IMG/VR virus record: IMGVR_UViG_3300043568_000079 | Coordinates: 1-64,000 of that record | DNA length: 64,000 nt | DNA from: a virus | Reading direction: 5' to 3' (one strand) | The notes under the pieces: generated by a model | Database searches by the model: none | The model's input: the letters and a program-made list of their open reading frames with translations, nothing else | What the model was told of the DNA's origin: nothing | In this document: positions 1 to 64,000 of the stretch, in pieces | Position numbering within the stretch: position 1 is the first letter of the stretch | Layout of the letters: the number at the start of each line of letters is the position of its first letter | Position numbers and translations under genes: made by a program

Positions 1-1
1 T

Positions 2-607
2 GATATTGAAATGGACACCGCTACTCTTGCTCAAATGCTGCCACAATTTGATAGTATGCTACAGGCAGGCAAACTTGATAAATTACAAAACCGAATGGCT
101 TCTCGTGGCGAACTTGAAATAGGCGAGTCTAATCAAGGTGTGGCGGAAGGCGTTGAGGACAGAACAAGTTATCAAGTTGCTAAAATTCTATCAAATCGTG
201 GAATCAAATACGATCCTGCACAAGAAAATGAATTAATCAATGCAATAGGCATGGTACTGGTAAAAGAATTAAACATGAGTCCAAAGCAGGCAAGGAATTT
301 GATCAGTTATGATGAAGACTTTGTTTCCGACACAATGGGCGAGTTGAGAGGTATGGAACAGTCAGTATCCGAAGTTGATGTATATATGGAAAGTCTTGCC
401 CACTCATTGCAACAGGTCCTGAGTGAAAAAGCAGTGAGCAAGAAGCAACAAAAGTTTATGGGCATGGTTCATGCTGCACAGAAAGGTGAAAAGCCTGCCA
501 GCAAAGAAGTTGCCAAGACAGCCAAGGACATGGGCAAGAAAGATGCCAGGGACTTTGCATCAACTAAGCACAAAGGTCTTCCTGAAAAGAAGAAATCAAA
601 AAAGTAA
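2..607 (+). CDS. DUF3008-like conserved phage protein, 5'-partial
   Basis: The frame is open to the left edge of the window (three codons before the first ATG at 11), so the true start may lie outside. From the ATG the product is 198 aa. The last approx. 55 residues are Lys/Ala-rich and match, from memory, the short basic DUF3008-type module common in T4-like phages (KKQQKFMGMVHAAQKGEKP followed by a run of SKE/AKTAKDM-type residues). The N-terminal two thirds is acidic and predicted helical, with no recognised domain. No enzymatic motif is visible; a virion or DNA-associated role is possible but not shown. It is followed closely by two other small genes on the same strand. Confidence 0.7.
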   Translation, partial: DIEMDTATLAQMLPQFDSMLQAGKLDKLQNRMASRGELEIGESNQGVAEGVEDRTSYQVAKILSNRGIKYDPAQENELINAIGMVLVKELNMSPKQARNLISYDEDFVSDTMGELRGMEQSVSEVDVYMESLAHSLQQVLSEKAVSKKQQKFMGMVHAAQKGEKPASKEVAKTAKDMGKKDARDFASTKHKGLPEKKKSKK

Positions 608-621
608 TTGAGCAGGAACCG

Positions 622-831
622 GTGGCACCGACAGAGGAGCCTGCTCAACAAACTAAGCCAGTCGGACCACAGCCTAAACTAAGGCCCGATATGCCTATTG
701 ACTATTGGAAACAACGTTTTCAAACTGCTGACCCAAATCAATATCGTCAATTTAAAAACAAAGATCCAGAAAAGAAAGATCGTATGGCTATAGCAGCCTA
801 CTACGATGCAAAGCAGCCCACAAAAAAATAA
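622..831 (+). CDS. Small hypothetical protein, GTG start
   Basis: A 69-aa product rich in Pro, Gln and Lys, with no recognised domain. A TGA at 583-585 closes the frame upstream, and the only conventional starts are the GTG at 622 or, less likely, an ATT at 607 directly after the preceding stop. No strong Shine-Dalgarno sequence precedes the GTG, so translational coupling to the upstream gene is plausible. The middle of the protein (PIDYWKQRF, then QYRQFKNKDPEKKDR) looks like a charged helical segment. The next gene begins 3 nt after this stop. Function unknown; a real gene is likely but not certain. Confidence 0.5.
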   Translation: MAPTEEPAQQTKPVGPQPKLRPDMPIDYWKQRFQTADPNQYRQFKNKDPEKKDRMAIAAYYDAKQPTKK

Positions 832-834
832 AAC

Positions 835-1464
835 ATGTTTAAAAGATTTGATGTACCGGTAGTATCAAATCCTGTCTGTAGTGAGCCCATCTACAATGTT
901 GTTGCAGAAGATTTTAAATTCTATGACAAAGACGGATTTGAATTAAATCAAGCAGAACAGAAATATTACGGGATGATGCACCATCCTATAGACCATCCTA
1001 TACTTAATCATCGCTGCTGGCAAGAACCTTGGTTTGCTCTAGAATATAACGATATAGGTCTAATACTAGATCACTCATTGATCCTGCATCGTTGCAGATA
1101 CGAGGACTACGCAGAACATCAACTAAGAAAAATAAAAAAGGATATTCCCGAGGCAGAGTGGTTATTGAAAACTCCACAGAAATGGGGATTTGATTTTGCA
1201 TTAGATGCTGTAGATCAAAATGGTAATATATACGAAGTCCTGCACGTAGAGTATGACAACTACGATTACGATAGTTTTGTAAAAGCCATGCAGTTATTTG
1301 ATTTCAAAGTTAGACATACTGATTGGCGACATGCTGCCAAACAGGTATTGGTTAAACAGGACGAGTGGTGTCATCTTAAAGGATTTGCTCAAAATGATTG
1401 GAAAGCAAGTTTCCTTTTAGGCTGGAACCGAGCAGAATATACAGAAAAAAGTTTGACCTTGTAA
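835..1464 (+). CDS. Hypothetical protein, 209 aa
   Basis: A complete 209-aa frame beginning 3 nt after the previous stop. It is rich in aromatic and acidic residues (for example the HVEYDNYDYDSF segment near residue 140) and soluble-looking, with no membrane segment. I do not recognise a family or a catalytic motif. Its last codons overlap the -35 box of the promoter for the next gene. It sits between small conserved phage genes and the replication cluster. Confidence 0.65.
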   Translation: MFKRFDVPVVSNPVCSEPIYNVVAEDFKFYDKDGFELNQAEQKYYGMMHHPIDHPILNHRCWQEPWFALEYNDIGLILDHSLILHRCRYEDYAEHQLRKIKKDIPEAEWLLKTPQKWGFDFALDAVDQNGNIYEVLHVEYDNYDYDSFVKAMQLFDFKVRHTDWRHAAKQVLVKQDEWCHLKGFAQNDWKASFLLGWNRAEYTEKSLTL

Positions 1465-1481
1465 CTGTAACCCTATATACT
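1453..1481 (+). promoter_or_regulatory. Sigma70-type promoter upstream of the dsbA-like gene
   Basis: TTGACC at 1453-1458 and TATACT at 1476-1481 are separated by exactly 17 bp. The expected start is about 1488, just ahead of an AGGAG ribosome site (1493-1497) and the ATG at 1502. The -35 box lies inside the end of the preceding gene. Confidence 0.75.
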
Positions 1482-1501
1482 ATATACTTATAGGAGACAT
1501 T

Positions 1502-1771
1502 ATGGGCAAAGCATTTGGCGCACCAGAACAGGCAAAAATTAAACAGATCGTATCCGAAGGTATGACTGTTATGCAGGAAATTCAAGACCTTACCGAAGGA
1601 TTGAATGAAACTATCAAAGCCGTAGCAGAAGAACTAGAGGTAAAACCTAGTGTCATTCGCAAGGCAATCAAAATCGCACAGAAAGATCAATGGGATCAAG
1701 TGTTCCGTGAGTTCGACGATCTCGAAACTATTGTCGATATTGCAGGCCACGCTAATCGTCGTGAAGACTGA
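1502..1771 (+). CDS. DsbA-like dsDNA-binding / late transcription accessory protein (probable)
   Basis: An 89-aa acidic/basic helical protein, the same length as T4 DsbA. The pattern of an N-terminal helix, then LTEGLNETIKAVAEELEV, then a helix-turn-helix-like KPSVIRKAIKIAQKDQWDQV, resembles the small DsbA-type proteins that T4-like phages carry. T4 DsbA binds double-stranded DNA near late promoters; that role here is inference. It has a strong ribosome site (AGGAG, 5 nt before ATG) and its own sigma70-like promoter, and its stop overlaps the next start by one base (TGATG). It could instead be an unrelated small DNA-binding protein. Confidence 0.5.
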   Translation: MGKAFGAPEQAKIKQIVSEGMTVMQEIQDLTEGLNETIKAVAEELEVKPSVIRKAIKIAQKDQWDQVFREFDDLETIVDIAGHANRRED

Positions 1772-2058
1772 TGAACTTTATACGCAATGTATATAACTGG
1801 GCCAGAAACGATTATCGAGAATGGCCTACTAGATTTTCATTAGAAATCTCAGCATGGTTGATGAGTTTAGGCTGCTCTCTAACACTAGCAGCAGGTGCAA
1901 CTGATCCGCTGTTTTTCTATTTGTATCCAATATTCATTTTGCAGTGTGCAATATTTGCATGGGCTTCATGGACTCGTAAAAGTACAGGTATGGTAGCCAA
2001 CTACCTACTGTTAGTCACTATCGATATCATTGGCTACATTAGATTGTTAAATATGTAA
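1771..2058 (+). CDS. Small multi-pass membrane protein
   Basis: A 95-aa protein with about three hydrophobic helices: roughly residues 25-44 (FSLEISAWLMSLGCSLTLAA), 46-66 (the PLFFYLYPIFILQCAIFAW region) and 74-93 (VANYLLLVTIDIIGYIRLL). The N-terminus is charged and aromatic (RNVYNWARNDYREWP), suggesting an amphipathic lead-in at the membrane surface. The start overlaps the preceding stop, so it is translationally coupled. I recognise the architecture (small inner-membrane phage protein) but not a function. It lies directly before the DNA polymerase leader. Confidence 0.65.
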   Translation: MNFIRNVYNWARNDYREWPTRFSLEISAWLMSLGCSLTLAAGATDPLFFYLYPIFILQCAIFAWASWTRKSTGMVANYLLLVTIDIIGYIRLLNM

Positions 2059-2069
2059 GAGAAAGGTTC

Positions 2070-2115
2070 GATCAGCCATAACTGATCACAAAGAAGGTTG
2101 CCGGCCATAAGCGGT
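2070..2115 (+). promoter_or_regulatory. Tandem hairpins in the polymerase gene leader, candidate gp43 translational operator
   Basis: Hairpin 1 has stem GATCAG (2070-2075) / CTGATC (2082-2087) with loop CCATAA. Hairpin 2 has stem CCG (2101-2103) / CGG (2112-2114), extendable by a G-U pair, and again presents GCCATAAG in the loop. The 7-mer GCCATAA occurs at 2075-2081 and 2104-2110. Hairpin 2 ends at the ribosome site AAGGAG (2116-2121) of gene 43. In T4 and RB69, gp43 represses its own translation by binding a leader hairpin that overlaps the ribosome site; equivalence here is inference. Confidence 0.45.
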
Positions 2116-2127
2116 AAGGAGAACTAT

Positions 2128-4800
2128 ATGAGCTACGTCGATGCCATGTGGGATCGAGACAAGGACATTGTGCATGTCGTTGAGCGTGATCCGAAGAAAG
2201 GCAGAATCTTTCAGGAGTTTCCTGCAAGATACACATTTTATTACCCCGACCAAAGGGGCAAATACAAGTCAATATACGGTGAAAACCTAAGCAAAGTTGT
2301 TACTAGATCCTATAAGGATTTTCAGAAAGAACAACGGATTCACAGCAGTCACAAGCTATACGAATCTGATATCAATACAGTATTCAAAACTCTAGAAGAA
2401 AACTATCTCAATCACGAACCGCCTAAACTAAATGTGGCGTTCTTCGACATTGAGGTGGACTTCGATCCTGAAAGAGGCTACAGCACCCCCGAGGATGCTT
2501 TCATGCCTATTACATCGATCGCTGTTCACCTACAATGGTTAGATACACTGGTCTGCTTTGCTGTTCCCCCAAAGACACTGACAATGGAGCAGGCAACGGA
2601 ACTGGTTAAGGACTTTCCTAATACACATCTGTTTGAAACTGAAGCAGAGATGTTAGATGCGTTCTTAGATCTGATTCAAGATGCTGACATTCTCAGTGGC
2701 TGGAACAGTGAAGGTTATGATATTCCATACACCGTTAACAGAGTTATTAAAGCACTGAGCAAAGAAGACACTCGTAGATTCTGTCTGTGGGGTCAATTTC
2801 CCAAGAAGAGAGAGTACGAAAAATATGGAAAAGCGGCTGTTACTTATGATCTGGTTGGTCGTGTTCATCTGGACAGTCTCGAGCTGTACCGCAAATACAC
2901 ATATGAAGAGCGACACACTTACCGACTGGATGCCATTGGAGAAATGGAAGTAGGCGAGAGCAAGACTCACTATGAAGGTACACTTGATCAGTTATACAAC
3001 AATGACTTTCGTAAGTTCATTGAATACAACAGACAGGATACTGCACTGTTAGACAAGTTGGATAAGAAACTAAAGTTTATCGATCTTGCTAACACACTGG
3101 CACACGAATGTACGGTGCTATTGCAGACCACAATGGGCGCGGTTGCTGTAACTGAACAGGCTATTGTAAACGAAGCTCACCACCGTGGACTTATTGTGCC
3201 TAATCGTGCCAAGCGCGATGAGGATGCAAACAATCAGGCAGCAGGTGCTTATGTTGCATATCCTAAAAAAGGTATCCACGACTGGATTGGATCTATTGAC
3301 ATTAACTCATTGTATCCGTCAGCTATTCGTGCGCTCAACATGGGTCCAGAAACTATCATCGGTCAGTTACGTCAGGACAGGACAGATCAACATATCGATG
3401 AACAAATGATGGTTCATAAAAAATCATTTGCGGCGGCTTGGGAAGGTATGTTTGGTAGCCTAGAGTACGAAGCAGTTATGCGACAGGACCGTGCATTTGA
3501 AATCACAGTTGATTGGGAAAACGATCAAAGTGATATCATGAGTGCAGCCGAAGCATATAAATTAATCTTTGACAGTAATCAACCTTGGATGTTAAGCGCC
3601 AACGGCACTATCTTTACCTATGAACATGAAGGCATTATTCCCGGACTGTTAAAGCGTTGGTATGCTGAACGTAAAGACATGCAGAAGAAGCTCAAGGCAG
3701 CTATTGAAGCAGGTAACAAGATTGAAGAAGAATACTGGGACAAGCGACAGTTGGTCAAGAAGATTAACTTGAACAGTTTGTATGGTGCTATTCTTAATGC
3801 AGGTTGCAGATTCTTCGACAAGCGTATTGGTCAGTCAACTACTCTAGTAGGTCGCCAGATTGCCAAGCACATGGCTGGTAAAGTCAATGAAATGATTACC
3901 GGTGAGTTTGATCACGTAGGTAAGAGTATTATCTACGGTGATACTGACTCGTGCTACTTCTCAGCTTACAATACGCTAAAGACTGACATTAACAAGAAGC
4001 TGATCCCTTGGGATAGAGATGTTGTTATTCAGTTGTATGATCAAATTGCCGAAGGCGTAAATGCAACATTCCCACAGTTCATGTTGGATGCATTTCACTG
4101 CCCAAAGAGTCGAGGCGAAGTTATCAAAGGTGGTCGAGAAATTGTTGCGGTTAAAGGCCTGTTCATTACCAAGAAGCGTTATGCAGTATTGTATTACGAT
4201 AAAGACGGTAAGAGACAGGACACAGACGGCAAGCCAGGTAAGATCAAAGCTATGGGCCTGGATCTCAAGCGTAGTGATACTCCGGAATTTATGCAGAAGT
4301 TTCTAGAAGAAGTTCTGACCAAAGTACTAAATGGTGCAGAGGAACAAGAGATTTTGGAAATGATCAGTGCATTCCGAACTGAGTTTAAGGCCCGTCCAGG
4401 TTGGGAGAAGGGTAGTCCCAAACGAGCTAACAACATCACAGAGTATCAAGCCAAGGAAGCTAAACAAGGCAAGGCTAATATGCCAGGGCATGTCCGTGCT
4501 GCTATTAACTGGAATACGCTAAAACGCATGAACGGTGACAAATACTCAATGGGCATTGTTGACGGCATGAAGGTCATTGTTTGTAAAGTTAAAGACAATC
4601 CATTGGGATACACATCCATTGCTTATCCGGTCGATGAGATGCGATTACCTAAATGGTTCCAAGACCTGCCATTCGATCACAGCGAAATGGAAACTGCTAT
4701 CATTAACAACAAACTGGACAACCTCATCGGTGTGCTGGATTGGGATTTAGAATCAACTACCCAAGACAATACCTTTGGCAAATTATTTTCCTTTGATTGA
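2128..4800 (+). CDS. 43: DNA polymerase, family B (T4 gp43-like)
   Basis: An 890-aa replicative polymerase (T4 gp43 is 898 aa). The 3'-5' exonuclease motifs are intact: ExoI FFDIEVDF near residue 107, ExoII GWNSEGYDIPY, ExoIII YNRQDTALLDKL. The polymerase motifs are intact: A DINSLYPSAIRALN, B KKINLNSLYGAILNAG, C YGDTDS near residue 605. The C-terminus (DNTFGKLFSFD) resembles a clamp-binding tail. I chose the ATG at 2128 because AAGGAG lies 6 nt upstream; the frame extends to a TTG at 2098, but that places the ribosome site inside the gene. The sliding clamp gene follows with its own promoter. Confidence 0.97.
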   Translation: MSYVDAMWDRDKDIVHVVERDPKKGRIFQEFPARYTFYYPDQRGKYKSIYGENLSKVVTRSYKDFQKEQRIHSSHKLYESDINTVFKTLEENYLNHEPPKLNVAFFDIEVDFDPERGYSTPEDAFMPITSIAVHLQWLDTLVCFAVPPKTLTMEQATELVKDFPNTHLFETEAEMLDAFLDLIQDADILSGWNSEGYDIPYTVNRVIKALSKEDTRRFCLWGQFPKKREYEKYGKAAVTYDLVGRVHLDSLELYRKYTYEERHTYRLDAIGEMEVGESKTHYEGTLDQLYNNDFRKFIEYNRQDTALLDKLDKKLKFIDLANTLAHECTVLLQTTMGAVAVTEQAIVNEAHHRGLIVPNRAKRDEDANNQAAGAYVAYPKKGIHDWIGSIDINSLYPSAIRALNMGPETIIGQLRQDRTDQHIDEQMMVHKKSFAAAWEGMFGSLEYEAVMRQDRAFEITVDWENDQSDIMSAAEAYKLIFDSNQPWMLSANGTIFTYEHEGIIPGLLKRWYAERKDMQKKLKAAIEAGNKIEEEYWDKRQLVKKINLNSLYGAILNAGCRFFDKRIGQSTTLVGRQIAKHMAGKVNEMITGEFDHVGKSIIYGDTDSCYFSAYNTLKTDINKKLIPWDRDVVIQLYDQIAEGVNATFPQFMLDAFHCPKSRGEVIKGGREIVAVKGLFITKKRYAVLYYDKDGKRQDTDGKPGKIKAMGLDLKRSDTPEFMQKFLEEVLTKVLNGAEEQEILEMISAFRTEFKARPGWEKGSPKRANNITEYQAKEAKQGKANMPGHVRAAINWNTLKRMNGDKYSMGIVDGMKVIVCKVKDNPLGYTSIAYPVDEMRLPKWFQDLPFDHSEMETAIINNKLDNLIGVLDWDLESTTQDNTFGKLFSFD

Positions 4801-4809
4801 AAATAATCA

Positions 4810-4838
4810 TTGACTTTACTCGCAAATCTAAATAAACT
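4810..4838 (+). promoter_or_regulatory. Sigma70-type promoter upstream of gp45, with an embedded CTAAATA
   Basis: TTGACT at 4810-4815 and TAAACT at 4833-4838 are 17 bp apart. CTAAATA (4828-4834), a late-promoter-like box, overlaps the -10 region, so this leader could be read in more than one phase. The ribosome site AAAAGGAA precedes the ATG at 4856. Confidence 0.55.
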
Positions 4839-4855
4839 AAACAAAAGGAATTAAT

Positions 4856-5590
4856 ATGAAAGACATTCTACAAGACATCGTAAGCCACACACATAGCCTG
4901 GGCTTCTTAAACATCGTTAAAATTACAGGCGACGATAAAAAGACCACTATCGACAGTATGGCCGATGACCGTACAGTTATTATGTATGGTGAAACTGCTA
5001 GCCCGCAAGCAGACATGACTGGCGTTTTTGGTATGCCGCAAATGAACAAATTAAAGTATTTGCTAGATTGCCCAGAATACAAAGAAGATGCAAAGATTGA
5101 AGTTGTTAAACAAGATCGCAACGGTGAAGAAATTCCAACAGGCCTACACTTTGAAAACAAAGGGGGCGACTTTAAGAATGACTACCGCTTTATGAACACT
5201 GAAATCATTAACGAAAAGTTAAAGACTGTTAAGTTCCGTGGTGTTAAGTGGGATGTTGAAGTTGCTCCAAGTTTAGCTAGTGTGCAAAGATTTGCGTTTC
5301 AAGCAGCCGCTAACAATGAGCACACAACTTTCTTGGCTAAGACAGATGGTGACAAGTTGAAGTTTACTTTTGGTGATCAAGCAAGCCACGGTGGTGAATT
5401 TATTTTTGCTACAGGTGTCACCGGCAACCTAAATAAAGGATGGACTTGGCCTGTTGCTCCCGTACTTGCAATTCTTAAAGCATCAGATGTTAATAATACT
5501 ATGATGAGTTTAAGCAACGAAGGTGCTCTACAGATTACACTTGACAGCGGTTTAGCTACTTACAAGTATATCATTCCTGCACAGACATGA
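4856..5590 (+). CDS. 45: Sliding clamp, DNA polymerase accessory protein (gp45-like)
   Basis: A 244-aa product of clamp length (T4 gp45 is 228 aa), directly after gp43. The sequence is diverged, but two features fit a PCNA-like two-domain clamp: a central segment (TGVFGMPQMNKLKYLLD) in the place where T4 clamps have the IYDLNGFLGILSL strand-helix, and a C-terminal strand (ATYKYIIPAQ) that recalls the PCNA C-terminus. In T4 the clamp tethers gp43 and also couples replication to gp55-dependent late transcription; gp55 is encoded at 53.3 kb. Assignment rests partly on context. A structure prediction giving a trimeric clamp would confirm it. Confidence 0.7.
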   Translation: MKDILQDIVSHTHSLGFLNIVKITGDDKKTTIDSMADDRTVIMYGETASPQADMTGVFGMPQMNKLKYLLDCPEYKEDAKIEVVKQDRNGEEIPTGLHFENKGGDFKNDYRFMNTEIINEKLKTVKFRGVKWDVEVAPSLASVQRFAFQAAANNEHTTFLAKTDGDKLKFTFGDQASHGGEFIFATGVTGNLNKGWTWPVAPVLAILKASDVNNTMMSLSNEGALQITLDSGLATYKYIIPAQT

Positions 5591-5958
5591 TAAAAGGAAT
5601 AGCTCATTCAGGTCGATATCTCCAGGTACAAGGAGGTAGTCCAATGAATCCGTACATTTCTTCCGGTGGGCAATCTGCGGGAATGTTGCGCTATAATACA
5701 AATATCAATACCATAGAAGTATACGACGGGCAAGTTTGGAAAGAAGTATCTTCAAACTTTGCCAATGTAGCATTAACTAGTGAGGCAGAAGCATTACTTG
5801 ACTGGGCACGAAAAAAGCGTGACGAAGAATTGCAGCTCGAAGTATTGGCTAAAGAACACCCTGCTATTAACATTGCCTTGGGTAATTTAAAGAAAGCCAA
5901 GATACAACTAGATGCTACAATAATATTAAGTAAAGAACATGACGAAACAACAAGTTAA
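5587..5958 (+). CDS. Hypothetical protein with a virion-protein-like N-terminal motif
   Basis: A 123-aa product whose ATG overlaps the gp45 stop by 4 nt (ATGA). Residues 30-55 (GMLRYNTNINTIEVYDGQVW) resemble the short 'LRYNTxxxxIEVYDGxxW' repeat found in phage tail-fibre and head-decoration proteins. The second half is a charged helix (EALLDWARKKRDEELQLEVLA) that could be a coiled coil. The motif suggests a structural or chaperone role, though the gene sits in the replication cluster. The next gene starts inside its last 20 nt in another frame. Confidence 0.65.
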   Translation: MIKGIAHSGRYLQVQGGSPMNPYISSGGQSAGMLRYNTNINTIEVYDGQVWKEVSSNFANVALTSEAEALLDWARKKRDEELQLEVLAKEHPAINIALGNLKKAKIQLDATIILSKEHDETTS

Positions 5959-7597
5959 CCTAACACCATTACAGAAAGACTATGCAGTCTATTTGCCTGC
6001 AATTAGTAGTTTCTACAGTACCTATGTTGCTAAACAACGACTAGGTGAATTCGTACCAACAGATCGTATTCCTGCAGGTTTTGATCGTGGTATCGAAGGT
6101 ATGAACTTTTTAAATCCTGAACAAGGATACTTTACTTACAAATACGGTCTGTACTCTGCGGGTCATGCACAATTAGATCTTACTAAGAGTTTAGAACAAG
6201 AGTCCATGATTCAACAGCGTGATCGTAATAACACTATGATCTTAGGCGACTCAGGTGGATACCAGATTGGTAAGGGTGTTCTTAAGTTTGACTGGTTAGA
6301 CTTTGAAGGCAAGGAAGCTACTAAGACTCGTCAGAAGATTCTCGAGTGGCTCGAAGTCACAGCCGATTGGTCAATGATGCTAGACGTTCCAACATGGGCA
6401 TGTGATCACATTCACAGTCCTAAAACTGGACTAAAGACATTTGATGACTGCTTAGATAAGACTCGATACAATAACGATTACTTTTTGATGAACAGAATGG
6501 GTCAAACTAAATGGCTCAACGTTCTGCAAGGTAGTGATTGGGACACTGCTGAAAAGTGGTATGCAGGTGTAAAAGAATTTAGCGACCCGGCAGGTAAGTA
6601 TGCAGGGCGTGAAGCAGAAGGTTGGGCCTTTGGTGGTGCTAACATGTGCAAGATGGATATTACTCTCAAGCGTTTAATGACACTTAGAGAAGATGGTTTG
6701 CTGAAGGGCAAAAACTGGATCCACTTCTTGGGTACAGCGCAACTTGACTGGAGTTGCTACTTAACTTTAATTCAAAGACAAATCAGGAAACACATCAATG
6801 AAGAAATTACCATATCTTTTGACTGCGCCTCACCGTTCATTGCAACAGCGCACGGACTTGTCTACACAAACGCAGTCCACACGCCAAAAAGGTGGAGTGT
6901 TATTATGGACAAGGCACCAGATAACAAAGCACTATCAGGATCAGATATCCCGTTCCCTTTCGAATCGTCAATCGGTCGCAGACTAACAATGGCTGACATT
7001 GCCTACTACGATTTAGGCGTTCGTAAAACAGACGAAGAATTAGGTTTTGGTCCACGTGGTGGAAAAATTGAATTTAACCATTTAGAACCAGAACACTACC
7101 ATGTTGTACCTAGACTTAACAAATTAGGTAAGATTCCAAATAGAACAAGTTGGGATAGCTTTGCCTATGCATTGATGATGGGACATAATGTCGAATGTCA
7201 TATTGTTGCTGTTCAACGTGCTCAACAATTAATGGACATTGAGATTGCTAAATCTAAAGACAAGCTGACTTGGAAGCAATGGAAGAAAGTCAAGGGACAG
7301 GATATGAGCGATGAGTTTAGTGATTGGGTTCCCCGTAATATCTTATACTTCAACAGCTTTGTTGAAGACTTATTTAATACTGCTACTAAAGCAGATGCAT
7401 TTGCAATGATCGAACAAGCTGGTCCATTCCTGCGTAGTTTAGAAGGTGCTCGACTACAAGGCGGTCCTGCTCAAAACAAGTTTAATAACTTGTTCGAAAT
7501 TGAAGAAGTTACTAAGGTTGAAGAAATTGATCTTGCTAACCCAGATGACGACGAACTACGAAAACTTGAAGAAGGCACATTAGGAGATATAGAATGA
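5939..7597 (+). CDS. dpdA: TGT/DpdA-family transglycosylase, candidate 7-deazaguanine DNA-modifying enzyme
   Basis: A 552-aa protein with the two signatures of tRNA-guanine transglycosylases: DSGGYQ at residues 104-109 (TGT has DSGGFQ) and FDCASPF with the probable nucleophile Asp295, followed by ATAHGLVYTN (TGT: FDC-x-x-PTRNARNG-x-LFT). A third acidic site, MMLDVP (Asp149), sits where TGT has a base-recognising Asp. The TGT zinc cluster (CxCxxC...H) is not visible and the C-terminal 150 residues are phage-specific. DpdA proteins exchange guanine in DNA for a preQ0-type base. QueE and a QueD-like gene nearby support DNA as the target. A tRNA target cannot be excluded from sequence alone. Confidence 0.75.
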   Translation: MTKQQVNLTPLQKDYAVYLPAISSFYSTYVAKQRLGEFVPTDRIPAGFDRGIEGMNFLNPEQGYFTYKYGLYSAGHAQLDLTKSLEQESMIQQRDRNNTMILGDSGGYQIGKGVLKFDWLDFEGKEATKTRQKILEWLEVTADWSMMLDVPTWACDHIHSPKTGLKTFDDCLDKTRYNNDYFLMNRMGQTKWLNVLQGSDWDTAEKWYAGVKEFSDPAGKYAGREAEGWAFGGANMCKMDITLKRLMTLREDGLLKGKNWIHFLGTAQLDWSCYLTLIQRQIRKHINEEITISFDCASPFIATAHGLVYTNAVHTPKRWSVIMDKAPDNKALSGSDIPFPFESSIGRRLTMADIAYYDLGVRKTDEELGFGPRGGKIEFNHLEPEHYHVVPRLNKLGKIPNRTSWDSFAYALMMGHNVECHIVAVQRAQQLMDIEIAKSKDKLTWKQWKKVKGQDMSDEFSDWVPRNILYFNSFVEDLFNTATKADAFAMIEQAGPFLRSLEGARLQGGPAQNKFNNLFEIEEVTKVEEIDLANPDDDELRKLEEGTLGDIE

Positions 7598-7797
7598 GAC
7601 AAGAAATTATTAGCGTATTAAAACACCATTTTAAAGCACACATTTTCAAGCACAAAATGAATGTAGACATTATGTTGAGCAATCCCATGGCACTACATGA
7701 CCATACTGACTTAATGGATGCTATTGAAAAAGAAGTAGCATTGATTGCTGAATATCAAGACAAGTTGGACATAATGGAAAGTTATTTTAAGGAATAA
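7594..7797 (+). CDS. Small conserved phage protein, 67 aa
   Basis: The start overlaps the dpdA stop (ATGA). The product is helical, with His/Met-rich residues in the first half (KHHFKAHIFKHKMNVDIML) and an acidic second half (DAIEKEVALIAEYQDKLDIME). Proteins with this layout (KAHxxxHIxKHKxNVE...EKELxxIAxYxDKL) are common in T4-like marine phages as I recall, without known function. It is probably cotranscribed with its neighbours; the next gene begins 1 nt after the stop. Confidence 0.65.
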   Translation: MRQEIISVLKHHFKAHIFKHKMNVDIMLSNPMALHDHTDLMDAIEKEVALIAEYQDKLDIMESYFKE

Positions 7798-7798
7798 T

Positions 7799-8083
7799 AT
7801 GGCAACAGGTAAAAAGAAAACAGACATTATTATGTCTGCCGAAATATCAGAGTCTATGGAAATGCCCGGTACTATTGGCAGTGCTAGATTAACATTTCCA
7901 AATGATCCCACTGTGGTAAAAGGCAGTCATTTAACTGTTACTACATTTCCAGACGGTAAAACTGTTTTAGAATGGGACGATGAGGCATTACTCAGAGATG
8001 TCCAAAAAGCCTTGACAGAGTACGAGAATTCTGTTAAAGTTAATACTACTAAAACTAAACGTAAGAAGAAAAATGAAGCGTGA
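7799..8083 (+). CDS. Hypothetical protein, 94 aa
   Basis: A 94-aa product with Lys-rich ends (MATGKKKTD and TKRKKKNEA) and a beta-rich centre (GSARLTFPNDPTVVKGSHLTVTTFPDG, then a VLEWDDEALLRDVQKAL helix). Basic termini around a compact core would fit a nucleic-acid- or virion-associated protein, but nothing specific is recognisable. It overlaps the next start by 11 nt. Confidence 0.6.
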   Translation: MATGKKKTDIIMSAEISESMEMPGTIGSARLTFPNDPTVVKGSHLTVTTFPDGKTVLEWDDEALLRDVQKALTEYENSVKVNTTKTKRKKKNEA

Positions 8084-8585
8084 TTACGATACAGGTATTA
8101 GTGAAGATGTAATTTTCTTTACTGGTACTGAAGTTGAGCACACTCCTGCATACGGCATGAAAACATTGTTTGTTACAGGAGTTCAATCTAGCGAGCATAT
8201 TGCACTAAACTTGCAAGGTTGCGAGCATATTTTCTTTGGCGCAAATCATAGTTATAATCCACAAACTTACGAAGAACACAAAGTCTGGGAAGAAATGATT
8301 ATGTTCTTCCTTGATAAAGAATACCTGTGTTCATTGGATATTCCAATTCACCAAGTAGAAGAATTCCACGAAGGCGGGCTTTGCGAGCGTGATAATTTTA
8401 TTCCACAAATTCGTGTACCTATTCCTTACATTCGTCTTTGGAACTATAACACTATGTTAAAGATTGACGACAAAGATTTTAAGGCAACTAATCCCGGTGT
8501 ATGGTCCCACAGTCTACACACACTAATGGATCGTAGTAAGTTTACAGACTGGGCACAATATAAAAACGACAAGGTAATAAAATGA
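8073..8585 (+). CDS. Conserved phage protein of unknown function in the deazaguanine block
   Basis: A 170-aa product with distinctive blocks: FFTGTEVEHTPAYGMKTLFV near the N-terminus, CEHIFFGANHSY at about residue 50, and a C-terminal KIDDKDFKATNPGVWSH followed by LHTLMDRSKFTDW. I recall this arrangement from T4-like marine phages, where it has no assigned function. The conserved Glu, His, Cys and Asp residues suggest an enzyme or a metal-binding protein, but no known active site can be named. It lies between dpdA and the QueD-like gene, so a link to base modification is possible. It overlaps both flanking genes. Confidence 0.65.
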   Translation: MKRDYDTGISEDVIFFTGTEVEHTPAYGMKTLFVTGVQSSEHIALNLQGCEHIFFGANHSYNPQTYEEHKVWEEMIMFFLDKEYLCSLDIPIHQVEEFHEGGLCERDNFIPQIRVPIPYIRLWNYNTMLKIDDKDFKATNPGVWSHSLHTLMDRSKFTDWAQYKNDKVIK

Positions 8586-8755
8586 TTAACTCTAAAGTTA
8601 CAAAACAAGCAAATCAACAAAGTTCAGAAGAAAAATTATTTAAATTGCTCGAAAGCATTGACTGGAAGTTATGGGAAATCTATAATATGATGAAAGATAA
8701 TCTTCCTGAAAAATCGGCACCCGCTAAAAAAACCACAAAGGTTAAAGCACAGTAA
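8582..8755 (+). CDS. Short hypothetical protein, 57 aa
   Basis: An ATG at 8582 overlaps the previous stop (ATGA) and opens a 57-aa frame ending at 8755, whose last base is the first base of the next start codon. The product starts MINSKVTKQANQQ, contains a short helix (KLFKLLESIDWKLWEIYNMM) and ends in a Lys/Ala tail. The exact fit between two coupled genes is the main evidence that it is translated. No function can be suggested. Confidence 0.6.
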   Translation: MINSKVTKQANQQSSEEKLFKLLESIDWKLWEIYNMMKDNLPEKSAPAKKTTKVKAQ

Positions 8756-9156
8756 TGAATCAAGAACTTAATATGATTTGGGTCACCTTTCGTAAGGAGG
8801 GTGTTCATATGTATCCGGCTGCGGCTACAGACCCCAAACTTGCCACAGGCAACATGTACGATGTTAGTTTCCTCGGTACTCCGCACCGTCACATTTTCCA
8901 TTTTAAAATCTATATTCAAGTATTTCACGATGATCGTGATATTGAGTTTATTCAGTTTAAGCGTTGGTTAGAGCACTGCTATGCAGATGGTACACTCGAA
9001 CTTAACCACAAATCCTGTGAAATGATAAGCCGTGATCTTCATGGAACCATTTCGGCAAGATATCCAGGTCGTGAGATCTGGATTGACGTAAGTGAAGACG
9101 GCGAGAATGGCTGCTTCATTAAATTTCCTCAACCCTTTAATACTACACAAAGGTAA
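8755..9156 (+). CDS. QueD/PTPS-like T-fold protein (tentative)
   Basis: A 133-aa protein. TPHRHIFHFKIYIQVFHDDRD followed by IEFIQFKRWLE resembles the first strand pair of the 6-pyruvoyl-tetrahydropterin synthase fold, with clustered His for a metal. HKSCEMISRDL parallels the PTSE helix of QueD, and IWIDVSEDGENGCFI parallels its last strand. QueD makes 6-carboxytetrahydropterin, the substrate of QueE, which is encoded 3 kb downstream. Overall identity is low, so this is a fold-level call. An AAGGAGG at 8794-8800 lies 8 nt before an in-frame ATG at 8809; use of that start would remove 18 residues that look like part of the first strand, so I keep 8755. Confidence 0.42.
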   Translation: MNQELNMIWVTFRKEGVHMYPAAATDPKLATGNMYDVSFLGTPHRHIFHFKIYIQVFHDDRDIEFIQFKRWLEHCYADGTLELNHKSCEMISRDLHGTISARYPGREIWIDVSEDGENGCFIKFPQPFNTTQR

Positions 9157-9162
9157 AACATT

Positions 9163-9405
9163 ATGGCACAACCTGCCTACATTCAGAAAACTCTTCGTAT
9201 GAAACCCGAAGTTGAAAAGATCTTTGATGATCTCGATGCTTGGTTAGATCATTGCAGATTTAACCTCCTTCCTTATAACCCTTCAGACTTGTATAGGTCA
9301 CAGGAATACAGGTATTTTTCTCGTCCTCCTTATCAGGGCGATCGTAAAAACTACCGCAAGGATTATAAGCCTAGAGGCCAAAACAATGACAATTTTTCTC
9401 GTTGA
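9163..9405 (+). CDS. Small conserved phage protein, 80 aa
   Basis: The first half is well ordered (KTLRMKPEVEKIFDDLDAWL, then DHCRFNLLPYNPSDLYRSQE) and matches, from memory, a short family of T4-like marine phages with no known role. The C-terminal 30 residues are Arg/Tyr/Asn-rich and look disordered, as in RNA- or DNA-contacting tails. The next gene starts 20 nt before this stop. Confidence 0.6.
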   Translation: MAQPAYIQKTLRMKPEVEKIFDDLDAWLDHCRFNLLPYNPSDLYRSQEYRYFSRPPYQGDRKNYRKDYKPRGQNNDNFSR

Positions 9406-10459
9406 TTTAGAATCTGTCGAGACAAGGTATACGGGTCAATGGAAGACTCATGTACCTGATCTACTTAAAAAGGCAGGACACAATGTTCAAATTATCTCTG
9501 GTCCCACAGATATTCCTAGTGCTACTACCCCTGGGGCTTTTCTTAATTTTGGCGGCACAAACATCTACAAAGCTCGGCAGGTTGAGCAGATGGGTCGGCT
9601 ATTTTGCGACGGAGCCGTTCATGCAGGTGATCATTTTATATTTACTGATGCTTGGCACCCTGGTATCATCAATCTCAAGTATATGAGTGAGTTGCTGGGT
9701 ATTCCAGTAACAACACATGGACTATGGCACGCCGGTAGTTATGACCCTCAAGACTTCCTAGGTCGTCTTGTTGGCAACAGGCCCTGGGTTAGACACGCCG
9801 AAAAGAGTTTCTTCCACGCATTTGATCACAACTATTTTGCAACAAAATTTCATATTGAAATGTTTATGGAAAATTTGTTAGGTATTGATTTCCGAACAGG
9901 TTCTATGCGTTATATGCAGGACAAGCAAATTGTTCGTACAGGGTGGCCCATGGAATATATGGCTGATACCTTAGAGAACTATAACACCAGTTCCAAGCAT
10001 GATCTTATCTTGTTCCCACATCGTATTGCTCCAGAGAAACAGGTTGAAATTTTCCGTGACTTGGCTACACACTTACCACAATATGAATTTATTGTGTGTC
10101 AAGATACGCAGTTGGACAAGCATGAATATCACAAGTTGCTAGGTCGTGCTAAGATTATTTTCAGTGCAAATTTGCAAGAGACACTGGGTATTAGTTGCTA
10201 CGAAGGTGCATTAGTAGATGCTATACCTATGGTGCCGGATAGATTAAGTTATAGTGAAATGTATTATGAAGGATTCAAATATCCTAGTGAGTGGACTAAG
10301 GACTGGAACAGTTACCTAGCACATAGACAAGAATTATGTCATCACATTATTGTTACTATGTCTCATTATGACAAGCGGGTGCCGCAGGTTCGCAAGCAGG
10401 CAGCTGATTTAACAGAACTATTCTTTAGTGCAAATAAATTACTGGAGATGATCAAATGA
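9386..10459 (+). CDS. GT-B fold glycosyltransferase (GT4-like)
   Basis: A 357-aa protein. The C-terminal half has the GT-B donor-site pattern: LILFPHRIAPEKQVEIF near residue 210, and the EX7E motif with Glu265 and Glu273 in QETLGISCYEG, followed by AIPMVPDR. This arrangement is typical of retaining GT4-type enzymes that use a nucleotide sugar. The N-terminal acceptor domain (TDAWHPGIINL, HGLWHAGSY) is unlike common cell-wall transferases. T4-like phages use glucosyltransferases to decorate modified DNA bases. Position among dpdA, the QueD-like gene and QueE makes a modified DNA base a plausible acceptor; host or phage glycans remain possible. Confidence 0.72.
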   Translation: MTIFLVDLESVETRYTGQWKTHVPDLLKKAGHNVQIISGPTDIPSATTPGAFLNFGGTNIYKARQVEQMGRLFCDGAVHAGDHFIFTDAWHPGIINLKYMSELLGIPVTTHGLWHAGSYDPQDFLGRLVGNRPWVRHAEKSFFHAFDHNYFATKFHIEMFMENLLGIDFRTGSMRYMQDKQIVRTGWPMEYMADTLENYNTSSKHDLILFPHRIAPEKQVEIFRDLATHLPQYEFIVCQDTQLDKHEYHKLLGRAKIIFSANLQETLGISCYEGALVDAIPMVPDRLSYSEMYYEGFKYPSEWTKDWNSYLAHRQELCHHIIVTMSHYDKRVPQVRKQAADLTELFFSANKLLEMIK

Positions 10460-10914
10460 AATGGTTTCTAAACTTTTTAGAACGTGTTGGTCGCAAAAGA
10501 ATTGTAATGGATAGACAAAATAATGAACCTTACCTCGAACGCTACTACATTTTTCTTAAAGACAGAAAGCATTTCCCCTTTAATGTGTTCATTCACAAGT
10601 TTCTTAAGTCAGACCCCGATGATGTACATGATCATCCATGGTCTTACGCTACACTTATCTTAAAAGGCGGTTATTATGAATGGACTCCTAACTTTGATTC
10701 ACAAGGTGCCAAGATCAGTGAAACACGGCATTGGCGTGGTCCTGGGCACTGCCGTATTTGCCCTGCTAATAGCTATCACCGTGTTGAGCTTAAAGAAGGA
10801 ACAGACTGTTGGACAATGTTCATGCCTGGTCCACAAAAACGAGAATGGGGTTTTCTTGTAAAGAATAAGTGGATCCATAATACAGAATATCTAGAAGAAA
10901 AGGCAGTAAAATGA
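10456..10914 (+). CDS. Cupin-fold metalloprotein
   Basis: A 152-aa single-domain product. HDHPW (His58, His60) followed by a LKGGYYE turn, and later NSYHRVEL (His108), follow the two cupin motifs that bind a metal ion. The length fits a one-domain cupin. Cupins include dioxygenases, epimerases and sugar-processing enzymes, so the reaction cannot be read from sequence. The gene overlaps the glycosyltransferase stop by 4 nt, a strong sign of coupled expression and perhaps of a shared pathway. Confidence 0.65.
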   Translation: MKWFLNFLERVGRKRIVMDRQNNEPYLERYYIFLKDRKHFPFNVFIHKFLKSDPDDVHDHPWSYATLILKGGYYEWTPNFDSQGAKISETRHWRGPGHCRICPANSYHRVELKEGTDCWTMFMPGPQKREWGFLVKNKWIHNTEYLEEKAVK

Positions 10915-11087
10915 AAATTGGAAGTGTCTGGCAATCGGCTGATAGAACAACATTTATTATCAAAAATATAGAAATTATCAACGAGCAAACTTGGATCTTT
11001 TATGTAAACTCAAAGACACAACAAAAATACTCATGCCTAAAAGATGCATTTACTAGCAGATTCCAAGAACAACTCAATAACGGATAA
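10911..11087 (+). CDS. Short hypothetical protein, 58 aa
   Basis: An ATG overlapping the cupin stop (ATGA) opens a 58-aa frame ending at 11087. The product (MKIGSVWQSADRTTF..., then WIFYVNSKTQQKYSC) looks like a small beta barrel of five strands, similar in layout to short phage 'DUF' proteins. No family is recognised. The tight fit between neighbours supports it as a real gene. Confidence 0.6.
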   Translation: MKIGSVWQSADRTTFIIKNIEIINEQTWIFYVNSKTQQKYSCLKDAFTSRFQEQLNNG

Positions 11088-11092
11088 TATAA

Positions 11093-11368
11093 ATGAACAG
11101 TCAAACTAAAGAAGTGATGGACATTCTACAAGAAGAATGTGCTGAAGTAATTCAAGCAGTAAGTAAGATTAGTCGATTCGGTATTGACAACTTCAAGCCA
11201 GGTAAGTCCAAAACTAATCGAGAACACCTTGAAGAAGAATTAGGCGATATGTTAGCAATGATCGATATTATGTTGGAAAAGAATGTAATATCGTTAGAGC
11301 ACTTAGAAGTTGCAAAAGCTGCTAAGATTGAAAAATTAAAACAATGGTCTAATATTTTTAATACTTAA
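11093..11368 (+). CDS. MazG-like nucleotide pyrophosphohydrolase
   Basis: A 91-aa all-alpha protein with the MazG-type signature: EECAEVIQAVSKISRFG near residue 14 and EEELGDMLAMIDIM near residue 47, giving the ExxE...ExxD set that binds magnesium. Family members hydrolyse (d)NTPs to NMP plus pyrophosphate. In phages they have been linked to cleaning the nucleotide pool or altering host (p)ppGpp; which applies here is unknown. Its TAA overlaps the stop of the convergent radical-SAM gene in a shared TTAA. Confidence 0.75.
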   Translation: MNSQTKEVMDILQEECAEVIQAVSKISRFGIDNFKPGKSKTNREHLEEELGDMLAMIDIMLEKNVISLEHLEVAKAAKIEKLKQWSNIFNT

Positions 11369-12216
11369 AATTTTGTTATAAGTTGATCTGCGGACGAAAT
11401 GCAGGCTTGCATTTTACAAATTTGAGGAGTAGATGGTAGTTCTAAACTACCATCAAATATATTTCCCAAAGGCGAATTATTACAATCGCTTCCTCGGACC
11501 CAACCTTCTCCACTTATATTAATTCTTTCTATACCTGTATTACATAGTTTGCCTGTAAAGACAGGATTAGACTGCACACTCTCTGCAGATCTTTCTTCAA
11601 AAGTTTTGTTAACACTGACATGATTGTTTAAAACCCATTCTTCCCCAAACAAATATATCAACTGGTCTTTGGTATAGTTTAATCTTCCTAGATAGTTGCT
11701 AGCCTGTACATATAATAATTCTTTTCCAACTTTAATTCCTAGTGAAGATTCGAGCTCATCTATGCGGTTAAGATCTTCATCAAAAAAATCAGGTCGAATA
11801 GGAACACCTAAATGAAATGGTTTATATTTTTTTTGAAATGCTTTTACAATAAATTTAATAAGATTTAAATTTTGCCAAGAGTGGCATGTAAGATTTAAAA
11901 AATCTACATGAGGTTCTATAGCCCACCAATCCATCCAAAGTTTTCCTCCGGCAGTATGTAGTGTAGTATTTCCGCCATTTTCTTTACATAGTTTTAACAG
12001 TGCAGGGAAATCAAAAAATTCCAACGGATCGCCACCATTAAATATCCAGTCAATATGTCTTCCTAATTTTTTATCATAATGGTCTATAAATGTGTTTGCT
12101 ACTGCTAGATATTCATCTACGTGTCTAGGTTTGTCACCTCCCCAAAATGTTTTTGGACAATATTCGCAGCCGCCTGTGCAATAATTATGTATCTGCCAGA
12201 TTACTACTGTTTTCAT
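11365..12216 (-). CDS. Radical SAM protein with SPASM/twitch-like C-terminus
   Basis: A 283-aa protein. Cys13, Cys17 and Cys20 (CTGGCEYC, CX3CX2C) form the [4Fe-4S] site near the N-terminus, followed by a conserved-looking FNGGDPLEF, which corresponds to the GGE/GGD motif that holds SAM. The C-terminus (KLCNTGIERINISGEGWVRG, then CNNSPLGN and ICKMQAC) resembles the SPASM/twitch auxiliary cluster domain that marks maturases of peptides and some nucleotide enzymes. It is the only - strand gene between 1 and 21 kb and looks AT-richer than its neighbours, as if inserted. Substrate unknown. It is divergent from queE and convergent with the MazG-like gene. Confidence 0.75.
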   Translation of the reverse strand: MKTVVIWQIHNYCTGGCEYCPKTFWGGDKPRHVDEYLAVANTFIDHYDKKLGRHIDWIFNGGDPLEFFDFPALLKLCKENGGNTTLHTAGGKLWMDWWAIEPHVDFLNLTCHSWQNLNLIKFIVKAFQKKYKPFHLGVPIRPDFFDEDLNRIDELESSLGIKVGKELLYVQASNYLGRLNYTKDQLIYLFGEEWVLNNHVSVNKTFEERSAESVQSNPVFTGKLCNTGIERINISGEGWVRGSDCNNSPLGNIFDGSLELPSTPQICKMQACISSADQLITKF

Positions 12217-12234
12217 TTATTTTTACCTTTATAG

Positions 12235-12262
12235 TTGACACGCCTAAATAATAATGTATAAT
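12235..12262 (+). promoter_or_regulatory. Strong sigma70-type promoter for queE
   Basis: TTGACA at 12235-12240 and TATAAT at 12257-12262 are both perfect consensus, with 16-bp spacing. A CTAAATA box lies between them (12244-12250). The predicted start is about 12269, ahead of the ATG at 12293. The 76-bp divergent region also has to serve the radical-SAM gene on the other strand, for which only a weak TATAAA is visible. Confidence 0.8.
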
Positions 12263-12292
12263 TACTTATCACCTCTCTTAAAGGTCTATTAA

Positions 12293-13141
12293 ATGAGCAA
12301 AATTAAAGTATCCGAACTATTCTATTCAATCCAAGGAGAAGGGCGTTATATGGGCGTCCCTTCTGTATTCTTACGTACATATGGCTGCAACTTTACCTGT
12401 CAAGGTTTTGGTATGCCACGCGGTGAACTGAGCGCAGAAGCAGATAAAATTGCAGAACGTGCTGTTGAATTTGCAGAATACAAATCACTTCCGCTAGTTA
12501 GCACAGGCTGCGACAGTTATGCAAGTTGGCATCCTGCATTTAAAGACCTAAGCCCGATGATCGAAACTGAAGGTCTTGCTAAGGCTGTAGTTGATACATT
12601 GCCGTTTAAAGAATGGCGTGACGAACATCTTGTTATCACGGGTGGTGAGCCGTTGTTGGGGTGGCAAAAGGCCTATCCAGATTTGCTGAATCAACCTTGC
12701 ATGAAAGGTCTTAAAGAAATTACTTTTGAAACTAACGGTACAATGCGTTTAACTGAAAAGTTTAAAGAATATCTAACAGACTGGACATTCGGCGGAGATG
12801 ATAGAGAGATTACATTTAGCGTAAGTGCTAAACTGCCGGCAAGCGGCGAGCCCTGGAAAGATGCTATTAAACCCAAAGTTGTTTGCGACTATGAGAATTA
12901 TGGAACAGCATATTTGAAGTTTGTTGTAGAAACAGAACAAGATATCGAAGATGCACTAAGGGCTACAGAAGAATTCCGCGCTGAAGGATTTACTGGCCAT
13001 GTATATTTGATGCCGGTAGGTGGAGTAGAGAGTGTTTACGCATTAAATAATAAAACAGTAGCAATAGCCGCTATGAAAAACGGACTCCGTTATAGCGATA
13101 GATTGCAAGTTCCATTGTTTAAGAACGAATGGGGTACTTGA
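12293..13141 (+). CDS. queE: 7-carboxy-7-deazaguanine synthase (QueE), insertion-type
   Basis: A 282-aa radical-SAM protein. SIQGEG (residues 12-17), the VFLRTYGCN lead-in, and ITGGEPLLGWQ are diagnostic of QueE, which converts 6-carboxytetrahydropterin to 7-carboxy-7-deazaguanine. The cluster cysteines are unusual: Cys32 and Cys36 (GCNFTC), then a 36-residue insertion, then Cys73 (STGCDSY), giving CX3CX36C instead of CX3CX2C. From memory other phage QueE proteins share this insertion, so it is probably functional. It provides the base precursor for the transglycosylase at 5939. It has its own strong promoter; the next gene begins 1 nt after its stop. Confidence 0.88.
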   Translation: MSKIKVSELFYSIQGEGRYMGVPSVFLRTYGCNFTCQGFGMPRGELSAEADKIAERAVEFAEYKSLPLVSTGCDSYASWHPAFKDLSPMIETEGLAKAVVDTLPFKEWRDEHLVITGGEPLLGWQKAYPDLLNQPCMKGLKEITFETNGTMRLTEKFKEYLTDWTFGGDDREITFSVSAKLPASGEPWKDAIKPKVVCDYENYGTAYLKFVVETEQDIEDALRATEEFRAEGFTGHVYLMPVGGVESVYALNNKTVAIAAMKNGLRYSDRLQVPLFKNEWGT

Positions 13142-13142
13142 T

Positions 13143-13610
13143 ATGAACAAATTTATTAAAAAACTTTTTGGCATTGATAAGATCGAAAAAGCTATTTCCG
13201 ATGCCGAGACTAGAATGAGTCAAGCAGTAGACGAAACGGCGGCTCAACAAAGAGAAGCGGAACGAGCAAGACAGGCAGCAGTACAAGCACAAGAAGAAGA
13301 AAGACTTGCGAAGCTTGGACCAAAGGCGCTTGCTACTGAAAAAAAAGAACCTTGGGTGGCGGTACTGGATACTCATGTAAACAAGGACAATATCCGCAAT
13401 GGTTTTTTTGAGCTTGACTGGAATGAATACTTTGTGTTACAGTTAAAAGAAGCTGGTTACAAAGGCGAAACAGAAGAGGCAGTTGTTGATCAGTGGTTCC
13501 AAGAACTTTGCAAAGGTGTTGGGTCAGAATCTGGCGTTGACATGGATCGTAGAGGTAGTGGATTTATTAACGTAAACAATTTAGGCGACGGTAAGTCGGA
13601 AGTATTTTAA
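13143..13610 (+). CDS. Conserved phage protein with N-terminal coiled coil
   Basis: A 155-aa product. Residues 1-60 are a charged Ala/Gln/Glu/Arg helix (EAERARQAAVQAQEEERLAK) predicted to form a coiled coil. The C-terminal domain (FELDWNEYFVLQLKEAGYKG, DQWFQELCKGV, GSGFINVNNLGDGKSEVF) matches a family I recall from T4-like marine phages with no known role. Its stop overlaps the ATG of the following nuclease by one base. Confidence 0.65.
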   Translation: MNKFIKKLFGIDKIEKAISDAETRMSQAVDETAAQQREAERARQAAVQAQEEERLAKLGPKALATEKKEPWVAVLDTHVNKDNIRNGFFELDWNEYFVLQLKEAGYKGETEEAVVDQWFQELCKGVGSESGVDMDRRGSGFINVNNLGDGKSEVF

Positions 13611-14602
13611 TGTCAAAAACATATATCCTTGTGGATACAGCAAACACGTTCTTTCGGGCACGTCACGTAGTTCGTGGCAGCATCGAAGACAAAGTAGGTA
13701 TGAGTATCTCTACTGTATTGAGCAGTGTTCGCAAGGCGTGGCGAGAATTTAATGGTAACCATGTTATCTTTTTCTTAGAGGGGCGTAGCTGGCGCAAGGA
13801 CTATTATGCTCCCTATAAGCGGCAGCGTACAGAAGCCCGGGCAGCTCAGAGTCCACGCGAACAAGAAGAGGATCGAGTGTTTTGGGAAACGTTTGATCAG
13901 TTTAAAGATTTTGTTACCAACAAGACTAATTGTACTGTTTTACAACATCCGCAGCTCGAAGCTGATGATTTAATTGCAGGCTGGATTCAAAGTCATCCAG
14001 CTGACAGCCATGTGATTATTTCGACAGACGGCGACTTCGCACAATTAATTGCACCAAATGTAAAACAGTATAACGGAGTAATGCAAGTTACTACAACGCA
14101 CCAGGGCTACTTTGATGAAAAAGGTAAACGTGTAATCGACAAGAAAACACTGTTGCCGAAACCCGAACCTGATCCTATTTGGTTGTTGTTTGAAAAATGT
14201 ATGCGTGGCGATACAAGCGACAACATCTTCAGTGCATATCCCGGTGTCCGTGAAAAGGGTACAAAGAACAAAATTGGACTTCGTGAAGCATTTGCAGACC
14301 GCGATAGCAAAGGCTACAATTGGAACAATATGATGTTGCAGAAGTGGACTGATCACGAAGGTGTCGAGCATCGTGTATTGGATGATTATAATCGAAATGT
14401 AGTGTTGTGCGATCTTACCGCACAGCCCAATAATATTAAGTTGTTAATTACAGAAACAATCACTGGTGCAACCACTGCAAATAAGAATATTCCACAAGTC
14501 GGTGTACGACTATTAAAATACTGTGCAGAATACGATCTGCCTAAGATTGGCGAGCAGGTTACTAGTTATGCAGAACCTCTTAATGCTCGTTACTCAGCAT
14601 GA
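13610..14602 (+). CDS. rnh: RNase H / 5'-3' exonuclease (T4 Rnh, FEN-like)
   Basis: A 330-aa PIN/FEN-family nuclease (T4 RNase H is 305 aa). Metal-binding acidic motifs appear in order: LVDTANTFFRA at the N-terminus, YYAPYKRQR in the helical arch, LEADDLIAG, STDGDFAQL and RGDTSDNIF. In T4 this enzyme removes RNA primers and adjacent DNA from lagging-strand fragments. C-terminal to the DTSDN motif the sequence is specific to this phage group. The ATG overlaps the preceding stop, and the frame ends at a GCATGA that also contains a possible start for the next gene. Confidence 0.85.
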   Translation: MSKTYILVDTANTFFRARHVVRGSIEDKVGMSISTVLSSVRKAWREFNGNHVIFFLEGRSWRKDYYAPYKRQRTEARAAQSPREQEEDRVFWETFDQFKDFVTNKTNCTVLQHPQLEADDLIAGWIQSHPADSHVIISTDGDFAQLIAPNVKQYNGVMQVTTTHQGYFDEKGKRVIDKKTLLPKPEPDPIWLLFEKCMRGDTSDNIFSAYPGVREKGTKNKIGLREAFADRDSKGYNWNNMMLQKWTDHEGVEHRVLDDYNRNVVLCDLTAQPNNIKLLITETITGATTANKNIPQVGVRLLKYCAEYDLPKIGEQVTSYAEPLNARYSA

Positions 14603-14622
14603 ATATCAGCAAGGAAGATAAT

Positions 14623-15096
14623 ATGAATGTAATTTCAAAAGTATTAGTACCAAATAAAGAATGGCTTATTAAGGACGAAGACAAAAAAATAGGGTCCATT
14701 GCTAAACATAAAAAAGGTTACGAATTTTTACGCAAAGGACAAAAGTTTGAATTTAAAAATTTAGATGAACTTAAACAAGAGTTAGGAATTACCTTAAGTG
14801 ATTCTGTTAAAAAATCTAACGAACCAGAATCTGTAACATTTTCCATATATGATTATCCTTGCGGATCTAAACCATACGATCCTATGTATAACGTAAAGAA
14901 AAAGTTACCGTTATTTGCTAAAAGTGATAAAAGTAAAAGTCAATATTGTGCAGGTTACTATGTTATTAAATTCCGTAAAGGGTGGGTTAAAAGTTTTTGT
15001 CCTAAATTAATTACTCTTGAAAGGTATCCCTTTCATGGGCCTTACAAAACAGAATCCGAAATGAAAGCTGCACTAAACACAGTTAACAAACAATGA
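14623..15096 (+). CDS. Hypothetical protein, 157 aa
   Basis: I chose the ATG at 14623 because AAGGAAG (14610-14616) lies just upstream; an in-frame ATG at 14599 overlaps the rnh stop and would add 8 residues. The product has a possible small beta N-domain (KEWLIKDEDKKIGSIAKHKK) and a Lys/Tyr-rich C-terminal part with three Cys (YPCGSKPY, SQYCAGYYVIKFRKGW, KSFCPKL). I recall similar proteins in marine T4-like phages, unassigned. The basic composition would fit a nucleic-acid-binding protein; this is a guess. Confidence 0.6.
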   Translation: MNVISKVLVPNKEWLIKDEDKKIGSIAKHKKGYEFLRKGQKFEFKNLDELKQELGITLSDSVKKSNEPESVTFSIYDYPCGSKPYDPMYNVKKKLPLFAKSDKSKSQYCAGYYVIKFRKGWVKSFCPKLITLERYPFHGPYKTESEMKAALNTVNKQ

Positions 15097-15314
15097 AACA
15101 ACTCAATACATTACCGATTGAAGACTTTTTAAATAAAGCTAGAATTGCAATTAAAAGTAATCAAAATTCAGTTACTTTAAGCATAAAAGAGGTTACAGAT
15201 TTGCAAAATAGTCTTAGTATTGTAATGACTAGGCTTGCAGGCGAGTTAGATGTAATAGCAAAAAATCAAAATAATGATGTAATCCAGATTAAAATGGATG
15301 GTGGTAAATTTTAA
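15093..15314 (+). CDS. Small conserved phage protein, 73 aa
   Basis: The ATG overlaps the previous stop by 4 nt. The product is helical: LPIEDFLNKARIAIKSNQ, then VTLSIKEVTDLQNSLSIVMTR. This pattern (short N-terminal helix, a NQxxVTLxIKEVxxLQ turn, a long amphipathic helix) recurs in T4-like phages of the ocean as I remember; its function is unknown. No nucleic-acid or catalytic motif is visible. Confidence 0.6.
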   Translation: MKQLNTLPIEDFLNKARIAIKSNQNSVTLSIKEVTDLQNSLSIVMTRLAGELDVIAKNQNNDVIQIKMDGGKF

Positions 15315-15322
15315 ATACCCTG

Positions 15323-15329
15323 CTAAATA
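15323..15329 (+). promoter_or_regulatory. Late-promoter-like box CTAAATA
   Basis: CTAAATA followed by TATAC lies 27 nt before the ATG at 15356, in a 41-nt gap without a sigma70 -35 box. CTAAATA is close to the T4 late box TATAAATA and, as I recall, to cyanophage late boxes. It is listed at low confidence because the motif is short and AT-rich. Confidence 0.35.
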
Positions 15330-15355
15330 TATACGCACTTTTCGGAGACGTATGT

Positions 15356-15655
15356 ATGAGCAGACCAAAACCAAATATTTTATTAGAGATTACAAATAAA
15401 AAGAATTACAAAACTGATCAGGTTTTGGAAGCTGATGCTATCTGGGCTGTATTCTACAAAGACAAACCTATCAATTTAAAAACCAGCAGTGTAGTAGCAC
15501 AACAACTAGGTCCAAAGTATAAAAAAGTAAGTTTTTCAAATAGTGGACATGCGTTTAATCTATCCGAAAAACTAAACAAAACTTTCAATACAACAGACTT
15601 TTCCGTGTATAAGTTGACTACCGGAGAAAAAGTCGAAAATGAATCCGAAGCATGA
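15356..15655 (+). CDS. Hypothetical protein, 99 aa
   Basis: The ATG is preceded by a CGGAGACG ribosome site. The product appears to be a compact alpha/beta domain: NILLEITNKKNYKTDQVLEADAIWAVFYKD..., then AQQLGPKYKKVSFSNSGHAFNLSEKLN. No family is recognised with confidence. The next gene starts 17 nt before its stop in another frame, which suggests coupled translation. Confidence 0.6.
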   Translation: MSRPKPNILLEITNKKNYKTDQVLEADAIWAVFYKDKPINLKTSSVVAQQLGPKYKKVSFSNSGHAFNLSEKLNKTFNTTDFSVYKLTTGEKVENESEA

Positions 15656-16028
15656 AATAACCAAAGCTGTCCTGGAGTCATTAGGATTGCCCGCCGACGA
15701 ACAAAGGATCAAAAAAACTATTCCTACCTGGTGGGTTAACACCAGAAACAAGCTCAAAGGTGGGCTACGCCTAACTGAGCAAGGGTTCGAATGTCTCCAG
15801 AAAGCAGATATTAAATGTTATGAGATAAAATTTGAAGAACCCATTTTATTCACTAATGAATTAGCCATTTGGATAGATCAAAATATTGATTGCCCGTTTT
15901 ACTTAACTGCTCGAAAAATATGGGTTTTTGGTGAGAAAACCGCAGTACAATTAGTGTTGTTTTCTGGCAACATAGCTAAATTTCATAGAGCCCAAAAAAG
16001 ATTTACAGAAAAACAGAAAACATCTTGA
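15639..16028 (+). CDS. Conserved phage protein, 129 aa
   Basis: The product has the segment TIPTWWVNTRNKLKGGLRLT, then EQGFECLQKADIKCYEI and PFYLTARKIWVFGEKTAVQ. I recall this layout (TWWxNxRxK...GLRLTxxGFxxL...) from many cyanophage-type genomes, without function. The TGA stop at 16026-16028 forms part of the -35 box TTGACA of the next promoter, so the gene end and the promoter are superimposed. Confidence 0.65.
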   Translation: MNPKHEITKAVLESLGLPADEQRIKKTIPTWWVNTRNKLKGGLRLTEQGFECLQKADIKCYEIKFEEPILFTNELAIWIDQNIDCPFYLTARKIWVFGEKTAVQLVLFSGNIAKFHRAQKRFTEKQKTS

Positions 16029-16053
16029 CAAGACCGCAGATCTTTGCTACAAT
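16025..16053 (+). promoter_or_regulatory. Sigma70-type promoter for the moxR-like gene
   Basis: TTGACA at 16025-16030 and TACAAT at 16048-16053 have an exact 17-bp spacer. The predicted start is at about 16060, giving a leader of roughly 44 nt before the ATG at 16104. Confidence 0.85.
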
Positions 16054-16059
16054 AGTGAC

Positions 16060-16089
16060 ACTGTAAACAATTTACTTTAACAGTTTTTT
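16060..16089 (+). promoter_or_regulatory. 5' leader hairpin followed by a T run (possible attenuator)
   Basis: ACTGT (16060-16064) pairs with ACAGT (16080-16084), extendable by AAA/TTT, and is followed by TTTTTT (16084-16089). It begins at the predicted start site, so the transcript would carry it at its very 5' end. The stem is short; a terminator, an attenuator or a stabilising 5' hairpin are all possible. Confidence 0.35.
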
Positions 16090-16103
16090 AAAGAAAGCGC
16101 ACT

Positions 16104-17186
16104 ATGTCAAAAGAAATTTCCGCAAATCGCACAGTTGGTCCAAACGAAGCTAAGGCAGCTATCCGTAAATGCTTGAAAAAGCAACGTCCGGTTTTTATGT
16201 GGGGTCCCCCCGGTATTGGTAAATCCGATATTGTTAAACAACTAGGCGATGAGTCAGATCGCGAAGTCATCGACGTTCGTTTGAGTTTATGGGAACCTAC
16301 TGACATTAAAGGTATTCCGTATTACAATTCTACTTCCAATACAATGACTTGGGCACCTCCTGCAGAACTGCCTACAGATCCAGAGTCTACTGCTATTCTG
16401 TTTTTGGATGAATTGAACTCTGCGGCTCCTGCTACACAGGCAGCGGCTTTCCAGTTAGTATTGAATCGTCGTGTTGGTACTTATCAATTGCCAAAAGGTG
16501 TTAGCATTGTTGCCGCAGGTAACCGTGAAACTGACAAGGGTGTTACTTATCGTATGCCTGCTCCGTTGGCTAACCGTTTCCTGCATTTGGAACTCCGTAC
16601 AGATTTTGAAGACTGGCATCAGTGGGCAGTTAACAATAGAATTCACGAACAGGTTGTCGGTTATATTGGTTTTGCCAAGCAGGACTTGTATGACTTTGAT
16701 CCAAAGTCTAGCTCACGCTCATTTGCTACTCCTCGCTCGTGGTCATTTGTATCCGAATTGTTGGAGGAAGATGATGTTCCAGAAAACACATTAACTGATT
16801 TGATTGCAGGTGCTATCGGTGAGGGCCTTGCTGTTAAATTTATGGCACACCGCAAGGTTGCTAAACAGATGCCGAAACCAGAAGATATCTTAGCAGGTAA
16901 GATTAAGAAATCGGATATCAAAGAAATCTCTGCTATGTATTCGTTGACTATTAGCCTGTGCTACGAGCTCCAAGAAGCTGATAAAAAGAAAGCTAAGAAC
17001 TGGGATGAAATGGCAGACAACTTCTTTGGATTCATGATGGATAACTTCCCAACTGAATTAGTTGTTATGGGTGCAAAGGTTGCGTTGACTAACTATCAAC
17101 TGCCGTTTGATGCTAGCAAATTGAAGAACTTTGACAAGTTCCACGATAAGTACGGCAAGTACATTATCCAGGCAATGGAAGGTTAA
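16104..17186 (+). CDS. MoxR-type AAA+ ATPase
   Basis: A 360-aa protein. Walker A is GPPGIGKS (residues 34-41), Walker B is LFLDELN near residue 100, and a sensor-like VAAGNRETD near residue 137 is followed by the arginine-finger region MPAPLANRF. The arrangement fits MoxR ATPases, which act with a VWA-domain partner as metal-insertion or assembly chaperones. The partner is the next gene (17267). The two are separated by a terminator and have separate promoters, so their levels can differ. The phage role is not known: virion assembly or host takeover are possible. Confidence 0.82.
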   Translation: MSKEISANRTVGPNEAKAAIRKCLKKQRPVFMWGPPGIGKSDIVKQLGDESDREVIDVRLSLWEPTDIKGIPYYNSTSNTMTWAPPAELPTDPESTAILFLDELNSAAPATQAAAFQLVLNRRVGTYQLPKGVSIVAAGNRETDKGVTYRMPAPLANRFLHLELRTDFEDWHQWAVNNRIHEQVVGYIGFAKQDLYDFDPKSSSRSFATPRSWSFVSELLEEDDVPENTLTDLIAGAIGEGLAVKFMAHRKVAKQMPKPEDILAGKIKKSDIKEISAMYSLTISLCYELQEADKKKAKNWDEMADNFFGFMMDNFPTELVVMGAKVALTNYQLPFDASKLKNFDKFHDKYGKYIIQAMEG

Positions 17187-17190
17187 AATT

Positions 17191-17209
17191 GGCCCTTAGG
17201 GGCCTTTTT
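17191..17209 (+). terminator. Rho-independent terminator after the moxR-like gene
   Basis: Stem GGCCC (17191-17195) / GGGCC (17200-17204) with a TTAG loop, followed by TTTTT (17205-17209). It lies 5 nt after the stop and before the promoter of the VWA gene. This is the clearest intrinsic terminator in the window. Confidence 0.85.
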
Positions 17210-17211
17210 AC

Positions 17212-17240
17212 TTGCTCTTTTGATAAATTGAATGTATAAT
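17212..17240 (+). promoter_or_regulatory. Sigma70-type promoter for the VWA/HEXXH gene
   Basis: TTGCTC at 17212-17217 and a perfect TATAAT at 17235-17240 are 17 bp apart. A TAGGAG ribosome site lies before the ATG at 17267. The -35 box is weak (four of six). Confidence 0.65.
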
Positions 17241-17266
17241 AGTACTATCGCAACTAGGAGTAATAA

Positions 17267-18535
17267 ATGTCCGCAGTAATGAAACAAGAAAAACAAAAGA
17301 AACAAGATTGGTTAGGTAAAACTTTTAGCGAAAGTGAAAAAGCTAAAATTCTCGATAAACTAATTACCGCACGAGTTGGGCTCTTGCTCCGCCATCCGTT
17401 TTTTGGTAATCTTGCTACCCGAATGAAAATGGTAGAGGCTAGCGACTGGTGTCAAACCCTTGCAACAGATGGTCGCAATTTTTATTTTAATTTAGGATTT
17501 GTAAATAAACTTACTCCTAAGGAAGCAGAGTTTGGCTTTGCACACGAGGTCCTCCATAATGTATTTGATCATATGGGTCGGCGAGACGGGCGCGACCCTC
17601 AACTGTCAAACATTGCCGCAGACTATGCCGCTAACCAAATTCTTAAAGACGAACGTATCGGTACAGTTCCTAGCTTTATTAAGATTTTCCAGGACGACAA
17701 ATATCGCGGATGGAGTTACGAGCAGATTTATCAGGACCTTTACGACAAGGCTGAAAAGATTGATATTTCCCAATTAGGGGAATTGCTCGACGAACACCTA
17801 GATGGTGAGGGTGAAGATGGGGAAGGTGAAGGCAAAGATGGAGAAGAAATTGACGGAAGTAGTAAGGGCCGGCCACGTTTGACTGCAGAAGAAAAGAAAC
17901 AAATCCGTGATGAGATCAAAGAAGCTATGGTAGCGGCTGCTCAATCAGCAGGTGCAGGTAAAGTGCCTGCAGGTATTGCTAGAATGATCAAAGACTTTAC
18001 TGAGCCAAAGATGGACTGGCGACAACTGTTGCGCATGAATATCCAAAGTATTCTTAAAAGCAATTTTAGCTTTGCTCGCCCTAACCGCAAGAGTCAACAA
18101 TGTGGCGCTATCTTGCCAGGTATGATGAATGAAGAAACTATTGACGTATCTGTAGCAATCGATATGTCTGGTAGTATTTCAGATGCTATGGCTAAAGATT
18201 TCTTGTCAGAAGTCAAAGGTATTATGGATGAGTACAAGGACTTTAAATTAGATTTGTGGTGTTTTGATACTAACGTATACGGTTACAAACAATTTACCGG
18301 AGATACTGCTGATGATATTAACGAGTACGATTGCCAAGGTGGCGGTGGTACTGATTTTGATGCAAACTGGGAATTCATGAAGTACAATGATATTCAACCC
18401 AAGAAGTTTATTATGTTTACTGACGGTTATCCCTGCGGTAGCTGGGGAGATGAAGATTATTGTGATACTATCTTTATTATTCACGGTAACGATGCCATAA
18501 TTTCTCCATTCGGCCAGACCGCGCATTATAAATAA
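17267..18535 (+). CDS. VWA-domain protein with N-terminal HEXXH metallopeptidase-like domain
   Basis: A 422-aa protein. The N-domain has HEVLH (residues 93-97) with downstream DYAANQ, the layout of the DUF2201-type putative metallopeptidases. A linker of acidic and Gly-rich repeats (GEGEDGEGEGKDGEE, about residues 178-195) follows. The C-domain is VWA-like with the MIDAS motif DMSGSIS near residue 300 and a conserved TDGYP. This two-domain family is usually encoded next to a MoxR ATPase, as here. It probably acts in a MoxR-VWA complex; whether the HEXXH site is catalytic is unknown. Its stop codon sits inside a TATAAATA box. Confidence 0.8.
   Translation: MSAVMKQEKQKKQDWLGKTFSESEKAKILDKLITARVGLLLRHPFFGNLATRMKMVEASDWCQTLATDGRNFYFNLGFVNKLTPKEAEFGFAHEVLHNVFDHMGRRDGRDPQLSNIAADYAANQILKDERIGTVPSFIKIFQDDKYRGWSYEQIYQDLYDKAEKIDISQLGELLDEHLDGEGEDGEGEGKDGEEIDGSSKGRPRLTAEEKKQIRDEIKEAMVAAAQSAGAGKVPAGIARMIKDFTEPKMDWRQLLRMNIQSILKSNFSFARPNRKSQQCGAILPGMMNEETIDVSVAIDMSGSISDAMAKDFLSEVKGIMDEYKDFKLDLWCFDTNVYGYKQFTGDTADDINEYDCQGGGGTDFDANWEFMKYNDIQPKKFIMFTDGYPCGSWGDEDYCDTIFIIHGNDAIISPFGQTAHYK
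18527..18534 (+). promoter_or_regulatory. T4 late-type promoter TATAAATA
   Basis: An exact TATAAATA overlaps the last codon and stop of the VWA gene. In T4 the box spans -13 to -6, so transcription would start near 18540 with an 8-nt leader before the ATG at 18548. It would drive the three conserved genes 18548-19699. Confidence 0.7.
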
Positions 18536-18547
18536 TATAGGTAGATT

Positions 18548-18838
18548 ATGGCATTAAATAGAGGAACGGTAAATGCTTTAAATGTTCTAGGATTTAGAAA
18601 ACTATCTTTTATTCCAGAACATTTTTCCAAAATCTCTATTGATTCAAAGTTTGATACCAAAATTATAGAACAATGGATCGAATATAATTTAAATAGCAGA
18701 TACGCTATACAAGGAAAATATAGTTTAGATGCAAATAGGAAAATGATTTCTGTTATTGAAATAGGAATCGAGGATCCTAAAGAACTAACTATGTTATCAT
18801 TAGGATGTCAACATTTACATAAAAAAGGAATTAATTAA
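18548..18838 (+). CDS. Conserved T4-like phage protein, 96 aa
   Basis: The product has a strongly patterned core: FIPEHFSKISIDSKFDTKII, then EQWIEYNLNSRYAI, then EIGIEDPKELTMLSLGC. I recall near-identical blocks in cyanophage and other marine T4-like genomes, always without a function. The exact late box upstream predicts late expression and so a possible virion or assembly role. The next gene starts directly after its stop. Confidence 0.7.
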   Translation: MALNRGTVNALNVLGFRKLSFIPEHFSKISIDSKFDTKIIEQWIEYNLNSRYAIQGKYSLDANRKMISVIEIGIEDPKELTMLSLGCQHLHKKGIN

Positions 18839-19081
18839 ATGGAAAATCAAGAAACAGTTCAAGACGCTAGTCAAGTAACTCCAGAGGCTGCGCCACCGCA
18901 ACAACCAGATCTTACAATCACTGATCTAACAAATATCCGTGCGATCATTGATGTTGCAGTTCGTAGAGGGGCATTTGGAGCTTCGGAAGCGTCCGGAGTA
19001 GGCACAGTATTTGATAAACTAAACGCATTCTTAAATGCTGTTGCACCTCCTAAGTCAGACGACAAAGCACCAAAACAATAA
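18839..19081 (+). CDS. Small conserved phage protein, 80 aa
   Basis: The N-terminal 25 residues are Gln/Pro/Ala-rich and look disordered. The folded part (LTITDLTNIRAIIDVAVRRG, then AFGASEASGVGTVFDKLNAFL) matches a short helical family of T4-like marine phages with no assigned function. It starts immediately after the preceding stop and is followed by a strong AAAGGAGA ribosome site for the next gene. Confidence 0.65.
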   Translation: MENQETVQDASQVTPEAAPPQQPDLTITDLTNIRAIIDVAVRRGAFGASEASGVGTVFDKLNAFLNAVAPPKSDDKAPKQ

Positions 19082-19093
19082 AAGGAGATTCAC

Positions 19094-19699
19094 ATGAAAC
19101 ATGTGGGAAAAATGAAAAATAATGCTGCTCGAGTAGCAGTAGTTTATAGGACTGTTCCGGGAGAGCCCAACAACGCATTAGTAGTTGGGACTAGTGGCTT
19201 GCCAGATGCTAATCACGATGCTTTGATGAGCGTTATTCAAAGTGAATCCGGTCAACAAGCAAACGAGTTAGCTGACATCTTAGCAACACGCCGATTCCCA
19301 GACGGTGATGTAATGCTAAGTTGGTTACACGCCCGTGGACAACTTAAAAAAGTTCCCACTAATCTCGTGTTAATGACTCCCAATACTCAAACACAAATTC
19401 CATTGAATGAACTCAATGAAATGATTGCAACTCAGAAAGGAATCACTGTTGAGGATTTGGCTGTTAGTGATGGTCAGAAAAAATCTACCGTTACTAAAAA
19501 AGAAGCCAAGGAAGAAATTATTGTCGATGATATTATTGTCGACACTGCTCCTACAATTGCAGAAGCACCAGTTACTGCATCTGACTTGCGGTCAATGGCA
19601 GACAAACTTTCTAAGCAGGCAGCAGAGATGCGCCGCAAAGCAGACGAAATGTCTCCGCCAGTTAAGAAGACGGCTAAGGCAACAAAAGCCGAAGCTTAA
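19094..19699 (+). CDS. Conserved phage protein, 201 aa
   Basis: The product begins MKHVGKMKNNAARVAVVYRT, followed by VPGEPNNALVVGTSGLPD. The N-terminal 130 residues are an ordered domain that I recall from cyanophage-like genomes (MKHVGKMKNTGARVxVVFRTLPGE type). The last 70 residues are Lys/Ala/Glu-rich and helical (ADKLSKQAAEMRRKADEM), ending in a basic tail suited to nucleic-acid contact. No function is known to me. The strong ribosome site and probable late promoter suggest abundant late synthesis. Its stop overlaps the dihydrofolate reductase start. Confidence 0.65.
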   Translation: MKHVGKMKNNAARVAVVYRTVPGEPNNALVVGTSGLPDANHDALMSVIQSESGQQANELADILATRRFPDGDVMLSWLHARGQLKKVPTNLVLMTPNTQTQIPLNELNEMIATQKGITVEDLAVSDGQKKSTVTKKEAKEEIIVDDIIVDTAPTIAEAPVTASDLRSMADKLSKQAAEMRRKADEMSPPVKKTAKATKAEA

Positions 19700-20175
19700 T
19701 GATTAACTGTTTAGTTGCAGTTGAACGAAACCAGGGCATAGGATTTAATGGTCAAATGCCCTGGCCTCACCTTAGGGGTGATATGCAGTGGTTTAAACAA
19801 ATGACAACTAATCAAGTTGTTATTATGGGTTCAACCACATATGATAGTTTGGGTAAATCTTTACCTAATAGAATTAATGTAGTGATAAGCAGAAAGAGAG
19901 TGCTAGGTGATCACACCTTTGACGACTGCGGTGCTGCCTTAGATTTTTGTTCTGTAGAATACCCTGATAAGGAAATTTTCATTATCGGCGGAAGTGCCGT
20001 TTATGAACAATATCTCGATATTATTGACAGATTTTATATTACCGAAATAGATGCAGACTATGAGTGTGATAAGTTTTTTGACCTTACCTATGTAAAAGAA
20101 CACTTTACAAAGGTTAAAGAACACGCTATACTTAATGACCCGATAAAATATACAATAAAAGAATACAACTTATGA
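19699..20175 (+). CDS. frd: Dihydrofolate reductase
   Basis: A 158-aa protein of normal DHFR length. MINCLVAVERNQGIGFNGQMPW is the N-terminal folate/NADPH strand-loop, with the GQMPWPHLRGDMQWF segment carrying the substrate-binding Asp in the DMQWFK helix. VVIMGSTTYDSLGKSLPNR and IFIIGGSAVYEQYL are the classic NADPH-binding motifs. It regenerates tetrahydrofolate for the thymidylate synthase encoded next, which it overlaps by 4 nt. T4 has the same frd-td pair. Confidence 0.95.
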   Translation: MINCLVAVERNQGIGFNGQMPWPHLRGDMQWFKQMTTNQVVIMGSTTYDSLGKSLPNRINVVISRKRVLGDHTFDDCGAALDFCSVEYPDKEIFIIGGSAVYEQYLDIIDRFYITEIDADYECDKFFDLTYVKEHFTKVKEHAILNDPIKYTIKEYNL

Positions 20176-21056
20176 CACATCCAGAACAAGCATATCTCAA
20201 TGCACTTAAAGACATTTTAGCAACAGGTGAACAGCGACCCGATAGAACTGGAGTCGGGACTATTAGTAAGTTCGGTGTACAATTGCGATTTGATCTGCAG
20301 AAAGGATTTCCTGCTGTTACTACTAAGAAGCTAGCATGGCGTGCCTGTGTTAGCGAACTGCTTTGGTTTATTGAAGGCAGTGGTGATGAGAATCGCTTAA
20401 AGGAAATCCTACACGGTGAGCGTTATACCGATAAGAAAACTATATGGTCAGATAATGCCACAGCACCTTACTGGACAAACAAACGACTCCAGCGGCATGC
20501 AGGTGATCTCGGTCGTGTCTACGGCGTGCAATGGCGAAAGTGGCGTGCTCCGTTAGTTCGTATTAACAAAGTTGTCCTACAAAATTGCGACCAGTTGCTT
20601 AATTTAATTGACGGCTTAAAGAAAGACCCTTACGGTCGTAGACATATCATTACTGCATGGAATCCAGGCGAACTAGAACTAATGGCATTACCTCCGTGCC
20701 ATATGATGAGTCAATTCTACGTAAGCAACGGGAAACTAAGTTGTTCAATGTATCAACGTAGTGCAGACATGTTCCTCGGAGTACCGTTTAACATTGCCAG
20801 CTATGCACTGTTCACACATATGATTGCACAAGCCTGTGAATTAGAAGTCGGCGAACTTATTATTACCCTAGGTGACGCTCATATCTACACCAATCATGTT
20901 GATCAGGTTAACGAGCAATTAGCACGTAAGCCATTACCGTTGCCAGAGTTAAAACTAAACCCTGCTGTCAAAAACATCACAGGGTTTACAATGGACGATA
21001 TTGAATTGGTAAATTATACTAGTCACGATGCTATTAAAGCACCAATGGCTGTTTAA
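20172..21056 (+). CDS. td: Thymidylate synthase (ThyA type)
   Basis: A 294-aa protein. RPDRTGVGTISKFGVQLRF is the phosphate-binding start. LGRVYGVQWRKW, LPPCHMM (nucleophilic Cys near residue 176), YQRSADMFLGVPFNIASYAL and GDAHIYTNH are all present, so the enzyme looks active. It methylates dUMP to dTMP. No intron interrupts it, unlike T4 td. Its TAA and the stop of the convergent tail-fibre gene share TTAA at 21053-21056, and no terminator lies between them. Confidence 0.96.
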   Translation: MTHPEQAYLNALKDILATGEQRPDRTGVGTISKFGVQLRFDLQKGFPAVTTKKLAWRACVSELLWFIEGSGDENRLKEILHGERYTDKKTIWSDNATAPYWTNKRLQRHAGDLGRVYGVQWRKWRAPLVRINKVVLQNCDQLLNLIDGLKKDPYGRRHIITAWNPGELELMALPPCHMMSQFYVSNGKLSCSMYQRSADMFLGVPFNIASYALFTHMIAQACELEVGELIITLGDAHIYTNHVDQVNEQLARKPLPLPELKLNPAVKNITGFTMDDIELVNYTSHDAIKAPMAV

Positions 21057-22321
21057 ACTTTAATTTCTATTACACCAAAAGAGCCTTCGAAATCTTCGAG
21101 GGCTTTTCCTATTACAGCATCCGAACTGTCATGATCCTGTTTCTTAGTAGCATATCCCTGTTTATATCCACTGGTAACTAATAGGTCGCCCTTCTTAACG
21201 GGGCCACAAATCTTGCAAGGAACACGACCTTTTAAGGCAATATAGGGGTGAGTTTCGTCGGTTCCTGCCTCGGAATTCATCATATATGCCGGATTTTTAC
21301 TCACTACTCCTGCAACCGTTGTCGTTGCCTGTAATGTAGCAAGAGTAACTTCTTTTTCTCCGCCTAACATTAGTACAGTTCCAAATTCATATGCCGCATC
21401 TGCGGCATAGCGTTCAGCAATGTCAGCATAATATGCACTGGTTGCAACGCCTTTAAAAATATCAGCTTTAACACTTTTATCAAATGGATTATAATAAAAC
21501 GATGAAGTAGTGTAGATTGCGTCTGTTTTGGTATAAGTTGTGCCAGTTGTAAACGGAATAGGAAATGTACCTACACTCGGCGGAATATCTGTAACAAGTC
21601 CGATTGCAGTGGTTGCAGTATTTGCATTAACTGCATGCCTTGCACTTCCCCAAAAGTAAATTCCCTGAGACGCTGATTCACCTGTTGAGTAGTTTGCACC
21701 TCTTAAAGTAATACCTTTACTGATCGTTGATGTAGAACCTGAATCATAGATAGGATATTTTGGTAGTGGTGGTTGATCTGCTTGAGTTACTGTATATGTT
21801 TCTGCAGAAACCATAGCAACTACTTCATCATTTGCTCCTACAATAGCTTTAATATTGTATTTTGGTGTACCAGTATCTTCTTGTGCGTATTCGACATCGC
21901 CTTTCCATTGAGCTCTGGTGTCGGCGCCGCTAGGAGGACCTATTAAAACAAAATTCTCACCATTGTAGGCATAAAGTTGTTCTTCTCTACTATCAAACCA
22001 TAGATCGCCTGATTCGTAGATTTTAGTATTGTTAGGATTTTCAGTATTAACATCTAAATTGGAAATGCTTTTCCAATTTGCGCCATCAAACACATTGAGT
22101 CTTTTGTTTGCAGTATCATACCAAAGTTGACCATCAATCGGTTTAGATGGAGGAATAGTATTTGAAAAATTCTCAAGCAATTTTAAAAAGTTTTCATTTT
22201 GCCATTCACCGTAACCTGCATAGTTTCTTCCAACAAAAATTAAATCAGTTGTGAGATCCAACGAAGCATCTTGTACTATCGTAATCTGTGTTCCATCTGT
22301 TTTATTGAGAATGTAAGGCAT
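21053..22321 (-). CDS. Tail-fibre protein with autoprotease/chaperone-like C-terminal domain
   Basis: A 422-aa protein. The N-terminal module (residues 25-80: YGEWQNENFLKLLENFSNTI, then GQLWYDTANKRLNVFDGANW) is shared with the next two genes and probably attaches the fibre to the tail. The C-terminal part (YYADIAERYAADAAYEFGTV, then LGGEKEVTLA, GVVSKNPAYMMN, ALKGRVPCKICGPVKKGD) resembles the intramolecular-chaperone 'peptidase G2' type domain found at the end of many marine T4-like fibres. It has a good AGGAAT ribosome site. It is the last gene of the virion operon. Confidence 0.75.
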   Translation of the reverse strand: MPYILNKTDGTQITIVQDASLDLTTDLIFVGRNYAGYGEWQNENFLKLLENFSNTIPPSKPIDGQLWYDTANKRLNVFDGANWKSISNLDVNTENPNNTKIYESGDLWFDSREEQLYAYNGENFVLIGPPSGADTRAQWKGDVEYAQEDTGTPKYNIKAIVGANDEVVAMVSAETYTVTQADQPPLPKYPIYDSGSTSTISKGITLRGANYSTGESASQGIYFWGSARHAVNANTATTAIGLVTDIPPSVGTFPIPFTTGTTYTKTDAIYTTSSFYYNPFDKSVKADIFKGVATSAYYADIAERYAADAAYEFGTVLMLGGEKEVTLATLQATTTVAGVVSKNPAYMMNSEAGTDETHPYIALKGRVPCKICGPVKKGDLLVTSGYKQGYATKKQDHDSSDAVIGKALEDFEGSFGVIEIKV

Positions 22322-22323
22322 AA

Positions 22324-23292
22324 TTATTCCTGATATGTAATGTTATTGTTAAAAGTGGTAAAAGAATTATAATATGCATCTACAGTATCCCAGCGAGCAA
22401 GTCCTCCTACATTTGTTAATGTAAAGTGTCTAACAGAAAGAAGAGCATTGTAATTACACAGCACTTTAGCCTGAGATCCTATAACATAGGTTGCGGTACT
22501 AAACAAATTAGGCAATGCTTTTAATCTTAAAGCATTGTTTCCATCATTGATGTTTGTTAGATTTGTTCCAGTTGTGCCAGTTTTTGTATCACCGTATGTG
22601 GTAATATCAAATGCAGTTGTTAAATTCTTATCATAAACTGTATTACCCCTTACATATAAATTTCCTTTTACATCAAGGTCATCTAAAATTGTAATACCGT
22701 TAACAACATTAGTTGCTGTTGTCTGTCCAAAGTACACTGTTGAGCTAGAAGCACTCATTGTAAAGGATGCAGTAGTCACTAACGCAGTCGGAGCACCGTA
22801 AGAATACAGCACTGAAACATTTTGTTTTTGGTTAAACGTATTCTCTAAAATATTTACAGGAGGAACCATAACTCCCATTTTACCATTTTGTAGATCTACT
22901 CTAGGATCAACAAGGAACCATTGATTTAAAGGATATCCTTGCCAGATTTTAAATTCACCATTAGTGCTATTGTACCACAAATCTCCTGTACTTGTTGTTA
23001 CGGGTTGCGTACCACTGATAGTTGCGCCGTATGTAGGATTAAACTCTACACCATCATAGACTGTTAATTTACTGTTAATTGTGTCGTACCACAACTGACC
23101 AACTTGTGCTTGTAAAGGTTGATTAGGAGAAGCAAAATTAGTCAACAGTTTTACAAAATTATTGTTTACATACTGTCCGTACTTGTTAACATTCTTACCT
23201 ATTAAATCTAAACTAGTGGTGATAGAATCTACATCTCCATCTGCCATGGTTAACAATACTGTACCGTCACTTCTATATATGATATATGCCAT
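22324..23292 (-). CDS. Tail-fibre paralogue, 322 aa
   Basis: The N-terminal module is homologous to both neighbours: YGQYVNNNFVKLLTNFASPN, then QVGQLWYDTINSKLTVYDG. Two further WYN/WY-type strands follow (GDLWYNSTNGEFKIWQG), suggesting repeated small beta modules. The C-terminal 150 residues are Thr/Asn/Val-rich and beta-predicted, with no collar or G2 domain. It probably forms a fibre or fibre-tip variant; the three adjacent paralogues may be alternative or stacked receptor-binding parts. Confidence 0.68.
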   Translation of the reverse strand: MAYIIYRSDGTVLLTMADGDVDSITTSLDLIGKNVNKYGQYVNNNFVKLLTNFASPNQPLQAQVGQLWYDTINSKLTVYDGVEFNPTYGATISGTQPVTTSTGDLWYNSTNGEFKIWQGYPLNQWFLVDPRVDLQNGKMGVMVPPVNILENTFNQKQNVSVLYSYGAPTALVTTASFTMSASSSTVYFGQTTATNVVNGITILDDLDVKGNLYVRGNTVYDKNLTTAFDITTYGDTKTGTTGTNLTNINDGNNALRLKALPNLFSTATYVIGSQAKVLCNYNALLSVRHFTLTNVGGLARWDTVDAYYNSFTTFNNNITYQE

Positions 23293-23296
23293 GTTA

Positions 23297-25117
23297 TTAT
23301 GTCTTTATAATATAGTTCATTGTAACTGGTACAATGTTTGTAGTGGTAGTAGCATATCTCAAATCCGGAACACTAAAGCTACCACTTGCTCCACCAAATG
23401 TATAACCAATTACACCAAATAAATCTCCCTGTAACACGGTAGATGTAGACCCGCCATTGCATAAAATCCATGTAGGCTGACCGTCTGGCTTAACCGCTGA
23501 GGGAGGTGTTGAAGTTGGCCACGGAATAATCATCCCTGGCTGCATTACCATGTCGTAAACATCTGATAAGAAATCTGCCTTGCTGATTTGTCTTACACCT
23601 TGCTCTATAGTTGTAGATGTTGCGGTGTCAACTACTAACAACGTCTGAGTAGCAGTGGTCGATGTAACTGTTGACTGTGCTGTAATTAAAGCTGTGGTAG
23701 CAGTAGTATTAAGAGCTACATTACCTAATCCATTAAATGATACAGATCCGGTTGTTGCAAACTGTCCAATAACACTAAATTGTCGAGAAGCTTCTAATTG
23801 AACAGCCTGTGAAGCAACTCCGTATATTGTAAGTGTAGATCCAGTTGAACCAATTTGTGATGTATAAATTCTACGAAATGCTCTAGTTGGAGATCCTAAT
23901 TCATATGAATTGTTTTCTGCTGGTTGTAAAATAGTGCCGCTTCCGCCGGGCTGACCTATTGTAATTAGCCCAACCATTGAAGAAGTTGTTACTACAGTTA
24001 ATGTGTTTGCTTCTAAAGTTCTTCCAAACGACCCGCCACCGGAAACATCTAGAGCAGAATCGGTATTAGAAGTAATTGTTACATCATCTGAAAACTTACC
24101 GCTACCTGTAACATCTAATGTTTTGGTAGGAATAGGATTATTAACTCCCACAAATCCTGCAGACGTGAGCTTTAAATAAGACTTGTCAAAGAAACTATCA
24201 GAAATACCTATCTTCATTCCAGAAGAGCTAGTGTTAGCGTAGGTAACAAATGCCTCAGATGCAGTACTATATATTTTAATAGCTTTTGCAGTTGTATCTT
24301 TTTTAATTTGAATACCGCCAGATGACTCAACTACAAAGGTACCTGTATGAATCTGAGGTGCAAGTATAGATTTATTTCTTAATACATCAGATGCTTTAAC
24401 GGTTACACCCGAACTGAGATATAAAGATGCAGCACTTTCTGCTACTCCGTTGTATCTTGTAGGAATTCTGGAAGTTAAATTTGTTCCTGCCTTAATAACA
24501 GTAAAACCATCAATAACACTTCTAGGAGTAAATTCATTATAAGAGATAATTTCAACTACTTTGCCGTTTGCCCAGTTTAAAATAACAGGATACTCTACTT
24601 TATTAGCAACGGTACTAGTATTAGTTTCAATGACTCTAACTTCTGCTCCGGACTTTGAAGTACCAGATAAGCTACTAGGACCAACAAGAGTCCATCCATC
24701 GGCATCACGTATGTTTAATTGATTCGAAACCGTATCAACCCAGATGTCTCCAATTGTTACTCCAGAACTATAACTTAAACTAGGATCAGAATTTTGTTGA
24801 TAGATTCCGCTAGCAGCTGGCCATCGATTACTTGTAATGTCACCATTATTAACTCTTAAAACTTTTCTGTTAGGATTGCTAGTATCATACCATAGTTGTC
24901 CCTTAATTGAATTAATAGGAGGGTTAGGTCCTGCAAAATTTTCCAACAATTTTAAAAAATTTTGTGTAGTATCAAGACCGTAATTAGTATATCCTGGCCC
25001 GACTAGATCAAGACTGGTACTATAATTGTTCTTTCCAGGACCTAATGTTGTTCCTAATACCTGCACTGTGCCAGTGTTTGTAGGGTCTGAGAATCGAAGT
25101 GTATATGAATTAGCCAT
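23297..25117 (-). CDS. Tail fibre / receptor-binding protein with collar domain
   Basis: A 606-aa protein. The N-terminal module repeats the family pattern (YGLDTTQNFLKLLENFAG, then KGQLWYDTSNPNRKV). The middle is a long Ser/Thr/Val-rich beta region. The C-terminus is a phage tail-collar domain: GMIIPWPTS, then PTWILCNGGST, DLFGVIGYTFGGASGSF and SVPDLR. Collar domains form the tips of short fibres in T4 gp12-like proteins, so this is the best candidate here for host contact. It has a GGAG ribosome site upstream of the ATG. Confidence 0.78.
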   Translation of the reverse strand: MANSYTLRFSDPTNTGTVQVLGTTLGPGKNNYSTSLDLVGPGYTNYGLDTTQNFLKLLENFAGPNPPINSIKGQLWYDTSNPNRKVLRVNNGDITSNRWPAASGIYQQNSDPSLSYSSGVTIGDIWVDTVSNQLNIRDADGWTLVGPSSLSGTSKSGAEVRVIETNTSTVANKVEYPVILNWANGKVVEIISYNEFTPRSVIDGFTVIKAGTNLTSRIPTRYNGVAESAASLYLSSGVTVKASDVLRNKSILAPQIHTGTFVVESSGGIQIKKDTTAKAIKIYSTASEAFVTYANTSSSGMKIGISDSFFDKSYLKLTSAGFVGVNNPIPTKTLDVTGSGKFSDDVTITSNTDSALDVSGGGSFGRTLEANTLTVVTTSSMVGLITIGQPGGSGTILQPAENNSYELGSPTRAFRRIYTSQIGSTGSTLTIYGVASQAVQLEASRQFSVIGQFATTGSVSFNGLGNVALNTTATTALITAQSTVTSTTATQTLLVVDTATSTTIEQGVRQISKADFLSDVYDMVMQPGMIIPWPTSTPPSAVKPDGQPTWILCNGGSTSTVLQGDLFGVIGYTFGGASGSFSVPDLRYATTTTNIVPVTMNYIIKT

Positions 25118-25120
25118 GTT

Positions 25121-25750
25121 TTAAACTCCGGTGCTCAAACTTTGGATCCTAATTGTATAATCTACCTGAATCATCCTGTTTAATGATTTCTGAACAGGGT
25201 GGAAGATAACATGTGTTAATAACATTCCTGTATTCGGACCTTCTGGATTAAAGGATCTCAATCCTAATTCATCAAACACAAAATTAGATTCAGTGTTTGT
25301 TTCTGTATCAAATGCGGCTTGACCGCTCGGCTCACCAAAATCAAGCAAACAACTTACTAGCACGTCAGTATAAACTGTGCCAGCAATGTGTCTAGTTTCC
25401 ATAAAATTACGTGCAGGATCTAACGAGTATGAACTTTTCGAATCAACAGTTTTATAATAAGTTTGATTATATAGGCTAGCACTTGTTCCTACACTGTTAG
25501 GTGTAAGGTAAGTAATGATTCCTGTACTATCAACTCTGCTTCCTCCGTTGCCGAACACCATCTCGGCAATGGGTCCTTCGCCTTGATTTGCTATACTCTG
25601 TGCCAATGCTATGGAAAAATTCTCATAATGAATAGCGTTTCTTTTATTAATAAAGACTTCTTGAGAGATAGGATCGTAGATTTTAATATGACCCTGGATG
25701 CCTATTGCTCCAGCTTCATTCGGTAAATTGTTCATGTTTCTGTTATCCAT
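25121..25750 (-). CDS. Conserved T4-like virion structural protein
   Basis: A 209-aa protein with very regular blocks: IKIYDPISQEVFINKRNAIH, then MVFGNGGSRVDSTGIITYLT, FGEPSGQAAFDT, VFDELGLRSF and LLTHVIFHPVQKSLNRMIQV. I recall this as a widely conserved structural protein of marine T4-like phages, near the baseplate/fibre genes, with no T4 number. It likely has a beta-sandwich fold. A late-type ATAAATAT box lies within 5 nt of the ATG; there is no convincing ribosome site. Confidence 0.7.
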   Translation of the reverse strand: MDNRNMNNLPNEAGAIGIQGHIKIYDPISQEVFINKRNAIHYENFSIALAQSIANQGEGPIAEMVFGNGGSRVDSTGIITYLTPNSVGTSASLYNQTYYKTVDSKSSYSLDPARNFMETRHIAGTVYTDVLVSCLLDFGEPSGQAAFDTETNTESNFVFDELGLRSFNPEGPNTGMLLTHVIFHPVQKSLNRMIQVDYTIRIQSLSTGV

Positions 25751-25754
25751 AATG

Positions 25755-25762
25755 ATATTTAT
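25755..25762 (-). promoter_or_regulatory. Late-type promoter box (ATAAATAT) abutting a start codon
   Basis: On the - strand GATAAATATCATT is followed directly by the ATG at 25750. If the box spans -13 to -6 as in T4, transcription would begin at the A of the ATG, giving a leaderless message. Confidence 0.45.
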
Positions 25763-25782
25763 CCATCTAAATTATAAGCGGT

Positions 25783-27450
25783 TTATCTTCCGTATCGGTA
25801 GATTTTAGTTCTAGGCCATATGTGCCCTGTACTAGATCGATTACCTTGATTAACTTTGGGACCAACCATACCTTGATCTAGGCGTTCTTTATTGTAGTAT
25901 AGGAATCTATTTGTAGACCCTTGCAAGTCTGTATAGTCACCTATACCGCCTGTAGTAGCAGTAATTTGCCCTATTTTAGCTTTATTTCTAATGTAATCCC
26001 TAGCCTGTGATTGTTTCATAGTAGGCCATTGCTCTGCAAGACAGGCTAGAACTCCAGCAACTTGTGGGCTAGACATACTGGTTCCAGATTTTTTAGTCAC
26101 TCTATACGCAGAGTTTCTACTATCTCCAGTTGTAACTTCAGTAGTTGAGTTTACTCCGCCAATAATCCAACTTCCCGGAGCATACAGATCTACCCTAGGT
26201 CCGCAATTACTGTAAATCATTTTTGTTTCAGCTGTATTTGCGTCTACACCTCCTACACAAATTGATCCGGTTGCTGCTCCTAATGGGCCTCTGTTATAGT
26301 AATAAGTAAACACATCACCCTGAACAATGTAATTATTATAGTCATCACCAGTGTCAACTGTGAAGTTAGAAATTTTTGTATAATCGTTTCCTGCGGCTCC
26401 GACAACGATAATCCCTTCGTTCATCGCATCTATTAAATCTTCCTCGTATGCAACGCTTCTTATTGGAAATGCTACGTTTCCTGCACTTATAACCAATCCA
26501 TAATTGGTTAATTCTGATTCTGTAAAAGGACCACTAAACTCTGTGCCTTGAAATCTAACAATAGTAATTTCAGAAATAGGCACTTCAATAGATACTCCAT
26601 AACTGTGATTAGTAACCGTAGGATTACGTCTACCTGTGGCAGGATTAATAGGCTTAGTTCTATGCCACTCTCTGATATAATCTATTGTCCGTGCCCCTGT
26701 ATTAGATGGATTTGTTGAATACGGACTTATATTATAAATGTTTGCATCTCTTGCCCATCCGTAGGTGTTACCACATGCTGTAGAAGCAACATGTGTTCCG
26801 TGATCACCGTCTACTGTTCTGTCAGATATTCCGTCAAGATTGTTATCTGGGTATGAAGGATCGATATATGGAGTATAAGCATATGTGCCGGCTGAGGTTC
26901 CTAAAACAGCCGGATTATGTTGTAGCCAGTTATATTGCACTACTCTAGTCCCACCCGTGCCGTCTGCATTAACTGCAAACTCGGGATGTAGGGGATTAAA
27001 ATGCCCGTCTACTATAACCACATCAACATATTTTCCGCTTGAAGTTGTATTAACTGTTCCGGATACACTAGTAGTTCCGTTTATTCCCCATCCACTTCTT
27101 TGTACTCCCTCAACAGATCGTAATATTCCCCAGTTTCTATGAGACGAACTGTAAGAATTAGACTTGTTCCATAGCGTACTAGTTTGTGTCCAAAATGGTT
27201 TAAACTTTAAACCTTGTTCCTCGAGAGTTAATTCAACATGTAATACTCTGGGATCGTTTTTAATAAGCTCAACTTCAGATGCATATAACTTATAGTGAGT
27301 ATTCCTACTAGTCGGTCTTCTATCTTTTATTGGAATAGGACGGTGAGGAATAAATTTTGCGCCGCCAGAAGTCTCCATATCATCATAGAAAGATTCAAGA
27401 TCTTCTTTATTTTTTAAAGTTATAATGTACTCTCTAGCGTTAGAACTCAT
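25783..27450 (-). CDS. Subtilisin-family (S8) serine protease in the tail operon
   Basis: A 555-aa protein. The catalytic triad is complete: Asp in VVIVDGHFNPLHPEF (near residue 148), His in DGDHGTHVAS (near 215), Ser in SGTSMSSPQVAG (near 457). Residues 1-75 (REYIITLKNKEDLESFYDD, ending VELIKNDPRVLHVEL) resemble an I9-type propeptide, so the protein may mature itself. No signal peptide is seen, which fits action inside the assembling virion or release on infection. T4 itself lacks a tail subtilase; possible roles are fibre or giant-protein processing, or digestion of host surface proteins. It is cotranscribed with its virion neighbours. Confidence 0.85.
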   Translation of the reverse strand: MSSNAREYIITLKNKEDLESFYDDMETSGGAKFIPHRPIPIKDRRPTSRNTHYKLYASEVELIKNDPRVLHVELTLEEQGLKFKPFWTQTSTLWNKSNSYSSSHRNWGILRSVEGVQRSGWGINGTTSVSGTVNTTSSGKYVDVVIVDGHFNPLHPEFAVNADGTGGTRVVQYNWLQHNPAVLGTSAGTYAYTPYIDPSYPDNNLDGISDRTVDGDHGTHVASTACGNTYGWARDANIYNISPYSTNPSNTGARTIDYIREWHRTKPINPATGRRNPTVTNHSYGVSIEVPISEITIVRFQGTEFSGPFTESELTNYGLVISAGNVAFPIRSVAYEEDLIDAMNEGIIVVGAAGNDYTKISNFTVDTGDDYNNYIVQGDVFTYYYNRGPLGAATGSICVGGVDANTAETKMIYSNCGPRVDLYAPGSWIIGGVNSTTEVTTGDSRNSAYRVTKKSGTSMSSPQVAGVLACLAEQWPTMKQSQARDYIRNKAKIGQITATTGGIGDYTDLQGSTNRFLYYNKERLDQGMVGPKVNQGNRSSTGHIWPRTKIYRYGR

Positions 27451-27451
27451 A

Positions 27452-28168
27452 TTAAGACTCCAATTGTAATAAAGTTAATGTAACATCGATTGCTCTGGAT
27501 ACTGTGTCTTTATTTGTTACAGCTAGATAAACCGTAGTAGTTGTAGCCACATCATTATTAAACCCTATAACTCCAGGAGTTATTAATTGAGTTAAAGAGG
27601 ATGCAGTTGTAATAACTTCCGCAATAACTCCGCTGCCTGGCAACGGATCATTGCCTTCAGTCCTTGCTGCATCATTGGTTCTACTTGTACTGTCTGAGTA
27701 AATTCGAACCCATGCAGCATGAGAAGTTTGTACCTTTGACAACATATAAGTTTTAAAACCAGTTGCTTCTGCATTTCCACTAGCATTAGCAGCAAGAGCT
27801 GCCGTTGTTCCTGTGGTCAATACTCTTGAAGATAGGCCAACTCCGCCACCACCTGACACAGTTCCCCACCCGTAATTATAGTTTTGGTCTGAAAGTTTAA
27901 TCAGTGCCTGCCCAATAGATCCACCATCTGGTAGACCCGGTCCAGTTGGTCCAGTTGGGCCTGGGACCACACTCGAACCTGCTGGTCCAGTCGGTCCTTT
28001 AGGACCCGCAGGCCCTGTGGGACCAGTAAATTCGGCGGCACCTATTTCTGTAACAACTTGATCAACTAAGTCAGTGTAACGGATTCTTCTCGGTAGTATC
28101 TCATCAACTATTACAAAACTTGTAACAGTTGTACCTGAAGTTATAAATGGTAATTGATTAATTTTCAT
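27452..28168 (-). CDS. Collagen-like virion protein
   Basis: A 238-aa protein. Residues 45-80 contain Gly-X-Y triplets (GPTGPAGPKGPTGPAG, then PGPTGPTGPG) that would form a short trimeric collagen-like rod. N-terminal to this is a small domain (MKINQLPFITSGTTVTSFVI) and C-terminal a Thr/Ala-rich beta domain. Short collagen rods are common in phage fibres and appendages. It lies between the protease and the giant protein, suggesting an attached fibre or spacer. Triplets are few, so trimerisation should be checked. Confidence 0.75.
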   Translation of the reverse strand: MKINQLPFITSGTTVTSFVIVDEILPRRIRYTDLVDQVVTEIGAAEFTGPTGPAGPKGPTGPAGSSVVPGPTGPTGPGLPDGGSIGQALIKLSDQNYNYGWGTVSGGGGVGLSSRVLTTGTTAALAANASGNAEATGFKTYMLSKVQTSHAAWVRIYSDSTSRTNDAARTEGNDPLPGSGVIAEVITTASSLTQLITPGVIGFNNDVATTTTVYLAVTNKDTVSRAIDVTLTLLQLES

Positions 28169-28171
28169 CTT

Positions 28172-31100
28172 TTAATATCCCTCTATCGGATTGTTATTGT
28201 CGTCTGTCAATTCAAAATTATTATTGTCTGTTAGAGTAGGATCTCCACCATAATAATAATAATCAGGTAATTCTGTTGTTTTCTGTTGTATAAACATAGC
28301 CTGCGGTGTTACAGCAGTCAATAACGAAGATTTAATTACCCACTCATTAGCAGATACTTCTTCAATCGGTTGCCAGAACTGACCAGTTCTTTGTTCAATT
28401 TCTAATCTCACTCCGGAAACAAATCCCTCAATATTTAATTTTAATTCATGATTGTTAGTCAACGAATTATAAACTACAGTAAATTCAGAATCCAGTGTTA
28501 CTAAACTTGTTGAAGTCGTATCATAGGCTCTTCTAGAATCATGTACCAAGGTACTTGTTTTGCGAAGTGTCCTTCCACCGTACTTAATAGTTACCTGATT
28601 AGTTGCATCAGTCGATGTAGAAAGAGTAATTCCGTCACACACAAACTGGTATGGGCCCACGTCAGTGGAATAACTGGAAGTGCTAATAACAAATGTGTAT
28701 GTGTTGAACGAGTTAGTTACAGTACTTAATACTCGAGCATTTGTTGTGCTGGTAGTAATATGATATTGCTTCTTAATTACATCACTGTAGGGAACTTGTT
28801 GTTGTGTACTTTGATCCATTAGTTTAGTTCCAACTTCAGAAAACAATGCGGGTGCTGTGCCGTGAGTGCTTCTTCGTAAATTGCTTAATGTATTACTGGC
28901 TTTTTCAAAGAACTCAATACGTTCGCTGTCAACAAATACTACTCCTGGAATATTTCTAATAGGATTAGGAGGAATCAATCTGCTAGAATCTTCAACGTGA
29001 ATTTCAGTATCAGTGAGCGTTAACTCTTTAGTTAAACGTGTACTGTAAAAATCTGATAATCGAGTATATGATGTTCTATCAAAAATATCTTTAAAAATTC
29101 TATAACCTAAAGTAACGTTATTTCTTAATGGTGAATTAATAGAGGTAATCATAATGTCGTTTGACGTATTGACAAATATCCATTCACTAAGTTGAATAGT
29201 TCGTTGATCTGGAAGAAGTCCAAAGTCATATCCAGGTATTAACGGTGCTCCGTCTACATAGACCCAGACATACTCTGCACTAATAACAGGTAAGCTAAGA
29301 GTAAATCTACGCATAGAATTACCCGAGAAACGTTCTGTTCTAATCAACATGCCATCATGGTCTGTAAACGTAGTTACTTTTACAGATCCGGATGTAAGAG
29401 GAGTTGATAAAATAACCGTGTTACCAGACACTATATAATCATAATCAATAAGGCTTTCGATTGCAATTGCATCACCGTTTACAAGTAATCCGGTAGGGAA
29501 AGTAATTGTACTGTTACTTACGGATAGCGTATAATCAAAGCCCGATCTTAGTAAGAAGCCATTTAAGTAAACATGCACTGTTTCAATAGAATATGTACCT
29601 GATGGTCTAGGCTTATTGTCAATATTGAATGTAAGTTGAGTTCCATCAAATTTATAATAAGTCACATCAGGAGGAGAAAGTCTTCTTCTGCCTGCTCCAG
29701 CCAATGCTTCATATTCTACTAATACTTGAGCACTAATCGGTTCTATATTAGCAATAGGCTTTGTTAAATTCAACACAGTAGTAGTTGTAGTAATGTTGAA
29801 ATATTCTGTCCAAACTCCGTTAAACTCAGGATAGTTAGTTTCAAAAAACCATGCTTGAATCACGTTAGTACCAGCAGGAATATTGTAAACTGTAACTGCC
29901 GCTCTATTATTTTCAATACCAGTAGGAGATACCATATAACCATATGATGAAGTTGATAGTGTTTCAAAAATTTGAGTACCATTAACTGTTACATAAACAG
30001 AACGAACATCGTCTATACTAGCTAAACTAGGAATTAATACAGATGATTGATCACTAACTGATACTAGGTTACTATCTAAAAGATAATCGCCTCCCATGGT
30101 CATTAATGTATAACCTGCTCTACCAGTTGTTGTCTGAGGAGCAATGTACAAAGTTCGATCATAGATAAAGAACTGATTTCTTGCTGTAAAGTTATACGGT
30201 TCTTTATTAGGATCAAAACTTCCTTGTCCTGCATACTGCCAGTTTCCGCCCTCCGAAGTACTATAGAATACATGACTGGTATTGTTTTGTATAGAAGTAT
30301 ACGGCACCTGAACGGCATTAGCGCCATTTTGATTAGAAATACCTGTTATAAATCCGCCATTTGGAACAGAAGATGAAGCGTTTAAAGGATCATACTCGCG
30401 CCATGTGTTTTCATAAATCATTTCTACATACTGATTCACTCCATCAGAATATAATCCGAGTTCATACTGGTACGCAGGTAACACTCCAGGTTCATCTCTT
30501 TTCTGGTAATGACTACCTTGAAAGCGCAATCTCCAGTAATTAAATTGAGTAGTTGTTCCTGAAATCGTACCGGTATCGAACCATAGCCCAGGAAGTTGTC
30601 CGTTTTCTAATAGTTGTCCGCTTTCTCCTATTGCCTGCCATAAGTCGCAGAACATCACCATAATTGATGGATTTTCAAGAGCGTCGATATTTAAAGGCGT
30701 GTACTCAGTATCTCCTCCGCCAAACGTTACATAACCATTTGTGCCAACGTACACTTCAGTGTACACTGTACCAAACATGTTCCAATTAAACCCTAGCGAA
30801 TAGGGTCCAGTAAATTCATCGTCACCGGCAGAGGCTCCGATAGGTGCCCCAGAAACGCCGATTGGCGTAGCAAGAGAAGAGCTAAAATAAGGACCTATTG
30901 TACCAGGATCAGGTGGAGTATCTAATCTATCAAAAATTAATCCTTTATATTCTACCTGAACACCTACGGATTCTGTAACAGGATGTGGCAATGTAGTAAC
31001 AGAAACTCTACCGCTGACTACAGGAACAGCGCCTGAAATTACTAGAGGAGATGAGTTATTTTCTTGTGTATAGACATTAATACTAACACTATCAAATGTC

Positions 31101-34100
31101 TGTCCTTTAACATGCTCTTCGGGAGCATACCCTAATTGAGCATTTAAGAAGCCGCTGCCATTGACTGTTAAGTCTGTAGGATTTACTCCTAGTGCTCCAA
31201 CAAAGTTGCCAGCACTGTCCCAGGATCCTGCTGTAAGTTCTGTGTCAACTCCGTTAACATTAAAATTATCTTTCCAAAATTCTAATTTTGGATATCCGTA
31301 AATATCAACATCAATATGATGACCACTTAGGCCTAGCCCACGAATAGTAAGAGCAAGTGTTCCGCTAGAAGTAGCAGTTGTTTCAACATATTCAGCCAAT
31401 GAACTTGTTTGCAACGGCAAAGTAGAATAATCTAAGTAAACAGATGATGTTGAAACATCTTGAATAGAAATTAAAGTATCATAATAAACTGTTGTAGTGT
31501 TTATGATATCATCAGCAAAAGAATATATCTTATAAGTTGATGTAACTTCGTAGTCTCTTAACATTGATGGAATACGAACTGTTGTGCCTGCTGGAGCAGA
31601 ACGCACAGTCGATGTCGACAACACACTAGACCAGTGTGTGCCCGTTCCGATTGCAGTAAATCTATCTGTACCAACTCCAGTTACTTGATATCTACCGTCG
31701 AAGCCAGTAAGTGTTCCGCCTTCGCCTCCATTAATTCCCCAAATTTCTGCGTAGTCTCCTACTCTAATATCGCCGCCGAAATCTTCAACTGTGTAGAATA
31801 CTAAAGTTCCTCTGGTAGTTAGGCTGTCAGACCAAACACGTTTAATTTGAAATTCATAATTACTAACTTCAATCGAGTTGGCGCCAGTGTTAACAGAAAC
31901 AACTACAGTATCTGTCCTTAGATAATTTAAGGCAGTGTTCGTTAAGATAATTTTCTGCCCTGGAGAAATTCCTTCAGTGGTACTTAATACTAGTGTACCT
32001 GTATTGTAAAGCGCATCTGCTACTAATTTTGCAGAAGCATAGTAATCAGTTAAGTCAGACCATGCAGAATTGTTGTCGTATGCTCCGTGGCCCCAAGGTG
32101 GAGAATAATCAAATCTTAAACCTTGCAGTTGAGTCTCACCAAATTCTGCACCAGACATTAATAGAGGCAATTCTAGTCCAGGCATGCTGTCTGTAGGTTC
32201 GTAATAATTATGAATTCTATCAACTGCTGTATAAAGGTTGATATTTTTATTATATGTAATTTTAAATATCTGTCCTTCACCAGGAACATAGTTTAAAAAT
32301 ACAAACCTAGAATATTTCTTAGTGTAATTATTATATGTTTCTGTATAATATTCAATAGTATAGTCAGTAGCAAGCACCAACTTACCATCTACTAATGGAG
32401 TAATATTAGACTTGTTAGGTTCAGCTAACCAGCTAAGTACAAACTTATTTGCATCTCCTGAACAGACGAACGTTTCAGTTACTGTAGTATCACCTAATTC
32501 GTAGCCTGTACCAACTCTGTCAAATTTAATACCAACAGTGTTTTTTCTAATTGTGTCATTACCCATTACAACTGATACAGTTGCAGTTGATGTCACGTAC
32601 TGGCCGCCGCCAGTAATTGTAACTAGAGGAGGAGTAACATATCCAGAACCAGGATGAGTAACTAGAACTTTATATAGTTCACCGTTTCTAATATAGGCTT
32701 CTGCTTTAGCGCCGGCGCCGCTATCTCCTAGAGCAGTAGTAATTTGGACGTTAGGTCGTTGAGTGTACCCTGCACCTTTATTTCCAACTTCAATAGATTT
32801 AACATAATATTTGTAGTTGTCATTCCAAGACTTTCTAGGATACTCATCTAGCAATGTATTACCTAACTGCACAACTTCAAACTTTCCAGTAGAAGAGTTA
32901 TAATAAGAAGGCAAATCAAAATCTGTCAAATATACAGATCCTTGGTCAACGTTATTATTATAGATAGATGTGTAAGATCTAATCTTTGTTCTATAAGGTT
33001 TTACTTCTTTAATATAATCTTCAAAGTATTGTTCATTTTCCAATTGATAAACAGATCTTTGATCTAAACTGCCTATGTTGTTTTTGACATTAATGAAAGA
33101 AGTTTTAAATGCCCAATCGAGCAACTTCTGTTCAGTTAGTGCATATTTGACTGCCTTAAAGAATAATAGATTCCAGTTGATTTTTAAATCTCTAACAAAG
33201 ATATCGTCTTTAAGTGCTGTTAAAATATAGAATAGCTCTAGATCAGGAATTTGATCATACAGAGTTTCCTCTAATGTTGCAACATCATAGGCATAGTTAC
33301 TGTCCGAGTAGTTCCAAATAGTGTCCAGAATTTGAACAGTTCCATTTTGTCTATAAATGATATCGTAAGACGTTGAAAAATCACCTATTTCAGTGTCGGT
33401 TAACTTTTCTAAAATAATGTAATTACCATCTCCGGCATTTTTAATTTTTACGTAATCACCAGGTACTGTGTCATTTAGTGTTGCTACTTCATATGTATCA
33501 TTAACAACATATTTGTAATCTTTAAATCCGTCATAAGTAGACTTTACCCAATCAGCATATTTCCAGTACAATGGAGTATTATATGTTTGAGTTTTAATTC
33601 TTAACCATGTTTTGTACAAATAGTCGTAGATATGTTTTGTCCAGCGATTTCCGTATTCAGTGTTAACCTGTACAATCACTGTATGTGGTCTGACTACTAC
33701 TACAGGACTTTCTTCAACGTAATTTGATCCAGGTGCAGTAACAACAGCATTAATTACTCGACCATTTACATCAATTTCTGTTTCAATAACTGCACCGATA
33801 CCTGTTGTAGCGTTAACATTAACTTTTGGAGGTAATGCATATCCGAAGCCAGGATCTGTAACTACTGCACTAATTACTTTGCCGTTCAAAGTGAAACATT
33901 CAATGTATGCTTGTTTAAAAGTTGATGTATCGACCTCAGTTAACTCTTCTAGATCTTCAACAATTAAATCATACTCCCTATCTAATGCATCTGGAATTTC
34001 TTCCTTACGTTCTAAATTAGAAAAAGAATAATTACCTGTAATTCTACTGTCAATTAATACAGAATTAGCAAACTCAACAATATTTCTTAATGCTTGCAGT

Positions 34101-37100
34101 CTGTCTTTGAACAGAGTCTGTTGAGGTCTAATTCCAATTCCGTATTTGTTTCTATATGACAAATTGATGTCGGGTACTAGATTTCCTAATGCATCACGAC
34201 CCAATAGACTGTCAAATAGTTTTTTATTCAACATTGTATTTGGCATACTTGATGCTGAACCTTCTTCTAACAACAACCATTCTGTATGTCTAGGGATAGA
34301 ATTTTTTATTTCATCTGTAGAAATATTTGCATTAATATAATTTCCTATTAGCATAGGTTGAATATTTGCAAAAGCAACCGAGTCAGAAGATAAAATTTCA
34401 GCAAATTTCAAACCATTCGATACTGGATCCGCAATCAAACTCGAAACTTGATATGCACTGATTCTTCTATTTTTAGCATCAGGAATTAATACTTTATTCT
34501 TAACCCAGAAGAAAAAGACATTTTCAAATGAATTTGTTACAGTGTTCCAAACTTGCTTAACAGAAACAATACTGTTATCAGGATACTTAGGCTGACCACT
34601 GATACCATTAGTTAATCCTTCCGAAGTATCTGCTTGTGATGCCCATTCGGTAGGTAGTAAATTAGATTTGACCCATTCATAAACATCAATAGTTGCACCC
34701 GGGAATAGTTTACCCCAGTTATTTTTTCTAAAGATGTCATCGCCCTGTTCGTACCATACATACTTAGCGGTACTTAGATCCCACCACAATTCGCCAACGT
34801 GTTCGTCAATCCAGTTAGTTTCAGAATCGTTGATTGTACCAATAGTACCTATAGAATATGTTGCAGGATCGGAAGCAGACTTATATTTTAACTCTTGTTC
34901 GGCAATTCCTGCAATTTTTCCTTTTAAAGGATCAATTACATCTAAGTATTCAATTACTTCTTCATTTACAGAATCAATTAAAACAATTCTCTTTACAGTA
35001 TCAATTTCAACTAGGTCTGGTTGCTCTCTCAGTAACGACCAGCTATTTTTTGTGTTGTCAATCTTATTGAACTGAAAGAATGTAGAGCCGTCTGCTTCAG
35101 ATGCAGAAACATACCACGGGGCTCCTACATAAACTGCATCATTTGTTGCAACAACAGATGTTCCATAACGACTACCTTCAATAAAGTCAGCATCGTTTAA
35201 TTCTTCAGCCTGAATAAAATAATCACCCAGGTTGTTATAAACATAGACTGCACCAGCATCTGAAATAGGAGATATAAAACGTGTAGTTCCCTGGTCAAAT
35301 GTAGTTTCACCAAATCGAGTTCCTTCATCAAATCCGTAAATCTTAGATCTATTTTTTCCTAAAGAACTAACTGTTAATACTGTTTCGTTCTTGCTCAATG
35401 AAATAGCCTGACCAAATTTAAGATCGTTAGTAAGAACAGGATTGTCAATAACTTGACGAAGTATATATGTACCTGTAGATGTTAAGTTAGTAGCCGTGTA
35501 AACTGCAACTTTACCAAAACCTTCACCGATCAGTTTTGTATTAACTGACGAGATGAACATAAATTTGCCAGAAGCAGATACGTATACATCGTCGCCAAAT
35601 ATATCAGTTGTTCCAAACGGTGAAACAATAGTTTGCTTCCAGTTTAAACTATTGTCAAAAATTTGAACAATACCCGAAGTGGAAGATGTAGTGTAGCCAG
35701 GAGCACTGATAGCAATAAATTTGCCAGCATAATCTCCTGCAATCTTATGTCCCCATTGCATTTGAGAATTTTGTGTAATTCCTTCAGGTCTTAAAGATAT
35801 GCCATCTTCTAAGTTAGAAGATAAGTGTTGTGTAATGCTAACAAGATTTGTTGCAGAAGTAGTTGTACTTAGGTAATAGGCATATACATGACCAGTTCCT
35901 GTATTGTTCACGCCATCCCCTGGAGCACTAACAAGAAGTGTTGAAGAACTAGTAGAAACAACTTGATTTAAGTATATAGAATGACCAAATCTAGCATAGC
36001 TAGAAGTTGAATAAGTTACTGTGTCGTTGTAGTTAGGTCTTACTAAAACTTTCTGTGTTATTTCTTCATTAACTAAAGGTCTCTTTGAACTAATCTTTAC
36101 AAGACCTTCAGAAACAAAAGACTTTGCATATCCACTGCCTGTGCTGAATAATATAGCACTTGTACCAGTAGAACGTACATTTGTTGCTTCAGGAGCTCCT
36201 GTAAAAATTAATTCTTTACTGTTGTCATAATTTAAAGAATAACCAAATCCAGTAGATAAAGATACGTCACAGTATATTTTATCGTTACTGTTCATTATAT
36301 ATTCAAACTGCTTGTCTAATGTTAGTCTGTTCTTTTCTAATACCGAAACTCGGCCAGTACTGTCGTAACTAGGAAAATCCCATGTAGGAGCAGAAACGAT
36401 AACCAACGGAATATCATCCGAAGCATAGATTGAGAAACCTAACTGCTGTGCAATAGGAGATGCAGATGAATTAATTCCTATACCTGTATCATAATTTTTT
36501 ATCTTTTGATAGACTGCCCACTTGTCAGGTGCATTGTCAATCCATATTTTTTCACCTGTTTTAAGTTTACGTAGGTCAGGAACATTTTTTAATTCTTCAA
36601 AATTCTGATAACGAACATCATCAAATTTAAACAATGCGCCGAACGCTAATAAGTCATCATTAACAATAGTTGTTAAACCAGATGCAACAGTAAATTGATT
36701 TAGTTCTGGAATTTCAGTAACAATGTAGACACCATTCACTTGATCATTAAATTTAACAACTGAAACAATATCACCCACTGCAAGACTGTGATGTATGTCA
36801 GTAGTAAAGGTAATAGCGGTTGCTGGCGCACTTACATACACTCCAGAAACTTTTGCAGTTTGTCTAGAATATCTATAAACATCCCAGTCACCATTCTCTA
36901 AGAACCCCATCCAAATAGTGTCGCCTTCTTGAATAGAAGAATTGTTTGCAATGTCTAATAAACTATTTTTATTATATGCTGTAGATGTAACGTCATCTAA
37001 TCTAACATATCCAACAGTGGTTAAATCAATATTTGTATCTTCATAGCCTGTGCTATTGTATACTTTAAATGTCTGTGCAGGATTGTATCCCGATGGAGAA

Positions 37101-40100
37101 ATTAATAAATTTGTAGAAGATGTATAGTTAATTAAATTGCTGGCATTTGAAGGCATCTCAGAAATAAATTTAACAACATAAGGATTTTCAATTGCTGTAC
37201 CTTCTTCTAGTTTAAATTCAATTTCTTTATATGTTTCAAATCCGCCAAAATGTCCTACTCTAAAAGCCCAATCTTCATTAAAAGAAACGTCACCTTTACG
37301 TGCAAAGGTTCCTGCTTTTACAATTTTATCAATTGCATTTCGAGTACCTTTTTCACGAATAAATCCTTGATAGAACTTATACTGTGCTGTAGCATTAGTA
37401 AAAATATTATTTAGATATGTACGAGGAGTATAACCAATTAAATGCTGTGCTAACTGTTGCTGTCCATAATCAAAGTTATCAATATCTAGGCTATAGAAAT
37501 CTTCAAACTGATTAATCTTATAATCAAAGTTAGGTAACAGATCGGGTGTAGGTTTGTTAGATAGTTTAACCCATTTATTGAAATCAAAAGTTTCATCTCC
37601 GTTTACACGCACTGAAGATTCGTAATAGGCACCGTTGTATCTAACAACTTTTCCAGGAAGATAGATGCCAAATGATTTCCAGTCTGAGATTTCAACAGCA
37701 TCGTAAATGAACCCGGGACTGAATAAATCACCATTCCAGTTTGCAGTTCTAAAACCGGTAATCTTAACTCTACGTTGACGATATCCAGATTCAATGTCAT
37801 AGATAGTATCGTTGAAGATAGTAGTGTTATTAAACACAATTGCATGTTCTTTCTGAACAGAATTTAGTGTTGCAAAGAAAATACCTTCTTCTGTATTAAG
37901 TGTATTAATTGTACAAACACCATCTTGCCTACTAAGATTAAAATTACTAATAGGAAAAGATTTCCCATCTGCTTTTAACAAACTGTACTCGTAATTTCCT
38001 GAGGCAATATTATCTACAATAGAGTCTACAAATTTATATCTTAATGTGTTAGCAAAAGGACTTAGAGTAATTAAATTTCCATCGGCCCAGTTTTGTGTGG
38101 TCCAAAATAAGAATTCTTTTCCTGTAAATTGCCAGTCTAAAATTTCTTTTAGATCAGTACTGTATTGATCAAATAAGAATCCTTGTTTTTCTAAGTATGC
38201 TCCGTAACCTACAATTAAGTCATATACTTCTTGAATAGTGTTATACTCAGTCCCATAAGGAACTTCAGTTACTGCTGTTTCAAATTTTGTTGCCTGTTGT
38301 GCTGTTGCGCCCCCGGTCATAGGCAACGAAGACATCTGTTGAAAATAAGTTTCATCAAATGTACTGGTAGCAACATGTCCTATTTTAACTCGATAAAAAC
38401 GACTATTGTATCGAACAATTTGTCCTTGCTTATAATATCGAGATGTGTTAGTTTCAACTGATGTAAGATCTGTTTCGCTTATTCCTGTGGTTCCATTATT
38501 AGTAACAGAAGTCCATTCTGTAAACGGAGAAGACACTCCGCCTACTGTAACTGCTCCCGAAGTTGCAGTCTTAATGGGTTTTAAAATTTCAAAATACGGA
38601 TTACTTCTGTCATAGCCCTTGACAACAAATTTGCCATTTGACTTTTGAACAATGATTCCCGAGATATTAGCAGACTTAACAGGATTACTAATATTTAAAA
38701 TAAATGCACAGTCTTCAGGGGGTAAAACTGCACCCTGGCTTGTTGACACAGGGTCAATACTGTCAATGATAATTTGCAATTTTTCTTTGCTTGCAAATCC
38801 GCCTAATTTGTGAAATAGGTTGAAATCTAAGTAAGAAAGATCTTGCTGAAACTTAGCTACATATCCTAAATCAGTTTGTTTTCCTTTTTCAATTATTAAC
38901 GAACCAACTCCAGAAATTTGATAATCACCTTCAACTAATAATTTTTTAGGATTTAAGTATAAGTCGCCCGCATAGACTAATTGATTAGATTGATTAAATG
39001 TTGTTCTGCTGACATCATACATAGACGATGTATAGTTACAAGGTTCTAACAATGCCGCCATTGCATTAACTGCAAACGGCCAATAACTACTGCGATGCCA
39101 GGCGGTTTCTGCAGGATTGCGGTCGCCAAATGCCCATGTAAATTTTTTATCAGAGTAAGCATTCTCTGAAACTAAAAACTGATCAGGTGCTTTTAAATTA
39201 CCACTGGTATCAACAGGGATGATTGTTAATAACTGCGAACGAGCATACTCTGTTTTGTATGTACCAGTTCCTCTTACATAACCATTCTTCAAATCGGTCC
39301 ACATGAGTGTATTTGAAGAAGTATACGGCGCAGGCCCATACTCAATTGCCCACCAAGTAGGTTTAGTTGTAAATCCTAACATTTCCCATGGGTGGCTATG
39401 AGGGCGGTCTGTGTCATAGAAATATTGATATATTCCTCTCCAATATCCAGGAACAGTGTTAAAAAAGACAGAGTCTATGCTACCTTTATAATTCCAGGTA
39501 AACGAATTGTTTTCATCAAATGTAGAATTTGCAGAAACATCGACATTATACATTCCTGCCCAACGCATATAATCTTTTCTTAAAATTCTATTTGCATCAT
39601 CTAACGTATACTTAGAATTTCTAAATGCACCGGGTATTGTAGATTTTACATCAAATATTTCAGTATTATAGATTACTTTAATGTTATTATAAACACGCTT
39701 TTCAAATTCAAGAATAATTTCATCTCGATAATCGCCATACGCCTGCATTACACTGCCGTCGTGACCCCTAATCATAGAAACATTGCCGCTAGTATAAGAA
39801 GTATCTATATATAATTCAGGTTCATATTTTGGATACAGTCCTAGCTTAGACGGTGTTGGTGGTACAAAACAACCCAGTGTATCGAGATAAGTTACAATCT
39901 TAATCACATCGTCTTTAACTAAAGAAGAAATTACAGTAACGGTACCGTCGATACTATCTATCTCGTAATCTTTTCCATAGATTAATTGTACATCGTTTAG
40001 ATATATTAAAATAGATTTAAAACTTAGTATTGTTGGATCAAATTCTATCCCTAATGGATACACATAACTTGGAATAATTCCTACTGTATATTCTTTTACA

Positions 40101-42370
40101 GTGTTATCAGCACCATAAGGAAGCATATCTGATCTATAGTATGCAGACTTATTGTCTTTATGGTTGTTGATAAGTTTTAAAACATAGTCAAGCGCATCAG
40201 CAGGTGTTAGTTGACTGTCAACTGAAACTGACAATCTTAACAGATTCATCTTAAACTGATTATACTGTTCTGCACCAAATCGCAATGCATCTACGACATT
40301 GTGTTCTTTTTTACCCAAGAACATCATAGCAAATGCAATAGGATTAGAGTTAATAACTAATCTTGTTCCGTATTTTGTATAATCTGAAACATCTCTTAAA
40401 TTGCTAGTTCCAGGAAATTTTCCCGTGAACTCAGCTGCAGACGAAACCATAGTTGACAAGTGGTCTTCCAACTCACTCAATGTCATGTCTGAAACATCGC
40501 TGTTTAGCGGATTGTTTGTTAAACTTAGAGGAGTTTCATAATAACCATTTTCGTTAGGTGTTTGTTCAGTAGTAATTTTTAATTGAACAACATCGTTAAC
40601 CGAAAGAGTTCTATTAAATGTAACAGAAATATCACTGCCTGTATTAACTGTGGATGTAGTTTGTACATTGTTGATATAGGAAACAATTGATGAAGGTGTG
40701 CTATATGGTCTATCTAAAGAAGTTATAAAAATTGTATTGGTGTTTTCTTCAACTACCTGTGTTTCAATAATAGGTATTTGATATGACTCAGCATTTTTCC
40801 AAACATTAACCAATGATGTTGTTCCGTCTGCATTATTAGATTTAATATATCCAATACCAGTTTTAACAAAAGAACTTACATTATCTACAGTTGAAGAAAT
40901 TACATCTGTCATGAAATAGTTACTAAACAGATAACTACCTATTCCTACACTATTTTGATATCGAAGTGCAAATCCTAGAACAGAATCAGGTGTACCTGTT
41001 CCTACAGCATAACCAAATAATTTACTTCCTGCAAAGTCATTTATATTTGCAGACTGTGTATAACTAACGCCGTCTGCGTCAAACAAGTCAAACAGGGGGG
41101 CTTGATTTAAAACTGTTCGTTGCTGAGATAATACCCACACTTGTTGGGATGTAGAATAGTAAAAACTCTTTCCTGAATTAACTATTCCGTAATTAACTGA
41201 GATAGAATTTAAGTCTTCAAGGGTATCTACTAATGTTAGATGTAAAACAGGAGATTCACTATTTGTATAAGCTACCTGATAAATTTTTCCTCTAACATTT
41301 TCATTTAAGTCAGCATTAAAGATAATCCGTTGCCCGTGTTCAAGCAATACGCCATCAATGTAGTAACCAAAAGACCCGTCTACTGTTTCAAATGCATTTT
41401 GTGTATCTGTATCAATTAAGTCAATATTTTGAATACCGGTTACACCAAAGTTATAAAGTTGCAGGTTAGGCTTAAATTCTACAATAGGTCTTTTTGCTTT
41501 AGCAGTTACTGGATATAATGCTGTTTGATTATTAATCTCAGCAGTAACTCTAATAACTTCTTTGTGCGTCCATCTATTGTAACGAGACCAAGGATTTAAA
41601 TCTTGACTAGATTTATTGATTGTGATATATTCAGGAGTTATAGGAAGTTTTTTATCTCCATCAAACGGAAAATCATCAAACACTGTACTGTCAAAAGTTT
41701 CGTTATATCCTTGTGCTAGGGATTCGTTAACTTCTAACTTGTCAAAATCAACCAACTTGATTGCTTCGCCGACGCCTTCAACAATATATTCCTTACCTTG
41801 AATAATAGTTCCTGTTGTGCCAACTGTGGAAGTAGAGAATACCAACTTCATACCATTAGACACACTATAACCATTATCCATTAGATAATTAGGTTGACCT
41901 AACATTGATACTACTAGATTAGTTCCAGTATTATCAATTAAAATAGGTTCTGGTCCTGTAGGTAACCAGTAATATTCACTGTAATTAACTAACTTGTCCC
42001 AATCTATTAACGGATCGTAAGAATAAAAATTAGATCTAAAAAGTCTGTCTAAGTCTTCAGTACGGCCACCCTGAATAGAAAGTTCGTTAATAATATCATC
42101 ATACCCAATGACATCGGTAATATTAGAAATAGAATCTCTTAAAACTAATGCAGGTTCTAACTGATAATTTTTACGAAGAGGCAAATCTTCTTTTAGATAA
42201 ACATCATTTGCCGGATCATAGTTAGGAGTAACTTTAGACCCTATAAATCCATCAATCCTCTCTAACTGTGGAGTTTGAATTAATTGATCAATAGTACTAG
42301 ATAAAAATTTATCGTTCTTATTTGATCTTAAGTATTCCGGTAATAAATTTACTGATTTTTTATCCGCCAT
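28172..42370 (-). CDS. Giant virion protein, 4732 aa
   Basis: An uninterrupted 14.2-kb frame. The N-terminus (KSVNLLPEYLRSNKNDKFLS, then RTEDLDRLFRSNFYSYDPLI) is preserved in other marine T4-like giants as I recall. About residues 2040-2430 contain FG-GAP-like repeats (FGHSIYL, WGHKIAG, FGDDVYV, YGTSVVA each followed by a SAP/GAP-type strand), probably a beta-propeller. Near 2840 and 3200 are GxGYxxPPxV repeats. About 3850-4020 has a NIDO-like pattern (VYVGTNGYVTFGGGDTEY). It follows gp6 directly, where T4 has gp7-gp10, so a baseplate-periphery or long appendage role is likely. The exact role is unknown. Confidence 0.85.
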   Translation of the reverse strand: MADKKSVNLLPEYLRSNKNDKFLSSTIDQLIQTPQLERIDGFIGSKVTPNYDPANDVYLKEDLPLRKNYQLEPALVLRDSISNITDVIGYDDIINELSIQGGRTEDLDRLFRSNFYSYDPLIDWDKLVNYSEYYWLPTGPEPILIDNTGTNLVVSMLGQPNYLMDNGYSVSNGMKLVFSTSTVGTTGTIIQGKEYIVEGVGEAIKLVDFDKLEVNESLAQGYNETFDSTVFDDFPFDGDKKLPITPEYITINKSSQDLNPWSRYNRWTHKEVIRVTAEINNQTALYPVTAKAKRPIVEFKPNLQLYNFGVTGIQNIDLIDTDTQNAFETVDGSFGYYIDGVLLEHGQRIIFNADLNENVRGKIYQVAYTNSESPVLHLTLVDTLEDLNSISVNYGIVNSGKSFYYSTSQQVWVLSQQRTVLNQAPLFDLFDADGVSYTQSANINDFAGSKLFGYAVGTGTPDSVLGFALRYQNSVGIGSYLFSNYFMTDVISSTVDNVSSFVKTGIGYIKSNNADGTTSLVNVWKNAESYQIPIIETQVVEENTNTIFITSLDRPYSTPSSIVSYINNVQTTSTVNTGSDISVTFNRTLSVNDVVQLKITTEQTPNENGYYETPLSLTNNPLNSDVSDMTLSELEDHLSTMVSSAAEFTGKFPGTSNLRDVSDYTKYGTRLVINSNPIAFAMMFLGKKEHNVVDALRFGAEQYNQFKMNLLRLSVSVDSQLTPADALDYVLKLINNHKDNKSAYYRSDMLPYGADNTVKEYTVGIIPSYVYPLGIEFDPTILSFKSILIYLNDVQLIYGKDYEIDSIDGTVTVISSLVKDDVIKIVTYLDTLGCFVPPTPSKLGLYPKYEPELYIDTSYTSGNVSMIRGHDGSVMQAYGDYRDEIILEFEKRVYNNIKVIYNTEIFDVKSTIPGAFRNSKYTLDDANRILRKDYMRWAGMYNVDVSANSTFDENNSFTWNYKGSIDSVFFNTVPGYWRGIYQYFYDTDRPHSHPWEMLGFTTKPTWWAIEYGPAPYTSSNTLMWTDLKNGYVRGTGTYKTEYARSQLLTIIPVDTSGNLKAPDQFLVSENAYSDKKFTWAFGDRNPAETAWHRSSYWPFAVNAMAALLEPCNYTSSMYDVSRTTFNQSNQLVYAGDLYLNPKKLLVEGDYQISGVGSLIIEKGKQTDLGYVAKFQQDLSYLDFNLFHKLGGFASKEKLQIIIDSIDPVSTSQGAVLPPEDCAFILNISNPVKSANISGIIVQKSNGKFVVKGYDRSNPYFEILKPIKTATSGAVTVGGVSSPFTEWTSVTNNGTTGISETDLTSVETNTSRYYKQGQIVRYNSRFYRVKIGHVATSTFDETYFQQMSSLPMTGGATAQQATKFETAVTEVPYGTEYNTIQEVYDLIVGYGAYLEKQGFLFDQYSTDLKEILDWQFTGKEFLFWTTQNWADGNLITLSPFANTLRYKFVDSIVDNIASGNYEYSLLKADGKSFPISNFNLSRQDGVCTINTLNTEEGIFFATLNSVQKEHAIVFNNTTIFNDTIYDIESGYRQRRVKITGFRTANWNGDLFSPGFIYDAVEISDWKSFGIYLPGKVVRYNGAYYESSVRVNGDETFDFNKWVKLSNKPTPDLLPNFDYKINQFEDFYSLDIDNFDYGQQQLAQHLIGYTPRTYLNNIFTNATAQYKFYQGFIREKGTRNAIDKIVKAGTFARKGDVSFNEDWAFRVGHFGGFETYKEIEFKLEEGTAIENPYVVKFISEMPSNASNLINYTSSTNLLISPSGYNPAQTFKVYNSTGYEDTNIDLTTVGYVRLDDVTSTAYNKNSLLDIANNSSIQEGDTIWMGFLENGDWDVYRYSRQTAKVSGVYVSAPATAITFTTDIHHSLAVGDIVSVVKFNDQVNGVYIVTEIPELNQFTVASGLTTIVNDDLLAFGALFKFDDVRYQNFEELKNVPDLRKLKTGEKIWIDNAPDKWAVYQKIKNYDTGIGINSSASPIAQQLGFSIYASDDIPLVIVSAPTWDFPSYDSTGRVSVLEKNRLTLDKQFEYIMNSNDKIYCDVSLSTGFGYSLNYDNSKELIFTGAPEATNVRSTGTSAILFSTGSGYAKSFVSEGLVKISSKRPLVNEEITQKVLVRPNYNDTVTYSTSSYARFGHSIYLNQVVSTSSSTLLVSAPGDGVNNTGTGHVYAYYLSTTTSATNLVSITQHLSSNLEDGISLRPEGITQNSQMQWGHKIAGDYAGKFIAISAPGYTTSSTSGIVQIFDNSLNWKQTIVSPFGTTDIFGDDVYVSASGKFMFISSVNTKLIGEGFGKVAVYTATNLTSTGTYILRQVIDNPVLTNDLKFGQAISLSKNETVLTVSSLGKNRSKIYGFDEGTRFGETTFDQGTTRFISPISDAGAVYVYNNLGDYFIQAEELNDADFIEGSRYGTSVVATNDAVYVGAPWYVSASEADGSTFFQFNKIDNTKNSWSLLREQPDLVEIDTVKRIVLIDSVNEEVIEYLDVIDPLKGKIAGIAEQELKYKSASDPATYSIGTIGTINDSETNWIDEHVGELWWDLSTAKYVWYEQGDDIFRKNNWGKLFPGATIDVYEWVKSNLLPTEWASQADTSEGLTNGISGQPKYPDNSIVSVKQVWNTVTNSFENVFFFWVKNKVLIPDAKNRRISAYQVSSLIADPVSNGLKFAEILSSDSVAFANIQPMLIGNYINANISTDEIKNSIPRHTEWLLLEEGSASSMPNTMLNKKLFDSLLGRDALGNLVPDINLSYRNKYGIGIRPQQTLFKDRLQALRNIVEFANSVLIDSRITGNYSFSNLERKEEIPDALDREYDLIVEDLEELTEVDTSTFKQAYIECFTLNGKVISAVVTDPGFGYALPPKVNVNATTGIGAVIETEIDVNGRVINAVVTAPGSNYVEESPVVVVRPHTVIVQVNTEYGNRWTKHIYDYLYKTWLRIKTQTYNTPLYWKYADWVKSTYDGFKDYKYVVNDTYEVATLNDTVPGDYVKIKNAGDGNYIILEKLTDTEIGDFSTSYDIIYRQNGTVQILDTIWNYSDSNYAYDVATLEETLYDQIPDLELFYILTALKDDIFVRDLKINWNLLFFKAVKYALTEQKLLDWAFKTSFINVKNNIGSLDQRSVYQLENEQYFEDYIKEVKPYRTKIRSYTSIYNNNVDQGSVYLTDFDLPSYYNSSTGKFEVVQLGNTLLDEYPRKSWNDNYKYYVKSIEVGNKGAGYTQRPNVQITTALGDSGAGAKAEAYIRNGELYKVLVTHPGSGYVTPPLVTITGGGQYVTSTATVSVVMGNDTIRKNTVGIKFDRVGTGYELGDTTVTETFVCSGDANKFVLSWLAEPNKSNITPLVDGKLVLATDYTIEYYTETYNNYTKKYSRFVFLNYVPGEGQIFKITYNKNINLYTAVDRIHNYYEPTDSMPGLELPLLMSGAEFGETQLQGLRFDYSPPWGHGAYDNNSAWSDLTDYYASAKLVADALYNTGTLVLSTTEGISPGQKIILTNTALNYLRTDTVVVSVNTGANSIEVSNYEFQIKRVWSDSLTTRGTLVFYTVEDFGGDIRVGDYAEIWGINGGEGGTLTGFDGRYQVTGVGTDRFTAIGTGTHWSSVLSTSTVRSAPAGTTVRIPSMLRDYEVTSTYKIYSFADDIINTTTVYYDTLISIQDVSTSSVYLDYSTLPLQTSSLAEYVETTATSSGTLALTIRGLGLSGHHIDVDIYGYPKLEFWKDNFNVNGVDTELTAGSWDSAGNFVGALGVNPTDLTVNGSGFLNAQLGYAPEEHVKGQTFDSVSINVYTQENNSSPLVISGAVPVVSGRVSVTTLPHPVTESVGVQVEYKGLIFDRLDTPPDPGTIGPYFSSSLATPIGVSGAPIGASAGDDEFTGPYSLGFNWNMFGTVYTEVYVGTNGYVTFGGGDTEYTPLNIDALENPSIMVMFCDLWQAIGESGQLLENGQLPGLWFDTGTISGTTTQFNYWRLRFQGSHYQKRDEPGVLPAYQYELGLYSDGVNQYVEMIYENTWREYDPLNASSSVPNGGFITGISNQNGANAVQVPYTSIQNNTSHVFYSTSEGGNWQYAGQGSFDPNKEPYNFTARNQFFIYDRTLYIAPQTTTGRAGYTLMTMGGDYLLDSNLVSVSDQSSVLIPSLASIDDVRSVYVTVNGTQIFETLSTSSYGYMVSPTGIENNRAAVTVYNIPAGTNVIQAWFFETNYPEFNGVWTEYFNITTTTTVLNLTKPIANIEPISAQVLVEYEALAGAGRRRLSPPDVTYYKFDGTQLTFNIDNKPRPSGTYSIETVHVYLNGFLLRSGFDYTLSVSNSTITFPTGLLVNGDAIAIESLIDYDYIVSGNTVILSTPLTSGSVKVTTFTDHDGMLIRTERFSGNSMRRFTLSLPVISAEYVWVYVDGAPLIPGYDFGLLPDQRTIQLSEWIFVNTSNDIMITSINSPLRNNVTLGYRIFKDIFDRTSYTRLSDFYSTRLTKELTLTDTEIHVEDSSRLIPPNPIRNIPGVVFVDSERIEFFEKASNTLSNLRRSTHGTAPALFSEVGTKLMDQSTQQQVPYSDVIKKQYHITTSTTNARVLSTVTNSFNTYTFVISTSSYSTDVGPYQFVCDGITLSTSTDATNQVTIKYGGRTLRKTSTLVHDSRRAYDTTSTSLVTLDSEFTVVYNSLTNNHELKLNIEGFVSGVRLEIEQRTGQFWQPIEEVSANEWVIKSSLLTAVTPQAMFIQQKTTELPDYYYYGGDPTLTDNNNFELTDDNNNPIEGY

Positions 42371-42371
42371 T

Positions 42372-45300
42372 TCATGTTCCGCTAGTTGTTACGATTGAAG
42401 ATGATGCTTTCAATTGTGATGCTGTGATGCCGTCGATAATTTCAATGTCATTAATAGTTACGCCGCTGATAAAAATTTCATCAGACTGACATGCAACTTC
42501 GTATAGACTTCCAAAACTAGTATCATTTTTTGGTACAATTACAAAGTTACTAATATCAGGTGTCAAGCTGTTCATGACATACGCAGACAATTCACTAAAA
42601 TAAAACGTTTGACCAAATTCCCAGTTTTCTAAAGCAAAAAATTCATTGATTGCTGTTAATATTCTTGTTTTAATATCATTGTCTGTAGTTGCTTTATTAG
42701 AATTCTTAACAGCTTTAAAAACTGCCCGTAAATTAGAATCTGCTTTACTACCAAACAATACTTTATATTTTACAGGGTGAAAAATAATTTCATCGCTGAT
42801 TGCCTTAATAGGTTCTAATTTTTCTCTATAATTTTGTTCTAGACTTTGACTTGTAGGAGCAAACGGTTCTCTAGTTGTGTTTCCTGCAATCCAACTTCTA
42901 AACTCATTATCATATGACAATGTTAAAACATACACGTCAATTAAATTTGTCTTGCTAGGATCAATTCTTTTTTCATCACCGCTATTATGTACATACTGGA
43001 ATTTTAAATCAGAGCGGCCAACTCTTCCATAGTATTCGTCTGTGAATAAAAGAGAGTTAGTCCCCGAAGACCAGTACTTAACTACATCTTCGTCTGGTGA
43101 ATAGAAATAAAACAAATCGCCGTTTTCAATAGGTTGGTTTAATTGTAACTGATTATATTTGTAAGTATTCCAACTTGTTTCAGATTCGATTGAATCTCTA
43201 ATATCAGTTGACAGATTGTATCTTAGCCCGTCTGCTTGTTTTTTAAAATAGATATAATTATCGCCAACAAGTTTTGTAAATGCTTCCGGATCTGCTATAT
43301 AACCAGTATTATTATAATCATAAAAACTAACACGAACTTTTTTAGGATCGACATAACCGTCTGACTCTATAACAGCTCCGTCAATTTGCCATGAGTAATC
43401 TAAACCTAACTGTCCCGAAATGTTAGAACTTTGACTCCAAATTCCAGATTCATTTTTAAAGATTTTATTAGTTGCAGTGTTTAGATAAAAGTCGCCCGAA
43501 CTACCTATTGATGATGTAGGATTGGATCCGCCACCGTACCACGTAACTGATTCAACGGGTTGAGTATTAACTGACAACACATCAATTTTATCTTTAATAA
43601 CAGTATTAGATACAAAATCGTAGTTAACTGACGTATCGTCTATGAAAAACCCTGTTTCATTTTCACTTTCAAAAATGTGATTTAATGTTCTAAACTTAAC
43701 TCTATATTTCTTTCCTGTCCAAATAAATGCAATAATCCAGCTAGAGTCTAATCCTAGATCTTCGACATTATTTTGTGTTGCAAGATTAAATGCATTCGTT
43801 GTATTCAAATTTGAATTTAAGATGATGCTCCAGGTTCTTGAACCTGCATCAATAGTTAGACCAAAATTTCTCTGCGTCATGCAAATGTTTGCAATTTCAT
43901 TTTCGATAGAAAAACTTAAAATACTACTGTATTTCGGAAGAACTTCAACAGGTATAGCACTCAAGGCCACTGTTCCGTTTCCAGGAACCCGTGTTGAGAA
44001 AATAACAGGACCTGTTCCGTCATCCAGTGTGCCCGATCCTGAATTAGCACCATCACCTATAACTTGACTAACTCCTGCCCAGAAATAAGTTTTTCCATTT
44101 GTAGGAATTACATTGTTAGCAGGAATAGATTTTAAATTATTGTTTTCGTCAAAGTATTTTTCAGATGGTGCAACAAATTTTACAGATGCTCCTGCTTCAA
44201 CATATTTTAAATTGCTGTCTGAATACAAACCAACAGACTGAGGGCCAGATGAATTTTTAAAATAACCTCTGCTTTGTCCAGGTGTTTTATTAACTTCAAC
44301 CCATGTCAAACTTAGAGAAGTTATACTTGCTCTTTCATAGTTGTCAAAGTAAAAAGATCTTAAATTAGGTTGTGCAACAATAGGTGCTAACTGATTTTTA
44401 ATAACCGATAGCACTTGATTTCTACTAGAAAACTCAAATTCAAAAAATTCTTCTTTTAGTTCTTTATATAATAAACCGTCAGTGGCAAAAATATTTGTAT
44501 TACTATAACGTCCGCTAACATCTGCAATATCAAAATATTTGCTTAGTCCACTTGAAATTCTATTGATACTCTTAACTTTAAGAATATCAGATCCTGCGGT
44601 TAAAGGCCCGATGTTATAATCTTCGCCTGTGATCATTCTATTTTGAAGATAGTATGCTTGAGGCGCCTTTGTTTGTATGCTAGAATTTGACTCTGGTCCG
44701 GCACTATTTGTAACAGTGTACTGCAAACTCATAGTAACTTGCAGAGTATGGCTTTGACCCGAAGCACTAACATAAGGAATTGAAATAACAACTCCGCTCA
44801 TTTGCTCAGGTTTAACAACATAATTAAGACCGTTACTCTGTCTATAAAATAGTCTAAAGTCACCCTTGGGTAAGTCTCCGAATACTCCGTCGGCAAAGTT
44901 TAAATCAATCTGATCTTCATCTCTTGTAGATATAGCGTATATAGTTCTTAGATCTTGATTCAAACTGTTATAAACAACATTGTTGCCTATTAAGCTAGGA
45001 ACACCAGTCCATAATGTATCAAATCCACCATTCTTATCTAATTGCCATAACCAAACATCAGTGTTGTTAATGTCGGGTGTATTGACTCCTACAATTTCGT
45101 TAGGAACAGGATTATCAAGGCCGAATTTAGCCATGCTTAGTGTACCTTGACGGAAGTGAGCAAAGAATCCTGTGTTTACACTGGATGATCCTTGATTATC
45201 ATTTTTATAAATGATGCTAAAGGCACCTGCTGGTTCCGGAGCTTCTTCATAGATGTATGTTTTTCGCGAGAATGTACAGGGTACAATCTCGAAACTCATA

Positions 45301-45917
45301 GGCGTGCCGTTGATGTTTTTGCTAAAATTATAGATAGGAACATCTGTGTTTGCACTATTGATACGATACTGTTCTGTGCTAATACCGCTGATTGTATCTC
45401 TATCTGCTGGATTTCCAAAATTAGAAGTCATAGCAGAGTTCATAATATTAATGAACTGCTGGTACCAGTCTGGGTTAGTAGGATCGTTCCAACCTATTGT
45501 AGTGTTTGCTAAATTTGTACCGTTAGAATCATAAACATTGTCGGATGTTTGTACCGCAGTTACTTTTAAGAAGCCGTTAGCAGGCATATTTCTTGCAGGA
45601 TTATAACTAACCAATTGAGCTAAACGTAGAATACTATCTCGGCGCTGTGCAGTTTCTAAGAAGTTTTCACGAGCATTTAAATCAATGCGGAAACTTAGAT
45701 TCTGACCTAGATAAGCAATGAGATCGATAAGAGCAACGTACTCACTGCTGTCAATAAAATCGTTAAATTCTTCAGGATAATTTTCCTGAAGATAAGAAAT
45801 CATAGTGCGGCGGAGTGTTTCAAAATCGTAACTTTTGAAGTCAGCGTTTCTGAAAGACTGGTAGATTTTTTTCCAATCTTCACTTACTAATATTTTTGAA
45901 TTTGTTGCTGGAATCAT
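42372..45917 (-). CDS. 6: Baseplate wedge protein gp6-like (baseplate J family)
   Basis: A 1181-aa protein, much longer than T4 gp6 (660 aa). The N-terminus (SEDWKKIYQSFRNADFKSYD, DFIDSSEYVALIDLIAYLGQN, NARENFLETAQRRDSILRLA) is the diagnostic gp6 region. The J-like core follows (INRISSGLSKYFDIADVSG and later segments), and the rest is expanded with extra domains. gp6 dimers form the inner ring of the baseplate wedge. The gene is adjacent to gp25, its partner in the wedge core. A late-type box precedes it. The extra 500 residues may dock the giant protein encoded next. Confidence 0.85.
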   Translation of the reverse strand: MIPATNSKILVSEDWKKIYQSFRNADFKSYDFETLRRTMISYLQENYPEEFNDFIDSSEYVALIDLIAYLGQNLSFRIDLNARENFLETAQRRDSILRLAQLVSYNPARNMPANGFLKVTAVQTSDNVYDSNGTNLANTTIGWNDPTNPDWYQQFINIMNSAMTSNFGNPADRDTISGISTEQYRINSANTDVPIYNFSKNINGTPMSFEIVPCTFSRKTYIYEEAPEPAGAFSIIYKNDNQGSSSVNTGFFAHFRQGTLSMAKFGLDNPVPNEIVGVNTPDINNTDVWLWQLDKNGGFDTLWTGVPSLIGNNVVYNSLNQDLRTIYAISTRDEDQIDLNFADGVFGDLPKGDFRLFYRQSNGLNYVVKPEQMSGVVISIPYVSASGQSHTLQVTMSLQYTVTNSAGPESNSSIQTKAPQAYYLQNRMITGEDYNIGPLTAGSDILKVKSINRISSGLSKYFDIADVSGRYSNTNIFATDGLLYKELKEEFFEFEFSSRNQVLSVIKNQLAPIVAQPNLRSFYFDNYERASITSLSLTWVEVNKTPGQSRGYFKNSSGPQSVGLYSDSNLKYVEAGASVKFVAPSEKYFDENNNLKSIPANNVIPTNGKTYFWAGVSQVIGDGANSGSGTLDDGTGPVIFSTRVPGNGTVALSAIPVEVLPKYSSILSFSIENEIANICMTQRNFGLTIDAGSRTWSIILNSNLNTTNAFNLATQNNVEDLGLDSSWIIAFIWTGKKYRVKFRTLNHIFESENETGFFIDDTSVNYDFVSNTVIKDKIDVLSVNTQPVESVTWYGGGSNPTSSIGSSGDFYLNTATNKIFKNESGIWSQSSNISGQLGLDYSWQIDGAVIESDGYVDPKKVRVSFYDYNNTGYIADPEAFTKLVGDNYIYFKKQADGLRYNLSTDIRDSIESETSWNTYKYNQLQLNQPIENGDLFYFYSPDEDVVKYWSSGTNSLLFTDEYYGRVGRSDLKFQYVHNSGDEKRIDPSKTNLIDVYVLTLSYDNEFRSWIAGNTTREPFAPTSQSLEQNYREKLEPIKAISDEIIFHPVKYKVLFGSKADSNLRAVFKAVKNSNKATTDNDIKTRILTAINEFFALENWEFGQTFYFSELSAYVMNSLTPDISNFVIVPKNDTSFGSLYEVACQSDEIFISGVTINDIEIIDGITASQLKASSSIVTTSGT

Positions 45918-45937
45918 GATTTTTACTATTCGATACC

Positions 45938-45945
45938 GTATTTAT
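45938..45945 (-). promoter_or_regulatory. Late-type promoter box (ATAAATAC) for gp6
   Basis: ATAAATAC on the - strand in CAAATAAATACGGTATC, about 20 nt before the gp6 ATG, in the 49-bp gap between gp25 and gp6. Confidence 0.5.
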
Positions 45946-45966
45946 TTGAAAAATTATCAGGGTATA

Positions 45967-46404
45967 TTATTGTGCTGTTAGCCCTAGCTTCTGATCAAAC
46001 ACTAACTTCATCGTAGTTGATTCGTCTGTGTTCCTCATGGCTAAAGTAATTTCAACAAGATACCCCTGCTCATATTCACTGATATCTATCTGAATTGGAT
46101 AAGCTCTAGGATCAAAGCTACAGATAGCCTCTATGTCTTGTTGTAATAGTTCTCTGACGTGTTCGGTTAACGGTTCCATTATTAAGTCCCAGACAATGGT
46201 TCCGAACGTAGGATTCATAACCCTACTTCCTTTACGTGTGTTAAAATGATTTAAGATGTCTTGTTTGATTAAATCAAAGTCGTACAACTTAGATCCGTAG
46301 TTTGTAGAATCTACCGTACTGAAGCCGCGATAAAACTGACTTAGTCGGTTAGTATGCTGACTATTGTAATTAGAAACGTTAATTTCAAGGTTCTTGTAAG
46401 GCAT
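45967..46404 (-). CDS. 25: Baseplate wedge protein gp25-like
   Basis: A 145-aa protein (T4 gp25 is 132 aa). HFNTRKGSRVMNPTFGTIVWDLIM is the hallmark of the family, related to the type VI secretion TssE/gp25 lysozyme-like fold; EPLTEHVRELLQQDIEAICSF follows. It links wedge to sheath initiation. The order gp5-gp25-gp6 fits a T4-type baseplate cassette. A late-type box overlaps the stop codon of gp5 just ahead of its ATG. Confidence 0.9.
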   Translation of the reverse strand: MPYKNLEINVSNYNSQHTNRLSQFYRGFSTVDSTNYGSKLYDFDLIKQDILNHFNTRKGSRVMNPTFGTIVWDLIMEPLTEHVRELLQQDIEAICSFDPRAYPIQIDISEYEQGYLVEITLAMRNTDESTTMKLVFDQKLGLTAQ

Positions 46405-46407
46405 ACT

Positions 46408-46415
46408 ATATTTAT
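46408..46415 (-). promoter_or_regulatory. Late-type promoter box (ATAAATAT) between gp5 and gp25
   Basis: On the - strand TAATAAATATAGT contains the gp5 stop (TAA) and ends at the gp25 ATG. The predicted start would fall within a base of the ATG, so it may be a leaderless promoter or a chance AT-rich match. Confidence 0.35.
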
Positions 46416-48703
46416 TAGCCGCCAGAACCAGTCTTTATAGGGTTCCCAGAACCATCAGTTACAATGCCGCCTGTGCCAGATTGTACAGTTGCTCCTTGCA
46501 ATTGCCCTAAGAAACACTCGTAATAACCCTTCTTTTTAGCTTTAATATCGGCTGTGTTAAATCCAACAGACTTACAGGCAGCTTCAAAATAGTTAGGATC
46601 TGTTTGTGCAACTTTGCATCTGTCAAGCATATACTTGACACTGACTTCGGCTGCTATAGCAGGATTAGAAAGCAAGGACGGATTGCCTAAAAGATCCTGT
46701 CCTACCATAGTTCCGTATTTAGAATAGTTTGCTCGACCAGTTAATTGAATGTAGCCGCGTCCAATATATTTTCCGCCGTCGCCGGCTTGTGTATTGCCTA
46801 GACCTTTACCTTTGGCAGTTGTATAACCGTATAGAAACTCAGGTAAACTATTATTAGGATTGCCTGCATATTGTTGAGCAAGAGCTTTATCGCCTTTAAA
46901 CACACTAGGGAATACTTGTAACAATCTATCTGCTGAATAATTAAACCCTTCATTAACTAACTTCCATCGACATTCACCGCCTGCGATACCTAACAAAGAT
47001 GCTACTGCATACGGACTTGTTAAACCATATTTTGCGCAGGCTGCTTTAAGAGCTGCAATACCCGGAGCCGAAGAACTAGCATTGATATCTTTAGCATACT
47101 CTGGACTACATGTTCCTGCTACTACTTCTTCTTGGTTTGCAGGCTCTTGACTTCCTGTGGCAGGATTTGGTGCTACACCGCCTGCACTCCTGTCTGCAAG
47201 AGTTGCATCAGTTGCCGCAGGTGTAAATTTAGAAGGGTTAATATTTTCGTGCTGATCCCACGGCTCATGTGTAGGAACTCGTTGCATAATACTCTTAATG
47301 CTATTCCCCTTATAGAATACACTATTTGCCCAACCAGCGGCGGCACTTCTATTAGGTAATGTAAACAATGGTAGGTCTGGTGGTGTTTCTGCAGTATCTG
47401 CAGGTGTAGGTGCGGCGGCGGATGGACCGTTTAAGTGAATTGCCGAACCGGATGCTATAATATTTCCATTAGCTCCCAGGTTTAATTGCCCCGCTGTGCC
47501 TATGCTAATAGTGCCCTCTGCCCCAAAATTTATTGTTGCACCTGCACTGGATTTAATATCGTTTGCTACATTAAGATTGTAAGAATTTGCAATGCTTACT
47601 TTTGTAAGACCGCCAATAGTTTCATCGTGGGTACCTCTAACAGATATCTTTTGATCTTGATCAACTGTTAGATAATTGTATCCTGTGATATTAGTTTCCA
47701 TGTTCTTGCCGGCACGCACATGAATATTACGACCTGCTTCTATGTTAATATCACGGTCGGCTCGGAAGTTAAAATCTTGTTCACTGTGAATGCTAACGCT
47801 GTCTGCTGCATATATATCAATCTTACCATTGCTGGTCATTTCAATCCATGCTGTACCTTTACTATTAGCAATGTAGATTAGGTCTTGACTGTTGTGCATC
47901 AAGATTTGATGTCCAGTTCTTGTACGCAATCTAACTAATTCATTTTGTCCATTAACATCCCCGTCATCCATAACAAAGGTAGTTCCTCCGAGTCTGCTTA
48001 CAGGTGCTTGAGCATTACCTTCATAACCAATTCTACCTCGACGGGCTCCGGGACTATCATCTAATGGACCAGGTGTGCTAATGCCAAATACTCCGCTAGG
48101 TACTTCTCGGCGAGCACTACTCGACGTAACACCGCGAATTGTATCTAGCAATAATCCTTGTTGTAATAACCTATCGGCAAAAGGATGCACAGGTTTTGCA
48201 AAACGATCAGGATTAGGGTTTTCTAATTTTTTAGAACTCTTGTGAAACTCTGCAACTGGCAGATAATCAGTTCCGTACTTTCTTCTTTGTTCATCTGTTA
48301 GTGCAGTTTGCTTTGTGGCTGCAATTCCCGGAGTCATGTGATTCTGGAATATGTCTTGTACGCATCCAAAAAAGTAACCTTGATTAGGGTCTCCGTCTAT
48401 GAACAGGACCATAACTGTTGTTCCAACATCCGGCGGAACCATCCACATTCCGTAACTTTTTTGTACATCATTAAAGTCACTGCTGTTAGTACCTTCGTAT
48501 CTAATAGATGTTGTTCCTGCAAAGGGACTTAGATATCTAACTACATAAGTTTCGCCCTTTTCTTTAGTGGAACTGGGCATGCCTTTTAAAAGTGCAACTT
48601 CAAGACAGCCCATGTATGTAGGGTCAAGGTGGTTTGTTACTTCTGCTAGGAAAGGACCTGGGGAAGGCAACGGTGACCGCGATCTGGTTTCAAAAGACGC
48701 CAT
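46415..48703 (-). CDS. 5: Baseplate central spike gp5-like with C-terminal GH19-type lysozyme domain
   Basis: A 762-aa protein. Residues 10-120 form the OB-like N-domain (PFLAEVTNHLDPTYMGCLEV, MWMVPPDVGTTVMVLFIDGD). Residues about 230-400 are a spike beta-helix (SKGTAWIEMTSNGKIDIYAA, DINIEAGRNIHVRAGKNME). About 550-735 resemble a GH19 chitinase/lysozyme domain (LLGIAGGECRW with a probable catalytic Glu near 576; GRGYIQLTGRANYSKYG). T4 gp5 has its lysozyme domain before the beta-helix; here it is of another family and at the C-terminus. It probably punctures the outer membrane and digests peptidoglycan. Confidence 0.85.
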   Translation of the reverse strand: MASFETRSRSPLPSPGPFLAEVTNHLDPTYMGCLEVALLKGMPSSTKEKGETYVVRYLSPFAGTTSIRYEGTNSSDFNDVQKSYGMWMVPPDVGTTVMVLFIDGDPNQGYFFGCVQDIFQNHMTPGIAATKQTALTDEQRRKYGTDYLPVAEFHKSSKKLENPNPDRFAKPVHPFADRLLQQGLLLDTIRGVTSSSARREVPSGVFGISTPGPLDDSPGARRGRIGYEGNAQAPVSRLGGTTFVMDDGDVNGQNELVRLRTRTGHQILMHNSQDLIYIANSKGTAWIEMTSNGKIDIYAADSVSIHSEQDFNFRADRDINIEAGRNIHVRAGKNMETNITGYNYLTVDQDQKISVRGTHDETIGGLTKVSIANSYNLNVANDIKSSAGATINFGAEGTISIGTAGQLNLGANGNIIASGSAIHLNGPSAAAPTPADTAETPPDLPLFTLPNRSAAAGWANSVFYKGNSIKSIMQRVPTHEPWDQHENINPSKFTPAATDATLADRSAGGVAPNPATGSQEPANQEEVVAGTCSPEYAKDINASSSAPGIAALKAACAKYGLTSPYAVASLLGIAGGECRWKLVNEGFNYSADRLLQVFPSVFKGDKALAQQYAGNPNNSLPEFLYGYTTAKGKGLGNTQAGDGGKYIGRGYIQLTGRANYSKYGTMVGQDLLGNPSLLSNPAIAAEVSVKYMLDRCKVAQTDPNYFEAACKSVGFNTADIKAKKKGYYECFLGQLQGATVQSGTGGIVTDGSGNPIKTGSGG

Positions 48704-48707
48704 ATTC

Positions 48708-51700
48708 TTATCCCAATGTATTCCTATTAATTAATTTGTCTAACGGACTGTTGCCAGCTGAAATACTGCCAAATTTACTTGTAACGGAATCAACTAGTCC
48801 TTGACCCGGAACTAACGATTGTCCAGTAACATTTGCAATCTGTGATCTTGCAGTTAAGACTTTGTCAGCTGATATATTTGTATCAATGCTATTTAATCTT
48901 CCTGTGAACCCAGACAAAGGATTATACTGTGCAGCAAATTCTTTGACAGCAGATAAATTCGGACTAGGTGCAACTGAGTATGGAGACGTTGCAGGCAAAT
49001 TAGAAATTTTTGCAGATGGAATATAATCTAATACAACACCAGAATCAACTGCTTGACTTAGATTAACATCGGCAGGAGCTTTACTGATCATGTTTTTAAC
49101 TTGATCGAGAGACTTACTGGATAGATTTGGACTCAGTCCAGATAATGCAGATGCGCTCAATCCCAGTGCTGCGCCCAGGGCCGCAGGATCAGCAGGTGTT
49201 CCGGATAATGATTTTACCTTGTCTCCTATGCCAGACGCATATTCTCCAGCTTTCTTTCCTAGTCCAACTACGGTGTCTACTGCATTTGTTCCTAGAGATT
49301 TTAATGTACCTAAAGAATCTGAAATACTGCCAACTGGAAGTGCAGCTGAATTAATGGTATTCCCATATTGTATATCTTGAGCAGTCGGATCAACGGGTAA
49401 AGAAGATACTTTAGGAATAGAAACTGTTGCTCCTTCTCCTATACCAGAACCTTGATTTGATTTTTTTAATAACGAAGCAATTGCAGTTCCTGCGGCTGCT
49501 CCTGCTAGAACCCCTACAGCACGTTTAATAGGAACATTACCAGTTACCACATTTGCAGCAACCGCTAACATAGCAGCCGTTCCTAAATTATTTTGACCCA
49601 GTGCAGTTAATCCAGATGAATTTAATCTAACATTTGACAACATATCTGTAGGCAATGGACTTCCTATAATAGAATTTCCTCTGCTAACTAAGCCCATTGT
49701 TTGATTTAACAAGTTAGGTGAAGCTCCACTAAGTCCGCCTGGTGAATTTGTAAAGTTGCTTGGCTGGTTAGGTAATCCCGGAGAAGGAATTCCCCTGTCT
49801 AGTTGTTCATACAAATTCGTATCTAGTCGTTGAGAAGGCGACCTTGCAGTCGAAGTATCTTCTTTAACTCCGTCTTCTGGATCAGGTGTTGATGTTAGAT
49901 ACACTGAAGGATCAGTTGCCTTCACGCTGTAATCTAAAACTTGCCCAGGAACTCTAATTACGTTTAATCTCTGTTTAAATGCACCTTCTTTAAAAGTATG
50001 AGTAGCTTGAGTTACCATGTATACTCCGCTGAACGGAATTCTATTTGCATCAAAAAACATCATACCGCCTTGTTCAAAAGGCATTATGTCAATAGGATTT
50101 CTAAAGTTGATAGTAATCATCAACTGTCCCTGATTAAACGCTGCTTCTCCACCCTTTAACGAACCGTTGCCTACAGGAGCAGGATTGTAACTACCCATGC
50201 CTCCTGTAACAAGATAGAACGGATCTCCTAGAATTTCTAATTCTCCGGTTAACATACTAGCCTGACTGTTTACCACGGCGTTGTGCATGTTTCTTGCTAA
50301 TATACTATAAGGATCATCTAATGGCTGACTAGCATTGCCTCCGTAAGATTGTAACTGTGTAGTGACAACTTTTTTAGGATGCATCGGAACTTGAAGTTTT
50401 GAAGCATCTTCATTGCTAGGACTAGCCTGACTGGTTTTTACATTATTGTCATTGCCGGCTGCTGTTTTTGCTTCAACTGAATCTTTATTTCCCATTGCTG
50501 CTGGAACAGCTTCAAAAAATAACGTATTAAAATTCAACTTAAATGATATAACATCTACATTTTGTCCTGTGTAGATATAGTTGTATTCTCGACGGCTTAA
50601 TTTTTTTAATTCCTTTTCTTCAATAAAGTTATCAGATAAGTTTGGAATCTTTGTATAATGAACTTTATAAGGAGCAACAATATAATTAATTTTTTGAACA
50701 GGTTTCTTTGTTTCAGTGTTTATTACATCTGTATTTTCTACTTCGATACGTACTGTAAAATATTCAATCATTCCGTACGAATCAATATGTTTTTTGATAT
50801 CTTTTAAGATATTTCTAGTATATTCACTGTCTCGTATAACTGCGGTAATAACTTCGTGAATGTTCATTCCTTCTCCAAACTGAACAACGGTCTTAGAAGG
50901 ATTGTATTTTATACTTTCAGGTTTTTTAGCCTGCTCTTGTGCTGTGGGCTGTTTGCTACCATTAGTTTTATACGCATTTGGTTTATCAGTAGAGCTAGGA
51001 TCTGTTAGACCATATAACGCATTGTCTTTCATTAGTTCTACTAATTTTTCTTTAGAGATCTTATTGTCAGTATCGTATGCCCAGCCTTTGACTTCGTCCC
51101 ATACTGGAAATTTAATTGAATAAAAATCAACTTGAGTTGCATTTCCATCTTTACGAGAATCTTTATGTTCTTTCAATGTCTGATCATTGATACTTTTCAT
51201 GAAGTTTTCAAGAATTTCTTTTACAGTCTGACCTTCCATCTTAATGGGTTTTTTAACTGTGTTAGGTTGGCCAAATGCTCGTTCATTGTACGGAACTGCG
51301 TCAACTCTATAGCGTGTTCCTTTTTCAGAAACATCCACTTCAATGTTGGTAAGACCTATGGGGAAATATCTTTCAGCGTTAGGAATTTTAATCGGATCTT
51401 TGAATTCATCAGTATCGTCATCTGGGTATCCCCAAAATTCAATTTTTAAAACAAACGATGCTTGTAGATAGCTAGGATATCCTGCCGCCAGAGCTGCAAC
51501 ATATAGAGCTTCAATAAACCCATTCATGCTATATGGCTCAACAACATCAAATTTTATTTTAGTAGGTAGACTTAGATTAGATTCTTTACTAAACGACATT
51601 ACTGATTCTATTTCTACATTGTCCATAAAGAAATCAAATCGTCCTGGACTTTCAGAATTAAATTTATCTAAGAATTCAGCTGCATAATTTCTATTAACAT

Positions 51701-52082
51701 ATCCGCTGCCTCTTCCTCCGCCAGCAGTAGTACTAGGTGTTGTTATACCCGAAGTTAAAAAAGAAGAAGTTAATGCAATGCCGTCTGTTCCTTTACCGCC
51801 AGATTTTAAAATTACAAGATCTAATTCACTTTCTCTAAGTTTTTTAGGATCTTTAAGATATTCTTTGTTTAAACCTGCAAGAGTAAAGTTATAGGTTACA
51901 GACCTAAATCCATTCAATACATTTTTTTCGCCAGTTTGTTCTACAAGCTGAGAGGCTTCTTTTTGAAACTTAGACTCACCTGTGTCAGATTTGTTTTCTT
52001 TTTTGTTTGTTTTATTTTCTACCTCAGGAGAAGACCCGCTACCTGTTGCAACCATAATATCGTAACCAGAAAACTCTCCCAT
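48708..52082 (-). CDS. Baseplate hub-like virion protein, 1124 aa
   Basis: The first 700 residues contain ordered beta-rich blocks (NVEIESVMSFSKESNLSLPT, VEPYSMNGFIEALYVAALAA, EFWGYPDDDTDEF, IEVDVSEKGTRYRVDAVPYN) and a later QLMITINFRNPIDIMPFEQG followed by SGVYMVTQATHTFKEGAFKQ. These resemble hub proteins of the gp27/tail-completion type, but I cannot assign a T4 number with certainty. The last 350 residues are low-complexity Ser/Gly/Ala/Leu with a helical stretch. It lies between gp5 and gp53, so a hub role is the best inference. AGGAAT precedes the ATG. Confidence 0.65.
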   Translation of the reverse strand: MGEFSGYDIMVATGSGSSPEVENKTNKKENKSDTGESKFQKEASQLVEQTGEKNVLNGFRSVTYNFTLAGLNKEYLKDPKKLRESELDLVILKSGGKGTDGIALTSSFLTSGITTPSTTAGGGRGSGYVNRNYAAEFLDKFNSESPGRFDFFMDNVEIESVMSFSKESNLSLPTKIKFDVVEPYSMNGFIEALYVAALAAGYPSYLQASFVLKIEFWGYPDDDTDEFKDPIKIPNAERYFPIGLTNIEVDVSEKGTRYRVDAVPYNERAFGQPNTVKKPIKMEGQTVKEILENFMKSINDQTLKEHKDSRKDGNATQVDFYSIKFPVWDEVKGWAYDTDNKISKEKLVELMKDNALYGLTDPSSTDKPNAYKTNGSKQPTAQEQAKKPESIKYNPSKTVVQFGEGMNIHEVITAVIRDSEYTRNILKDIKKHIDSYGMIEYFTVRIEVENTDVINTETKKPVQKINYIVAPYKVHYTKIPNLSDNFIEEKELKKLSRREYNYIYTGQNVDVISFKLNFNTLFFEAVPAAMGNKDSVEAKTAAGNDNNVKTSQASPSNEDASKLQVPMHPKKVVTTQLQSYGGNASQPLDDPYSILARNMHNAVVNSQASMLTGELEILGDPFYLVTGGMGSYNPAPVGNGSLKGGEAAFNQGQLMITINFRNPIDIMPFEQGGMMFFDANRIPFSGVYMVTQATHTFKEGAFKQRLNVIRVPGQVLDYSVKATDPSVYLTSTPDPEDGVKEDTSTARSPSQRLDTNLYEQLDRGIPSPGLPNQPSNFTNSPGGLSGASPNLLNQTMGLVSRGNSIIGSPLPTDMLSNVRLNSSGLTALGQNNLGTAAMLAVAANVVTGNVPIKRAVGVLAGAAAGTAIASLLKKSNQGSGIGEGATVSIPKVSSLPVDPTAQDIQYGNTINSAALPVGSISDSLGTLKSLGTNAVDTVVGLGKKAGEYASGIGDKVKSLSGTPADPAALGAALGLSASALSGLSPNLSSKSLDQVKNMISKAPADVNLSQAVDSGVVLDYIPSAKISNLPATSPYSVAPSPNLSAVKEFAAQYNPLSGFTGRLNSIDTNISADKVLTARSQIANVTGQSLVPGQGLVDSVTSKFGSISAGNSPLDKLINRNTLG

Positions 52083-52083
52083 A

Positions 52084-52380
52084 TTATATTCCTAATACTT
52101 TTTTAATAGTAGTCATTTTAGGAAGATAGATTTTTGTTCCGGCTTTCATATCATATATTGGATCTTTTAATTTATTTTTGTTTCTAATTGAAAATACCCA
52201 CCACAATCTAGCGTCCTGGTAAAGATCATATGCAAGTAGGTCAGGACGATTCTCATATGTATTTGTAATTTCAAAAAGAATGTCGTCTTTTTCATTAGGA
52301 AGATCCCTGAGACTCATAACATCCAAGTAACCGTTTACAATCTCAGTTCTAAAATATGGACTTTCTTTACTATACGCCAT
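52084..52380 (-). CDS. 53: Baseplate wedge protein gp53-like
   Basis: A 98-aa protein. FEITNTYENRPDLLAYDLYQ, then DARLWWVFSIRNKNKLKDP and AGTKIYLPK are the gp53 pattern: a short wedge subunit with a LysM-like end. T4 gp53 is 196 aa, so this is a compact form, as in marine relatives. Its start overlaps the stop of the upstream gene by one base. It probably stabilises wedge-hub contacts. Confidence 0.8.
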   Translation of the reverse strand: MAYSKESPYFRTEIVNGYLDVMSLRDLPNEKDDILFEITNTYENRPDLLAYDLYQDARLWWVFSIRNKNKLKDPIYDMKAGTKIYLPKMTTIKKVLGI

Positions 52381-53204
52381 TATAGATATCCTCGTTTATT
52401 AAAGCCATTGTTATTACTTAGATAATCAGTGACATTAAATCGTTGCATTTCGTTTCTGCTGTACATAGGCAAGCATGTTATGCTTATAGTTGACATAATA
52501 GGAACCGAAGTTGTTCCATATACACTATTTTCAGGCATAGTAAAATAGTCAACCGTATCAGGAAGCTCTACTCTAAAATTAGTAATTGCTACAGGAACAT
52601 TATTAAACATCCATTCTCCATGAGCAAACAATCTACATACCGGTGGCGGAGCTCCGCTATCAAAGTCTCCGGACCTTGCTCCCCCAGATCTCATTTTAGT
52701 CAATGCCTTTAATAAATGAACTGTTGCAATATACATTGCCGCATCATCAGAATTTGAAACAGAAAACTTTCCTGCAATAGAGATACTTCCTATTGACGAC
52801 TTTTGATAAAAATTTATAGGAAAATTAGCATGAAGTGGTGTTTGAGAAGTGTATTCTGCTTTGTACTCTACATTAATTGAAGGTGTGTAGGGGAAAATTA
52901 TACCGTGTAAGTTTGAAACGCCCATCTCATTATTAAGACCTATAGTCTTATTAGTAAGATAGATCGGGGGAACTTTAATTCTAACTCTTAGATCTTTTCC
53001 TAATTTGTTACCATTAACATCTACTATATTAGTTATAACTTTAGGATCAGCAGGTTTGATAGCTCCCGGGGACACTCTGGAAACTATTCGTTTGCCGAAG
53101 CCAGCAGACAATGAACCAAACTGATCGGTGGCGGACAATGAACCAAACTGATCGGTGGCGGCTTGTTGGGTATTTCCTATAATTGATGGAAGGTTAAATG
53201 ACAT
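52380..53204 (-). CDS. Tail tube cap / baseplate protein (gp48/gp54-like, probable)
   Basis: A 274-aa protein. The core (LRVRIKVPPIYLTN, GIIFPYTPSINVEYKAEYTS, FPINFYQKSSIGSISIAGKF, LLKALTKMRSGG, PPPVCRLFAHGEWMFNNVPV) is highly patterned and matches a virion family I recall next to gp53 in marine T4-like phages. T4 gp48 and gp54 occupy the top of the baseplate and start the tube; the match is by context more than by sequence. Residues 17-34 contain a perfect 9-residue tandem duplication (DQFGSLSAT). It is the first gene of the long virion operon and has a late-type box upstream. Confidence 0.6.
   Translation of the reverse strand: MSFNLPSIIGNTQQAATDQFGSLSATDQFGSLSAGFGKRIVSRVSPGAIKPADPKVITNIVDVNGNKLGKDLRVRIKVPPIYLTNKTIGLNNEMGVSNLHGIIFPYTPSINVEYKAEYTSQTPLHANFPINFYQKSSIGSISIAGKFSVSNSDDAAMYIATVHLLKALTKMRSGGARSGDFDSGAPPPVCRLFAHGEWMFNNVPVAITNFRVELPDTVDYFTMPENSVYGTTSVPIMSTISITCLPMYSRNEMQRFNVTDYLSNNNGFNKRGYL
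53107..53160. repeat. 27-bp perfect tandem duplication inside a coding region
   Basis: Two identical 27-bp copies (53107-53133 and 53134-53160) lie in the N-terminal part of the gp48/54-like gene. The repeat length is a multiple of three, so the frame is kept and nine residues are duplicated. Likely slippage, or an assembly artefact. Confidence 0.9.
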
Positions 53205-53223
53205 TTGTATTTTTCCTATGTAT

Positions 53224-53233
53224 GGTATTTACC
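53224..53233 (-). promoter_or_regulatory. Late-type box GGTAAATACC for the virion operon
   Basis: GTAAATAC on the - strand lies about 20 nt before the ATG at 53204, with AGGAAA as ribosome site. It is a near match to the ATAAATAC boxes before gp6 and gp26, and is placed to start the 32-kb virion operon. Confidence 0.45.
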
Positions 53234-53258
53234 AATAAATAAAACACTCTTATAATGG

Positions 53259-53288
53259 TTGACATTGCCGTTTCGTACCTGCTACAAT
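53259..53288 (+). promoter_or_regulatory. Sigma70-type promoter for gene 55
   Basis: TTGACA at 53259-53264 and TACAAT at 53283-53288 are 18 bp apart. The -10 box contains an ATG (53287) that is in frame with gene 55 but upstream of the predicted start of transcription (about 53295), so it cannot be the main start codon. Confidence 0.8.
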
Positions 53289-53313
53289 GTCTTATCAAGG
53301 ATTCATAAAAATA

Positions 53314-54228
53314 ATGACAACAACATTGACCCCTAACGGAAAAAAGGTAAAATACTTAAACAACAGAGACTTATTATCAGAAATACATAGAAGTAAGTGT
53401 TCGTTTTCAAGTTTTACCAAAAAAGAATACAGTCAACACGATATAATTCTATCAAATTTAGATAAAATTAACATACGGACTGTTGCAGATGCAAAGAGGA
53501 ATAAGGCAAAGCGAATGGGACTAGAAGCATTTACGGCTGCTCGTCTATCAGGTGATAAAAAAATTAAACTAGCAGAGTGTACTCCAGACTACACAACTAT
53601 TGCTAAAACTGATTTAGTGTTTCGAATTATGACATTTGAACACATTCCCCTAGCACCGGGCCGCAAGAAGACTACTAAAACAACTGCGGACAGTCATGAT
53701 AAAGTAAATTTTCCGCCATTTCAGCATTGGAAATTTAATGATGGCGGCGAATTAGAATGTGTGGGCAAAAGTCATTGGAAAGGTCCATTAGACACTGGTA
53801 GGTTTAGCAAAGATCACGGACGCATAACTGAAAACTTAGGCAAGATGTTTATCAAACTGAGTGAACGTTATGCTCAAAGATCTAATTGGCGTGGTTATAC
53901 CTATGTTGAAGAAATGCGTGGACAAGCTATTTTACAATTAAGTCAAATTGGTCTACAGTTTGATGAAAGTAAATCAGAAAACCCATTCGCTTATTATACA
54001 GCCGCAGTGACCAACAGCTTTACTCGAGTGCTTAATATTGAAAAGAAAAACCAAAATATCCGTGATGACATGTTAGAATCGCACGGATTGACTCCTAGTT
54101 TAACTAGACAAAATCAACAGGTGTACGCAGAAGAAACTGCTCGTCAGGCTGAATTGTATAAAAACTTTCGTATGCCAAAGAGTGAGGAAGATCCTATTGA
54201 AGGTGAATCTGAAGAAACTGATGTTTGA
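53314..54228 (+). CDS. 55: Late-promoter sigma factor (gp55-like)
   Basis: A 304-aa protein from the ATG at 53314, chosen because an in-frame ATG at 53287 lies inside the promoter. The conserved region (ITENLGKMFIKLSERYAQRS, NWRGYTYVEEMRGQAILQLS, NPFAYYTAAVTNSFTRVLNI, EKKNQNIRDDML) is the minimal sigma region 2-like core of gp55. gp55 directs host RNA polymerase to TATAAATA-type promoters, several of which are visible here. The N-terminal 130 residues, with a basic stretch (PGRKKTTKTT), are longer than in T4 gp55 (185 aa total). Its own promoter is sigma70-type, as expected for a gene needed before late transcription. Confidence 0.92.
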   Translation: MTTTLTPNGKKVKYLNNRDLLSEIHRSKCSFSSFTKKEYSQHDIILSNLDKINIRTVADAKRNKAKRMGLEAFTAARLSGDKKIKLAECTPDYTTIAKTDLVFRIMTFEHIPLAPGRKKTTKTTADSHDKVNFPPFQHWKFNDGGELECVGKSHWKGPLDTGRFSKDHGRITENLGKMFIKLSERYAQRSNWRGYTYVEEMRGQAILQLSQIGLQFDESKSENPFAYYTAAVTNSFTRVLNIEKKNQNIRDDMLESHGLTPSLTRQNQQVYAEETARQAELYKNFRMPKSEEDPIEGESEETDV

Positions 54229-54253
54229 CTTTGCTTGAACAAATCTATACACT
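54225..54253 (+). promoter_or_regulatory. Sigma70-type promoter for gene 47
   Basis: TTGACT at 54225-54230 and TACACT at 54248-54253 have a 17-bp spacer. The TGA stop of gene 55 is part of the -35 box. TAGGAGA precedes the ATG at 54275. Confidence 0.7.
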
Positions 54254-54274
54254 GTTAGATAGGAGAACAACAAT

Positions 54275-55288
54275 ATGAACCTTTTTAAAAAAGTAGCCTG
54301 TTTTACTGACATACATTTTGGACTCAAGTCTAACAGTAGTACTCATTTACGAGATTGTGAAGAATTTGTAGATTGGTATATCGAAAACGCTAAAAAAGAA
54401 GGGTGCGATACTGGAATCTTTTTAGGAGACTGGTCACATAATCGAAATAGTCTCAACTTGATCACGCTGGATACCAGTATCCGATGCTTGGAAAAACTAG
54501 GAGCTGCTTTTGAGCAGTTCTTCTGGTTTCCGGGCAATCACGATTTGTTTTACAAAGATAAAAGAGATATCCATAGTAGTGCATTTGGAAAACACATTCC
54601 CGGAATGACCGTAATCGACGGCGTAACAACTATCGGCGATGTTACACTTGTGCCGTGGTTGGTAGGTGAAGAGTGGAAAACTATCAGTCAAGTTAAGAGC
54701 AAATACATGTTCGGACACTTTGAATTGCCCTTATTCTATATGAATGCTATGGTACAGATGCCTGATCATGGTGAATTGCAAGCTAGTCACTTCAAACATC
54801 AAGACTATGTGTTCAGCGGACACTTCCATAAGCGTCAACAGCGTGATAAAATTGTCTACATTGGTAATGCTTTTCCACATAACTTTGCAGATACAGGCGA
54901 TGATGCCCGAGGTATGATGGTTATGGATTGGGGTGGGGAACCTAAATTCATCGACTGGCCTAACTGTCCTAAGTATCGTCATGTTAAACTAAGCGACTTA
55001 ATTGACAAGAAGGACGATATCATGAAGGGCAAGATGCACCTTAAAGTCAGTCTTGACATCGATATCAGTTACGAAGAAGCAAACTTTATCAAAGAAACCT
55101 TTACTCAAGAGTATGACATCAGAGAAATCAGTCTTATTCAAGATAAAATTAACTTAGAAGGCAACATTGATGACAATCCGGACACTAAATTTGAAAGTGT
55201 GGACCAGATTGTATCAGAACAACTAGTTAATATTGAATCTGACCAATTCGATAAGGCAGTTTTACTAGACATTTATAATAATCTATGA
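54275..55288 (+). CDS. 47: Recombination endonuclease subunit gp47 (Mre11/SbcD-like)
   Basis: A 337-aa protein (T4 gp47 is 339 aa). Phosphodiesterase motifs are present in order: FTDIHFGL, GIFLGDWSHNR, FWFPGNHDLFY, MFGHFELP and VFSGHFHKRQQ, giving the metal-binding Asp/His/Asn set. With gp46 it resects DNA ends for recombination-dependent replication. It overlaps gene 46 by 4 nt (ATGA), so the two subunits are translationally coupled. The C-terminal capping region is acidic. Confidence 0.95.
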   Translation: MNLFKKVACFTDIHFGLKSNSSTHLRDCEEFVDWYIENAKKEGCDTGIFLGDWSHNRNSLNLITLDTSIRCLEKLGAAFEQFFWFPGNHDLFYKDKRDIHSSAFGKHIPGMTVIDGVTTIGDVTLVPWLVGEEWKTISQVKSKYMFGHFELPLFYMNAMVQMPDHGELQASHFKHQDYVFSGHFHKRQQRDKIVYIGNAFPHNFADTGDDARGMMVMDWGGEPKFIDWPNCPKYRHVKLSDLIDKKDDIMKGKMHLKVSLDIDISYEEANFIKETFTQEYDIREISLIQDKINLEGNIDDNPDTKFESVDQIVSEQLVNIESDQFDKAVLLDIYNNL

Positions 55289-57063
55289 GTTTTAAAATCC
55301 GTAATATCACCGTGAAAAATTTTCTATCAGTAGGAAATCAAACACAAGCCGTTGACTTTGACAAAGAACTTTTAACTTTAGTGCTGGGCTCTAATCACGA
55401 TCTAGGTGGGGACGACACAGGATCTCGTAACGGCACAGGCAAGACCACCATTGTCAATGCATTGTCGTATGCATTATACGGTCAAGCACTGACCAACATC
55501 AAAAAAGAAAACCTGATCAACAAGACCAACGGCAAAGGCATGTTAGTTACTGTTGAGTTTGAAAAATCTAGTGTTAAGTATCGTATTGAGCGGGGCCGTA
55601 AGCCCAATGTACTGAAATTGTTCGTTAATGATCAAGAATTAAAGAGCAAAGACGAAGATGAAGCACAAGGTGACAGCCGTGAAACACAGAAAAGCATTGA
55701 ACAGATGTTGGCAATGTCCCACACTATGTTCAAACACCTAGTTGCACTCAACACCTACACAGAACCCTTCTTGAGTATGAAGGCTGCTGAACAACGAGAA
55801 GTAATTGAACAGTTGTTGGGCATTACTCAACTGAGTGAAAAGGCAGAAGCACTAAAGCTATTGATCAAAGAAACTAAAGACAGCATCACCGCTGCACAGT
55901 TTAAGATTGAAGGTATTAAGAGTGCTAACGAAAATGTTCAAAAGAGCATCAACAGTTTGCAACTCAAGAGCAGTGCTTGGGAATCTAAGAAAGAAACTGA
56001 AATAGAAGGACTAGGTAAAGCCATTGTTAATCTAGAATCAGTTGATATAGATGCAGAACTAGCAGCTCATGTTGCATTAAAAGCATGGGATGAAGAGAAT
56101 GCTCGCATTCGCAGTCTTAACAAACAACGTGCTACTCTAGAGTCAGCAGTGATTCAAGCGGAACGCACACTAAACAGATATACTAAAGAGATTAAATTAC
56201 TCGATGATAAGAAGTGCCCTGCTTGCGAACAGGATCTACATGATCATAAGCATGATGAAATGCTGGCAACCGCTGCTAACAATTTATTAGATGCACAAAC
56301 TTACTTTGATAAAGTAAGTGCTGACTATACCAAAATTGTAGAAGAAATAGGAACTGGTGAGCAACCACATAGACCCAACACCTATTACGATACAGAAGCA
56401 GAAGCACTAGGTCATAAAAACAATCTTGCCAGTTTAGAGCGCACATTAACACAGAAGATCGACGAAGCTAATCCTTATGAAGAGCAAATCGAAGATCTAA
56501 AGAACACTGCGATTCAAGAAATCAACTGGGATCAAGTGAACGCTCTTGCCAAAGTTAGAGATCATCAAGAATTCCTTTACAAACTGCTGACAAACAAGGA
56601 CAGTTTTGTTCGTAAGAAGATTATCGATCAGAACTTAACCTACTTGAACAAGCGATTGACCTACTATATTGACAAACTAGGACTACCGCACAAGGTAGTA
56701 TTCCTAAATGATCTTACTATTGAGATTACTCAGTTAGGTCAAGACCTAGACTTTGACAACTTATCTAGAGGTGAACGTAATCGTTTAATCCTGTCCATGA
56801 GCTTTGCATTCCGTGATGTATGGGAAGGTCTGTATCAGAATATTAACTTGTTGTTTGTTGACGAGCTTATGGATGCAGGGATGGATGCAGCAGGTGTCGA
56901 AGCAGGTCTTGCGGTTCTAAAAAAGATGGCACGGGAACGCAATAAGAATATATACTTGATAAGTCATAAAGATGAATTAGTAGGTCGTGTAAACAACGTC
57001 CTTAGAGTTATCAAAGAAAATGGATTTACCAGTTACTCAAACGATGTCGACTATGTTGAATGA
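55285..57063 (+). CDS. 46: Recombination endonuclease subunit gp46 (Rad50/SbcC-like)
   Basis: A 592-aa protein (T4 gp46 is 560 aa). Walker A GTGKTTIVN lies near residues 50-58, coiled-coil arms flank a zinc hook CPACEQ near residue 311, and the ABC signature LSRGERNRLILS and Walker B NLLFVDELMDAGMD are near the C-terminus. It is the ATPase partner of gp47. The arms are short, as in other phage Rad50 proteins. The gene end overlaps the start of a small basic protein. Confidence 0.95.
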   Translation: MSFKIRNITVKNFLSVGNQTQAVDFDKELLTLVLGSNHDLGGDDTGSRNGTGKTTIVNALSYALYGQALTNIKKENLINKTNGKGMLVTVEFEKSSVKYRIERGRKPNVLKLFVNDQELKSKDEDEAQGDSRETQKSIEQMLAMSHTMFKHLVALNTYTEPFLSMKAAEQREVIEQLLGITQLSEKAEALKLLIKETKDSITAAQFKIEGIKSANENVQKSINSLQLKSSAWESKKETEIEGLGKAIVNLESVDIDAELAAHVALKAWDEENARIRSLNKQRATLESAVIQAERTLNRYTKEIKLLDDKKCPACEQDLHDHKHDEMLATAANNLLDAQTYFDKVSADYTKIVEEIGTGEQPHRPNTYYDTEAEALGHKNNLASLERTLTQKIDEANPYEEQIEDLKNTAIQEINWDQVNALAKVRDHQEFLYKLLTNKDSFVRKKIIDQNLTYLNKRLTYYIDKLGLPHKVVFLNDLTIEITQLGQDLDFDNLSRGERNRLILSMSFAFRDVWEGLYQNINLLFVDELMDAGMDAAGVEAGLAVLKKMARERNKNIYLISHKDELVGRVNNVLRVIKENGFTSYSNDVDYVE

Positions 57064-57370
57064 AGAGATAAACAAGTATACAGAAATGTATTCTCAGCTG
57101 ATTACTGAATTTGCAGGTCTGCATAACACACATATGTCGTTTGTAAAATACATTGGCAGAGAAACAGGATTTGCCACTAGAAAACACCTACATCAAATAT
57201 GTGTTATTGCCAACGACATGAGAAGACAGGGTCAAAAGATCCGTAGAGAAAGCATTGCAGCTAAACGAACTGCAATAAAAGAAGCAAAAGCAGAAAAAGC
57301 CAGGCTCAAAGCTATACCAAAAAAGCGTGGGCGCAAAACAAAAGGAAATAAAAATGACAACAATCAATGA
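57053..57370 (+). CDS. Basic helical phage protein, approx. 105 aa
   Basis: The frame is open from an ATG at 57020, with further in-frame ATGs at 57044 and 57053; I chose 57053 because it keeps the overlap with gene 46 smallest, but no candidate has a clear ribosome site. The product has an N-terminal helix (NEEINKYTEMYSQLITEFAG), a middle segment (FATRKHLHQICVIANDMRRQ) and a Lys/Arg/Ala-rich tail (RGRKTKGNKN) typical of nucleic-acid-binding tails. It precedes the histone-like gene, which starts inside it. Function not known. Confidence 0.6.
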   Translation: MLNEEINKYTEMYSQLITEFAGLHNTHMSFVKYIGRETGFATRKHLHQICVIANDMRRQGQKIRRESIAAKRTAIKEAKAEKARLKAIPKKRGRKTKGNKNDNNQ

Positions 57371-57551
57371 ACAATTACAAGCACAGTTTGCAGAATTTCT
57401 AGCAGAGGATGCAAAATTTACAGGCGGCAATAGTGCAGCCGGAACTCGCAGTCGCAAGGCTCTTGGAGAGTTAAGTAAGCTAGTAAAAGCAAGACGCAAT
57501 GAAATTACAGCAGAAAAGAACGCTCGCAAAGAAGCTAAGGCAGCAAAATAA
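57354..57551 (+). CDS. Histone H1-like (Hc1-type) DNA-binding protein
   Basis: A 65-aa protein from the ATG at 57354, preceded by AAGGAA; an in-frame GTG at 57327 would add 9 residues without a ribosome site. GGNSAAGTRSRKALGELSKL, then VKARRNEITAEKNARKEAK, follows the Hc1 pattern (GNKAAGTRARKxxxELxKLxKxxRK) known from Chlamydia- and Bacteroides-type histone-like proteins. It probably binds DNA through its Arg/Lys helices and may compact or regulate phage or host DNA. The resemblance is from memory; a profile search against the Hc1 family would test it. Confidence 0.6.
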   Translation: MTTINEQLQAQFAEFLAEDAKFTGGNSAAGTRSRKALGELSKLVKARRNEITAEKNARKEAKAAK

Positions 57552-57983
57552 TTGAACAACTGGACTTATCAAGGTTCAGTAGTCGAAGAGCTACCCGAAG
57601 ACTGTATAGGTTTTGTATATTGCATTACCAATACTGTCTCGGGTCGCAAATATATTGGCAAAAAATTAGCAAAATTTAGTAAAACGACCTACAAGACTGT
57701 AAAGTTAAAGAACGGCACAAAGAAAAAGAAAAAGATCCGCAGCAAAATTGCTTCGGATTGGCAAGAATATTACGGCTCCAGTGTTGAGCTGACAAAAGAC
57801 ATAGACACCTTGGGCAAACAAAACTTCTCCCGCGAAATATTATATTACTGCAAAAGTAAATCAGAAACATCTTACATTGAGGCCCGCGAACAATTCGACC
57901 GCAAAGTATTAGAATCCGACGAATACTATAACGGACACATACAAGTCCGTGTCCATGGCTCTCACATTAAAACAAAAATTTAA
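57552..57983 (+). CDS. GIY-YIG-type nuclease-like phage protein
   Basis: A 143-aa product starting at TTG, directly after the previous stop. GFVYCITNTVSGRKYIGKKL is the GIY-YIG signature (here GFVY...KYIG). A Lys-rich insert (KLKNGTKKKKKIRSK), SDWQEYYGSS, LGKQNFSREILYYCKSK and YIEAREQFDRKVL match the short T4-like phage proteins of this type. The conserved Arg and the catalytic Glu (EAREQF) appear present. There is no sign of a homing context (no split gene), so a resident repair or DNA-processing role is more likely than a mobile element. Confidence 0.75.
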   Translation: MNNWTYQGSVVEELPEDCIGFVYCITNTVSGRKYIGKKLAKFSKTTYKTVKLKNGTKKKKKIRSKIASDWQEYYGSSVELTKDIDTLGKQNFSREILYYCKSKSETSYIEAREQFDRKVLESDEYYNGHIQVRVHGSHIKTKI

Positions 57984-57987
57984 AATC

Positions 57988-58269
57988 ATGACGAAGCTAA
58001 ATTACTCTAAGACAAATAAAAGCGATACAGCGTTTTTAAATGATCCTTATTGGACTAAGCCGAAAACTGGATTTGACAAGACATGGCATACTCAAAGAGA
58101 CAATCTCAAGCAACACCTAGGCATTCACAAAGAACATAACTGGGAAATCATCAACGAACCTACAGGTCCACACGCAGGTAAAGTGGTCTGTGATACTTGC
58201 AAAACTAAAAAAGGCAAAAGTATGTTTGTTTCATGGCTTCCTAAAGGTTACATATTACCTAACACCTAA
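57988..58269 (+). CDS. Small CXXC-containing phage protein
   Basis: The frame is open from a GTG at 57949 (with an ATG at 57955), but the ATG at 57988 avoids overlap with the previous gene; the choice is uncertain because no start has a good ribosome site. The product (about 93 aa) contains DPYWTKPKTGFDKTWHTQRD, then EHNWEIINEPTGPHAGKVVC and CDTCKTKKGKS, with one CXXC pair. This C-terminal part looks like a small treble-clef or rubredoxin-like knuckle with one half of the metal site missing or supplied by His. Function not known. The structured non-coding segment begins right after it. Confidence 0.6.
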   Translation: MTKLNYSKTNKSDTAFLNDPYWTKPKTGFDKTWHTQRDNLKQHLGIHKEHNWEIINEPTGPHAGKVVCDTCKTKKGKSMFVSWLPKGYILPNT

Positions 58270-58270
58270 G

Positions 58271-58729
58271 GTTGGCGGGCCAGTTTAATAATACCGCTGT
58301 GGAAAAACCGGGGAATAACCGGACACGTAACATATTGAGACACTCCCGTGGGTATATCCCACTAGCCTGAAAAATCGGCAGCGAGTCTGAGAGCGCGAAC
58401 CCTAATGCTCGACGTATTGATATAGTATGAATGTTAGCATACGAAATCACCGGCTAAGAAAACTTAGACACTAGGAACGAGGTCTAAGACGCATTATGCG
58501 AGTCGATGTAGGTTGGGAAAGATCAGAGCCCATTAGCTTACGGTGAATAAAAATACCTACTTCCAATGTCTCGGCTGTGTGCAACTCACATGAAGACAAA
58601 AGATGGAACCGCAGCAAAACGGTTCCGTCTGACCGAAGCAATCTACATGAATTTAATTAGCTTCGCTTAAATAGTGCTTCAAGTAAGAGCGTAAGCGATT
58701 ACGAAGAAGCAAATGAGCGTCAGCTCATT
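58271..58729 (+). ncRNA. Candidate large structured RNA, approx. 460 nt, unassigned
   Basis: No plausible coding frame exists on either strand, yet the segment is dense in complementary pairs. Main stems: 58348-58352/58358-58362; 58425-58429/58438-58442; 58463-58469/58482-58488 (7 bp); 58568-58571/58594-58597 enclosing 58578-58581/58587-58590; 58601-58611/58620-58630 (11 bp, one G-U); 58675-58680/58706-58711 enclosing 58690-58694/58699-58703 with a GCGA tetraloop of the GNRA type; 58712-58718/58723-58729. Two long-range pairings cross: 58448-58458/58537-58545 and 58506-58515/58639-58648, implying a pseudoknot. It lies 1 nt after a stop codon and ends at a perfect late promoter. Strand is inferred from the tetraloop and G-U pairs. 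No match to tRNA, tmRNA, RNase P or a group I/II intron was found by eye. Confidence 0.6.
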
Positions 58730-58736
58730 ATAAATA
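58729..58736 (+). promoter_or_regulatory. T4 late-type promoter TATAAATA at the end of the structured segment
   Basis: An exact TATAAATA begins on the last base of the terminal hairpin. The predicted start near 58742 gives a leader of about 24 nt with TTAGGA as ribosome site before the ATG at 58766. Confidence 0.7.
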
Positions 58737-58765
58737 AAAGAAATACTTTTTAGGATTTCCTTGAT

Positions 58766-59317
58766 ATGCGTATAAATGAGTTAATTGTTAAACAACAACT
58801 AGATGAATTAAGCCTAGCCGGGGCTCTAGGATCAGCAGCAAGAGGTACTGCAAATGTTGTAGGCGGTACTAGAGGTGCTATAGCAGGCGCTAAAGATGTG
58901 TTTAATCAACGAGCAGATCGAGTTGCTAATGTTGCTCAGAGACGTGTTCAACAAGCTGGAGGTTATAAAGCCCCACCAGCTCCTACGACTACTGTGGCAC
59001 CTCCAGCTACTACAGCTCAAACTAATACAGCACCTGCTACCGGAACCACCGCTCCCGCTAATACAGCACCTGCTACAAATGCAGCTAGTCAAGGAAAAGT
59101 GGGCGAACCAGCAGGAACAACACCTGCCACTACAGCAAACACAGGAAAAGTAGGTGAACCTGCAGGTCGTCAAGCAATTGACAATGCAATTGCTACCATT
59201 AAGGCAGTTAGGGGTGATCGCAGACCTCAAGTAGTTGCATACGGAATACAACAATTAGGTACCGTAAAAGAATCTAACCTAATATTTCACAGCAATTTCT
59301 TAGGTAAAGATATTTAA
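58766..59317 (+). CDS. Ala/Thr/Pro-rich late protein, 183 aa
   Basis: The N-terminus (MRINELIVKQQLDELSLAGA) is helical and followed by a Gly/Ala-rich stretch. Residues about 70-135 are low-complexity Ala/Thr/Pro with a repeated GKVGEPAG (two copies), likely disordered. The end (AIATIKAVRGDRRPQVVAYG) is an ordered helix. It has a perfect late promoter, so it is probably a virion or assembly protein; a prohead-core-like role is possible given the composition. Its stop shares TTAA with the convergent gp51-like gene. Confidence 0.6.
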   Translation: MRINELIVKQQLDELSLAGALGSAARGTANVVGGTRGAIAGAKDVFNQRADRVANVAQRRVQQAGGYKAPPAPTTTVAPPATTAQTNTAPATGTTAPANTAPATNAASQGKVGEPAGTTPATTANTGKVGEPAGRQAIDNAIATIKAVRGDRRPQVVAYGIQQLGTVKESNLIFHSNFLGKDI

Positions 59318-59532
59318 AAGAACGGTAATTGCGTTTCTTTTGTCAATTCTAAGTTTCCTTCGATAATCTTATTCAGCAAATCTCGATCTTCGGGCGTTAA
59401 CAAAAATGCTTCGGAGAACGAAAGTCCTCCTCTCATATACCAACTAAATCTAAAAAGTTCTTCTCTTAAGGCTTTTGTATCAACTTCATATTCGGTAACA
59501 AGTTTATTGATACCATCGGTATCAAGATACAA
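59314..59532 (-). CDS. Baseplate hub assembly protein gp51-like (probable)
   Basis: A 72-aa product with a TTG start, preceded by AAGG 4 nt upstream. ALREELFRFSWYMRGGLSFS, then EAFLLTPEDRDLLNKIIEGN, forms two helices and matches short proteins that follow gp26 in marine T4-like phages. In T4 gene 51 follows gene 26, the same order as here. T4 gp51 acts catalytically in hub assembly. Assignment is by context and faint similarity. Confidence 0.5.
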   Translation of the reverse strand: MYLDTDGINKLVTEYEVDTKALREELFRFSWYMRGGLSFSEAFLLTPEDRDLLNKIIEGNLELTKETQLPFF

Positions 59533-59537
59533 AAGCC

Positions 59538-60410
59538 TTATACGAAAAAAGTTGCAGGATCAAACACCAACGGCACATCAACTGTGTCTCCAGTAATTCC
59601 CTTTTCTCGCATTTCATCAGTAACTGTTACTGTGACTGGTTTTAATTCGTTGATGCTTTTTAACGCATCTAGATGCGTTTGAACGATATTAAAAATATCT
59701 TTATCGGCATTTTCAATAAATTCTTTAATGTGCTTGAGATTTTCAGTACTTCCATTAGAACTGTCAATTTTAAATATACTTTTTTCAACAACGCCAATAG
59801 TAACATCTGTTAGTTTACTGAAGCTTTCTTTAAACGCAGCAACTTTGTCAGCTTCATTCATTTCATTATTATTTGCAATTTGTAAAATCTTTTGAGTTTC
59901 AAATGTTTTTACTGCACTGTCACTGAGTTGTTTATATGTCATGGGGCGCACAAATATTGTTAAATCTTCATTAATGGGTACAATAGGATCCCATTTTATT
60001 TGATACATCAATGTGTCCATTACTTGTTTTAAGTCGACACTATACTCCATCTCTAAGTCGTCACCGAACGTAATGGGAGTTGTCATCTTTTCCCCGTAGG
60101 TTGCAAGTCTGATTGCAATTAAAATAACATCTAAATCAATACTGGGAATTGACCATGCGTTCTTTATGTTGGGCATACAATGCTGTACAACGTCCACAAC
60201 CGCCTGACCGCTCATAATAGCATCGGGGATTTTAAGCATTAGTTCGTCTTTGGCAGTCATTGAGAACACAGGAAACTCACCTGTTTCAGTTTGCTCAAGA
60301 CTTCCAGCAGGCCAGAATTCTCCTCCGCTGGGCAAGCGAATATATATTTTAGGCTGTCGCATAAATCCAGAAAGTGGATTTGCATGTATTTGTTGTGGAT
60401 TTGAAACCAT
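59538..60410 (-). CDS. 26: Baseplate hub protein gp26-like (T4 baseplate family)
   Basis: A 290-aa protein (T4 gp26 is 208 aa). KIYIRLPSGGEFW, then FSMTAKDELMLKIPDAIMSG, QAVVDVVQHCMPNIKNAWSI and PSIDLDVILIAIRLATYGEK are the core of the T4 baseplate (gp26) family. The C-terminal half is more variable and helical, and could be a chaperone arm. It is preceded by a GGAG ribosome site and a late-type ATAAATAC box. It lies on the opposite strand from the tape measure, with which it shares a 71-bp divergent region. Confidence 0.82.
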   Translation of the reverse strand: MVSNPQQIHANPLSGFMRQPKIYIRLPSGGEFWPAGSLEQTETGEFPVFSMTAKDELMLKIPDAIMSGQAVVDVVQHCMPNIKNAWSIPSIDLDVILIAIRLATYGEKMTTPITFGDDLEMEYSVDLKQVMDTLMYQIKWDPIVPINEDLTIFVRPMTYKQLSDSAVKTFETQKILQIANNNEMNEADKVAAFKESFSKLTDVTIGVVEKSIFKIDSSNGSTENLKHIKEFIENADKDIFNIVQTHLDALKSINELKPVTVTVTDEMREKGITGDTVDVPLVFDPATFFV

Positions 60411-60420
60411 ATGTGTCTCC

Positions 60421-60428
60421 GATAAATA
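60421..60428 (+). promoter_or_regulatory. Late-type box GATAAATA for the tape measure
   Basis: GATAAATA on the + strand in the 71-bp region between gp26 and the tape measure. The predicted start near 60434 leaves a leader of about 48 nt before the ATG at 60482, which itself has no clear ribosome site. Confidence 0.5.
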
Positions 60429-60448
60429 AACTATGTGAAATAGATAAA

Positions 60449-60456
60449 GTATTTAT
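60449..60456 (-). promoter_or_regulatory. Late-type box ATAAATAC for gp26
   Basis: GATAAATACTTTATC on the - strand, predicted start near 60443, leader about 33 nt with CGGAG as ribosome site. With the + strand box it forms a back-to-back late promoter pair. Confidence 0.55.
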
Positions 60457-60481
60457 CTACGCAGATAACCCCTAAAATACA

Positions 60482-62584
60482 ATGGCAGACGTAACAGGAT
60501 CAATTGGTAATGAATATGTAGAGCTGAATAACGCAGCTACCGAAGCAACCTTACGTCTACTACTTCAAGCAACATTAGCAACTACTAAAGCGCAAAAAGA
60601 CGCTATTAAAGATCTAGCAACAAAAGCAGGGTTAGATCCAGCAGTCGTTGCTGCAATGAATACTAATGTTAAGCAATCAGCTGGAATATTTAGTACATTA
60701 GCTACAGTAGGCACTGCAACCGCAAATAAAATTAGAATTCTAGACAGTAGCATCAGTCCGTTGATTAAAAGTTTAACAGACGGATCTGCACAAGTTAGCA
60801 ATGTATTTGGGGCATTTGAAGCAATGCCAGGGATTCTGGGAGTTGTAGCCACGGGCTTTAGACGACTAGCCGAGTTTCAAGAAAAGAATTTAGACATGTA
60901 CCAGCAGGTGAGCACTGCTGGTGTTAACTTTGGTGGAAGTTTAACTACCCTTAGACAATCTGCATTAAACACCTACATGACATTAGATCAATTTACAAAT
61001 CTAATGAAAACAAATGGCGAGACATTTTCAAAGTTGGGCGGGACTGCAAATGACGGAGCAAAAGCATTTGTTAAAGCAAGTAATAGTTTATTGTCGAGCG
61101 ATGCTGGAACAAAATTAAGAGCGTTGGGTTTTACTACTGAAGAAGTTAATCAAGGGATGCTAAACTATCTTTCTATAACAGGAGGTAGGAGTAGAGCCGA
61201 GCTACAAGATACAGCAGCATTAACAAAAAGTACCACAGTGTATTTGCAAGAGCTAGATCAGTTGGCTGCAATTACAGGCAAGAGTAGAGAAGAACAACAG
61301 AAAAAAGTAAAAGCAGAAATGGAAGAAGCAGAATTCCAACTGTTTCTTGCCAGTAAGTCAAAACCAGAACGAGAATTAATTGAACAAAATGTCAAACGTG
61401 CTACTGTACTTTACGGTAAAGGCGGAGCTGATATTGCCAAAGCCAGTGCTATGGGAGTTGCGGTTCAAGGTGATGCTGGTAAACGATTAACAGCGACTAG
61501 TGCTAGTACCGCTGAAGCTATCCAAAGAGACCTAGCATTAAGAAGACAATTTGGAGCTCAAAGCAAAGAAGTATATGACAATGAAATTAAAGGCAGACAG
61601 TCAAACGCAAGAGATCTAGGAAGGCTAGCCGGGCCAGTAGGGTCGTTTAGTGGTGTATTGAAAGGCAATGAAGAAGCAGTTCTATTAGCTGCTCGTGATC
61701 GAGTTGCAGGAGAAAAAGAAGTAGCCGAACAATACTCAACGGCCGCAAGAGAACGAGCAGAACGAGAAGCATCGCAGGCTAAGGCCGCAGTTGAAGCACA
61801 AAAAGCTGTTCAAGAATTTGGACAAGCTATTAATAATCTATTAGGACCTATTGTTACATTGTTAACTCCTGTTATTAACGGACTGGCAACAGGAATATCT
61901 AAACTTGTTAAAGGATTCGATGCAATTACTTTTGGTTTTGGAGGAATTGCTTTAGCGGCAGGGGCAGCGGTATTGGCTTTGAGAAAGTTAGCGGCTACTA
62001 GCGCCGCAAGTGATGCTGGCGGCACCGGCGGAGGTGGTGCAGGTGGCGGAAAAGGGATCACCGGTTCACTGGTTAAAAAATTAGGAATTGCTGGAACTGT
62101 AATCGGAGGATTAATGCTAGCAGGTGAGTTAAGTGGTATAAACGATCAAGAAAAAGCAGGATCAATTTCAGCAGGTGATGCATCAACTCAACGTGGTGGA
62201 GCAATAGGAGAAGCCGCAGGAGGATTTACTGGAGCACTTGCCGGTGCTGCTGCTGGAGGATTAATGGGTGGTCCATTGGGTGCGTTAATAGGTGGATTGA
62301 TCGGCGGCTTCGGTGGCGGAACTGCTGGAAGAATGGGCGGAGAAGCATTTGCAGGTCCAAAGGCAGCAGCTGGCGCAATAATTGAATCTCCTATGAATAT
62401 TAAAGTTGGAGAAGAAGAACCTGAATTAATATCACCTATTCGGTACTTTAATAATTTGCAGTCCGAGCTATCGACGTTAAATAAGCAGACTGCTGACATG
62501 ATTAGATACCTTAAAGAAACTGCTGAATACAGTAAACGTAATGTAGATGCAACTAAATCTCTAAGCGGCAACCTTTTTAGATAA
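60482..62584 (+). CDS. Tail tape-measure protein (gp29-like)
   Basis: A 700-aa protein. The N-terminal half is long and helical (residues 20-460), as expected for a tail ruler. About residues 480-640 are Gly/Ala-rich hydrophobic segments (LAAGAAVLALRKLAATSAAS and a GGLMGGPLGALIGGLIGGFG stretch) that may insert into the host membrane on injection. The C-terminus (GEEEPELISPIRYFNNLQSE, LNKQTADMIRYLKETAEYSK) matches tape-measure ends of marine T4-like phages as I recall. T4 gp29 is 590 aa. Its length would set tail length. It starts back to back with gp26. Confidence 0.75.
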   Translation: MADVTGSIGNEYVELNNAATEATLRLLLQATLATTKAQKDAIKDLATKAGLDPAVVAAMNTNVKQSAGIFSTLATVGTATANKIRILDSSISPLIKSLTDGSAQVSNVFGAFEAMPGILGVVATGFRRLAEFQEKNLDMYQQVSTAGVNFGGSLTTLRQSALNTYMTLDQFTNLMKTNGETFSKLGGTANDGAKAFVKASNSLLSSDAGTKLRALGFTTEEVNQGMLNYLSITGGRSRAELQDTAALTKSTTVYLQELDQLAAITGKSREEQQKKVKAEMEEAEFQLFLASKSKPERELIEQNVKRATVLYGKGGADIAKASAMGVAVQGDAGKRLTATSASTAEAIQRDLALRRQFGAQSKEVYDNEIKGRQSNARDLGRLAGPVGSFSGVLKGNEEAVLLAARDRVAGEKEVAEQYSTAARERAEREASQAKAAVEAQKAVQEFGQAINNLLGPIVTLLTPVINGLATGISKLVKGFDAITFGFGGIALAAGAAVLALRKLAATSAASDAGGTGGGGAGGGKGITGSLVKKLGIAGTVIGGLMLAGELSGINDQEKAGSISAGDASTQRGGAIGEAAGGFTGALAGAAAGGLMGGPLGALIGGLIGGFGGGTAGRMGGEAFAGPKAAAGAIIESPMNIKVGEEEPELISPIRYFNNLQSELSTLNKQTADMIRYLKETAEYSKRNVDATKSLSGNLFR

Positions 62585-62590
62585 CAAATT

Positions 62591-64000
62591 ATGAGCTGGA
62601 AAAAATACTTCACCCCTGTTAATGCTTCAGGAACCCTAAGTCCTATTAGTGGTGCTCGCGGCTCTGATATGTCCAATCCTACACATAGGAATTATTCGAG
62701 TTTCTTACCTGATGTTTATTCTGGACATCCAAATCGTTTAGAACGATACGGTCAGTATGATACTATGGATGCAGACAGCGAAGTTAATGCCGCCTTGGAT
62801 ATTTTAGCAGAATTCTGTACACAGCAAAACGAAGAAAATGGAACACCATTTCGTGTGTTCTTCAAAGAACAAGCAACATCGACTGAAGTAAAAGTTATTA
62901 GAAAACTCATGCAACAGTGGACTAAACTAAACAAATTTCAAACAAGAATGTTTAAGATTGTTCGCAACAGTTTCAAATACGGTGATGTTTTCTTCGTACG
63001 TGATCCGGAAACACAAGCATGGATGTATATCGATCCATCTAAAGTTGATAAGATTATTGTTAACGAATCAGAAGGCAAAAAGCCAGAACAATATATTATC
63101 CGTGACTTCAACCCAAACTTAGAAACACTGTCAACAACTGCTATTAGTCCTACTAACATTACAGGCGGCGGTACACATTATAATAACAATTCCGGAACAG
63201 GCATGAGTCGTGGAATGACTGGTAGTTTTCCTAATACTACTGGAGGAAGTCGATTTCAACAGAATGAAAATCAATATGCAATAGATGCAAACCATGTGAT
63301 TCATATTAGCATGAGCGAAGGAATGGATAACAATCATCCATTTGGAAACAGTTTGTTAGAATCAATTTTTAAAGTTTACAAGCAGAAAGAATTGCTTGAA
63401 GATGCTATCATTATCTATCGTATTCAACGTGCTCCAGAACGCCGTGTATTCTATATTGACGTAGGTAATATGCCAAGCCACTTGGCTATGGGCTTTGTTG
63501 AGCGAGTTAAAAATGAAGTAAATCAAAGACGCATTCCAAGCGTTACTGGCGGAAGTCAAAGTGTTATTGATGCCGGATATAATCCTTTATCTATCAACGA
63601 AGATTACTTCTTTCCACAGACAGCTGAAGGTCGAGGCAGTAAAGTTGAAGTACTACCAGGCGGTACTAACCTAGGAGAGATTGATGATCTTAAATATTTT
63701 ACTAATAAGTTGTTTAGGGCTTTACGCATTCCTAGCAGTTATCTACCTACTGGTTCCGACGACGGAGGATCTAACTTTAATGATGGTCGAGTTGGAACAG
63801 CCTATATACAAGAGTTACGATTTAACAAATACTGCGAACGACTACAAAGTTTAATGAATGAACATTTTGATACAGAATTTAAACTGTATCTGCATAACAA
63901 AGGCATCAATGTAGACAGTAATATATTTGAAGTTAAGTTCAACCCTCCACAAAACTTTGCTGCTTATCGTCAAACAGAAATGGATACTGCTCGTGTAACT
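62591..64000 (+). CDS. 20: Portal vertex protein gp20-like, 3'-partial
   Basis: The frame opens at ATG 62591 and runs through the right edge (470 codons here; T4 gp20 is 524 aa). Diagnostic blocks: YSSFLPDVYSGHPNRLERYG, YDTMDADSEVNAALDILAEF, FKYGDVFFVRDPETQAWMY, SRIPSxxP-like LRIPSSYLPTGSDDGGSNFN and TAYIQELRFNKYCERLQSLM. The portal forms the dodecameric ring through which DNA is packaged and released, and seeds capsid assembly. An insert of Gly/Thr/Asn-rich residues (TGGGTHYNNNSGTGMS) in the middle is loop-like. Confidence 0.93.
   Translation, partial: MSWKKYFTPVNASGTLSPISGARGSDMSNPTHRNYSSFLPDVYSGHPNRLERYGQYDTMDADSEVNAALDILAEFCTQQNEENGTPFRVFFKEQATSTEVKVIRKLMQQWTKLNKFQTRMFKIVRNSFKYGDVFFVRDPETQAWMYIDPSKVDKIIVNESEGKKPEQYIIRDFNPNLETLSTTAISPTNITGGGTHYNNNSGTGMSRGMTGSFPNTTGGSRFQQNENQYAIDANHVIHISMSEGMDNNHPFGNSLLESIFKVYKQKELLEDAIIIYRIQRAPERRVFYIDVGNMPSHLAMGFVERVKNEVNQRRIPSVTGGSQSVIDAGYNPLSINEDYFFPQTAEGRGSKVEVLPGGTNLGEIDDLKYFTNKLFRALRIPSSYLPTGSDDGGSNFNDGRVGTAYIQELRFNKYCERLQSLMNEHFDTEFKLYLHNKGINVDSNIFEVKFNPPQNFAAYRQTEMDTARVT

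Follow-up and report, generated by a model that had tools for sequence, protein, structure and literature searches.

Few large structured RNAs are known in phages, GOLLD and ROOL among them. According to the account of these two classes in PMC12286853, both often lie near tRNA islands, the solved example of ROOL has 659 nt, GOLLD often exceeds 800 nt, and GOLLD joins a conserved 3' region to a variable 5' region. Polynucleobacter-1 (RF01718) was described for Burkholderiales and for fresh water and estuary, and in the part of the report that concerns it is not entered as a phage RNA (Weinberg et al. 2010, PMC2864571). A search of PMC yielded nothing further on Polynucleobacter-1/RF01718. Among the papers listed in PMC for structured RNAs of T4-like phages, ROOL with GOLLD, RNA covariation in jumbo phages, and GIY-YIG genes with phage non-coding RNA (the last a work on group II introns), none was found by its listing to describe the RNA reported here.

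The window analysed here is a stretch of 64,000 nucleotides that forms part of a 74,152-base IMG/VR virus record. A preliminary description had set apart positions 58271-58729 as a non-coding segment with dense RNA structure. On comparative sequence evidence, this segment is the gene for a multiply pseudoknotted non-coding RNA of about 400 bases belonging to T4-like phages, and we regard the presence of a conserved folded RNA here as virtually certain. The RNA gene was therefore correctly recognized, but its conserved core lies at 58259-58651, with the 5' start inside the 3' end of the upstream ORF:

58259..58651, + strand: type A structured RNA, its conserved core running from the first strand of PKa, a pseudoknot, to heptamer copy 2; supported by homology, 112 non-redundant full-length copies and covariation
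57988..58269, + strand: 93-aa ORF that follows the GIY-YIG gene and overlaps, with its 3' end, the 5' strand of the RNA

The segment had been said to lack a plausible ORF and to be less AT-rich than its surroundings, and both statements hold. The longest ORFs listed within it encode 63 and 56 aa, both on the minus strand. Among 94 homologues, a stop-free frame ran from end to end in two, the median longest stop-free run was 69 aa of about 130, and the lengths were spread over all three classes modulo 3 (26, 33 and 35). A translated frame conserved among relatives, which the preliminary description had named as evidence against an RNA, was looked for in these 94 sequences and not found. The G+C content was 45.5% in the segment versus 38.1% in the whole window, a level reached by 2.4% of 411-nt windows. 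Minimum free energy gave a z-score of -4.0 on the plus strand and one of -3.1 on the minus strand as well; folding energy alone was thus not decisive, and covariation decided the question.

Homologous loci were gathered from viral contigs by searches with the neighbouring proteins and three DNA patterns, and all counts are lower bounds. With window positions 58262-58668 as the nhmmer query (E<=1e-3), the RNA was found in at least 211 of 290 gathered loci, many of which had been gathered by the RNA's own patterns; some contigs are covered twice, and the window's own record is included. The RNA loci comprised 145 full-length copies, of which 129 were unique and 112 fell below 93% identity. As judged from these matches, well over a hundred distinct viruses of bacteria carry the RNA, mostly at the same place. 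Since contigs of 220-355 kb are among the carriers, the RNA is to be placed with large T4-like phages, a group of which little is known. In a search of genome contigs, two stretches were recovered, both from one Neomarinimicrobiota MAG (L291 and L292; PBPT01000016.1 and PBPT01000082.1, 335 and 153 kb). Each has the 3' domain of the RNA behind a GIY-YIG-like frame and is of type C (see below), and L292 also carries phage gp46 and gp47; on these grounds they are probably phage contigs binned with the MAG. In the phage collection, blastn with the window and with loci L012, L142 and L110 gave no convincing match, the window yielding five short alignments at E<=10. Plasmids gave no match to the window by blastn. 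Around gp46 of Phosso and PA5oct, two named gp46 relatives, approximately 13.7 kb contained no such RNA and no GIY-YIG match.

Helices were chosen from column statistics on the 112 sequences (effective number 25 at 80%) together with a helix survey. They were then counted on another alignment, made of 94 of the 112 sequences with identity below 88%. The following helices, all on the + strand, were supported:

58259..58264 with 58432..58437, + strand: pseudoknot PKa, reaching into the P6 loop; 99.8% of cells paired, both-side changes in 4 of 6 pairs
58275-58278/58294-58297, + strand: P2 hairpin; 100% paired, both-side changes in 2 of 4 pairs
58298-58301/58324-58327, + strand: P3, enclosing P4; from the covariation count
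58308-58311/58319-58322, + strand: P4, inside P3; from the covariation count
58332-58338/58417-58423, + strand: P5, enclosing a variable region; from the covariation count
58425-58429/58438-58442, + strand: P6; both-side changes in 5 of 5 pairs
58452-58456/58534-58538, + strand: P7, a long-range helix; both-side changes in 5 of 5 pairs
58463-58466/58485-58488, + strand: P8, its loop containing the invariant GGAACGA
58505-58507/58522-58524, + strand: PKb of the triple pseudoknot 58505..58560; 2 pairs changed on both sides
58508-58513/58555-58560, + strand: PKd of the same triple pseudoknot; 2 pairs changed on both sides
58514-58517/58529-58532, + strand: PKc of the same triple pseudoknot; 2 pairs changed on both sides
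58601-58611/58620-58630, + strand: P11, an 11-bp hairpin between the heptamers; 87.1% of cells paired, both-side changes in 3 of 11 pairs

The 63 chosen pairs, which form 12 helices, four of these being pseudoknots, and leave out the P5 interior and the P8-PKb region, were paired in 96.0% of 5,894 cells across the 94 homologues. Changes on both sides occurred in 37 of the 63 pairs, with 768 compensatory cells. Shuffling gave 239 +- 12 compensatory cells and reached 768 in none of 500 trials, and sliding the helices gave 37-114 compensatory cells with 35-42% paired. Because the helices were picked from the same sequences, these controls lean in their favour, and the margin is large. Covariation of the kind sought for a new modular phage RNA family was thus found. 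The dense structure read from the single sequence is upheld, although that reading missed the pseudoknots, four of which have covariation support. The 11-bp hairpin it had pointed out, P11, is real, though its end pairs break in many homologues: the innermost pair forms in 29 of 94 and the outermost in 24 of 94 (20 gapped), and the middle is well paired with few double changes. The inner two pairs of P4 are broken in 20-21 of the 94 rows. The RNAalifold consensus initially placed the 5' end with approximately 58271-58274, and 58298-58303 with 58642-58647; covariation favoured PKa and P3 instead. The invariant GGAACGA of the P8 loop (58474-58480) could alternatively pair with GUUCC of P11 and, being invariant, offers no variation to judge by. 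This is a large and well-supported structured RNA that joins the few known in phages.

We compared the RNA with described families. Rfam gave no match in the segment at gathering score and, up to E 10 across 58230-58800, only two chance-level matches at the 3' edge (E 3.4 and 5.2). The models for tmRNA, RNase P, group I and II introns, GOLLD and ROOL had no match at E<=10, the last two also none in the further loci, and ARAGORN found neither tRNA nor tmRNA in the window. The suggestion that the RNA might be GOLLD or ROOL is therefore dropped, both for want of a match and because the window has no tRNAs; the earlier impression that it resembled no tRNA, tmRNA, RNase P or intron agrees with these searches. 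The other suggestion, a large ornate phage RNA and perhaps a new class, is borne out by more than 100 distinct homologues with compensatory changes and by the lack of an Rfam match. Size and pseudoknots would also suit a ribozyme, an intron relic, or a derivative of tmRNA or RNase P, and GIY-YIG genes often travel in group I introns. Phages can in addition carry tmRNA, Melnitz being an example in PMC9004378. Nevertheless, we consider such an origin very improbable, given the Rfam and ARAGORN results and the fact that no interrupted gene is apparent at the site.

The RNA occupies a characteristic place in the genome. It is usually the last element of a run of gp47, gp46 and nuclease genes, ahead of late-promoter-like motifs and structural genes. 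In the window, these neighbours are:

54275..57063, + strand: gp47-like and gp46-like genes (SbcD/SbcC), with which this gene run starts
57552..57983, + strand: SegE-type GIY-YIG endonuclease gene (PF19835, E 3.2e-33), the usual upstream neighbour
58729..58736, + strand: late-promoter-like TATAAATA, before the next gene

We take TATAAATA and the related NATAAATA to be late-promoter-like after the T4 consensus. The 7-bp hairpin at 58712-58729, which had been counted as the terminal part of the structure, lies outside the conserved core and adjoins TATAAATA. Structural genes follow 3' of the RNA (baseplate hub and tape measure by PHROG). The 93-aa ORF has 10 related loci in viral contigs, and neither Pfam nor PHROG gave a match for it. 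Just before the GIY-YIG gene, a 74-aa basic ORF (57327-57551) matches the histone H1-like Hc1 family (PF07432, E 1.4e-12), a score that its composition may inflate. The label 'NAD synthetase' that PHROG 447 and many phage records give to the SegE-type GIY-YIG family looks like an error passed on from one annotation to the next. Two other genes were noted before the RNA in phage contigs: one for a hemC-like porphobilinogen deaminase in L142 (PF01379, E 1.9e-62) and, by blast cluster, in L113, L227 and L279, and a tryptophan-halogenase-like one in L124 (PF04820, E 5.1e-76) and, by blast cluster, in L172.

The same slot holds related RNAs. Among the best 80 of at least 588 GIY-YIG loci, 5 carried the form found in the window (type A), 63 matched the probe from L012 (type B), seven of them in the 3' half only, and 12 matched neither. 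Six of these 12 have at most 120 nt behind the GIY-YIG gene, and later models matched L075, L042 and L091; L071, L084 and L089 have at least 600 nt behind the gene, in which the type A, B and C models found no RNA. Type B is a sister RNA behind gp46 and the GIY-YIG gene, with covarying helices of its own that include a 5' strand paired into a hairpin-loop region (47 non-redundant sequences). Its 5' third is Polynucleobacter-1 (RF01718), which scored 80.6 bits in L012 against a cut-off of 37 and matched 12 of 18 further loci, the six misses having been included since their 5' part looked different or unmatched. Thus the class is new only in part, Polynucleobacter-1 being the 5' third of a sister RNA.

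The 3' ends of types A and B were compared with R1, a covariance model of the type A 3' end built from 31 sequences and run on 63 GIY-YIG loci and three named controls. At E<=10, it gave 33 matches. Of these, 30 (E 0.011 to 9.8) fell where they were expected, one in each of 30 loci, three fell elsewhere, and the controls had none. Each match is weak alone, and it is their common position that indicates that the two 3' ends are related. A wider family, drawn by the same slot and a related 3' end and not by Rfam's definition, therefore includes the Polynucleobacter-1-bearing type B. R1 was also run on 12 virus records and one MAG. Eleven of the virus records, which may be fragments, matched, each with a single copy; the record of L236, a locus gathered through a 17-mer pattern alone, did not, and the MAG matched on two contigs.

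The type A 3' domain alone was common to 24 loci. In the 22 of these with upstream sequence (18 unique), the part that immediately follows the GIY-YIG gene aligns as one more 5' domain, shorter than the other two and termed type C. A profile of this domain, built from those same sequences, of which L179 is the most divergent, also matched L042, L043 and L091 (E 7e-8 to 6e-6). L043 combines the type C 5' domain with a type B 3' half (E 1.7e-5) and is a likely chimera, which suggests that domains recombine. With these profiles, whose reach stops short of very remote similarity, the three 5' domains (A, B and C) showed no similarity to one another. The family looks modular, with exchangeable 5' domains on related 3' domains.

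To what extent the RNA depends on its neighbours bears on two alternative roles. Among 163 loci whose sequence covers the 5' end of the RNA, 151 have a GIY-YIG match upstream on the RNA strand, and in 109 of the 151 it ends 0-49 nt before the RNA. Of the 12 loci lacking the match, five have less than 120 nt upstream. Two others (L224 and L230) have a PDDEXK nuclease (PF24608) as the upstream neighbour, with gp46 present. Four (L171, L196, L238 and L282) have upstream ORFs with no nuclease match in Pfam or PHROG, most of them lacking any assignment; one in L196 weakly resembles a minor tail protein, and the copy of the RNA in L282 is partial (model 3-165). The last, L261, has no ORF of at least 80 aa ending within 900 nt upstream on the RNA strand. 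The RNA can thus stand without the GIY-YIG nuclease and is a gene of its own, not an appendage.

The constancy of the nuclease gene, and its replacement by another small nuclease in L224 and L230, would suit an RNA that serves the neighbouring nuclease (GIY-YIG or PDDEXK) as guide or cofactor, or inhibits it, by analogy with the RNAs made next to TnpB and IscB genes. We hold this to be quite improbable. The five loci just described without a recognized nuclease argue against it, as do the 483 named phage records that contain a related GIY-YIG gene (all below 60% identity), in none of which blastn with types A, B and C found the RNA, a search that remote forms would escape. In Melnitz, the type A and B profiles found no RNA in 8.4 kb around the GIY-YIG gene. 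The heptamers described below are also short for a guide, and no target was seen.

The other alternative is a cis-acting 3' UTR or boundary element that would protect, end or anti-terminate the gp47-gp46-nuclease transcript at the boundary of early and late genes. Such a role within that transcript is possible, as the gene ordinarily found upstream does not vary. The close spacing to the nuclease gene agrees with it, and so does the arrangement of promoter-like motifs: in 101 of 168 loci, NATAAATA lies no more than 200 nt beyond the RNA (background 0.04 per 200 bp), and none of 155 loci has TATAAATA in the 250 nt before it. Sigma-70-like sites were no more frequent than expected (1 found versus 1.8). 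However, a consensus scan of 57900-58800 found no terminator on the + strand, and the loci without a recognized nuclease tell against this role too. In addition, of 88 loci judged (from 112 non-redundant loci, 21 being too short and 3 having none), 73 have their largest ORF 3' of the RNA on its own strand and 15 have it on the other, so that the RNA is not tied to the downstream gene. A length of about 400 nt, four pseudoknots and exchangeable 5' domains would seem to go beyond the needs of such an element, which we regard as unlikely.

A hallmark of the family is a heptamer that occurs twice in the 3' domain:

58588..58594, + strand: twin heptamer copy 1, ACAUGAA, flanking P11, co-changing
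58645..58651, + strand: twin heptamer copy 2, ACAUGAA, flanking P11, co-changing

Within an RNA, the two copies match each other exactly in 126 of the 129 type A sequences and in all 53 of type B (179 of 182 together), even though 17 different heptamers occur, 11 in type A and 6 in type B. The bases before them, ACUC and AUCU, are mostly constant. In type C, the copies are identical in 17 of 17 readable sequences of 18; all are ACATGAA, so type C adds no change to the evidence for concerted change. We followed the changes on a tree of 94 RNAs, made by a quick method with the heptamer columns left out, in which the copies are identical in 91 rows. At least 23 changes occurred in copy 1 and at least 22 in copy 2. 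Between independent pairs, copy 2 differed like copy 1 in 5 of 5, 2 of 2, 3 of 3, 5 of 5 and approximately 6.9 of 9 cases at positions 1, 3, 4, 5 and 7. Copy 2 never changed in the opposite way, and at position 7 it was unchanged in approximately 2 of 9 pairs. Only position 7 reached p<0.05 alone (median 0.016), the other positions having too few independent pairs.

No counterpart of the heptamer was detected nearby. Within the RNA, no column is complementary to it or co-varies with its changes. Within 400 nt, neither its complement nor a third copy was in excess (49 versus 60.8 and 78 versus 91.8 expected, of 179), and the locus flanks likewise showed no excess (direct, 130 versus 142.8; complement, 63 versus 69.7 expected). 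An apparent depletion in the flanks against permuted heptamers (133 versus 211.9 direct; 63 versus 128.2 complement) vanished when the heptamers of other loci served as the control. The heptamer is accordingly not supported as a switch that pairs inside the RNA, as a site recurring in the flanks, or as one with a complement close by. Ribosomal bypassing between the heptamers was rejected, as their spacing of 47-68 nt is not restricted to multiples of three and no frame is conserved. That gene conversion keeps the repeats alike was judged unlikely, since the flanks stay distinct. Because the copies are identical and change together beside mostly constant flanks, the simplest reading is that they represent two equal sites for one external partner.

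It is possible that the RNA assembles, as GOLLD and ROOL do, into a homo-oligomeric cage or ring with the heptamers in the subunit interface. The RNA is large, ornate and pseudoknotted, its conserved 3' and variable 5' parts recall GOLLD as characterized in PMC12286853, and ACAUGAA includes the self-complementary CAUG. However, the heptamers GGAUAAU, ACAGGAA and GAAUAAU lack such a palindrome, no complement co-varies inside the RNA, and about 400 nt is small beside the sizes given there for ROOL (659 nt) and GOLLD (often >800 nt). An assembly of RNA alone thus seems a minor possibility.

The likeliest reading, which we put forward tentatively, is that the RNA is a trans-acting scaffold presenting two identical sites to one co-evolving partner. 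The RNA would be released from the upstream transcript, or made from its own promoter, and would act in trans, its pseudoknotted body serving as a rigid scaffold. Both heptamers might be bound at once by a partner with two equal sites, for instance a protein dimer or a nucleic acid present in two copies; if this partner differs between phage lineages, both copies would be forced to change together. The exchangeable 5' domain could dock a second, lineage-specific target. In sum, the RNA would tether or titrate some factor of the host or the phage while infection proceeds. Heptamers changing in step are a rare kind of evidence, as the unseen partner must read both and can thus be searched for. 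A more specific proposal, which we consider possible and no better than a low probability, is a modular RNA machine in which swappable 5' receptor domains and a pseudoknotted 3' body with two co-changing recognition heptamers link a target specific to the host with a partner specific to the phage; it could, for instance, serve as a decoy or adaptor that counters a host defence. If true, its domain swapping would be comparable to that of tail fibres. The alignment and the structure make mutational tests possible at once.

Compared with the known systems, the RNA of the window differs from GOLLD in lacking a covariance match, in being about half as long and in having no tRNAs in the window, and the twin heptamer is absent from the description of GOLLD in PMC12286853. 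With ROOL, as presented in the same source, it shares the character of a large, multiply pseudoknotted phage RNA of unknown function, and differs from it in giving no covariance match, in its length (about 400 versus 659 nt) and in the absence of tRNAs from the window. The Rfam model of Polynucleobacter-1 (RF01718) spans 141 nt without the central and 3' domains, and the RNA of the window does not match it, either at gathering score or at E<=10 for 58230-58800. In type B, however, Polynucleobacter-1 forms the 5' third of an RNA in the same slot behind the GIY-YIG gene that shares the related 3' end and the twin heptamers. A little-studied Rfam entry is thereby recognized as one exchangeable part of a larger phage RNA.
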